A stretch of DNA of 36,797 bases from Caldisericaceae bacterium (lineage in GTDB: Bacteria; Caldisericota; Caldisericia; Caldisericales; Caldisericaceae). The DNA lies in assembly GCA_036574215.1 (NCBI GenBank), contig JAINCR010000012.1, forward strand, positions 1 through 36,797. The letters run 5' to 3'. The notes below the pieces were generated by a model. It did no database searches, was not told the origin of the DNA, and saw only the letters and a list, made by a program, of their open reading frames with translations. The position numbers and the translations under genes were made by a program. Below, piece by piece: positions 1-36,797 of this stretch (position 1 is the first letter of the stretch; the number at the start of each line of letters is the position of its first letter).

Positions 1-731
1 AAGCTGAAAAAGGTATTGCTTATATTGATGAAATTGATAAGATAGCCCGTAAAACTGCAAACCCTTCGATAACAAGAGATGTTTCAGGCGAAGGGGTCCA
101 ACAGGGATTATTAAAGATACTTGAAGGCACTATTGCAAATATTCCTCCTCAAGGTGGACGAAAACATCCTTTGCAAGAATTTATAAAAGTAAACACGAGG
201 GATATTCTTTTTATAGGTGGAGGGACATTTGAAGGTCTCGATAGTATTGCCTTAGAGAGGATAAAGAAAAGAAAAATTGGCTTTGGTATTGATGAAGAAG
301 TAAAAGAAGAATTTCTTAAAATTTTACCTAGTGATCTAATAAAATTTGGTTTTATTCCGGAATTTATTGGTAGATTCCCTGTAATTGCTCGGTTAAATAA
401 ACTCGCAAAAGATGAACTGTTAGCGATACTTACTGAACCCAAAAATGCTTTAGTTAAACAGTATCAGAAAATGTTTGCTATTGATGGGGTTGATCTTCAG
501 TTTGAACAAAAAGCACTTGAGTATATTGCAGACGAGTCTTTAAAGTTAAATATTGGTGCACGTGGACTACGTTCGATTATTGAGCAAAGCATGACTGAGT
601 TAATGTATAAAATACCACAAAATAAACAGATTAAAAAATGTATAATCACCAGAGATTTTCTTGAATATGGTTTAGAGCCTGTTCTTTTAAATTCTTTGGG
701 AGAAAAGATTAATTTGAATGAGGTTGCATAG
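1..731 (+). CDS. clpX: ATP-dependent Clp protease ATP-binding subunit ClpX, 3' part
   Basis: The gene is cut by the left edge; the reading frame is open from base 3 and ends at TAG 729-731. ClpX is the AAA+ unfoldase that feeds substrates into the ClpP peptidase in the cytoplasm. Visible in order are the Walker B motif (YIDEIDK, right at the start), the RKH loop (PPQGGRKHP), sensor 1 (GGGTFEGLD), the IGFG loop that docks on ClpP, and sensor 2 ([10 protein letters not shown]) in the small C-terminal domain. The N-terminal zinc domain and Walker A must lie outside the window. The IGF loop indicates a ClpP-dependent unfoldase and makes HslU unlikely. lon follows after 12 bases, so the two protease genes are probably co-transcribed. 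Confidence 0.96.
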
Positions 732-743
732 TGGAGGTTTTTA

Positions 744-3083
744 ATGAATAATAAAAGATGGGAAAAGGCATATTCACCGTATTTTCCTTTAAGAGGAATA
801 GTGATGTTTCCCGGAATGGTTGTCCCTTTAGTTGTAGGGAGAGCAAAGTCAATAAATGCTATTGAAAAGGCTTTATCGGAAGATAAACTTATAGTAGTTT
901 CTTCACAAAAAAATGGGCTTATTGAGGATCCAGAAACTGAAGATGTTTATGATGTTGGAGTTGGTTGCGAAATTATTCAGGTTTTAAAACTCCCAGACGG
1001 CACCTATAGAATTATTGTAGAGGGTATTGAGAGAGTTAAAATTCAGAAGTTTGATTTGGCACCAACAATTTGGCATGTTTCTGTTACTCCTTTAGAAACT
1101 TTGTATGAGGAAAGTTCTGAAACTATTGCATTAATGAAACTTGTGTCAGACAAGTTTGCTTTTTATTCTGAACTCAATAAGAAAGTCCCCCAGGATGCGA
1201 TTTTGAGCTTGACCAATGTCGATGATCCTGAAAGGCTTATTACGGTTGTTATATCAAACCTTTTTGTTTCTGTTGAGGAAAAACAAAAAATCCTTGAGAC
1301 AATGGGTGTCAAAGACCAACTTAATATGTTACTCGAAATACTCGAAAGAGAGAATACAATCCTTGAAATTTCAAGAGAAATTGATGAAAAGGTAAGGAAT
1401 AAAATTGAGAAAAGTCAAAAAGAGTATTTTTTGAGGGAAAAACTCAGAGAAATTGAAAAAGAACTTGGAGAAGAAGGTGAAGGTGTTGGCACCATTGGTG
1501 AAGTTAAAAGAAAAATGAAGGGGAGAAAGCACCATAAATATGTGAAAGAAAAGATAGAAGAAGAACTTGAAAAACTAAAGAAAATTCCACCGATGAGCCC
1601 AGAAAGTGGTGTAATACTAAATTACATTGATTGGCTTTTAGCCCTACCTTGGGATCGAAAAACTATTGATACAATTGATGTTAATGTAGCACAAATGATT
1701 TTAGATAAGAATCATTACGACTTGAAAGATGTAAAAGAAAGAATTCTTGAATTAATTGCAGTAAAAAAACTTAAAAAAGATGTAAAAGGTCCTATTCTTT
1801 GCCTTGTTGGTCCTCCTGGTGTTGGAAAAACTTCTCTTGGTAGATCTATTGCAGAAGCCTTAGGTAGAAAGTTTGTTCGAGTTTCTCTTGGAGGCATAAG
1901 AGATGAGGCTGAAATTAGAGGTCATAGGAGAACGTATGTAGGTGCGCTACCTGGGAGAATTATACAGGGCATTAAGCAAGCAGGAGTTAAAAATCCAGTT
2001 TTCCTTCTTGATGAGATCGATAAAGTAGGTACTGATTTTAGGGGGGATCCAACTGCTGCGTTATTAGAGGCATTGGATCCAGAGCAGAACAATTCTTTTT
2101 CTGATAACTATATAGAGCTTCCTTTTGACCTTTCAGAGGTTTTGTTTATAACAACAGCAAATGTTGTAGATACCATTCCACCTGCTTTGTTTGATAGAAT
2201 GGAGGTTTTAAAACTCCCTGGATACGTTGATGAGGAAAAATTACAGATTGCAAAGCGCTTTATTATACCAAAACAAGTTGATGTGCATGGCTTAGTGAAA
2301 AGTGATGTTATAATTTCTGATAATGCAATTTTAAAAATCATTAATGATTATACAAGAGAAGCAGGTTTAAGAAATCTTGAACGTTCTATTACTAAAATCA
2401 TAAGAAAAGTTGCAAAAGAAAAGGCAGAAAAAGGGAGTGTTAGAGTAAAAATTACTGAAAATAATTTAATCAAATATCTTGGAAAGTCAGAGTTTTCAAG
2501 AGAATCGCAAGAGAAGAGAAACTTTACTGGAGTTGCTTGCGGAATGGTTGTTACCTTTGCAGGTGGTGATATAGTCTACATTGAAGCAACAAAAATGCCA
2601 GGAAAAGGGAGTTTACTTCTTACAGGTCAGTTGGGAGATGTTATGAAGGAATCTGCTCAAGCAGCCTTAAGCTATATAAGAGCTAATACTCAAAAACTTG
2701 ATATTAAACCAGATTTCTATGATAAATTTGATATCCATATTCATGTTCCTGAAGGTGCTGTTCCAAAAGAAGGACCATCTGCTGGTATTACAATATTTGT
2801 TGCTTTGGTATCTGTATTAAAGGAAATCCCTATTGATATAGATGTTGCAATGACAGGTGAAATTACCCTGAGAGGAAGGGTGCTTCCTGTGGGTGGCATT
2901 AAAGAGAAAGTACTTGGTGCATATAGGGCTAATAAAAAAACCGTGATTCTTCCAAAGGGAAATGAAATTGATTTAGATGATATTCCAGAGAATGTTAAGA
3001 AAAAGGTTAAAATACATTTAATAGAAAACGTAGAGGAGGCATTGAATATTGCGCTAAGAGATGAAAATAGGAACCATTCTTAA
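744..3083 (+). CDS. lon: ATP-dependent Lon protease (LonA type)
   Basis: A 779-residue cytoplasmic serine protease that degrades misfolded and regulatory proteins using ATP. The N-terminal LON substrate-binding domain (about residues 10-205) is followed by a helical linker, an AAA+ module with Walker A GPPGVGKT near residue 356 and Walker B FLLDEIDK near 420, and the protease domain. The catalytic dyad is Ser679 (in KEGPSAG) and Lys722 (in GGIKEK), the same numbering as in E. coli Lon. The soluble LonA form is indicated by the N domain and lack of membrane helices. The ATG has a strong GGAGG at 733-737. The 3' end overlaps the following rodZ-like gene by 23 bases, suggesting translational coupling. 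Confidence 0.98.
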   Translation: MNNKRWEKAYSPYFPLRGIVMFPGMVVPLVVGRAKSINAIEKALSEDKLIVVSSQKNGLIEDPETEDVYDVGVGCEIIQVLKLPDGTYRIIVEGIERVKIQKFDLAPTIWHVSVTPLETLYEESSETIALMKLVSDKFAFYSELNKKVPQDAILSLTNVDDPERLITVVISNLFVSVEEKQKILETMGVKDQLNMLLEILERENTILEISREIDEKVRNKIEKSQKEYFLREKLREIEKELGEEGEGVGTIGEVKRKMKGRKHHKYVKEKIEEELEKLKKIPPMSPESGVILNYIDWLLALPWDRKTIDTIDVNVAQMILDKNHYDLKDVKERILELIAVKKLKKDVKGPILCLVGPPGVGKTSLGRSIAEALGRKFVRVSLGGIRDEAEIRGHRRTYVGALPGRIIQGIKQAGVKNPVFLLDEIDKVGTDFRGDPTAALLEALDPEQNNSFSDNYIELPFDLSEVLFITTANVVDTIPPALFDRMEVLKLPGYVDEEKLQIAKRFIIPKQVDVHGLVKSDVIISDNAILKIINDYTREAGLRNLERSITKIIRKVAKEKAEKGSVRVKITENNLIKYLGKSEFSRESQEKRNFTGVACGMVVTFAGGDIVYIEATKMPGKGSLLLTGQLGDVMKESAQAALSYIRANTQKLDIKPDFYDKFDIHIHVPEGAVPKEGPSAGITIFVALVSVLKEIPIDIDVAMTGEITLRGRVLPVGGIKEKVLGAYRANKKTVILPKGNEIDLDDIPENVKKKVKIHLIENVEEALNIALRDENRNHS

Positions 3084-3801
3084 AGAAGAAAGAGAAAAAC
3101 GAGGTTTAACTTTAGAAGATGTTTCAAAAGAAACACTTATAAGACTTTACTATCTTGAGAAAATAGAAAACGATGATTTTGGTTCCGAATTCGATGGCTA
3201 TATTTTGTCCTATATTCGCATGTATGCAGAATTTCTAAATATAGATTCCTTACCTCTTATAAGTGAATACAAAAGTTTGTTTGTTAAATCTGAAAAGCAT
3301 GCAAAACACAAAGCATTCCCGATTAGTAAATTTTTCGCAATTCCTTTTCTTATTTTTTTTGCTCTTTTAATCGTAGTTTTTTTATTAAAATCGTTTATTA
3401 TTAAAAATTCGCAACTTCCGCCAAAGCAGGATATTTCAACCAACATAAGCTCAGAAGTGCCTCCATCAGTTAGTGAAGAAACTCCTTCCAATACAACACC
3501 TAAAGAGGAAAATAATGTTGTTGAAGAAACACCAAAGGAAGCGCCAGTTGTTGTTGTTCTTACAGCGTCAGGAAGATGTTGGCTTGGCATAAATCAAGAT
3601 GGGAAGACGACTCAGAAATTCATAAATAACGGCGAAACACTTAAACTGACTGCACAAAACTATATACAAATAAGGTTTGGTAACGCTAAGGTTGTGAAGA
3701 TAAATTATAATGGTAAAGATTTAGGCGTGGCAAGTTCTACAAAAACAGTAATTGACTATAAATTCACAAAAGAAAAGGCTCAGTTTTTGGGGAGTCAATG
3801 A
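3061..3801 (+). CDS. rodZ: RodZ-like helix-turn-helix membrane protein
   Basis: A 246-residue single-pass membrane protein with the RodZ layout. An N-terminal helix-turn-helix (about residues 1-70) resembles the RodZ cytoplasmic domain that binds MreB. A transmembrane helix at about 91-114 follows, then a Pro/Ser/Thr/Glu-rich linker (about 115-162), then a C-terminal beta domain of the DUF4115 type (about 163-246, with GRCWLGINQDG). RodZ links the MreB cytoskeleton to cell-wall synthesis in rod-shaped cells. The start overlaps the end of lon, and its stop overlaps the rimO start as ATGA. Gene order lon-rodZ-rimO places it in a housekeeping operon. The family assignment is good; a role in shape is inferred from the family. 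Confidence 0.85.
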   Translation: MKIGTILKEEREKRGLTLEDVSKETLIRLYYLEKIENDDFGSEFDGYILSYIRMYAEFLNIDSLPLISEYKSLFVKSEKHAKHKAFPISKFFAIPFLIFFALLIVVFLLKSFIIKNSQLPPKQDISTNISSEVPPSVSEETPSNTTPKEENNVVEETPKEAPVVVVLTASGRCWLGINQDGKTTQKFINNGETLKLTAQNYIQIRFGNAKVVKINYNGKDLGVASSTKTVIDYKFTKEKAQFLGSQ

Positions 3802-5081
3802 AGAAAGTTTCTATAGTTAGCCTGGGTTGTCCTAAAAACCTTGTTGATGCTGAAAGAGTGCTTGGATATTTAGCAGGAGACTATAAGATTTCTTTTAATC
3901 CTGACAATTCAGATGTTGTTATTATTAATACCTGCGCTTTCTTGGAGGTAGCTCGTAATGAATCTGAAAGTGTGATTAAAGAATTTGTTTTAAAAAAGCG
4001 TAAGGGAATTATAGAAAAGGTTGTCGTTATGGGGTGTTATCCTTCGCTAAATGTAGATTATCTGAAAAATAAATTTAAGTACGTAGATGCCTTTGTGGGA
4101 ACTAATAATTTAGCTGACATTAAGAAGGCAATCGAAAAAGGTGGTTTATTTGTTAACGCTGAACCTGAATTTATAGAGCTACCCCGTTTACAGCTCACTT
4201 TGCCTCATTACAGTTATTTAAAAATTGCAGATGGGTGTAATCATAAGTGTGCATTTTGCTTAATACCCAACATCAAAGGCTTGCTTCATAGTTTTAAAAT
4301 GGAATTTTTAATTGAAGAAGCAAAAGCGTTAGCTCGAAATGGCGTAAAGGAACTGATACTGATAGCTCAAGATACAACACAATACGGACTTGACTTCTAT
4401 GGGGAAATTAAACTCATTCCACTTTTAGAAGCATTAGAGAAAATCGATGGGTTTGAATGGATAAGGATACTATATACATATCCACAACCTTACATTTTTG
4501 AGTTAGTTAAATTTATGAAAGATTCAAAAAAAATTGTTCCATACATAGATATGCCAATACAGCATGTAAGTGATAAGATACTTCGTTTGATGAAAAGAGG
4601 GTATTCTGCCCATGAACTTGAAAGGATTGTTGATTTTATCAAATCAAATGGGTTTGCATTGAGGACATCGGTTATAGTAGGATTTCCTCAAGAAGACGAT
4701 AAAGACTTCGAAGAGCTTTTAAGATTTATTGAGAAATACGGAATAGACCATCTGGGTATATTCGCATACTCAAAAGAAAATGGAACATTTAGTTATTCAA
4801 TGGAAGATGTTCCTAGTAAGGATGTTCATAATCGCTTAAAAGAGCTTGAGGCACTTAAAGAAGAAATTGCTCTTAAAAGAAGCAACAGCTTTTTAAATAA
4901 AGAGGTGCCTTTTGTAGTTGATTTTGTTGATAGGAATAAAAAGATAAGTACAGGAAGGACAATTTTTGATGCTCCCGATATTGATAATATAGTTTATGTT
5001 AAAAAAGTCCTTAAGCAATCAAATTTTTACAAAGGTATTGTTAAGCAAGTTGACAAATACGAATGGTTGATAGAGGTATAA
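3798..5081 (+). CDS. rimO: Ribosomal protein S12 methylthiotransferase RimO
   Basis: A radical-SAM enzyme that adds a methylthio group to a conserved aspartate of ribosomal protein S12. The N-terminal methylthiotransferase domain carries three cluster-binding cysteines, C11 (SLGCPKN), C46 (NTCAF) and C80 (MGCYP). The radical-SAM motif is C147-x3-C151-x2-C154 (CNHKCAFC), and the following LIPNIKG together with the preceding YLKIADG favour RimO over the tRNA enzyme MiaB. A C-terminal TRAM domain covers about residues 365-427. The ATG shares ATGA with the rodZ-like stop and is preceded by GGGGAG at 3789-3794. At 427 residues it is full length. Confidence 0.95.
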   Translation: MKKVSIVSLGCPKNLVDAERVLGYLAGDYKISFNPDNSDVVIINTCAFLEVARNESESVIKEFVLKKRKGIIEKVVVMGCYPSLNVDYLKNKFKYVDAFVGTNNLADIKKAIEKGGLFVNAEPEFIELPRLQLTLPHYSYLKIADGCNHKCAFCLIPNIKGLLHSFKMEFLIEEAKALARNGVKELILIAQDTTQYGLDFYGEIKLIPLLEALEKIDGFEWIRILYTYPQPYIFELVKFMKDSKKIVPYIDMPIQHVSDKILRLMKRGYSAHELERIVDFIKSNGFALRTSVIVGFPQEDDKDFEELLRFIEKYGIDHLGIFAYSKENGTFSYSMEDVPSKDVHNRLKELEALKEEIALKRSNSFLNKEVPFVVDFVDRNKKISTGRTIFDAPDIDNIVYVKKVLKQSNFYKGIVKQVDKYEWLIEV

Positions 5082-5082
5082 G

Positions 5083-5628
5083 ATGAGAATTTTTATAGCC
5101 TTGAAAACAACTTCTTATGAGAGCAATTTGTTTAAGTTAGTTTTAGAGTTTAAAAAATCTATTAAGGGGAATATTAAGTGGGTTTCTAAAGACAACCTTC
5201 ATGTAACGGAAAAATTTTTAGGGGAAGTATCAGAAGATTTTCTTAAAGAAATTTTCCAAATAGTTAATGAAATTGCAAGTTCATTTGAAAGTTTTGACTT
5301 CTATATAAAAGGGGTTTCTGGTTTCCCATCAATAGATAATGCAAGAGTTCTTTTCTTTTCTATTGTTGATCCAACTGAATCTATTGTTAAAATCATGAAA
5401 GATTTTGATGAGCGCTTTTTGAAATTCGATTTTAAGCGTGAAACCTCATACATCCCGCATATTACTTTTGGTAGGGCTAAAGGTGAGTTTGTGGACATTT
5501 CTAAGCTAAGTGTGCCTGACTTTGAAATTAAGGTTTCTGCGTTGGGTTTAACAGTATTTGAAAGTAAACTTGAAAGTAGTGGTCCTAAGTATAATGAAAT
5601 TGGGGGCTTTGATTTTTTAAATAAGTAA
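5083..5628 (+). CDS. thpR: RNA 2',3'-cyclic phosphodiesterase (2'-5' RNA ligase family)
   Basis: A 181-residue member of the 2H phosphoesterase superfamily. Both catalytic H-x-T motifs are present, H40-V-T42 and H126-I-T128, at the expected spacing. Family members hydrolyse RNA 2',3'-cyclic phosphates and in vitro can join tRNA halves by a 2'-5' bond; the cellular substrate is not known from sequence. The gene starts one base after the rimO stop, with GAGG just upstream. Its last bases hold the recA promoter. thpR next to recA is seen in several bacteria, often with cinA between or before them; cinA is absent here. Confidence 0.9.
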   Translation: MRIFIALKTTSYESNLFKLVLEFKKSIKGNIKWVSKDNLHVTEKFLGEVSEDFLKEIFQIVNEIASSFESFDFYIKGVSGFPSIDNARVLFFSIVDPTESIVKIMKDFDERFLKFDFKRETSYIPHITFGRAKGEFVDISKLSVPDFEIKVSALGLTVFESKLESSGPKYNEIGGFDFLNK

Positions 5629-5637
5629 TGTTATAAT
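5609..5637 (+). promoter_or_regulatory. Promoter for recA
   Basis: TTGATT at 5609-5614 and TATAAT at 5632-5637 are separated by 17 bases, and TG at 5629-5630 makes an extended -10 (TGTTATAAT). It lies across the stop codon of thpR, so recA can be transcribed apart from the upstream operon. The start would fall near 5644, just before the GAGAGG ribosome-binding site. I see no obvious LexA-type palindrome, so damage induction is not evident. Confidence 0.7.
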
Positions 5638-5662
5638 AATTTAAAAAGAGAGGTTGATGGAT

Positions 5663-6679
5663 ATGGCTAATAACGAATCTAATGAAAAAGAACAAGCATT
5701 AAAACTTGCCATGATGCAAGCAGAAAAGGAATATGGAAAAGGCTCGGTGATGAGGCTTGGAGATAAAAAAGCAAGTTTAAGCATAGAAGTTATACCAACT
5801 GGAATTTATTCGCTTGACCTTGCTTTAGGAGTAGGTGGTTTTCCACGTGGAAGAATTATTGAAATTTTTGGCCCTGAAGGAAGTGGAAAAACAACTCTTG
5901 CTTTAGAAGCAATAGCAAATACTCAAAAAATGGGTGGTAAAGCCCTTTTTGTGGATGTGGAACATGCCTTTTCACAAGAATATGCAAAGAGTTTGGGAGT
6001 AAATGTTGAGGATTTGATTGTTTCTCAGCCTGATTACGCCGAACAGGCGCTTGATATAATAGACATTTTTGTAAGATCTGGCGCTGTTGACATCGTTGTG
6101 TTGGATTCTGTTGCTGCACTTGTGCCTAAAGCTGAATTAGAAGGAGAAATGGGCGAATCGTTTATGGGTGTACAGGCAAGGCTAATGTCACAGGCTTTGA
6201 GGAAATTAAACGGAAGCATTAGTAAATCAAAAACTTGCATGGTTTTTATTAACCAATTAAGGGAAAAGATTGGTGTTGTATTTGGTAATCCTGAGGTTAC
6301 TCCTGGCGGCAGGGCACTTAAGTTTTTTGCCTCTGTCCGCCTTGATGTGAGAAGAGCAGAATCGATAAACGGTGATGCTGGTGGTGCAGGCAACAGGATT
6401 AGAATTAAAGTCGTTAAAAATAAAGTTGCTCCACCATACAAAGAAGCAGAAGTTGACCTTATTTTTGGTCAAGGAATTTCAAAGATTGCCGATCTCTTTG
6501 ATGTGGCTGTGCAAAATGAAATTATTAAGAAATCTGGTTCTTTTTATTCCTACGGTGATATTAAACTCGGACAAGGAAGAGATAACGCTATTAAGGTGAT
6601 TTCAGGTTCAGAAGAATTGCTTCAGAAGATTAAAAAAGAGCTTGATGAGAAACTCTTCACAAAAAAAGAAGAACAATAA
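5663..6679 (+). CDS. recA: Recombinase RecA
   Basis: A 338-residue RecA that forms the filament on single-stranded DNA for homologous recombination. Walker A GPEGSGKT is at residues 70-77, the catalytic glutamate is E100 (VEHA), and the L2 region plus ATP cap read [21 protein letters not shown] chose the ATG at 5663 because GAGAGG at 5648-5653 is 9 bases upstream; TTG 5654 and ATG 5657 in the same frame are too close to it. One oddity is that the aspartate four residues after the catalytic Glu (Asp100 in E. coli, touching the ATP adenine) is Ser104 here. The 3' end overlaps recX by 35 bases. Confidence 0.98.
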
Positions 6680-7079
6680 TGCACTTGAATATGCATTAAA
6701 ACTAATTTCAAAGAGAGATTATTCAGAATTTGAAATTAGACGAAAATTGAATAAATACACGGCTTCAGAAGTTGAAGAAACTATTTTAAAATTAAAGGGA
6801 AGAGGACTTCTTTTGGACGAAAAGTATGCAGCAAACCTCATTGATAAGTGTATAAGTAAAAAGTACGGTTTTTATAAAGTTGAAGAAGTGCTTAGGTCAA
6901 AAGGTGTTTTAAATAGTGAAACAAAAGCACTTCTTGCGGAGAAATATTCTTTAGATATTGAAAGAAAGATAATATTGAATTTTTTAAATAAAAAGCCCAA
7001 AGATAAGCTTTATCCGTATTTAATTCAAAGAGGTTTTAGGTCCAATATCGTTCAGGAAGTCCTCACCTTAAAAGATTAA
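6645..7079 (+). CDS. recX: RecA regulator RecX
   Basis: A 144-residue helical protein of the RecX family, which binds within the RecA filament groove and tunes its activity. Recognisable three-helix repeats include [26 protein letters not shown] and [16 protein letters not shown]. The ATG at 6645 is preceded by AAAGAG; a TTG three bases earlier is less likely. It overlaps recA by 35 bases, the usual recA-recX arrangement, which ties its translation to recA. The last codons take part in a possible hairpin over the rny ribosome-binding site. Confidence 0.92.
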
Positions 7080-7088
7080 GGAGGTGAG
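7062..7088 (+). promoter_or_regulatory. Possible hairpin masking the strong rny ribosome-binding site
   Basis: The rny ribosome-binding site AAGGAGGTGA (7078-7087) matches the complement of the 16S 3' end over ten bases. CTCACC at 7062-7067 can pair with GGTGAG at 7083-7088, and TTA 7068-7070 with TAA 7077-7079, leaving a 6-base loop and a 3-base bulge. The left arm is in the last recX codons, so a ribosome finishing recX would open the structure. The bases are seen directly; regulation is an inference. Confidence 0.4.
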
Positions 7089-7091
7089 AAG

Positions 7092-8639
7092 ATGGATGTT
7101 CCATACATTTTGTACATAATAGTAACTATTGTTATGTTTTTAATAGGTGGTCTTTTTGGATGGTTTTTACAAGGTTATGTCTTAAAATCGAAGTATGGTT
7201 CAGTAGATGACTACCTTAATAAAAAGAAGAATGAATTAGAAAATGATTTAGAAATCGAAAAGAGGGAGATGAAAGTTGCCCTTAAGGAAGAATACGATAA
7301 AAAAGCCCAGGAATTAGAGAATAGAGTTAAAGAGAGACAAAGGGAACTTCAGGAAATTGAGAATAGACTTCTTAAAAAAGAAGAAATAGTTGATAGGCGT
7401 TCACAATTAATTGATAAGAAAGAAAAGGACTTAACGAAAAAAGAAGAGGATTTGCATCTATTGGCTAAAACAGTTGAGGAGAAACAAAAGAATATTGATT
7501 TAGAACTTTTCAAAATTGCCTCTTTAACAAAAGAAGAAGCAAGAGACATTATCTTAAGAAGGGTTGAACAAGACTTAGCAAAAGAAATTTCTAAAAGAAT
7601 TGCAGAAGCAGAAGAGGAAATAAAATCACAATCAAAAGAAAAAGCTAAGGTTATTCTTTCACAAGCAATTGAAAATAGTGCTATCGATTATGTTTCTGAA
7701 ACAACTGTTTCTGTTGTTCCACTCCCGTCGGATGATATTAAAGGAAGAATAATTGGAAGGGATGGAAGAAATATAAGAACTTTTGAAACTCTTACGGGAG
7801 TTGATTTACTAATCGATGATACTCCCGAGGCTGTAACCTTATCGTGTTTTGATCCTGTAAGAAGAGAAATTGCAAGAAGAGCATTAGAGAGATTAATTAT
7901 CGATGGGAGAATTCATCCTGCAAGAATAGAAGAATTTGTTTCTGAAGCTGAAGCTGAGTTTGAAGAAGTTGTTTTGAACGATGCTGAAAAAGCTCTTATG
8001 AGTATAGGGCTTTATGGCTTTTCAAACGAGGTAAAACGGCTTATCGGGGAGATGAAGTATAGAACAAGTTACGGACAAAATCTTTTAAAGCATTCTTTAG
8101 AAGTTGCTTTAATTGCAGGAAAATTAGCAGAGGAGCTCTCTGAAAATGTAATACTTGCAAAAAGAGCAGGTTTACTCCACGATATTGGTAAAGTGCTTCA
8201 ACAAGAAATTGAAGGTCCCCATGCTATCATCGGTGGAGAATTTTTAAAGAAATACGGTGAAGATGAAAGAGTTGTCCATGCTGTTCAATCTCATCATGGT
8301 GATATTAAGCAAGAGAGTGTGCTTGATGTAATTGTCCAAGTTGCAGATACGCTATCTGCTACAAGACCGGGGGCAAGAAGAGAGGACCTTGAGAATTACA
8401 TCAAAAGAATGGAGGAACTTGAAAAGATTGCAACCTCAGTGCAAGGAGTAAAAAAAGCGTTCATTGTCCAAGCTGGAAGAGAAGTAAGAATTCTTGTTAA
8501 TCCAGAAGAGGTAAGCGAAGAAACCTCGTTTAAAATTGCAAGAGATGTCGCAAAAACTATCGAAGAATCTATAGTTTATCCGGGTGTTATAAAGGTTACG
8601 GTAGTAAGAGAAACAAGATACATCGAATATGCAAAATAA
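7092..8639 (+). CDS. rny: Ribonuclease Y
   Basis: A 515-residue membrane-anchored endoribonuclease that starts mRNA decay in many bacteria lacking RNase E. Parts in order are an N-terminal transmembrane helix (about residues 4-28), a long charged coiled coil (about 35-195), a KH RNA-binding domain (IKGRIIGRDGRNIRTFE, about 215-270) and a metal-dependent HD domain with the HD pair in GLLHDIGK (about residue 359) and further histidines in QSHHGD. Length is typical for the family. It follows recX by 12 bases with a very strong ribosome-binding site, and its last 11 bases overlap uvrC. Confidence 0.97.
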   Translation: MDVPYILYIIVTIVMFLIGGLFGWFLQGYVLKSKYGSVDDYLNKKKNELENDLEIEKREMKVALKEEYDKKAQELENRVKERQRELQEIENRLLKKEEIVDRRSQLIDKKEKDLTKKEEDLHLLAKTVEEKQKNIDLELFKIASLTKEEARDIILRRVEQDLAKEISKRIAEAEEEIKSQSKEKAKVILSQAIENSAIDYVSETTVSVVPLPSDDIKGRIIGRDGRNIRTFETLTGVDLLIDDTPEAVTLSCFDPVRREIARRALERLIIDGRIHPARIEEFVSEAEAEFEEVVLNDAEKALMSIGLYGFSNEVKRLIGEMKYRTSYGQNLLKHSLEVALIAGKLAEELSENVILAKRAGLLHDIGKVLQQEIEGPHAIIGGEFLKKYGEDERVVHAVQSHHGDIKQESVLDVIVQVADTLSATRPGARREDLENYIKRMEELEKIATSVQGVKKAFIVQAGREVRILVNPEEVSEETSFKIARDVAKTIEESIVYPGVIKVTVVRETRYIEYAK

Positions 8640-10272
8640 ATTACTTTTCGCAGGCGAATTGGGATTACTTCCTGATTCGCCTGGAGTTTATATTTTTAGA
8701 GATGCTAGCGATAAAGTAATTTATGTAGGAAAAGCAAAATCACTCAAAAAGAGGGTAAATTCGTACAAAAACCCAAAAGATGCTAAAGGTGAAGTTTTAC
8801 TAAGTAGAATAAACTCTGTTGAATTTATAGCGACTAAAAATCCTGATGAAGCACTTTTACTTGAAAATAATCTTATAAAAAAATTTAAACCCCCCTTCAA
8901 CATAAGGCTTGTTGATGATGAAAATTATCCTTACATAAAAATAACAAATGAAGAATACCCTAGAATTCAAAAGGTTTACCGTATAAGAGGGGAGAAGGGA
9001 AGCTATTTTGGTCCATTTCCTCATGGAAGAGCGATTGATACTACCATTAAAACACTAAGAAAAATCTTTCCAATCCGTTCTTGCAATTTAAAAATAGATG
9101 ATAGTAAAACATATCAGCCATGTATGCTCTATCAAATTGGTTTGTGTCTTGCACCATGTGCACATCTTGTTTCAAAAAGTGATTATATTAAAACTGTTGA
9201 GTCTTTTAAGCAATTTTTAAGAAGTGAGGATACCTCTGTAATAAACTCTTTGATGTTAGAGTTAGAGAAGGCTAAAAATGAACTTAATTTTGAAAGTGCA
9301 ATTATTTTTAGAGATGCAATCAACGGTTTAAAATCAATTTTTTCGTCCCAACGGGTAATTATGGAAGATAATTTGAGTTTTGATTTGATTACCGCAGAGC
9401 TTGCAAATGAATATAGTTGTGTAGTTAAAGTTTCTATAAGGGAAGGCCGAGTTGTGAGTTTGTATCCCTTTATATTTTCTTCATATGAAGATAAGCAGTC
9501 TCTTATTGAAGCATTTTTGCTAAGTTATCCTGAGCACATTACCGCAAATGAACTTTATATTGATTGTAAACTCGAAAGTAAAGGTGCTTTGGAGAATTTT
9601 TTGAAACTAAAATTGAAACACGATGTTAAAATTAAAAAAGTGCGTGGTGTGGCAGTTAAAAAAGTGTTAGAATTAGCAGTTGATAATGCAAAAATGCATT
9701 TAGAAAACTATGTCAAAAGAAGGGAAGAGACTACTAACCTACTTTTGATACAACTAAAAAACATACTTAGTATAAAAAATATTCCTATAAGAATTGAGGG
9801 TTATGATATTTCAAATATACAGGGTGAATTTGCTGTGGGATCTATGGTTGTATTCATCAATGGTAAACCAGATAAAGATGAATACAGACACTTTAAAATA
9901 AAATACACACCCGGACCAAATGACTATGGAATGCTTTATGAGGTATTATTAAGAAGATTCACCAATAAAGAAGATACCTTTTCTAAAGGAGTGCCAAATC
10001 TCTTGTTAATTGATGGTGGCTTAGGTCAAATTCAAGTTGCTATGCGTGTTAAAAAAGAGCTTAATTTAGATGTTGATATCATTTCTCTTGCTAAAAAAGA
10101 AGAGTTGATATACATTGAGAATAGCAATACTCCAATAAAACTTAATAGAGATTCTGAAGTCTTGAAATTGCTTCAAAGAATAAGGGACGAAGCTCATAGG
10201 TTTGCAATCTCATATTTTAAAAAGATATATTCAATGGAAATAAGAGGTGAAAAAAATGCGAAAAAGAAATGA
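8629..10272 (+). CDS. uvrC: UvrABC excision nuclease subunit UvrC, lacking the HhH domain
   Basis: The 547-residue protein makes the incisions on both sides of DNA damage after UvrB loading. The N-terminal GIY-YIG nuclease (about residues 12-92, GVYIF and VIYVGKA) cuts 3'. A cysteine set (C154, C165, C173, C177 by my count) fits the reported iron-sulfur site. The UVR motif (about 205-237) binds UvrB. The RNase H-like domain, with triad D393, D462 and H523, cuts 5'. The protein stops about 25 residues after H523, so the tandem helix-hairpin-helix domain that usually follows is missing; the next gene begins at once and no HhH coding is visible in any frame after it. The start overlaps rny and has little ribosome-binding site. 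Confidence 0.96.
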   Translation: MQNKLLFAGELGLLPDSPGVYIFRDASDKVIYVGKAKSLKKRVNSYKNPKDAKGEVLLSRINSVEFIATKNPDEALLLENNLIKKFKPPFNIRLVDDENYPYIKITNEEYPRIQKVYRIRGEKGSYFGPFPHGRAIDTTIKTLRKIFPIRSCNLKIDDSKTYQPCMLYQIGLCLAPCAHLVSKSDYIKTVESFKQFLRSEDTSVINSLMLELEKAKNELNFESAIIFRDAINGLKSIFSSQRVIMEDNLSFDLITAELANEYSCVVKVSIREGRVVSLYPFIFSSYEDKQSLIEAFLLSYPEHITANELYIDCKLESKGALENFLKLKLKHDVKIKKVRGVAVKKVLELAVDNAKMHLENYVKRREETTNLLLIQLKNILSIKNIPIRIEGYDISNIQGEFAVGSMVVFINGKPDKDEYRHFKIKYTPGPNDYGMLYEVLLRRFTNKEDTFSKGVPNLLLIDGGLGQIQVAMRVKKELNLDVDIISLAKKEELIYIENSNTPIKLNRDSEVLKLLQRIRDEAHRFAISYFKKIYSMEIRGEKNAKKK

Positions 10273-10609
10273 AGGAATTATTGCAAGTTTTATAGTCACC
10301 TTTGTTTCACTTTATCTTGTCGGCTTAATTTTCCCTAAGATTTACTTTGACAACACTTTAAGTATTATTGCGGCTGGAATAATCTTTGGCATTGTTAATG
10401 CCACCATAAAACCAGTTTTTATTTTCTTTTCGCTTCCTCTTGTTTTTTTAACCTTTGGACTTTTTATGTTTATAATTAACGGTTTGATGTTTGTAGTAGT
10501 TTCCAAGTTGGTTCCTGGTTTTCATGTTGAATCATTTTGGGATGCAGTATTTGCTTCAATTTTGTTGTCTTTTTTGAACAACTTAATAAGGAGCGTTTTC
10601 TTTGGTTAA
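10256..10609 (+). CDS. Small four-helix membrane protein (phage holin superfamily IV / YvlD-like)
   Basis: A 117-residue hydrophobic protein with four predicted membrane helices (about residues 7-27, 31-52, 56-80 and 90-115). The segment GIVNATIKPVF is characteristic of the family annotated as mycobacterial four-TM holin or YvlD. Members are widespread chromosomal envelope proteins; the holin name does not imply a prophage and none is visible nearby. The ATG at 10256 is chosen because AAGAGGTG lies at about 10242-10249; a GTG at 10247 overlaps that site. The start is inside the end of uvrC, and its own end overlaps hflX by 8 bases. Cellular role unknown. Confidence 0.85.
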   Translation: MRKRNEGIIASFIVTFVSLYLVGLIFPKIYFDNTLSIIAAGIIFGIVNATIKPVFIFFSLPLVFLTFGLFMFIINGLMFVVVSKLVPGFHVESFWDAVFASILLSFLNNLIRSVFFG

Positions 10610-11861
10610 AGAGCAAAAGTCTTGTGTTATTGTAAATGTTGTTGATCCCAAGAAAAAGGAGATTTTTAGGGATTCTTTTGAAGAATTTCGCCTCTTAGTG
10701 GAAACACTTTCTTATGAAATTGTTGCAGAGACTGTATACACAATAAGAGAGCCTCATTATGCAACTTTTTTAGGAAAAGGTAAAATCGAGGAATTGAAAA
10801 ATCTCGTTAAACTAACAGAAGCTTCGATTATCTTCATTGATTCAACTTTAACTTTTCTTCAGTTGAGAAACCTTTCAAAGGAAATTGGTGTGCCTATTGT
10901 AGATAGGCCACATTTGATTCTTATGATTTTTAGTTTCAGAGCAAAGACTCTTGAAGCAAAACTCCAAGTTGAACTTTCTCAACTAAAAATGCATTTGCCA
11001 GAGATCGTCCATAGTGATGTAGATTTAGACCAGCAAACAGGTTCTATGTTTGGTTTAAAAGGAGCAGGAGAAAGAAAAACAGAGATCAAAAGAAGATATA
11101 TTGAAAACAGAATTAAAGTTCTTGAAAATAAACTTGAGGAAATTAAAAAACACAGATTTGAAGTAAGAAAAAAACGAAAAAAAGGCAAAATACCTATTGT
11201 ATCAATTGTAGGGTATACAAATGTAGGTAAATCTACGCTTTTAAATGTTTTAACAGCAAGTGAAGCAAAAGTAGAGGATAAACTTTTTGCAACACTTGAT
11301 ACTCTTGCAAGGGTAGGGGAGATAAAAGAAGGTTTAACTGCAATATTTGTTGATACAATCGGATTTATAAGTAATCTTCCGCCGCAACTCGTTTATTCCT
11401 TTAGATCAACCCTTGAAGAGATACTTGATTCTTGGCTCATTATACATCTTATAGATGTAAGTGATTCTCAATTCCGTGCGAAGATGGATGTAGTCTTAGA
11501 AACGTTGAATGCCTTAGGCGTTCACGATATTCCTATCATTACTGTTTTTAACAAAATTGATTTAGTTGATCCAAATACCATCCAATACTTACAAAAAAGT
11601 TTTCCTTCCGCTGTTTTTGTTTCTGCTCTTAAAAATTTAGGTATCGATAAACTAAAAGATACTATTTTTATGGCATTAAAGGACCTTGTTATAAATTCAA
11701 AAATCTTCATACCATTTAGCAAACTGTATTTGTTAGATGAGATTTATAATTCGATGCATGTAATTTCAAGAAAAGATACCGAAGAAGGTATAATACTATT
11801 TGTTGAAGGTTATCTAAATAATGTTTATAAATATAAGGAATTTTTTGCTAACAAATTTTGA
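10602..11861 (+). CDS. hflX: GTPase HflX
   Basis: A 419-residue ribosome-associated GTPase that splits stalled or heat-damaged 70S ribosomes. The N-terminal HflX domain (about residues 1-195) contains the glycine-rich GxGExxxExxRR segment near 154-166. The G domain has G1 GYTNVGKST (204-212), G3 DTIGF (251-255) and G4 NKID (317-320). The start is TTG at 10602, with AAGGAG at 10588-10593 eight bases before it; no ATG is suitably placed. It overlaps the preceding membrane gene by 8 bases. Confidence 0.95.
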   Translation: MVKEQKSCVIVNVVDPKKKEIFRDSFEEFRLLVETLSYEIVAETVYTIREPHYATFLGKGKIEELKNLVKLTEASIIFIDSTLTFLQLRNLSKEIGVPIVDRPHLILMIFSFRAKTLEAKLQVELSQLKMHLPEIVHSDVDLDQQTGSMFGLKGAGERKTEIKRRYIENRIKVLENKLEEIKKHRFEVRKKRKKGKIPIVSIVGYTNVGKSTLLNVLTASEAKVEDKLFATLDTLARVGEIKEGLTAIFVDTIGFISNLPPQLVYSFRSTLEEILDSWLIIHLIDVSDSQFRAKMDVVLETLNALGVHDIPIITVFNKIDLVDPNTIQYLQKSFPSAVFVSALKNLGIDKLKDTIFMALKDLVINSKIFIPFSKLYLLDEIYNSMHVISRKDTEEGIILFVEGYLNNVYKYKEFFANKF

Positions 11862-11884
11862 AAATTTAATTAAAATATTACAAT
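11858..11884 (+). promoter_or_regulatory. Weak promoter candidate before cvpA-like gene
   Basis: TACAAT at 11879-11884 is followed by only six bases before the ATG at 11891, and TTGAAA at 11858-11863 lies 15 bases upstream. There is no convincing ribosome-binding site before that ATG. If this promoter is real, the transcript would begin at or next to the start codon. The spacer is short and the region is AT-rich, so this may be chance. Confidence 0.3.
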
Positions 11885-11890
11885 AGGGCT

Positions 11891-12598
11891 ATGAATGGAA
11901 ATTATGTTGATGTAGTAGTTTTTGTCTTACTGATGGTAGAATTTTTTATAGGTATAAACAAAGGTGCTATCTTGTTTATTACAGACACCATTGGAGTATT
12001 TCTAGCGTTCTTTGGAGCAAGGTATCTAACAAACCCTGTTGCCCAGTTTCTTTCAGATAAATTTGGCCTTGATAAGATTTTTAGTGAAAAACTTGCTTCC
12101 CTAATTAACTTACCACAAGGGCTTTCAACACTTCCACTAAATTACAACAATTTGAACCAGGCAGTTGATGCTCTAAAGTTTCCAAGTTTTCTTAGATCGG
12201 TTGCCTTAAGTGGTAATTTAAACTTAAACATTAACGTTGGGCAATACCTTGCAAATATCCTTGGATATTATTTACTTTTGGTTGTTTCTTTTATACTGGT
12301 TTTTTTATTAATCATAATAGTTTTTAGAATTTTAGGCTATGTTTTAAGAAATTTGTTTAGGGTGAGTCCGTTCTTAAAATGGGTGGATATGGTTTTAGGA
12401 GGAGTTCTAAGAGTATTTATATATTTGGTTGTAATTTCGGTATTAGTTCATTTACTTGGTTATATTTTTACATTTTTAAAATTAGAATCAAACAGTTTTT
12501 TCAAAGTCCTTATAAACTCAAAAACTTACGAAATATCTGAAAAATATTTTCCACTGGTTGTTAATTACTTGAACATCGTTTTCTCTACCTTTAAATGA
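11891..12598 (+). CDS. cvpA: CvpA family inner-membrane protein
   Basis: A 235-residue membrane protein with helices at about residues 5-25, 28-50, 118-150 and 166-190, matching the CvpA (colicin V production) family. Conserved features include a glycine-rich stretch after helix 1 (FFIGINKGAI) and a DMVLGGVLR-type turn before the last helix. Family members are linked to envelope homeostasis and, in some bacteria, resistance to membrane stress, but the biochemical role is unclear. The 29-base gap after hflX holds a possible promoter and no clear ribosome-binding site. The stop is one base before the queA start, suggesting coupling. Confidence 0.82.
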   Translation: MNGNYVDVVVFVLLMVEFFIGINKGAILFITDTIGVFLAFFGARYLTNPVAQFLSDKFGLDKIFSEKLASLINLPQGLSTLPLNYNNLNQAVDALKFPSFLRSVALSGNLNLNINVGQYLANILGYYLLLVVSFILVFLLIIIVFRILGYVLRNLFRVSPFLKWVDMVLGGVLRVFIYLVVISVLVHLLGYIFTFLKLESNSFFKVLINSKTYEISEKYFPLVVNYLNIVFSTFK

Positions 12599-12599
12599 A

Positions 12600-13625
12600 A
12601 TGGCAAATGTCGATTTTTTGGATTATGACCTTGAAAAGGAGTTAATAGCTCAACACCCAATTTATCCTCGTGACCATGCAAGGCTTATGGTTTTCCATAG
12701 GAATAGTGGTAGAATTGAACATAAGAAGTTTTATGAAATTGTCGAATATATAAACCCCAATGATTGTATTGTAATTAATAATTCAAAAGTATTAAGAGCC
12801 CGTTTTTTAGGTAAAGACTCAAAAACTCTTGGAAAAAGGGAAATTTTTCTCATTAAATATTTGGGTGTTAATCAATGGGTTGCCCTTACAAATCCAAATA
12901 AAAAGGTAAAAGTTGATGACTTAATTTTGATTAACGAATCTCCCTATATTGCCGTTAAGGTATTAAGAAAAGAAAATTATGGAGAAAATGTTGTCGAATT
13001 TTTAAGTCCACTTTCCATGGAGGAAATTTTAAATTACGGCGAAGTGCCTCTTCCTCCTTATATTAAATCAAAGGCAATTGAATCTGAATATCAAACAATT
13101 TATGCAGAGCTTTTAGGATCAGTTGCTTCGCCAACGGCAGGTTTACATTTTACTGATGAACTTTTTGATAAAATAAGAGATATTGGTGCTAGGATTACCT
13201 ATATTACTTTGCATGTTGGTTTGGGAACCTTTAAACCCATTAAGGTGGACGACCTAAATAAACATAAGATGCATGAAGAGGAATTCTTTATCTCTGAAGA
13301 AAGTGCAAAAATTATTAATGAAACGAAGAGATTGGGTGGTAAAATCATTGCTGTTGGTACAACGACAGTAAGGACTCTTGAAACGGCGTCATCAAGAGAA
13401 GGTTTTTTAAAGCCGATGAGTGGTTATACACGTTTGTTTATTAAGCCAGGTTATCCATTTAAGGTGGTTGATCGTATTGTTACAAATTTTCACTTTCCAA
13501 AGACTACCCTTATTGCGCTTGTAAGTGCCTTTGCAGGGGTTGAATTAACTCAAAAAGCGTATAGAATAGCCATTAGTGAAAGATACAGATTTTATAGTTT
13601 TGGAGATGCCATGTTGATACTGTGA
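12600..13625 (+). CDS. queA: S-adenosylmethionine:tRNA ribosyltransferase-isomerase QueA
   Basis: A 341-residue enzyme that transfers and rearranges the ribosyl group of SAM onto preQ1 in tRNA, forming epoxyqueuosine. Diagnostic stretches are the N-terminal FLDYDLEKELIAQHP, the ASPTAGLHFT loop, TLHVGLGTFKP, and NFHFPKTTLIALVSAFAG near the C-terminus. Length matches the family. It starts one base after the cvpA stop with little ribosome-binding site, so translational coupling is likely. Together with the following tgt it covers two consecutive steps of the queuosine pathway; the preQ1 synthesis genes are not in the window. Confidence 0.97.
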   Translation: MANVDFLDYDLEKELIAQHPIYPRDHARLMVFHRNSGRIEHKKFYEIVEYINPNDCIVINNSKVLRARFLGKDSKTLGKREIFLIKYLGVNQWVALTNPNKKVKVDDLILINESPYIAVKVLRKENYGENVVEFLSPLSMEEILNYGEVPLPPYIKSKAIESEYQTIYAELLGSVASPTAGLHFTDELFDKIRDIGARITYITLHVGLGTFKPIKVDDLNKHKMHEEEFFISEESAKIINETKRLGGKIIAVGTTTVRTLETASSREGFLKPMSGYTRLFIKPGYPFKVVDRIVTNFHFPKTTLIALVSAFAGVELTQKAYRIAISERYRFYSFGDAMLIL

Positions 13626-13633
13626 GGTGCAAA

Positions 13634-14749
13634 ATGTATGATATAAAATTTAAAATTCTTAAGACAGATGATTGGTCTAGGGCAAGAATTACACAGTTTG
13701 AAACTCCACACGGTGTAATTGAAACACCTGTATTTATGCCTGTTGGGACACAAGCAACTGTAAAAACTTTAACTTCAGATGAGTTAAGAGATATTGGTTT
13801 TAAGATAATTCTTGCTAATACTTATCATCTTTATTTACAACCAGGAGCCGATGTTATTAAGAAGGCTGGATACTTACATAAATTTATGGATTGGGATGGT
13901 GCAGTACTTACAGATAGTGGAGGTTTCCAAGTTTTATCTCTTAAAGAATTGAGAAAGATTTCAAGCGATGGTGTTGAGTTTAGGTCGTTCATAGACGGAT
14001 CGAAACATTTCTTCACTCCAGAATTGGTTGTTGAAACTCAAGAAAAAATTGGTTCTGATATTGCAATACCCCTTGATATATGTGGAACGTATCCAAGCCC
14101 AAAAGAGGAAACAAAAAGGGAGTTAGATATAACAGTTGATTGGGCTATAAGAAGTTTAAAAGCTCATAAAAAAGAAGACCAAATACTCTTTGGGGTTATT
14201 CAAGGTGGTTTTTATAAGGACTTAAGAAAAGAGGCTGTAGAAAGAATCCTTGAATTGGATTTTCCTGGGGTTACCTTGGGTGGATTAAGTATTGGTGAAG
14301 AAAAAGAGCTTACTAAAGAAATGGTTGATTACACTGTGTCACTTCTTCCAGAGAATAAGCCCAGGTATTTTATGGGTGTAGGCGACCCGTTAAGCATTCT
14401 TGAATATGTGCGACTTGGAGTTGATATGTTTGATTGTGTTCTTCCAACCAGGATAGCAAGAAATAGAAGCCTCTTAACGAAAAATGGGACTATTAAAATT
14501 ACAAAAAGTATCTATAAGGAAGATTTTACTCCTATTGAAGATGATTGTAAGTGTTATACTTGCACACATTATACAAAGGCGTATTTAAACCATCTTTTTA
14601 AGGCAAAAGAGTTTCTTGCAGGAAGACTTGCAACGATTCATAATTTGTATTTCATGCAACAGTTTATACTTGATATTAGGAACGCAATTAAGGAAGGACG
14701 TTTTAGAGAATTTTACGAAAGTTTTAAGTCCAAATACAAAAATTCTTAA
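13634..14749 (+). CDS. tgt: tRNA-guanine transglycosylase
   Basis: A 371-residue bacterial-type enzyme that swaps guanine 34 for preQ1 in GUN-anticodon tRNAs. The substrate pocket is seen in TDSGGFQVLSL; the catalytic aspartate lies in DMFDCVLPTR; the zinc site is C-x-C-x2-C plus a downstream His (CKCYTC, NHLF). The ATG at 13634 has GAGG at 13624-13627 six bases upstream and fits family starts better than the GTG at 13622, which would overlap queA. It is the last gene of the queuosine pair; a stand-alone promoter for the next gene follows. Confidence 0.97.
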   Translation: MYDIKFKILKTDDWSRARITQFETPHGVIETPVFMPVGTQATVKTLTSDELRDIGFKIILANTYHLYLQPGADVIKKAGYLHKFMDWDGAVLTDSGGFQVLSLKELRKISSDGVEFRSFIDGSKHFFTPELVVETQEKIGSDIAIPLDICGTYPSPKEETKRELDITVDWAIRSLKAHKKEDQILFGVIQGGFYKDLRKEAVERILELDFPGVTLGGLSIGEEKELTKEMVDYTVSLLPENKPRYFMGVGDPLSILEYVRLGVDMFDCVLPTRIARNRSLLTKNGTIKITKSIYKEDFTPIEDDCKCYTCTHYTKAYLNHLFKAKEFLAGRLATIHNLYFMQQFILDIRNAIKEGRFREFYESFKSKYKNS

Positions 14750-14795
14750 GTTTTTTAACAAAAGTATTATGAGTTAATTTTCTTTTATAATTTTT

Positions 14796-14804
14796 TGCTA
14801 TAAT
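14796..14804 (+). promoter_or_regulatory. Extended -10 promoter for the GH57 lipoprotein gene
   Basis: TGCTATAAT at 14796-14804 is a perfect extended -10. No good -35 stands 17 bases upstream; TTAATT at 14774-14779 is the nearest candidate with a 19-base spacer. Transcription would start near 14811, leaving a leader of about 30 bases that contains AAAGGAGG at 14827-14834. The 91-base gap after tgt holds nothing else I can identify, and no convincing terminator. Confidence 0.7.
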
Positions 14805-14840
14805 TATTTAGATACTGTAAAAAAATAAAGGAGGTTTTAA

Positions 14841-17800
14841 ATGAAAAAGTTGGTATCTTTACTTTTAGTAATTGCTCTTTTAATTCCACTTTTACAAGGA
14901 TGTTCGTCTAAACCAAAACCTCTCAATGTTATAATAGTTTGGCATAATCATCAGCCATTTTATAAAGATCCTTTAACAAATGAATTTATTCTTCCATGGG
15001 TAAGGTTGCATGGAGCAAAAGATTATTACCGTATGCCGTATATTGTGTCGCAATTTCCGGACTTACACATAACTTTTGATTTATCGGGAAGTTTGATTTC
15101 CCAAATTATCGATTACCAAAATGGTCAAATCGACGAAAACCTTAAATTGAGTAAGATTATTCCTGAGGACTTATCTACTTCCCAAAAAATTAAGATATTA
15201 TCAATCCCTGGTGGATTTTTTGATATTAACTGGGACCATATTGTGAAAAAAGTCCCATTATTTAATGATATACTTGAAAAAAGAAACACTGCTTTTAAAG
15301 ATTCTTCAGATAATCCTGAAATAGCAGTGCAAAAATTATCACCACAAGATTACTTGAACTTACAAACCCTTTTTAACCTCTTCTGGCTAGATATCGATTT
15401 TATTAAAAATGATAAAGATTTATCTCTCTTACTTGATAAGGCATACAAAAAGAATAATTTTACAATTTCTGACAGAGATTTAGTTTTAAAAAAACAAATG
15501 GAAATTATTAATAAGATTTTTGGGATATACAAAGACTTATCTTCTAAAAACCTAATTGAACTAGTTTCAACTCCTTATGCTCATCCTATATCACCTTTAC
15601 TTGTTGATTTTGGATTGAGTATTGATTTATCAAAACAACTTGATAAATCTAATGAGGTTTTTTACAAGGTTTTTGGTTTTTATCCAAAAGGAATTTGGGC
15701 TTCCGAATGTGCCATTAATGACGAAACCCTAAAGATATTCTCAGAAAAAGGTCTTAAGTGGACTATTTCTGATGTTGATAACTTACCACAGCTCGGAGTA
15801 AATAAAGATGATCCGCTTGAAAAGTATGTCCCTTATGAGATAAATGGTGTTACAGTTTTCTTTAGAGATAAATACCTTTCAGATGGAATTGGTTTTCGTT
15901 ATTCAGGGCAAAGTGTAAACGAAGCAGTTTCTGATGTAGAAAATACTTTAAGGAGCATTCAATCTCTTAACAAAAATGGTTCTTTAGTTTATACAATTGC
16001 TCTTGATGGTGAAAACGCATGGGAGTATTACAATAACGATGGCAACGATTTCTTAAAAGCTTTTTACGGTAAACTCTCCTCTCTTCAAAAAGAAGGTGTA
16101 ATAAAAGTTGTTACCCCCTCAGAATACTTATCGAAATTTAAACCTAAAAGTGTTTCCGAGCATACAGTTACCGTCCTTGATCTAAGCGGCAAAGATATTT
16201 CGAATATTAACTCTTATTCTAACTTACCAACAAAAGAGGTCCAAGGTTACTTTGGAGAGTCAAGCTGGATAAACCCAACTCTTGACACATGGATTGGTGA
16301 GCCTCAAGAAAACGTTGCTTGGAAATGGCTTATTGATGCCCATAAGACCTTTAATGAAAGTAAAAATTCCTTAAGTGAAGAAAACCTTAATAAAGCAAAT
16401 GATTTTCTTTTAATAGCAGAGGGTTCTGATTGGTTTTGGTGGTATGGAAGTGACCAAAGTTCAGGTAACGATAGAGGGTTTGATAGACTTTATAAATTGT
16501 ATTTAGGTGGACTTTATAAAACATTAGGCAAACAAATCCCTGATTACTTATTTGGAAACTTTTTCCCAGACGGAGAGCCTTATTCAATGTCTGAAGTAAG
16601 TCTCAAGGAAAATGAGCCAAAAAGCATAGATATTCCCTCCCAAAATATTAAGGCAAGTATTAATTTTGATGGGAAAAATATTTCTATAAGTTTTCCTTTA
16701 AAAGACTACATAGTTGCAGTTTACTACGGCAAGACTCTGAATACATTTTTAAGAGAGCAGAAAAAACCTATTGATTTTTCAATAGACTACTTTCCTTTTG
16801 ATAAAGATAGTATAGGTATGCCTGTTGATTTTGAAAGTTATTTTGTTAACGGTAAAACTAGTATAGATACAACCAACCTCAATTTGGATAAACTTTATAT
16901 TTCTTTAGTTTCGTTAAAAGATGGTAAGTTGGTGTCTTTCACGGAACCTTTAAGGATTAAGCTTCCTGTTAAAATTTCAGGTGCACTTGTAGGAGAACTA
17001 TACGATGAAGCAAATGATGATAATGGTCCTGGAACTTATACCTATCCATTGAATGATGTTTTCAAGAATAGGGGACATCTTTTTGATTTAATCTCATTTA
17101 AGATGTTTGATAACGGAGAAAATTATCTATTACAATATGAAATGGGTTCCGTTGGTGGTAATCCGTGGAATGGGCCAAATGGTTTTTCCTTCCAGATCAT
17201 TGAAACTTATTTTGATGTGAAAGATGGTGGAAAAACTGTAACAATCGATCCTAAGGGACCAAAAGTGAACATAGATCCAAACCATCCTTGGGATTTAGCA
17301 ATTCGTGTTGCAGGTTGGTCTTATGGTAATTTCATTATGGATGCATCGGATAATGTCTACCAAGGAGAATTAGGCATATCCGTTGACAATGAGAAAAATA
17401 TTATTAACGTAATTTTACCTAAAAAATATCTAAATATAAGTAGCTCTTATAAGCCATATATTACAATTCTCTCTGGTAACCAAGATGGATATGGAGAGGG
17501 TTATTTTAGAGCAATTCAACAGACTGCAAGTGAATGGGCAAGTGGTGGAGGAAACCCTGAAGCGATAAACGAGGGAATTCTACCAAAAGTTTTTGATATT
17601 TTTGTGCCTAGAGGAATGACTCAAAAAGATATTTTAACTTCGTATGATGTGAAGAATAAGACATTTGCAACTGTGCCGATGCTTCCACTTTCAACAGCTC
17701 TCAAAACACCTAATTTAATAGGAACTTATGAACTTAATCTTCCGAAAATTATGCTACCTTTAACTGAGTTCGAGGTAAGTATAGATATAAAAAATAATGG

Positions 17801-18500
17801 AAAAGGTGCACAGAAAGATTTAGAAGGAAACGAATTGGTTTTAAAACTCCCCAAATATGTTGATTTTATTAGTGCTGAAGCAAGCAAGGGAAAGGTTTCT
17901 TTTGCTAATTCTCTTGTATCATTTAACGGGAGCTTAGAAAGTGGCGAAACAGTTAAATTAAAGTTGAGAATGAAGCTATCCAAAGATGTTCCAAATGCAT
18001 ATAAAGAAGTATTTAATGGAACATTGAATTACGATGGGGATGGTGTTAAGAAAAATACTGCTAAAAATGAGTTTGAGTTTTATTTCTTTACTTCCTACAA
18101 AGTTGAAGTTAATCTTCCTTTTGAAGGTAATTATCTTTTTAGAAACAAAGAAAAAATTCCTTTTACCATTAAAAATATCGTAACTCATTATGATGAAAAG
18201 ATAAAAGATTATACAACTTCTTTAGAAGATTTAAGTAAGGCATTAGGAATGGATTATAACTTCGATGGAAAAAAACTCACTCTTGTCTTCTTTGAAAACA
18301 AATACGAGCATTGGGTAGGTCAAAACAAGTCATTACTTAATGGAAACGCTGTGCCGTTGGTTGAAGGTAATAGTAGTATTGCAAGTTATGTTGAGAACGG
18401 TAACATAGTTTTTCCACTTACTGCACTTGCAAAATCTTTTGGTTTTAAGTATAACATAGACAATGGAAATAAAAATTTAAATATAACATATTTACCGTAG
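14841..18500 (+). CDS. Cell-surface GH57 amylopullulanase-like lipoprotein
   Basis: A 1219-residue secreted lipoprotein. A signal peptide ends in the lipobox LLQGC, with acylated C21. The GH57 catalytic region (about 28-450) has HNHQP at 35-39, nucleophile E289 in WASEC and acid/base D389 in LDGENAWE, so the active site looks intact. After a linker comes a glucodextranase-C-terminal-like domain (about 709-960), as in archaeal type II pullulanases. A beta domain of the CARDB/DUF11 kind (about 972-1085) and a copper-amine-oxidase N-terminal-like domain (about 1087-1219) follow. The enzyme probably cleaves alpha-1,4 and alpha-1,6 bonds of starch, glycogen or pullulan outside the cytoplasm. AAAGGAGG six bases before the ATG sets the start. 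A ROK regulator follows. Confidence 0.9.
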   Translation: MKKLVSLLLVIALLIPLLQGCSSKPKPLNVIIVWHNHQPFYKDPLTNEFILPWVRLHGAKDYYRMPYIVSQFPDLHITFDLSGSLISQIIDYQNGQIDENLKLSKIIPEDLSTSQKIKILSIPGGFFDINWDHIVKKVPLFNDILEKRNTAFKDSSDNPEIAVQKLSPQDYLNLQTLFNLFWLDIDFIKNDKDLSLLLDKAYKKNNFTISDRDLVLKKQMEIINKIFGIYKDLSSKNLIELVSTPYAHPISPLLVDFGLSIDLSKQLDKSNEVFYKVFGFYPKGIWASECAINDETLKIFSEKGLKWTISDVDNLPQLGVNKDDPLEKYVPYEINGVTVFFRDKYLSDGIGFRYSGQSVNEAVSDVENTLRSIQSLNKNGSLVYTIALDGENAWEYYNNDGNDFLKAFYGKLSSLQKEGVIKVVTPSEYLSKFKPKSVSEHTVTVLDLSGKDISNINSYSNLPTKEVQGYFGESSWINPTLDTWIGEPQENVAWKWLIDAHKTFNESKNSLSEENLNKANDFLLIAEGSDWFWWYGSDQSSGNDRGFDRLYKLYLGGLYKTLGKQIPDYLFGNFFPDGEPYSMSEVSLKENEPKSIDIPSQNIKASINFDGKNISISFPLKDYIVAVYYGKTLNTFLREQKKPIDFSIDYFPFDKDSIGMPVDFESYFVNGKTSIDTTNLNLDKLYISLVSLKDGKLVSFTEPLRIKLPVKISGALVGELYDEANDDNGPGTYTYPLNDVFKNRGHLFDLISFKMFDNGENYLLQYEMGSVGGNPWNGPNGFSFQIIETYFDVKDGGKTVTIDPKGPKVNIDPNHPWDLAIRVAGWSYGNFIMDASDNVYQGELGISVDNEKNIINVILPKKYLNISSSYKPYITILSGNQDGYGEGYFRAIQQTASEWASGGGNPEAINEGILPKVFDIFVPRGMTQKDILTSYDVKNKTFATVPMLPLSTALKTPNLIGTYELNLPKIMLPLTEFEVSIDIKNNGKGAQKDLEGNELVLKLPKYVDFISAEASKGKVSFANSLVSFNGSLESGETVKLKLRMKLSKDVPNAYKEVFNGTLNYDGDGVKKNTAKNEFEFYFFTSYKVEVNLPFEGNYLFRNKEKIPFTIKNIVTHYDEKIKDYTTSLEDLSKALGMDYNFDGKKLTLVFFENKYEHWVGQNKSLLNGNAVPLVEGNSSIASYVENGNIVFPLTALAKSFGFKYNIDNGNKNLNITYLP

Positions 18501-18531
18501 TTGGTGGGTATAAAAATTTGATTGTAAAAAA

Positions 18532-19719
18532 ATGAAAGGGAAAAACCAGAAGGATTTAAAAGAAGAAAACACTTCAATGCTTTTGAGGTTAGTTAGGGAT
18601 AATCCAGATGTCTCCCGTATTGATGTCGTTCGGGAGACATCTTTAACACCTCCTACGGTCTCAAGGATTGTCGCCTTCCTTACAATGAACGGTGTTCTTT
18701 CCGAAAGAAAAGCAGATACAAGCAACATTGGAAGAAAGCCGTTCTACCTTGCTTTCGTTGGGGGAAATTTTTTGGCAATTGTAGTCGAGATATCCTATAC
18801 GTTTGTCCTTTTCGCAATAGCGGATCTCAATGGTGGAATCAAGTATAAAAGGGAAATTAAAACAGATACTTCCATCTCAAATAGTGAACTTAAGAAAATT
18901 ATTTTAGAAAATGTGAATGATCTTAAAAGAATTTTTCCTTCTGTAATTGCAGTAGGTATGTCTTCACCTGGGAGGGTAGATCCTAAAAAAGGTGTAATAG
19001 TAAGTATTCCAAATCTTAGGAATATAAGCCATTTTGATATAAAAGATATTGAAATGGTTGTTAACATTCCTGTCTTCATTCTAAACGATGCAAACGCAGA
19101 AGCACTTGCAGAAAGGTATTTTGGAGAAGGAAGAGAAGTTAAAGACTTTCTTTTACTTCACATTGGCTTTGGAATTGGGGGCGGTTTTGTTGTAAATAGA
19201 AAACTTTACAATGGCAATTTTGGAGTTTCTTTAGAAATAGGTCATATATCTATAGATCCAAATGGTCTTAAGTGTGATTGTGGAAATATTGGGTGTGTAG
19301 AATTATACGCAAGTTATAACAAAATACTAGAAGACATTGCTCATGCTGTTAATAGAGATACTTTAACAGAGGATGAAGTAGTGAGTTTACTTAAAAATAA
19401 GAACAGTAATGCAATTGAAGTTATTAAGAAAAAAGCCTCATTAATAGGACAAATGCTTTTAAGTGTGGTAAATGTTTTAGCACCTGAGAAAATTATCGTT
19501 GCAGGACCAGCAATTAAGATAAGTGACTTCTTAATTCCTGCTATAAAAGAGGTGCTTTATTCAAAGTCTTTTTATGGATTTGGAAGCGGTATCAAGATTG
19601 TGCAATCAAAATTAAAAGAGAATGTAGGCTTAATAGGAGCAATGTCTGTAGTATTGGAAGAGTTTTTGGATCATCCTTATGAATTTATAGGCCGTAGAGC
19701 AATGACAAGAAAGCAATAG
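18532..19719 (+). CDS. ROK-family transcriptional regulator (XylR/NagC type)
   Basis: A 395-residue repressor-type protein. A winged helix-turn-helix (about residues 12-75, TPPTVSRIVAFL as recognition region) precedes a ROK sugar-kinase-like domain with NDANAEALAE and the zinc motif C248-D-C250-GNIG-C255. Such proteins bind palindromic operators and release them on binding a sugar or sugar phosphate. Position after the GH57 gene suggests control of alpha-glucan use, which is inference. No good ribosome-binding site precedes the ATG; TATAAA at 18509-18514 might be a -10. A perfect 12-bp inverted repeat lies at 18606-18642 inside the helix-turn-helix codons. The 3' end overlaps the convergent gene by 35 bases. 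Confidence 0.88.
   Translation: MKGKNQKDLKEENTSMLLRLVRDNPDVSRIDVVRETSLTPPTVSRIVAFLTMNGVLSERKADTSNIGRKPFYLAFVGGNFLAIVVEISYTFVLFAIADLNGGIKYKREIKTDTSISNSELKKIILENVNDLKRIFPSVIAVGMSSPGRVDPKKGVIVSIPNLRNISHFDIKDIEMVVNIPVFILNDANAEALAERYFGEGREVKDFLLLHIGFGIGGGFVVNRKLYNGNFGVSLEIGHISIDPNGLKCDCGNIGCVELYASYNKILEDIAHAVNRDTLTEDEVVSLLKNKNSNAIEVIKKKASLIGQMLLSVVNVLAPEKIIVAGPAIKISDFLIPAIKEVLYSKSFYGFGSGIKIVQSKLKENVGLIGAMSVVLEEFLDHPYEFIGRRAMTRKQ
18606..18642. repeat. Perfect 12-bp inverted repeat within the ROK gene
   Basis: AGATGTCTCCCG at 18606-18617 is matched exactly by its reverse complement at 18631-18642, across a 13-base loop. Seven of the twelve positions are G or C in an otherwise AT-rich gene. It could be an operator for autoregulation, an RNA hairpin in the mRNA, or chance. 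No second copy is seen near the GH57 promoter. Confidence 0.75.
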
Positions 19720-20245
19720 TAACAAATAAGAGTGTTAATATTCCTAATGTGTAGAGTTGGGTATTTACAGGTGGATACTCTTTTGATTTAATATAATCTT
19801 TTGTTTCTCTATGGTTGATTAGATAAAGAGTATAAATTTGCCAAGGTAAGATAAGGATACTCATCAAAGCTGCTCTATCTGGCGAAAGTCTTGCGATTCC
19901 CATAGCAAGATAGGGTGTAAAAGCACCTACATTAAAAAGCGCAATAAAGGAAGCAGATTCTTTAAAAAATAACATACTTAAGAGAAATAATAAGTTTAAT
20001 GAGATTAAAAAAATCATGATGTTTTTTGCAACTTTGGTTGAGTTTGGAGATTTTTTTATAAGAAGCACAAAGGGTATCGAAGCGATCATAAAAAAAAGGA
20101 TAAGTATTGCCAATAAATATTTTGTTAGTAAACTTTCTACAATTTTGAATCTTAAGTACAGGTTGTAAGCAAAAACAATGTAATAAGAAAGACCAATCCC
20201 TAATATATACACCAAAATTTTGTATTCTTTGGGCATTCTATCCAT
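19685..20245 (-). CDS. Unrecognised six-helix membrane protein
   Basis: A 186-residue very hydrophobic protein I cannot place in a named family. About six membrane helices are visible (roughly residues 9-30, 40-62, 74-92, 97-118, 124-143 and 158-184), linked by short loops with some basic residues (KKSPNSTK near 64-71). No catalytic motif stands out. The first codons overlap the end of aspS by 8 bases; ATG 20236 is an alternative start three residues in. It is the third gene after hisS and aspS on the minus strand, so co-transcription is likely. Its stop lies 35 bases inside the convergent ROK gene. Coding is supported by length and helix pattern only. Confidence 0.7.
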   Translation of the reverse strand: MDRMPKEYKILVYILGIGLSYYIVFAYNLYLRFKIVESLLTKYLLAILILFFMIASIPFVLLIKKSPNSTKVAKNIMIFLISLNLLFLLSMLFFKESASFIALFNVGAFTPYLAMGIARLSPDRAALMSILILPWQIYTLYLINHRETKDYIKSKEYPPVNTQLYTLGILTLLFVTIAFLSLLYGL

Positions 20246-21986
20246 TTTTTATCTGCAAACCCAACTCTTCTAATTGTTTTTTATCGACTTCACTTGGTGC
20301 ATCTGTTAATGGGCAAGTTCCCGAAGTTGTTTTTGGGAAGGCAATTACATCCCTTAAACTTTTTGCATTACTTAACAACCAAACCAATCTATCCAATCCG
20401 AAGGCAATTCCGCCATGTGGAGGAGCACCATATTTAAAGGCATTTATAAGAAAACCAAACCTTGATTCTATTTCCTCATCTTTTAAACCAATTGCTTTAA
20501 ATACCCTTTTTTGAAGTTCAGGATCATGGATTCTAATACTTCCCCCACCGAGTTCACTTCCATTCAATACTAAATCATATGCAATTGCCCTAACATCTTC
20601 TTTATCACTTTCTAATTTGGGTAAATCATCTATGTTTGGCATTGTAAATGGATGATGCTCTGCAACATATCTTCCTTCCTCTTCACTAAACGAAAAAAAC
20701 GGAAAGTCAACAATCCAAAGAAAATTCCATAGATTCTTCTTAATTAAGTTGAATGTTTCTCCAAAGTATAGTCTAATTCTTCCTAAAGTTTCAAAGCCGC
20801 CCTTTTTGGGTACTGAAAATAACGTAAGTAAATCGCCGTTTTTCGCTATTTTGAGAATTGCATTTTTTTCTTCATCTGAAAGGTATTTTTCATAAGAAGA
20901 TTCAATGTGATTGTCAATAATTTTAAATTCGATAAAACCAACAACTCCGAATTGTTTAGTTGCTTCTTTTAAATTTTTGATTTCATTTCTTGATAGATTT
21001 GCCTTTTCTGGTATTGAAAGAGCAAGGATTAAATTTTCCTTTGTATTTTGAAGTATTTTTAACTGTGTGTCTTTGAAGGCATTTGTTATATCTTGGATAT
21101 GTAGATCAAAACGGGTGTCTGGTTTATCAGAACCAAAATTTCTCATTGCATCTTTATAAGTCATTCTTGGAAAAGGAGTTTGAATCTCTATATTCATAAC
21201 CTCCCTAAATAGAGTTTTGAACATCTCTTCAACAAGATTTATAATATCCTCTTGTTCAACAAAAGACAATTCTAAATCTATTTGTGTGAATTCAGGTTGT
21301 CTATCCACTCTTAAATCTTCATCTCTAAAGCATCGTGCAATTTGGAAGTATTTTTCAAATCCACCAATCATAAGAATTTGTTTAAAGAGTTGTGGGGATT
21401 GTGGTAAGGCATAAAAATGCCCTTTATTTATTCTTGATGGCACAAGAAAATCTCTTGCTCCTTCTGGTGTGCTTTTTGTTAGGTTCGGAGTTTCAACTTC
21501 AATGAAATCTTTTGATATTAGAAATTGCCTAATGGTTTGAGTAATCTTTGCCCTTAGTTCAAAAATTCGTCTTACTTCTTCTTTTCTTAAATCGAGATAC
21601 CTATACTTTAAGCGTAAGGTTTCATCTATTATTTGGTCTGAAAATGGGTTAAAAGGCAAATCTTGGGCTCTAGAAAATATTTCGTAATCTTTTAATTCTA
21701 TTTCAAAATAACCTGTCTTCAAATTTACATTCGGATTTTCTCTTCTTTTTACTACCCCTTTAACTCCTAAAACAGATTCTATCTTTAAACTTTCTAACTC
21801 TTCAAACCTTACTTTATCAATTGCGTTTGGATACACAACAACTTGGACTAATCCACTTCTGTCTCTTAAGTCAAAAAATAAGATTCCTCCTAAATTTCTT
21901 TTCCTATGGATCCATCCATTGACGACGACTTCTTTTGAGACTAAATTTTCATCAATATCTGAGTTAAAAACTGTTCTTTTAAGCAT
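20238..21986 (-). CDS. aspS: Aspartyl-tRNA synthetase
   Basis: A 582-residue class II synthetase of the bacterial type that charges tRNA-Asp. The N-terminal OB-fold anticodon domain (about residues 1-105, VNGWIHRKRNLGG) is followed by the catalytic core with motif 2 (ARCFRDEDLRVDRQPEFTQ), the bacterial GAD insertion domain (about 290-400), and motif 3 (GIAFGLDRLVWLL). The presence of the GAD insert separates it from archaeal AspRS and AsnRS. Whether it also aspartylates tRNA-Asn cannot be told without knowing if GatCAB is present. The start overlaps the end of hisS by 8 bases, making a hisS-aspS pair common in bacteria. Confidence 0.97.
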   Translation of the reverse strand: MLKRTVFNSDIDENLVSKEVVVNGWIHRKRNLGGILFFDLRDRSGLVQVVVYPNAIDKVRFEELESLKIESVLGVKGVVKRRENPNVNLKTGYFEIELKDYEIFSRAQDLPFNPFSDQIIDETLRLKYRYLDLRKEEVRRIFELRAKITQTIRQFLISKDFIEVETPNLTKSTPEGARDFLVPSRINKGHFYALPQSPQLFKQILMIGGFEKYFQIARCFRDEDLRVDRQPEFTQIDLELSFVEQEDIINLVEEMFKTLFREVMNIEIQTPFPRMTYKDAMRNFGSDKPDTRFDLHIQDITNAFKDTQLKILQNTKENLILALSIPEKANLSRNEIKNLKEATKQFGVVGFIEFKIIDNHIESSYEKYLSDEEKNAILKIAKNGDLLTLFSVPKKGGFETLGRIRLYFGETFNLIKKNLWNFLWIVDFPFFSFSEEEGRYVAEHHPFTMPNIDDLPKLESDKEDVRAIAYDLVLNGSELGGGSIRIHDPELQKRVFKAIGLKDEEIESRFGFLINAFKYGAPPHGGIAFGLDRLVWLLSNAKSLRDVIAFPKTTSGTCPLTDAPSEVDKKQLEELGLQIKNG

Positions 21987-23232
21987 ATTTCTTCCCCCTA
22001 ATAAAATCTATTAAGTGTTCTTTTTTGAAATTTTCTTGTTCTGAAGTTTGCATATTCTTTACTTTAATCGTTTTAGTGCTTATTTCTTCACTTCCAATTA
22101 TAACGGTAAAAGAAACACCTACTTTACTTGCTCTTTTTATTTGGTTTCCGATGTTGTCGCCCTTTACATCTAAGTATGCAATAAAGCCATTATCTTTAAG
22201 TATATTGGCTACTTCATAGGCTTCTTTTAAAAATTGTTTATCATAGGCAATGTATATGCTTTCCTTCTCTTTAATCGAGTAATTTTGTGCTTTTAGAATT
22301 TCAATTAGTCTTTCAATACCCATTGCAAAACCAACTCCAGGTGTTTTTCTTCCGCCTAAGTCTTCAATGAGATAATCATATCTTCCTCCACCTAAAAGGG
22401 CGTTTTGGCTTCCAAGATCCTCAGAAATCACTTCAAAAACAGTCTTCGAATAATAGTCAAGTCCTCTTACAAGTTTATTATCAATTTCAAACGGTATACC
22501 AAGTTGCTTGAGCCCCTTTTTAACTTCTTCAAAATGTAATTTACAATCTTCACATAGGTAATCATTAATTGTTGGCAAAGAATTTTTAAGTTCTTCTTTT
22601 TCTTCTTTGCAGTCAAGAATTCTTAAAGGATTTGTATCAAATCTCCTTTTACAGTTATCGCATAATTCTTCAAAATGTGGAATAAGAGCATTTTTAAGGG
22701 CTTCTTTGTAAATTGGTCTACAAGTTCTACAACCAATGCTATTAATTTTTATCTTAAGATTTTTTATGTTTAAACTCTCAATTAATTTAATTGCAATTTG
22801 TATTACTTCAATATCTAAAGTTGGTGAGATATCTCCAAGTGCTTCGACACCAAATTGATAGAATTCTCTATATCTTCCTCTTTGTGGGTTCTCATATCTA
22901 AAACATTGCCCAAAATAGTATAACCTAAGAGGTTTTGGCTTAGTTTCCATATGATGCTCGATATAACTTCTTGCAACAGAGGCAGTAAACTCTGGCCGTA
23001 ATGAGAGAAGTCTTTCGCCTTTATCCATAAAGGTGAACATTTCCTTTTCAACAATATCTGTAGTATCACCAACAGAACGGTTGAATAACTCTGCATACTC
23101 TACTGTTGGTAAAACTATAGGTTTATAGCCAAAGCTTTTTGCAACAGATGAAGCAATATTTTGTATGTGCTCAAATATGAGAGCATCTTCAAAGAGTATG
23201 TCTTTAAATCCCTTGACATTTTTTATTTCCAT
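21979..23232 (-). CDS. hisS: Histidyl-tRNA synthetase
   Basis: A 417-residue class II synthetase charging tRNA-His. Seen are RPEFTASVAR, motif 2 QCFRYENPQRGR, the His-specific RGLDYYSKTVFEV and GGRYDYLIEDLGG, and a C-terminal anticodon-binding domain. Paired cysteines (CRTC, CDNC, C..., CEDC at about 170-245) form the probable zinc-binding insert found in many bacterial HisRS. I place the start at ATG 23232: GGGAG at 23241-23245 is 8 bases upstream, whereas the in-frame ATG at 23247 lies at the predicted transcription start without a ribosome-binding site. First gene of the hisS-aspS-membrane protein operon. No T-box leader is possible in such a short leader. Confidence 0.96.
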   Translation of the reverse strand: MEIKNVKGFKDILFEDALIFEHIQNIASSVAKSFGYKPIVLPTVEYAELFNRSVGDTTDIVEKEMFTFMDKGERLLSLRPEFTASVARSYIEHHMETKPKPLRLYYFGQCFRYENPQRGRYREFYQFGVEALGDISPTLDIEVIQIAIKLIESLNIKNLKIKINSIGCRTCRPIYKEALKNALIPHFEELCDNCKRRFDTNPLRILDCKEEKEELKNSLPTINDYLCEDCKLHFEEVKKGLKQLGIPFEIDNKLVRGLDYYSKTVFEVISEDLGSQNALLGGGRYDYLIEDLGGRKTPGVGFAMGIERLIEILKAQNYSIKEKESIYIAYDKQFLKEAYEVANILKDNGFIAYLDVKGDNIGNQIKRASKVGVSFTVIIGSEEISTKTIKVKNMQTSEQENFKKEHLIDFIRGKKYA

Positions 23233-23259
23233 TTTCTTATCTCCCATGGTATATAGAGA

Positions 23260-23288
23260 ATTTTAATACACTTTACAGAAAAAATCAA
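23260..23288 (-). promoter_or_regulatory. Promoter for hisS-aspS operon
   Basis: Read on the minus strand, TTGATT (23288-23283) and TAAAAT (23265-23260) are 17 bases apart. The start would fall near 23253, about 20 bases before the preferred hisS ATG at 23232, with the ribosome-binding site between. It diverges from the promoter at 23335-23343; the 100-base gap holds only these two promoters. Confidence 0.6.
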
Positions 23289-23334
23289 GCAATGCCCTTT
23301 GAGAAAAGTTAAAATTTTTGAATTTAGATTCTTC

Positions 23335-23343
23335 TGATATAAT
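23335..23343 (+). promoter_or_regulatory. Extended -10 promoter giving a probable leaderless mRNA
   Basis: TGATATAAT at 23335-23343 is a perfect extended -10. Only six bases (TTAGAC) separate it from the ATG at 23350, so transcription should start at or within a base or two of that ATG. No ribosome-binding site exists between. A -35 is not clear. Confidence 0.65.
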
Positions 23344-23349
23344 TTAGAC

Positions 23350-24210
23350 ATGAAAAACCAATTTTTAGATCAACAAAAGGATGAACTCAACGGTTTTAAA
23401 ATTTATTCTTATTTAGCTTCTAAATCAAAAGGAAAAAACAAGGAGATACTTTCTAAGATTGCTCTTGAAGAGGCTAAGCACTATAAAATTTTGAAAGACA
23501 TTACAAAAGTTAACGTTAAAGAGCATTTCTTTTTGGTTGCCTTATACAAGATCCTGGCGGTGTTATTCGGAGTTACCTTTGTAATCAAATTAATGGAAAA
23601 AAATGAGAAAAAAGCTACCGATGAATATGCAAATTTTATAAAAGCTGGTTATGAATCATTTGCTAAAGAAGTTTTAATAGATGAACAGAGTCATGAGAAT
23701 ACCCTCATACAGCTAATTGAAGAAGAAAGAGTTGATTACGTTAGCTCTATTGTCCTTGGCCTAAACGATGCTTTAGTTGAAATAACCGGAACTATTTCTG
23801 GTTTATCGTCAGCACTCCAAAACTCAAAAACCATAGGAGTTGCAGGGTTAATAACAGGTATTGCCGCATCTTTTTCAATGGCTGCTTCTGAATATATTTC
23901 TAAAAAGACTGATATAAAAACAGAAAGAAGTCCAATAAAAGCCGCTTTTTATACATTTTTTGCTTATTTTCTTGTTGTTATTTTACTTGTATTACCTTTC
24001 TTTTTCTTAAGTAATTACTATATCGCTTTTTTAATTTCCATTGTTGTTGGTGTAGCTATTATTACTATTTTTTCTTTCTATATTGCTACTGTTCAAGATA
24101 AAAGCTTCTTAAAGAGTTTTATTGAGATGGTGTTTGTTGTTTTTGGTGTTGTTTTGCTAACATTCCTTATAGGTTTATTGGCAAGAAGTTTCTTACATAT
24201 TAATATTTAG
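23350..24210 (+). CDS. Ferritin-like/VIT1 fusion membrane protein (MbfA-like iron transporter)
   Basis: A 286-residue protein joining an N-terminal ferritin-like (rubrerythrin-type) domain to a VIT1/CCC1 transporter domain. The first part (about residues 1-120) has diiron ligands in E12, E41-x2-H44 and E112-x2-H115, with a hydrophobic stretch at 60-80. The second part (about 128-286) begins with DYVSSIVLGLNDALVEITG and holds about five membrane helices, with SFSMAASEYIS typical of the family. Relatives such as MbfA of rhizobia export ferrous iron and protect against iron and peroxide stress. A manganese role is also possible. The transcript looks leaderless. The TPR gene starts 11 bases after its stop. 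Confidence 0.87.
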   Translation: MKNQFLDQQKDELNGFKIYSYLASKSKGKNKEILSKIALEEAKHYKILKDITKVNVKEHFFLVALYKILAVLFGVTFVIKLMEKNEKKATDEYANFIKAGYESFAKEVLIDEQSHENTLIQLIEEERVDYVSSIVLGLNDALVEITGTISGLSSALQNSKTIGVAGLITGIAASFSMAASEYISKKTDIKTERSPIKAAFYTFFAYFLVVILLVLPFFFLSNYYIAFLISIVVGVAIITIFSFYIATVQDKSFLKSFIEMVFVVFGVVLLTFLIGLLARSFLHINI

Positions 24211-24221
24211 AGAGGTGCTGT

Positions 24222-24950
24222 GTGATTAAAAAAGTTCCTAAATTCTTCGTAAGTTTAATCACCATAGGGTATGTCTTTGCTTTTTTCTCGCTGTTTGATA
24301 AAACAAAGCAGTATTTTGGATTGGCTTCATTTTTGGTTGCCGTTGTATTACATCTTGTGTTAATTTTATCTAATGAATACAAGTCTTCAAGGCATCTTTC
24401 CCTTGCTTCAAAGTATATTGAAAAGGGTGATAGCATTAGGGCATACGAGGAAGTAATTACTGCTTCCAAATTATTCGAAAATGAGGAAGAATTATACAGG
24501 TTATTTCATGATAAAAACAAGTTCAAAGATACTGTAAAAAAGGTAGCTAGCTTAATCAGTCAAAATTTTGAAAAATACGACACTCCATACTTAAGACTTA
24601 TTGCTGCCATGTTTTACTACATAGGTGAAGATTTAATTAAGGCAAAAAATACTCTCTTAGTAGTTGATGAAGATAAACTAACTATAAAAATGGTAAGATT
24701 GCTTGGCTCAATTTTTTATGAACTTAAAGACTATAATCTTGCTTTAAAGTATCTTTCCCTTTATGACCCTCCGTATCTTCCCATGAATGAAGATGAACTT
24801 GCAGTTGTTTTTGGAATGGGATTGTGTTTTCTTAACCTGAAAGATATGAATAAGGCAATAGAGTACTTTTCAAGGGTCGAAACAAAAAATCCAAAATACG
24901 GAAACGTTCAAAAAATATTGGATAATCTACTTCAACAAGATCAAGACTAA
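24222..24950 (+). CDS. Membrane-anchored TPR-repeat protein
   Basis: A 242-residue protein with two N-terminal membrane helices (about residues 8-24 and 30-50) followed by helical repeats. TPR-like units include HLSLASKYIEKGDSIRAYEEV (about 57-77), the stretch around LALKYLSLYDP (about 172-183) and GMGLCFLNLKDMNKAIEYFSRV (about 197-218). The repeats face one side of the membrane and presumably bind a protein partner that I cannot name. The start is GTG 24222 with GAGG at 24212-24215; the upstream stop is at 24208-24210, so it is likely co-transcribed with the iron-transporter gene. A link to metal transport is guilt by association only. Confidence 0.78.
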   Translation: MIKKVPKFFVSLITIGYVFAFFSLFDKTKQYFGLASFLVAVVLHLVLILSNEYKSSRHLSLASKYIEKGDSIRAYEEVITASKLFENEEELYRLFHDKNKFKDTVKKVASLISQNFEKYDTPYLRLIAAMFYYIGEDLIKAKNTLLVVDEDKLTIKMVRLLGSIFYELKDYNLALKYLSLYDPPYLPMNEDELAVVFGMGLCFLNLKDMNKAIEYFSRVETKNPKYGNVQKILDNLLQQDQD

Positions 24951-24957
24951 AGTCTTG
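24942..24957. terminator. Small hairpin between convergent genes, possible terminator
   Basis: CAAGAC 24942-24947 and GTCTTG 24952-24957 pair across TAAA. The hairpin spans the TPR gene stop codon and ends just before the stop of the opposing lapA-like gene. Three T residues follow on the plus strand. The 6-bp stem is short for a rho-independent terminator, but its position at the convergent junction fits. Confidence 0.4.
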
Positions 24958-24958
24958 T

Positions 24959-25273
24959 TTACTTCTGTTTGCTATTATCTTCTAAAGGCTTTTGTTGTGC
25001 CGTTATCTTTTCTTCAAGGTTTTTAATTTCGTCATCTTTTTCTTTTAAAAGTTGTTTATATTTCGAAAGTTCTCTATAGTGAACAAAGAGAGTAATAATC
25101 CACATTATTAAAAGACCTGAAATAAGAAGCGTAAAACCAAAAACGCCAAGAGTTGTTATAAATTGAAATACTAAGAAATTTACCGTAACTTGTTCGTTAT
25201 TTTGTATCAAAAGTAAAACAGTGCAAAGCAAAACTATTAGCATAATGATTAAAAAGAAATTTAACTTTTTCAT
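24959..25273 (-). CDS. LapA-domain small membrane protein
   Basis: A 104-residue protein with two membrane helices (about residues 4-23 and 38-62) around a short loop with QNNEQVTVNFLVFQF, the pattern of LapA/DUF1049 proteins, then a basic-to-charged coiled-coil tail (about 65-97). In E. coli the relative LapA works with LapB in control of lipopolysaccharide synthesis; in other bacteria the role is unknown. It has its own promoter and a strong AAGGAGGTGA-type ribosome-binding site at about 25277-25285, so it need not depend on the large operon upstream. Being an envelope gene just after the glycan operon is suggestive only. Confidence 0.82.
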   Translation of the reverse strand: MKKLNFFLIIMLIVLLCTVLLLIQNNEQVTVNFLVFQFITTLGVFGFTLLISGLLIMWIITLFVHYRELSKYKQLLKEKDDEIKNLEEKITAQQKPLEDNSKQK

Positions 25274-25307
25274 AAGTCACCTCCTTTAAATAGGTGCTTT
25301 TTATTTA

Positions 25308-25335
25308 ATTATAAGTTAAAGAGGTTGTTTTTCAA
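25308..25335 (-). promoter_or_regulatory. Promoter for the lapA-like gene
   Basis: On the minus strand TTGAAA (25335-25330) and TATAAT (25313-25308) are 16 bases apart. The -35 overlaps the stop of the alaX-type gene. The start would be near 25301, with a leader of roughly 28 bases carrying the AGGAGGTGA ribosome-binding site. Confidence 0.65.
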
Positions 25336-26444
25336 ATTATCAGTTTGTAGGCTAATGAGCTTTCAAATACTAATTCCTCATCTTTAGGGATGGTAACAAA
25401 TTTAACACCTTCTATTGTATAAGATCTGTAGTTTTTTTCTATTTCTACATCTGAAAGGAATGCAAAAGTTGAATTAAACTCATCTATAAGTTTTAGATAA
25501 CCTTTTACGCCTTTCTTTTTTAAGGAAACAGCAAGCTTTTCAAAAGTCTTCTTGGATATATTTTCAATGTTTTCTTTAATTACATCACCTTCATTAAATT
25601 TTGTTGATAGTTCGTTTATTAGTATTTCCTCAATGGTTTTTATCTTTTTTGATAAATTTTTGTTCTCTTCCATTAATTTTTGGATTGAATTACCAAGTTC
25701 TTGTTCACTTGTTGTAAACAACTTTGATAAGTTTCCAAGGATGTTTACCTTTTTTTGAATTATTTTAAGAGCTCTTAGTCCCGAAGCAAAATACAACCTT
25801 AAATAATCTTTTTTTACCTTTTCCTTTTTAAAGATCTTTATTATTCCGATTTCATTTGTTACATTAACATGTGTGCCACCACACATTGTAATATCAAAAC
25901 CATCGACTTCTACAATTCTTATTGGTCCTTTAATTTCTGAAGCCTTTCTTATATCAATCTTATATGCTTGTTCTCTATCTATGTAATACTTTTTAACAGC
26001 CCTTCCACTTAAAACTATTTTGTTTGAGAGTAATTCAACATTTTCTAACTCATCCTCTTTTAATTCTACTCTGTTGATATCAATTGTTGAAAGTTCTTCC
26101 CCCATATGGAAACTAACAGTCTCTATCCCGTAAAGAACCTCTAATGCTCTTGAGATTATATGTTGTGCAGTATGTTCTCTTTCAATATCTTTTCTTCTTT
26201 CGGCATCGATTTTACAGTGAACAGGAATAGTTTCTTCAAAGTGATCAACTTGATGGAGTATGTTTCCATTATCATCCTCAAATACATTCAATACCTTTGC
26301 ATTCCCAATGTATCCTCTGTCGCTTAACTGGCCTCCAACTCCATCGGGATAAAAATGAGTTTCACTAAGGATTATGAACTTTTTTCCGTCTTTTTCAAAT
26401 TGGTTTAAAATTTTTGAGTTAAACTCTAAAACATCATAATTCAT
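25332..26444 (-). CDS. alaX: AlaX-type alanyl-tRNA editing protein (long form)
   Basis: A 370-residue stand-alone relative of the AlaRS editing domain. Family members hydrolyse mischarged Ser-tRNA-Ala (or Gly) in trans. The N-terminal part has the GGQLSDRG motif; the zinc/catalytic residues are H91-x3-H95 (HTAQH) and C188-x3-H192 (CGGTH). A coiled coil (about 245-285) and a C-terminal DHHA1-like region (about 285-370) make it the long form. No aminoacylation core is present. The ATG at 26444 is chosen because AAGGAA at 26451-26456 is 6 bases upstream; an in-frame TTG at 26459 is less likely. It overlaps dapF by 11 bases and ends the large minus-strand operon. Confidence 0.9.
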   Translation of the reverse strand: MNYDVLEFNSKILNQFEKDGKKFIILSETHFYPDGVGGQLSDRGYIGNAKVLNVFEDDNGNILHQVDHFEETIPVHCKIDAERRKDIEREHTAQHIISRALEVLYGIETVSFHMGEELSTIDINRVELKEDELENVELLSNKIVLSGRAVKKYYIDREQAYKIDIRKASEIKGPIRIVEVDGFDITMCGGTHVNVTNEIGIIKIFKKEKVKKDYLRLYFASGLRALKIIQKKVNILGNLSKLFTTSEQELGNSIQKLMEENKNLSKKIKTIEEILINELSTKFNEGDVIKENIENISKKTFEKLAVSLKKKGVKGYLKLIDEFNSTFAFLSDVEIEKNYRSYTIEGVKFVTIPKDEELVFESSLAYKLII

Positions 26445-27237
26445 ATAAAATTCCTTCAAATACTAATCTTGTAGGGCCTGATAGGAGATTTCCAGATTCT
26501 CTTAACTTTACGTTAAGCGTACCTCCTCTTGTATGAACGGTTACAATTTCAGAACCACCAGAAACTTTATTAAAAACATAAGCAGAGGCAACAGCACCTG
26601 TTCCACAAGAAAGTGTTTCTTCAAACACTCCTCTTTCAACCGTCCTTGTTGTTATAGTATTTTTGTCTATAATTTTCACAAAATCAACATTAATTCCTTT
26701 TGGGAATATTTCAGTATGTTTTATTATTTTTAGAGCTTTTGTTTTTTGAATTCTATTGATTTGATTAGAAAAAATTACCGCATGTGGTTCTGAGGAATTT
26801 ACAATATGTAAATCCAAACCGTATAGATTAATCTTTAAAAAGATACTACCGGAAGATGACTTAACAAAATCATCTAAAGGTAACATTTTTCCCAAATTTG
26901 CTTCAAAATAATTGTCTTTTATCTTGTTAACTTGTTTTAGACCTGAAAGGGTTTCTACTGTGATATTTTGCATATTAAAAAACCGATCAAAGTACAAACC
27001 TATACAACGAAGACCGTTACCGCACATAGATGATTCACTTTCGTCTTTTTCTAAAATCCTCATTTTTATTGTTGCAACTTCACTATTTTCAAGTACAAGG
27101 AGAGAATCTCCTCCCACGGAGAAGTGCCTATCAAGTATTTTTTTAGCAGTTTCCCTTAGGTTTTTAATTTCGTTAAACCTTCTATCTATCACTACAAAAT
27201 TATTGCCAGCACATTCAAATTTATAAAATTTAAGCAT
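26434..27237 (-). CDS. dapF: Diaminopimelate epimerase
   Basis: A 267-residue enzyme that converts LL- to meso-diaminopimelate, for lysine and peptidoglycan. The two catalytic cysteines are C72 in SMCGNGLRC and C211 in LSCGTGAVAS, and the N-terminal KFECAGNNFVVID is the family signature. Overlaps with murA upstream (8 bases) and the alaX-type gene downstream (11 bases) place it in the same transcript. Beside murA it suggests a meso-diaminopimelate-type cell wall, though it could serve lysine synthesis alone. Confidence 0.95.
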   Translation of the reverse strand: MLKFYKFECAGNNFVVIDRRFNEIKNLRETAKKILDRHFSVGGDSLLVLENSEVATIKMRILEKDESESSMCGNGLRCIGLYFDRFFNMQNITVETLSGLKQVNKIKDNYFEANLGKMLPLDDFVKSSSGSIFLKINLYGLDLHIVNSSEPHAVIFSNQINRIQKTKALKIIKHTEIFPKGINVDFVKIIDKNTITTRTVERGVFEETLSCGTGAVASAYVFNKVSGGSEIVTVHTRGGTLNVKLRESGNLLSGPTRLVFEGILYEL

Positions 27238-28489
27238 TTTTTCTTTCTATTTCTCCGCCTAATTTTTTTATTTTTTTAATATACTCCTCATACCCCCTAT
27301 CGATATGTATTGGATCAAATACTTTGCTTATGCCCTTGGCAGATAGACTTGCTAAGACCAAGGACATACCGCCTCTTAAATCCGTTGCTGTTGTAATCGA
27401 AGATTTTAATTCTGATACACCTGTAATAAAGGCTGACTTATCTTCAAGTCTAATGTTTGCACCCATCTTTATAAGGTCATCTACAATTCTAAATCTATTT
27501 TCAAAGACCGTTTCTGTTATAACACTTGTTCCTTTTGAAATTGTTAATAATGTAAGCATTTGAGATTGCACATCTGTGGGAAACCCTGGGTATGGCATGG
27601 TTTTGATGGTGGTTCCACTGAATTGGTCCTTGTAGGTAATAGTTATTGTGTCATCGGTAACTTTTAAATCGAGGCCAATTTCTTTTAGTTTCATTATGAC
27701 CGCCTCAAGGTGCTTTGGCTGGACTTTTTTTACTGTGATTTTTCCTTTTGTAATTGCACCTAAGATGAGATAAGTTGAAGCTTCAATTCGATCAGGGATT
27801 ATCGCATATTCAATAGGTTTAAGCTTTTTACCACCCTCAATTTTAATAGTATTACCAGAACCATTTAATGTAATTTTTGCTCCGGCCTTGTTCAAAAAAT
27901 CTATCATATCTTTAATCTCAGGTTCTCTTGCGGCATTTTCGATTACTGTTTCTCCTTCAGCAAAAAGAGCAGCAAGGATAATGTTTTCTGTTGCACCAAC
28001 ACTTGGATAATCCAGAAAAATTCTTGTTCCTTTTAATTTTTTTGGGACATGAGCCTTTAGTATACCGTGTTCCCATGTGATTTCTGCGCCTAAACTCTTC
28101 AACCCTTTAATGTGTTGATCAATAGGTCGCTTTCCAATATTACAACCACCCAAATTTGGAATGGAAGCTTCTCTTTCCTTTGCAATAAAAGCCCCTAAAA
28201 AGGTTTGCGAACCTCTAATATTCGCAGCTTCTTCTGGGGGTATTTCGGTTCTGAAATTGGAACTTGCGTCTATTTCGATTTCATTGCCTTCCATTTTAAC
28301 ATAGACACCAATTTTTCTAATTTGGTCTATGAAGCTTGTTACATCGATAATATTTGGTGCGTTAGAGATTTTACACTTTCCTTCAATGACTAAACAAGAA
28401 GCTAATATAGGAAAGGTAGCATTTTTAGAGCCAGAGATGTCTACATTCCCTCTAAGGGGTTTACCACCATTTATTTCAAGATATTCCAT
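27230..28489 (-). CDS. murA: UDP-N-acetylglucosamine 1-carboxyvinyltransferase MurA
   Basis: A 419-residue EPSP-synthase-fold enzyme making the first committed peptidoglycan precursor from UDP-GlcNAc and PEP in the cytoplasm. K22-N23 (SGSKNA) binds substrate; the catalytic loop has C116 (GGCNIGKRP), so it should be fosfomycin-sensitive by target sequence. The ATG at 28489 follows GGAGG (28499-28495) by 5 bases; the in-frame GTG at 28501 overlaps that site and is rejected. Its start overlaps the end of wecB by 14 bases. Both enzymes draw on UDP-GlcNAc, so the operon sits at the branch between wall and surface glycan. Confidence 0.96.
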   Translation of the reverse strand: MEYLEINGGKPLRGNVDISGSKNATFPILASCLVIEGKCKISNAPNIIDVTSFIDQIRKIGVYVKMEGNEIEIDASSNFRTEIPPEEAANIRGSQTFLGAFIAKEREASIPNLGGCNIGKRPIDQHIKGLKSLGAEITWEHGILKAHVPKKLKGTRIFLDYPSVGATENIILAALFAEGETVIENAAREPEIKDMIDFLNKAGAKITLNGSGNTIKIEGGKKLKPIEYAIIPDRIEASTYLILGAITKGKITVKKVQPKHLEAVIMKLKEIGLDLKVTDDTITITYKDQFSGTTIKTMPYPGFPTDVQSQMLTLLTISKGTSVITETVFENRFRIVDDLIKMGANIRLEDKSAFITGVSELKSSITTATDLRGGMSLVLASLSAKGISKVFDPIHIDRGYEEYIKKIKKLGGEIERKNA

Positions 28490-29603
28490 CTGTTCCTCCA
28501 CTTAGTAAGTATTCGTGAACTATTTTTGCAATTCTTCTACCTGCAAGTCCATCACCAAAAGGGTTTCTTACATTTGCTACAGAATTTCTCTCATTTTCAT
28601 TATTAATTAGGTTTTCAACTTCTATTACGATTTTTTCAAAGTTTGTTCCAATAAGTTTAACAACTCCACTTTCTATTCCTTCTGGTCTTTCTGTTGTTTC
28701 TCTTAAGAGAAGCACGGGTTTTTTTAGAGTTGGAGCTTCTTCTTGGATTCCTCCGGAATCAGTTAAGATTATTTCTGCTTTTGAAAGAAGCTTAATAAAA
28801 GTTATGTAATCCATGGGTTCAACGAGTTTAACGTTTTCGTTGTTTTGTAAAATATTATTTACAACGTTTCTTACAACAGGGTTTTTATGAACGGAAAAAA
28901 TTATCTTGTATTCGTTACCGTATTTTTTGCTTATGTAATCAATTGCTTTACATATGTTTTCCATTGGTTGTCCCCAGTTTTCTCTTCTGTGGGCTGTTAC
29001 TACAATGAATTTTTTATTTTCCTCAATAGGCAAATCAGTTTTAGCATCTTTAGAAATTATTTCTAAAAGAGAATCAACTATAGTATTTCCTGTTACAAAA
29101 ATTTTAAATTCTTTAACTCCTTCTTTTATTAAATTTAACTTAGTTTGTTCAGTTGGAGCAAAAAATAAATCAGCAAGTGCGTCTGTAAGTTCCCTATTCA
29201 TTTCTTCTGGAAACGGAGAATATTTGTTGTAGGTTCTTAACCCTGCTTCTACATGTCCAATAGGGATTTTTTCATAAAAAGAAGCAAGAGCTGAAGCAAA
29301 AGTAGTTGTTGTGTCTCCATGAACGAGTGTTAGATTTGGTTTTTCTTTTTCAAAAATCTCTTTCATTCCGTTTAGCACTTTTACAGTGATTTTTGTGAGG
29401 GTTTGTCTGTCTTCCATTACATTAAGGTCGTAGTCAACTTTAATTTCAAACATTTCAAGAACTTGTTTGAGCATTTCTTGGTGCTGGCTTGTAATTATTA
29501 CTTTTGTTTCAATATCATCAAATTTATTAAGCTCTTTATACACTGGGTACATCTTTATTGCTTCTGGTCTTGTTCCAAAAACCAAAAAAACCTTCTTTTT
29601 CAT
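28476..29603 (-). CDS. wecB: UDP-N-acetylglucosamine 2-epimerase (non-hydrolysing)
   Basis: A 375-residue GT-B-fold enzyme interconverting UDP-GlcNAc and UDP-ManNAc. Signature stretches are FGTRPEAIKMYP at the N-terminus, HGDTTTTFA, HVEAGLRT, FPEEMNRELTDALADLFFAPT, TAHRRENWG and the C-terminal LTDSGGIQEEAP. The ATG at 29603 is one base after the stop of the wecA-like gene; a TTG 15 bases earlier is less family-like. It supplies UDP-ManNAc for the GT26 enzyme and, through the wecC-like dehydrogenase, UDP-ManNAcA. Also called MnaA in Gram-positive bacteria. Confidence 0.95.
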   Translation of the reverse strand: MKKKVFLVFGTRPEAIKMYPVYKELNKFDDIETKVIITSQHQEMLKQVLEMFEIKVDYDLNVMEDRQTLTKITVKVLNGMKEIFEKEKPNLTLVHGDTTTTFASALASFYEKIPIGHVEAGLRTYNKYSPFPEEMNRELTDALADLFFAPTEQTKLNLIKEGVKEFKIFVTGNTIVDSLLEIISKDAKTDLPIEENKKFIVVTAHRRENWGQPMENICKAIDYISKKYGNEYKIIFSVHKNPVVRNVVNNILQNNENVKLVEPMDYITFIKLLSKAEIILTDSGGIQEEAPTLKKPVLLLRETTERPEGIESGVVKLIGTNFEKIVIEVENLINNENERNSVANVRNPFGDGLAGRRIAKIVHEYLLSGGTDGIS

Positions 29604-29604
29604 C

Positions 29605-30579
29605 TCATTTTGCCCCAAAAGTTATTATAGCACCTGTAATCGATAACACGAAGGTAATAAAGTAGTATATTAACGCAATAGTTTTTTGAGATAGTCCTTT
29701 TTTAAGTAGTCTATAGTGTATGTGTTCGTTATCGTATTTAAAAGGAGACCCTCCATGTATGATTCTTCTTACAATTGATGTGAATACTTCAACAATCGGA
29801 ATTCCCAACGCAAGAATTGGTAAAGCAACTACAATAAAAGTATTGATTTTATAGGCACCGATGATTGAAATTATACTAAGCATAAAACCAAGAAGTCCTG
29901 CACCTGAATCTCCAAGAAAGACACGTGCAGGATTAAAATTATAAATGAGAAATGCAAGAAGTGCACCTGAGAGCCCTATAAGAATTAATGCTAAATTTAA
30001 ATTTCCCTTATACATTGCCGTAATTGCCAAAAAGAAAGAAGCAATGAGTGAGACTCCAGAAGCAAGTCCATCAAGGCCATCGATTATATTTATAGCGTTA
30101 ATTAAACCAACGATCCAAAGAACGGTGAATACGTCACCTAATATACCAAGTTTTAGCATGTTGTCTGTGAATGGAATTGAAATCTCCCGAAACTTCGTCC
30201 CTGTAAGAACAACAACTATTGCAGAGATGAACTGTATTAAAAATTTTTGCCTAACTGTAAGTCCCTTTTTGTCGTCGAATAGTAAACCAAAAAATAAGAT
30301 TGTTGCTCCAGTTATTATTCCCAAAAGTTGCTTACTGAATTGTTGTACAAAAAGAAAAAGGATAATTATGGTAATATAGATTGCAATACCGCCAGAACGA
30401 GGAATTGGCTCTTTATGGATTTTTTCTCTTGACTCTTTATTCGGAAGATCAATGATGCCGAACTTTCTTCCAATTATAATTGAAAGTGGTGTAAGAAAAG
30501 AAGAAACAAAGAAACCAAGTAAGAAAATGTAGGATATTGTAAAAGAGTTTTTATTCAAGAAAATGATTAGATTTTTCAT
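29605..30579 (-). CDS. wecA: Undecaprenyl-phosphate GlcNAc-1-phosphate transferase (WecA/TagO family)
   Basis: A 324-residue polytopic membrane enzyme of the MraY/WecA/TagO family, with about ten or eleven helices. It transfers a sugar-1-phosphate to undecaprenyl phosphate on the cytoplasmic face, the first step of a lipid-linked glycan. Motifs are LFDDKKGL, NIIDGLDGLA, FLGDSGA and the cytoplasmic loop HIHYRLL with preceding His-rich residues. The HIHYRLL-type loop favours WecA/TagO (UDP-GlcNAc) over MraY (UDP-MurNAc-pentapeptide). It overlaps upp by four bases and is followed at once by wecB. Substrate is inferred from family and neighbours. Confidence 0.92.
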   Translation of the reverse strand: MKNLIIFLNKNSFTISYIFLLGFFVSSFLTPLSIIIGRKFGIIDLPNKESREKIHKEPIPRSGGIAIYITIIILFLFVQQFSKQLLGIITGATILFFGLLFDDKKGLTVRQKFLIQFISAIVVVLTGTKFREISIPFTDNMLKLGILGDVFTVLWIVGLINAINIIDGLDGLASGVSLIASFFLAITAMYKGNLNLALILIGLSGALLAFLIYNFNPARVFLGDSGAGLLGFMLSIISIIGAYKINTFIVVALPILALGIPIVEVFTSIVRRIIHGGSPFKYDNEHIHYRLLKKGLSQKTIALIYYFITFVLSITGAIITFGAK

Positions 30580-31202
30580 TTTGTGCCGAATAATCTATCT
30601 CCTGCATCGCCTAATCCTGGCACAATATAACCATGTGAGTTAAGATGTTCATCAATTGCAATTGTATATATTTTTACGTCTGGATTTTCACGTCTTACTT
30701 TTTCAATTCCTTCTGGTGCAGAAATTAAACATACAAATAAAATTTTATTTGCTTTTGCCTCTTTTACTAAGGAAATTGTTTTATTTGCAGAGCCTCCTGT
30801 TGCAAGCATAGGGTCAACTATCACTACAGTTGAATTTTCTAAGTTTTCGGGCAGTTTGCAATAGTACTCAACTGGCTGTAAACTTTCTGGATCTCTATAA
30901 ATTCCAACAAATCCAACTTTTGCTTGTGGGATGATATTAAGTATTCCTTCTGCCATTATCATACCTGCTCTTAAAATCGGCACAATCACAATATCTTCGT
31001 CTATAACTTTGCTTTTGGTTGAAGAAATTGGCGTTTCAATTTCTATTTCTTTTAGTTTGATATTGCTAAAAATTTCGAAGACCATCAAGCCCGAAACTTC
31101 TTTTACTAACTCTCTAAATTCTTTTGGGTTTGTATCTTTTTTTCTTAGATAGGTAAGTTTGTGTTGAATTAAAGGGTGTTGTATTAAAATTACGTTTTCC
31201 AA
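30576..31202 (-). CDS. upp: Uracil phosphoribosyltransferase
   Basis: A 208-residue pyrimidine salvage enzyme making UMP from uracil and PRPP. The PRPP loop is IVDPMLATGGSA; the uracil-binding segment is GYIVPGLGDAGDR near the C-terminus; VPILRAGMIM is also typical. Length matches the family. The start codon is TTG at 31202, with AAGGAGG at 31208-31214 five bases upstream; no ATG is suitably placed. It lies 11 bases after glyA and overlaps the wecA-like gene, so it belongs to the operon. UMP salvage could support UDP-sugar supply, an inference. Confidence 0.95.
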   Translation of the reverse strand: MENVILIQHPLIQHKLTYLRKKDTNPKEFRELVKEVSGLMVFEIFSNIKLKEIEIETPISSTKSKVIDEDIVIVPILRAGMIMAEGILNIIPQAKVGFVGIYRDPESLQPVEYYCKLPENLENSTVVIVDPMLATGGSANKTISLVKEAKANKILFVCLISAPEGIEKVRRENPDVKIYTIAIDEHLNSHGYIVPGLGDAGDRLFGTK

Positions 31203-31213
31203 AATAACCTCCT

Positions 31214-32461
31214 TTAAATATAAGATATATTATTATAAAGTGGGAATTGTTGAGTTAATAATTTGACTTCGTTTCTCACTTCTTCTAATTTCTTTTCATC
31301 GTTTCTATTTTCAATTGCTTTGTTAATGAGGAAAGCAATTTGTTCCATTTCGCTTTCTTTCATCCCCCTTGTGGTAAGTGCAGGTGTTCCAAGTCTTAAA
31401 CCGCTGGTTTTTGTAGGTGGGAGTGGGTCAAACGGTATTGATTCTTTATTTGTTGTTATGTATACTGAATCAAGGAGAATCTCTGCGTCTTTACCTGTAA
31501 TGCCTTTGTTCCTGAGGTCAATTGAAATAAGATGATTATCTGTTCCATTGGTTATGAGCCTAAAGTCAAGTTTCATAAGAGCATTTGCAAGTGCTTTTGC
31601 ATTTTTTACAACTTGTTTTTGATACTCTTTAAATTCGTCTGTCATTGCTAGCTTTAGTGCAACAGCTTTTGCAGCAATTACATGTTCAAGAGGTCCACCT
31701 TGAGTCCCTGGGAAGACTGCTTTATTTATTATTTTTGAATGTTCACTCTTGAAAAGTATTAATCCTCCTCTTGGTCCTCTGAGTGTTTTATGTGTTGTTG
31801 AGGTTACAAAGTCTGCATAAGGCACAGGTGATGGATGTATTTCTGCTGCAACTAAACCAGCAATATGAGCCATATCTACCATAAAATATGCATTGACACT
31901 CTTTGCAATCGTTGCAAATTTTTCAAAGTCAATAAATCGTGGGTATGCACTTGCTCCAGCAATAATAACTTTAGGTTTATGTTGTTTTGCTAAATCTTCT
32001 ACCTGATTGTAATCAATAAGCTCAGTTTCTTTATCTACTCCATAATGGACTGCTTTAAAGTATGTTCCTGTGATACTTACCGGACTGCCATGGCTTAAAT
32101 GTCCGCCTGCAGATAGGTCCATTCCTAAAAGTGTATCTCCTGGTTGCATTGTTGCAAAGTAGACTGCAAAGTTTGCCTGTGATCCTGAATGCGGTTGAAC
32201 GTTAGCATCTTCAGCTGAGAAAAGCTTTTTTGCTCTTTCAATTGCAAGAGATTCAACAATATCAATAAATTCACACCCGCCATAGTATCTTTTGTTAGGG
32301 TAGCCTTCGGCATATTTATTTGTTAATACTGAGCCTTGAGCCTCAAGGACGGGTTCCATTACATAATTTTCAGAAGCAATTAATTCAAGTTTACTTCTCT
32401 GTCTTTCAAGCTCACCTTGCATGGCTTGCGCAAGTTCTAAATCAATTTCTTTGATTCTCAC
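31214..32461 (-). CDS. glyA: Serine hydroxymethyltransferase
   Basis: A 415-residue PLP enzyme interconverting serine and glycine while loading one-carbon units on tetrahydrofolate. Visible are [38 protein letters not shown] and the PLP lysine K225 in [12 protein letters not shown]. The start is GTG at 32461 with GGAGG at 32467-32471, five bases upstream, partly inside the comF stop region. It is 10 bases after comF and 11 before upp, in the same transcript. Confidence 0.97.
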
Positions 32462-32471
32462 TTTTACCTCC

Positions 32472-33137
32472 TTACTCTAATGCTCTTGCTATTGCAATAA
32501 AATAAATTAAGTTATTTTTATTTCTTTTACTAATTGTATCACATATTTCTTTTGCTGTTGAGCCTGTTGTAAACACATCATCAACTATAAGTATATCTTT
32601 ATTAAGGTTAGCATCAACTCTAAAGGCGTTTTTAATATTGGTTTCTCTCTCTTGTTTTGAGAGTTTGGATTGCCTTTCAGTTTCTCTAATTTTGTATAAT
32701 CCTTTAAAAATAGGTTTATTGGTTTTTCTTGCGATTTCTTTAGCAATTAAGTATGTTTGGTTGTATCCTCTTTCGCTTTCTTCTCTTTTTGTCATTGGAA
32801 CATAGCCTATGGTCTCAAAATGGATATTTTGTTTCTCCGTAAACTGAATAATTTGTTCTGATAGAAATTTAGCAATAACTTTATAATTTTGAAATTTGAA
32901 TTTAGTTATTACTGTTTTTATAACTCCAGTGTAGTTTGTCATTCCAAAATAGTATATCATGTCTTTGTGAAAAATGAGAGGGTATTTATTGTATTCAATT
33001 TTACTTGCGCAATCGTTGCAAATAAAACTATCATAAAGCTTTTTTCCACAGACTACGCAATGCGCTGGTGCAACAAACTCCTCAAAAAAATCTCTAATGT
33101 AAGTATTTAAGAAATGCTTCAAAATTCCTTTTTGCAT
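32472..33137 (-). CDS. comF: ComF family phosphoribosyltransferase-like protein
   Basis: A 221-residue protein with a four-cysteine zinc motif at the N-terminus (C27, C30, C40, C43) and a C-terminal phosphoribosyltransferase fold carrying the PRPP motif [13 protein letters not shown] near residue 190. [15 protein letters not shown] is typical of ComF. In naturally competent bacteria ComF is needed for transformation; elsewhere the function is unclear. The ATG at 33137 lies 44 bases inside csaB with only a weak AAAG ribosome-binding site, so the start is uncertain; TTG 33122 is an alternative. Confidence 0.88.
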
Positions 33138-34110
33138 TTTCTTTAAGTTGTGGTAGTTTATTTTCGATTAAACTTGTAATCTCTTTTTGTTGCTTTACAA
33201 AATCCGTAAATACATTTGCAAAATTAGATAAAGTTAAATCCTTAATTTCAATACCAGTTAATCCTATAAATTTGCTTAAATTTTTAACCTTGTCATCGTA
33301 AAAAATGGGTAAGACAGGTTTCTTAAGCATAATTGAAAAAACAATGGAATGGTATCTTGTCCCAACTACAAACTTTGCGTTTTTCAAAACTGAAAATGCT
33401 TCTTCAAAGGTTTTTGGAACAAATACTGGGAATTTTGTTTTTTCGTTAATTTTTTTGGCTAATCCCAAGTCTACTGCAGGATAAAATGGCACAAGAATTG
33501 TTTCATAGTGCGTTTTATAATGTATAAAACGTGCAATATCTGCTATTTCTTCAATATCAATATTTTCGTTTCCCTTTATCTGCAAAACATTGTAGTTTTC
33601 TTCAATGGGTAAAGTTGGTAAAGTACTGAACTCATAGAGGAAAGCAAGATCAGAAGTTACAAAGATTTCGTTTTTTAAACCACACTCGAGAAGTAAATTT
33701 TTTGATTCCTCGTCTCTTACGGTTATTAAGTCAACACCTGTTAAGGCATGTTTAACTATCTTTTTGCTGATGTTTTTCTTTAATGGGCCAATCCCTTGTG
33801 CGAAAATAAAGGTTTTTTTATTTGCTATCTTTGAAAGATTTATAAGCGTTGTGTAGTATAAAAGGCTTTTTAAACTTGTCTTATCTTGTAGAAGTCCACC
33901 TCCTCCTGAAATAAAGGCGTTAACTTCTTTTAAACTTTTTAGAATTTCTACAATATTAGTTCTATTAATTTCGTTTTCATTCTTTTTTTCTTTAACAAGA
34001 AAGAGAGCGATTATATTATTCTTTTTTAGTTCCCTATTTATTACCTCTTTTATTATTTCATCTCCTAAATTTCCAAAACCAAAGTATCCTGAGACTAAGA
34101 CATTTTTCAA
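33094..34110 (-). CDS. csaB: Polysaccharide pyruvyltransferase (CsaB-like)
   Basis: A 338-residue GT-B-like enzyme of the polysaccharide pyruvyltransferase family. The N-terminal SGYFGFGNLGDEII, the glycine-rich FISGGGGLLQD, FAQGIGPL, RDEES and the later GTRYHSIVFS are the CsaB pattern. In Bacillus and Paenibacillus CsaB adds a pyruvate ketal from PEP to ManNAc of the secondary cell-wall polymer, the ligand of SLH domains. The start is TTG 34110 with GGGGAGG at 34116-34122; it overlaps the GT26 stop as TTGA. Being directly after a ManNAc-transferase gene strongly supports a lipid-linked ManNAc acceptor. No SLH-domain protein is in the window. Confidence 0.9.
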   Translation of the reverse strand: MKNVLVSGYFGFGNLGDEIIKEVINRELKKNNIIALFLVKEKKNENEINRTNIVEILKSLKEVNAFISGGGGLLQDKTSLKSLLYYTTLINLSKIANKKTFIFAQGIGPLKKNISKKIVKHALTGVDLITVRDEESKNLLLECGLKNEIFVTSDLAFLYEFSTLPTLPIEENYNVLQIKGNENIDIEEIADIARFIHYKTHYETILVPFYPAVDLGLAKKINEKTKFPVFVPKTFEEAFSVLKNAKFVVGTRYHSIVFSIMLKKPVLPIFYDDKVKNLSKFIGLTGIEIKDLTLSNFANVFTDFVKQQKEITSLIENKLPQLKENAKRNFEAFLKYLH

Positions 34111-35543
34111 TCTAGCCTCCCCAGAAAAATCCTAACGGTAAGTTCAACAATATTAAGTAGTCTGCCAATCCTTTTCGGTTGGACGATTGTCCTATAAAGC
34201 CACTCAATTCCAAGTTTTCTAACAAGTACAGGAGCTCTTTTAACTTTTCCACTCCATACATCAAAGGAGCCACCTATTCCGATATTTACGGGTATATCAA
34301 GATCTTTATTCTTTTCAATCCATTTTTCTTGTTTTATCCCACCCATTCCCACAAAAAGTATGTGTGGCCTGCTTTCAAAGATGTGGTTTCTTATTTCCGC
34401 ATCTTCCGTAAAATAGCCATTATGGAAACCTACAATGTTTAATTTCGGGAACTGTTTTGTTATATTGTTGACTGCCTTTTGTATAACTTCTTCTTCTGCT
34501 CCCAAGAAGAACACTCTATACCCTTCAATTTCTGAAACTCTTAGAACTTCCCAGGCAAACTCAATACCGGGAATTCTGTTGGTGATTCTCTTTCCGAATC
34601 TTCTTACCGCCATTATTACGCCAATTCCATCGGGGATCACAAGATCTGCCTTTTTTAAAATCTCCAAAAATTCTTTATCTTTAATGGCCCTTGAAAGCAT
34701 TTCACCATTTATTGTAACTACGATATGATAGTTGCCTTCTTTTATAAAACTTTTTAAAATTTCAATATTTTCATCAAGTGTCCTATTGGAGATTTTTACG
34801 CCTATTAAATCCGCTTCTTTTTTACTAGGAATTTTCCTTTTATAGGCTTCTAGTAAAAATCTTGGGAGACTTAAAATACGGGGTAAGCGTTTTGGATCAA
34901 GTAAAAACCTATACAGCCATTCAAGGCCAAGTTTTTGCACAATTGCCGGTGCTCTTTTAAATTCTTTTGAGAAAACATTGAAAGATCCGCCAACACCCAT
35001 AGCAAATTTCACATTGAGGTTATTCAAATTCCTGTAGATAAACTTTTCTTGTTTGGGTGATCCCATACCGATAAATAAAATGTCAGGTTTTGATTCTCTT
35101 ATTATTGAAACAACTTTACCTTCATCTTCAAAATATCCATTATGAAAACCAACTATTTTTAAATTTGGATATTCGTTTTTAATGTTTTCTATTGCTTTTT
35201 GAAGGCTTTCTTCTTTTGCCCCAAGGAAGAATACTGAATACCCTTTTTGTTCTGCAAGAGCAAGTAGTGAAGAAAATAAATCAATACCAGTGATCCTTTC
35301 CTTAATTTTTATTCCTTTAAAAAGCGAGGATGCAAAAATAATACCAACTCCATCAACAAAATTTAAGTTAGAATGTTTTAAGATTTCCAATATCTCCTTA
35401 TCTTTATATGCTTTTAGTGCCTTTTCTGGGTTAACCGCAACTGCATAAGAGGGTAAGCCTTTGGTAATTAAGTTATCAATGTGTTTTAATGCCTCTTCAA
35501 ATGTAATATTATCTATAGGGAGATCAAAAATTTCTATTCTCAT
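34107..35543 (-). CDS. Tandem GT26 glycosyltransferase (two WecG/TagA/CpsF domains in one chain)
   Basis: A 478-residue protein made of two complete GT26 domains, about residues 1-238 and 241-478, offset by 240 residues. GT26 enzymes (TagA, WecG) transfer ManNAc or ManNAcA from UDP onto GlcNAc-PP-undecaprenol. Both halves hold GYxVFFLGA, VGFHNGYF (131-138 and 371-378), GGSFxVxS, KRAP and a basic C-terminal appendage (LEWLYR or IEWLYR with PKR) that in TagA contacts the membrane. The presumed catalytic Asp is D64 and D305. The TxNPE motif differs: A36-V-N-P-E in half one, T277-I-N-G-E in half two. Each half may have its own donor, or one may be inactive. It overlaps the wecC-like and csaB-like genes by 4 bases. 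Confidence 0.93.
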   Translation of the reverse strand: MRIEIFDLPIDNITFEEALKHIDNLITKGLPSYAVAVNPEKALKAYKDKEILEILKHSNLNFVDGVGIIFASSLFKGIKIKERITGIDLFSSLLALAEQKGYSVFFLGAKEESLQKAIENIKNEYPNLKIVGFHNGYFEDEGKVVSIIRESKPDILFIGMGSPKQEKFIYRNLNNLNVKFAMGVGGSFNVFSKEFKRAPAIVQKLGLEWLYRFLLDPKRLPRILSLPRFLLEAYKRKIPSKKEADLIGVKISNRTLDENIEILKSFIKEGNYHIVVTINGEMLSRAIKDKEFLEILKKADLVIPDGIGVIMAVRRFGKRITNRIPGIEFAWEVLRVSEIEGYRVFFLGAEEEVIQKAVNNITKQFPKLNIVGFHNGYFTEDAEIRNHIFESRPHILFVGMGGIKQEKWIEKNKDLDIPVNIGIGGSFDVWSGKVKRAPVLVRKLGIEWLYRTIVQPKRIGRLLNIVELTVRIFLGRLD

Positions 35544-36797
35544 ATTTTTATGTATACTGCTCCAAGTTTGGTTGCTTGTTGCATGTCTATTTTTTGCTTT
35601 GCATCAAAAATAATTGGTTGGTTATTCAATAAATGAAACCAATTTTGGATATTATAATCTATTTCGTCTTGGATAATGGGTATTACTACAACATCAGCAC
35701 CAATAAGTGCTTCTTTTAAAGAGTTAACTTTATCTTCGAATACTCCACTTACTTTTGGATCGAAGAATCTTACCTTTGCTCCTTTTGACTTAAGAATTTC
35801 TTTTAGCATAACCCCAGGACTTTCAGATATGTCTGAAGAATTATCTTTCATAGCAATGCCAAGGAATACTATGTATGAATTTTCTATTTTTTTACCTAAA
35901 TTGTTTAGAGTATTTTCTATTCTATTAGCAATTTCTTTTGGCCTTAAATCGTTTACTTCTCTAGCTGTATGAAGAAGTGGTAATTCTATGCTCAATTTAT
36001 CGGAAGTATAAAAGATATATTTAGACGCAAATGGGATGCAATGTCCTCCAACTCCTATTCCTGGTGTTAATAGTTTTACTCTTCGGTGTGTGTTTGCTAC
36101 TTTTATTACTTCCATTGTATCTACTCCAATTGCATTTGTAAGCTTTCCTAATTCGTTAACAAGCGCTATATTTACATCTCTTGAAGCATTCTCTATTAAT
36201 TTTGATATTTCAACTACTTCAGGAGTGCTTGCTTCAAACACATTTGGATTAATAATTGACAATAATTCTTTAGCTTTTTTTGTTCCTTCATTATTTATAC
36301 CTGCTACAGCAACAGGCATTGTCTGGAATTCTTCAAATGCCTGTCCTTCTGCGATTCTCTCAGAAGAATATGCAAGAAGAAAATCTTCGTTAACCTTCAT
36401 ACTACTTACATTTTCCAAAATAGGCAAAGCGACATTCCTTGTTGTTAAAGGTGGAACAGTTGATCTAATTAATACCAAACTATCTTTTGTAAGATACCTT
36501 CCTATACTTTTCATAGCATCTTCAAAAACTTCCATCTTGATCTGTTCATTTTCAATTGGTATGCCAACGGTTACAATAATATCTTTAATATCTTTTAAAC
36601 CTTCTTCGTATGAATATGTTGGAACAAATAAACCTTTCTTTAGACTTTCTTGTAAAATTTCTTCTATATGAATTCCTTTGTATACTTCATATACGTGCGT
36701 TTTTCCATTTTTTAATTTTTCAATGTAATTCTTGTTAATGTCAATTCCGTATACTTTTACTCCGTAGAGTGTGTAAGTAAGAGCAAGGGGTAATCCT
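35540..36797 (-). CDS. wecC: UDP-ManNAc dehydrogenase-like (WecC family), 5' end outside window
   Basis: The frame is open to the right edge, so the gene is cut there; visible codons run from 36796 to the stop at 35540-35542. The protein begins within the NAD-binding fold (GLPLALTY, then VYGIDIN), continues through RSTVPPLTTRN and reaches the catalytic cysteine in GVGGHCIP (Cys codon 36038-36040). The C-terminal UDP-sugar-binding domain ends near GAVYIKI. The family oxidises a UDP-sugar C6 to a carboxylate using NAD. WecC (UDP-ManNAc to UDP-ManNAcA) fits best given wecB and GT26 in the same operon; UDP-glucose or UDP-GlcNAc dehydrogenase are alternatives. An internal ATG at 36535 is not the real start. 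Confidence 0.9.
   Translation of the reverse strand, partial: GLPLALTYTLYGVKVYGIDINKNYIEKLKNGKTHVYEVYKGIHIEEILQESLKKGLFVPTYSYEEGLKDIKDIIVTVGIPIENEQIKMEVFEDAMKSIGRYLTKDSLVLIRSTVPPLTTRNVALPILENVSSMKVNEDFLLAYSSERIAEGQAFEEFQTMPVAVAGINNEGTKKAKELLSIINPNVFEASTPEVVEISKLIENASRDVNIALVNELGKLTNAIGVDTMEVIKVANTHRRVKLLTPGIGVGGHCIPFASKYIFYTSDKLSIELPLLHTAREVNDLRPKEIANRIENTLNNLGKKIENSYIVFLGIAMKDNSSDISESPGVMLKEILKSKGAKVRFFDPKVSGVFEDKVNSLKEALIGADVVVIPIIQDEIDYNIQNWFHLLNNQPIIFDAKQKIDMQQATKLGAVYIKI

Follow-up and report, generated by a model that had tools for sequence, protein, structure and literature searches.

A conserved two-domain GT26 protein of Caldisericota that may pair a WecG-like with a TagA-like glycosyltransferase

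GT26 glycosyltransferases are usually single-domain proteins of ~240 amino acids, an architecture that is common in the family but not defining. In Paenibacillus alvei, TagA and CsaB carry out the ManNAc and pyruvate steps on GlcNAc-PP-lipid in vitro (PMC6030368). E. coli WecG (RffM), which functions in the enterobacterial common antigen pathway, transfers ManNAcA from UDP-ManNAcA onto GlcNAc-PP-Und (PMC12212991). In TagA, T37 has been modeled in contact with the donor sugar, at the C6 hydroxyl according to the legend of Figure 4 and at C5 according to the text; a T37A mutant retains about 27% of the activity (0.41 of 1.5 µM/min) and a D65A mutant about 3% (PMC6493773).

The Caldisericota protein described here departs from the single-domain norm in that it contains two full GT26 domains. 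With TagA/TarA of Thermoanaerobacter italicus and P. alvei it shares the fold, the active-site residues, and the C-terminal membrane appendage, and its second half also has T37. However, TagA consists of one domain of about 240 amino acids, while the TagA-type domain here is the second half of a fusion. As for P. alvei TagA, CsaB is a neighbor. The predicted TagO, epimerase, TagA, and CsaB functions of the P. alvei pathway are all present, in Caldisericota within one operon, which adds WecC and a WecG-type half, neither of which is part of the P. alvei pathway as described. WecG shares A37, K42, and S164 (TagA numbering) with the first half, and its pathway also includes WecB and WecC. Nevertheless, WecG is single-domain and only about 32% identical to the first half, and its pathway lacks the CsaB step for which the Caldisericota operon has a gene.

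We analyzed a 36,797-nucleotide stretch (the window) of contig JAINCR010000012.1 from a Caldisericaceae bacterium (assembly GCA_036574215.1); the contig belongs to a 1.31 Mb genome. An initial annotation of the window, made from the letters alone, had described one frame encoding two full GT26 domains that are offset by exactly 240 residues and share VGFHNGYF, GGSF, KRAP, and WLYR blocks. The frame was confirmed on the minus strand, from an ATG start to a stop at 34107, and the Pfam model PF03808 matched its product in two stretches (404.9 bits in all; E values of 1.8e-62 and 1.1e-59 as separate matches to the halves). The two halves align over 231 residues with 44% identity (E = 1e-68). All four blocks occur in both halves. 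The offset of 240 holds for VGFHNGYF (residues 131/371), as it does for FFLGA (105/345) and KQEK (164/404), but is 239 for GGSF (185/424), KRAP (196/435), and WLYR (209/448), because of a one-residue deletion.

A comparison of a predicted structure with TagA had also been suggested. The AlphaFold2 model of the whole fused protein (mean pLDDT 87.9) contains two GT26 folds whose elements, including the C-terminal helices, follow the same order in both halves. One half superposes on the TagA crystal structures 5wb4 and 7mpk with a TM score of about 0.94 and an rmsd of 1.2–1.7 Å. The predicted model thus has the GT-E fold of TagA, with the structure match made over one half.

Family models name the protein differently depending on how much of it is scored. 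Half 1 alone scored 188.5 bits with the TarA model and 160.5 with the WecG model; for half 2 the values were 200.4 and 134.8. Neither half alone reached an equivalog cut-off. Since half 1 lies below the cut-off of 323 bits of the curated WecG model NF002980, we call it WecG-like rather than WecG, and since half 2 lies below the cut-off of 350 bits of the curated TarA model NF041710, we call it TagA-like rather than TarA. The whole protein does pass the NCBIfam TarA cut-off of 350, with 382.9 bits, because the two domain scores add up. Coordinates of the features are given in Table 1.

Table 1. Features of the window with bearing on the fused GT26 gene
Feature	Position in window	Strand	Basis
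Two-domain GT26 protein, 478 aa	34107..35543	-	ORF; two PF03808 domains
Half 1 (residues 1-240), putative WecG-type GT26 domain	34824..35543	-	A37/K42/S164 signature as in E. coli WecG; beside WecG in best tree
Half 2 (residues 241-478), putative TagA-type GT26 domain	34107..34823	-	T37 and D191; groups with csaB-adjacent single-domain Caldisericota GT26
Nucleotide-sugar 6-dehydrogenase, WecC-like	35540..36796	-	NCBIfam TIGR03026, 302.8 bits, over cut-off; 5′ end cut by contig edge
CsaB polysaccharide pyruvyl transferase	33094..34110	-	TIGR03609, 227.6 bits, cut-off 213.1 passed
TagO/WecA-type GlcNAc-1-phosphate transferase	29605..30579	-	Best NCBIfam model ECA_wecA, 138.4 bits, under cut-off
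WecB UDP-GlcNAc 2-epimerase (makes UDP-ManNAc)	28476..29618	-	TIGR00236, 492.5 bits, over cut-off

The intact fusion was present in 26 of 54 Caldisericota genomes, from two families, f1 and f3, with 13 genomes each. A join of two genes by a sequencing error, one of the findings that the initial annotation had named as refuting its reading, or by an assembly error is therefore ruled out. Other Caldisericota families have different arrangements. In family f2 the two GT26 domains are encoded by separate, overlapping genes whose order matches the halves of the fusion; families f4 and f7 have a single GT26 gene beside csaB; and families f5 and f6 have a single GT26 domain inside a GT4-GT26-CsaB protein of about 1000 amino acids. 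The f5/f6 protein is similar to the fusion in that GT26 is joined to likely pathway partners, but the partners are GT4 and CsaB rather than a second GT26, and WecC is unlinked. These proteins (L127:1337-4441, L116:5499-8588, and L118:5410-8358) probably carry out three wall-polymer steps per chain.

We also searched for two-domain GT26 proteins outside the phylum. Among the matches listed from 647 genomes of three other phyla (249, 250, and 148 genomes; one phylum was Bacillota), no protein with two intact GT26 domains was found. The one other double case encountered was a Lachnospiraceae protein in which a decayed GT26 domain precedes a VanZ membrane domain, with an intact GT26 domain after it. 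Such proteins, of about 680 amino acids, occur at L096:7986-10022 and L086:1198-3258 and also at L091 and L097; their decayed domain, from which N39, D65, and the C-terminal arginines are gone, is possibly a regulatory pseudo-glycosyltransferase. A literature search found no description of a two-domain GT26 protein. As far as we could find, then, the fusion is a real, conserved, and apparently undescribed architecture within a known enzyme family.

The genes around the fusion follow the minus-strand order WecC-like dehydrogenase, GT26-GT26, CsaB, ComF, GlyA, Upp, TagO/WecA, WecB, and MurA. In all 26 genomes the gene immediately upstream of the fusion is WecC-like. The best subfamily models for the WecC-like gene of the window are UDP-ManNAc dehydrogenases, with scores under their cut-offs, and it passes only the general dehydrogenase model. 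Of the 22 double-GT26 loci examined, 19 have CsaB immediately downstream. At the other three, one contig ends and two (G006 and G016) show no CsaB; electron-transfer-flavoprotein and MoeA genes take its place in G016. Of these two neighbors, WecC thus shows the stricter association with the fusion. Caldisericota with one GT26 carry a WecC-like gene too, at another genomic location, and among the single-domain relatives a half-2-like GT26 is paired with CsaB while WecC is unlinked. SLH-domain proteins, which usually partner pyruvylated ManNAc polymers (PMC6030368, PMC10628300), are encoded in all 54 Caldisericota genomes.

The f3 loci (L131, L151, and others) retain the order WecC, double GT26, CsaB. 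Their WecC and CsaB diverge more from those of f1 than the fused GT26 does, and f3 is placed inside f1 in the half-1 tree and beside f1 in the half-2 tree, which could reflect gene transfer or an in-place replacement. Elsewhere in the window, a plus-strand gene (14841-18500), followed by a ROK-family gene, encodes a possibly surface-anchored protein of 1219 amino acids that combines a GH57 domain with a C-terminal module of the glucodextranase type.

The initial annotation regarded the active-site motifs as divergent: A36 in half 1 where a usual T-x-N-P-E motif has threonine, with D64 kept, and a glycine for proline in half 2, with T277 and D305 kept. The residues are as it stated, with the glycine at position 280. 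However, the T-x-N-P-E pattern is not invariant: TagA has T37-P-N39-A-E41, and the glycine of half 2 is therefore ordinary variation. The part of the claim that stands concerns TagA position 37, and a lysine at TagA position 42 had gone unmentioned. In half 1 the key residues are A36 (TagA T37), K41 (TagA 42), D64 (TagA D65), R83, and Q165-E166; in half 2 they are T277 (T37), D305 (D65), R323, and Q405-E406. In TagA numbering, A37, K42, and S164 are common to all 22 half-1 sequences compared from f1 and f3 and to all 15 WecG-like sequences. K42 is absent from 78 Thr37 sequences from elsewhere and from 40 from Caldisericota, which comprise half-2 and single-gene sequences. T37 and D191 occur in all half-2 sequences. 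Judged from sequence, the threonine/alanine difference at position 37 is, together with Lys42, a subfamily mark.

Since T37 is modeled in contact with the donor sugar, its replacement fits the change at C6 from CH2OH to COOH that distinguishes the two donors, and loss of the threonine with gain of a nearby lysine would be in keeping with a carboxylate at C6 of the donor. Ala37 alone is no proof of this, since Lachnospiraceae enzymes have A37 without K42 and without WecC nearby. The half-1 homologue of family f2 has P37 with K42, and WecC is unlinked there. Of 17 A37+K42 loci outside Caldisericota, 16 have a WecC-like gene no more than about 9 kb away, although flanks were unequal and most of these loci come from relatives of the E. 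coli pathway, which makes the counts non-independent; P values computed from them overstate the association. WecC lies within 7 kb at nine of the 17 and at about 7.4 kb at the E. coli locus, and was seen at six further loci with a 10 kb flank (one a weak match of 134 bits); at the remaining locus, L042, on a short contig, it was not found. By comparison, WecC was found at one of 78 T37 loci outside Caldisericota, within the available flanks, and at one of nine loci without A37 at the same 10 kb flank. Two Pseudomonadota GT26 genes (L182:5676-6647 and L187:3891-4757) with the motif QHVALNVAK, and hence A37 and K42, have WecC and WecB as immediate neighbors, whereas almost none of the relatives with V37 have WecC; this is a minor, separate hint that A37 accompanies a uronic-acid donor.

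From signatures, gene linkage, and phylogeny, which are all sequence-based, we think it fairly probable that two GT26 enzymes of different subfamilies, each catalytically complete, are naturally fused in this protein, with half 2 a UDP-ManNAc transferase and half 1 a UDP-ManNAcA transferase. The initial annotation is supported in part: the donors ManNAc and ManNAcA were the first of its two alternatives. In the pathway that we propose, the TagO/WecA-type enzyme of the operon, as expected from its family, would make GlcNAc-PP-lipid, and WecB would make UDP-ManNAc, part of which the adjacent WecC is expected to oxidize to UDP-ManNAcA. At the membrane, half 2 would add ManNAc and half 1 ManNAcA to lipid-linked GlcNAc, and CsaB would pyruvylate the ManNAc unit. 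These steps would yield the repeat or linkage unit for a secondary cell wall polymer, acidic and pyruvylated, to which SLH-domain proteins bind. We infer the donor choice of each half, the activity of both, and the identity of the polymer.

How the fusion arose and whether both halves are enzymes bear on this proposal. For deep branching, we set aside a quick first tree, against which held-together trees scored better, and used a careful tree. There, WecG and half 1 split from all other sequences (support 81/93), and half 2 grouped with the csaB-linked single-domain GT26 of Caldisericota and with Melainabacteria (support 86/94). These splits and the topology tests favor, but do not prove, the joining of two subfamilies. 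Because the two GT26 genes of f2 are still separate, overlapping and in matching order, the fusion most likely arose from two neighboring genes, and it was probably made once. The initial annotation had instead called the gene tandem-duplicated. Duplication in place of one GT26 gene inside Caldisericota would agree with the likeness of the halves in order and length, and a clade of half 1 and half 2 alone was not rejected (p-AU = 0.226). However, the halves are apart in the best tree, a clade of all Caldisericota GT26 was rejected (p-AU = 0.016), and half 1 has the WecG signature, all of which make this origin doubtful. The suggestion that only one half is catalytic, with the other serving as a regulatory or membrane-holding pseudo-enzyme, is not supported. 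Half 1 does lack T37 and carries asparagine in place of D191, a ribose-contacting residue, but the rest of its active site is intact: the equivalents of TagA N39, D65, R83, Q167, and E168, as well as R214, R221, and R224 of the C-terminal appendage, are present in both halves of all complete copies. Since TagA T37A keeps part of its activity, alanine at this position does not mean a dead enzyme. Half 1 has also evolved no faster than half 2, with mean identities of 63.9% versus 59.7% within f1 and 81.0% versus 81.9% within f3. A GT26 half that has truly decayed, as in the Lachnospiraceae fusions, has lost residues that are kept here. Thus, neither half looks dead or regulatory, and we consider a pseudo-enzyme most improbable.

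If both halves are active, they could nonetheless transfer the same sugar, ManNAc, with the fusion raising local activity or fixing a TagA-like dimer and Ala37 of half 1 reflecting drift. The residual activity of TagA T37A, the dimers that TagA forms, and the better score of half 1 alone with the TarA model are consistent with this. But A37, K42, and S164 are fixed in all f1 and f3 half-1 copies and match WecG, the WecC gene that adjoins the fusion in every genome would have no evident user in the operon, and the halves are about 40% identical in every fused gene, with no sign of homogenization. We therefore view transfer of one sugar by both halves as unlikely. With two donors, whether both sugars are added to one chain in sequence or to separate GlcNAc-PP-lipids is a guess that could about equally fall either way. 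We know of no GT26 enzyme shown to use ManNAc(A)-GlcNAc-PP-lipid as acceptor. Sequential action would need an acceptor new to the family, since both known GT26 types use GlcNAc-PP-lipid (PMC6030368, PMC12212991). This shared acceptor suits the alternative in which each half draws on a common GlcNAc-PP-lipid pool to make its own lipid-linked disaccharide, destined for two different polymers or two unit types, as does the half-2-like GT26 that is already paired with CsaB, away from WecC, in single-domain Caldisericota. Set against such parallel use are the gene order, which places all steps in one operon, and the lack of an obvious gain from fusing competing enzymes, except for a fixed ratio; we hold it possible but somewhat unlikely. 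The boldest reading, to which we give rather less than even odds, is that one polypeptide passes a lipid-linked sugar between a WecG-type and a TagA-type site, in either direction, such that one half accepts ManNAc(A)-GlcNAc-PP-lipid; the outcome would be a ManNAcA/pyruvyl-ManNAc unit for an SLH-binding wall polymer of a new type.

For automatic naming, the protein is a warning, since summed domain scores would lead to the whole chain being called TarA. For the GT26 family, the fused halves offer a natural side-by-side pair for testing the choice between ManNAc and ManNAcA donors, with TagA positions 37 and 42 as candidate donor-choice positions. For Caldisericota, a little-studied phylum in which the envelope type is not yet settled, the fusion predicts what the wall polymer may be composed of.
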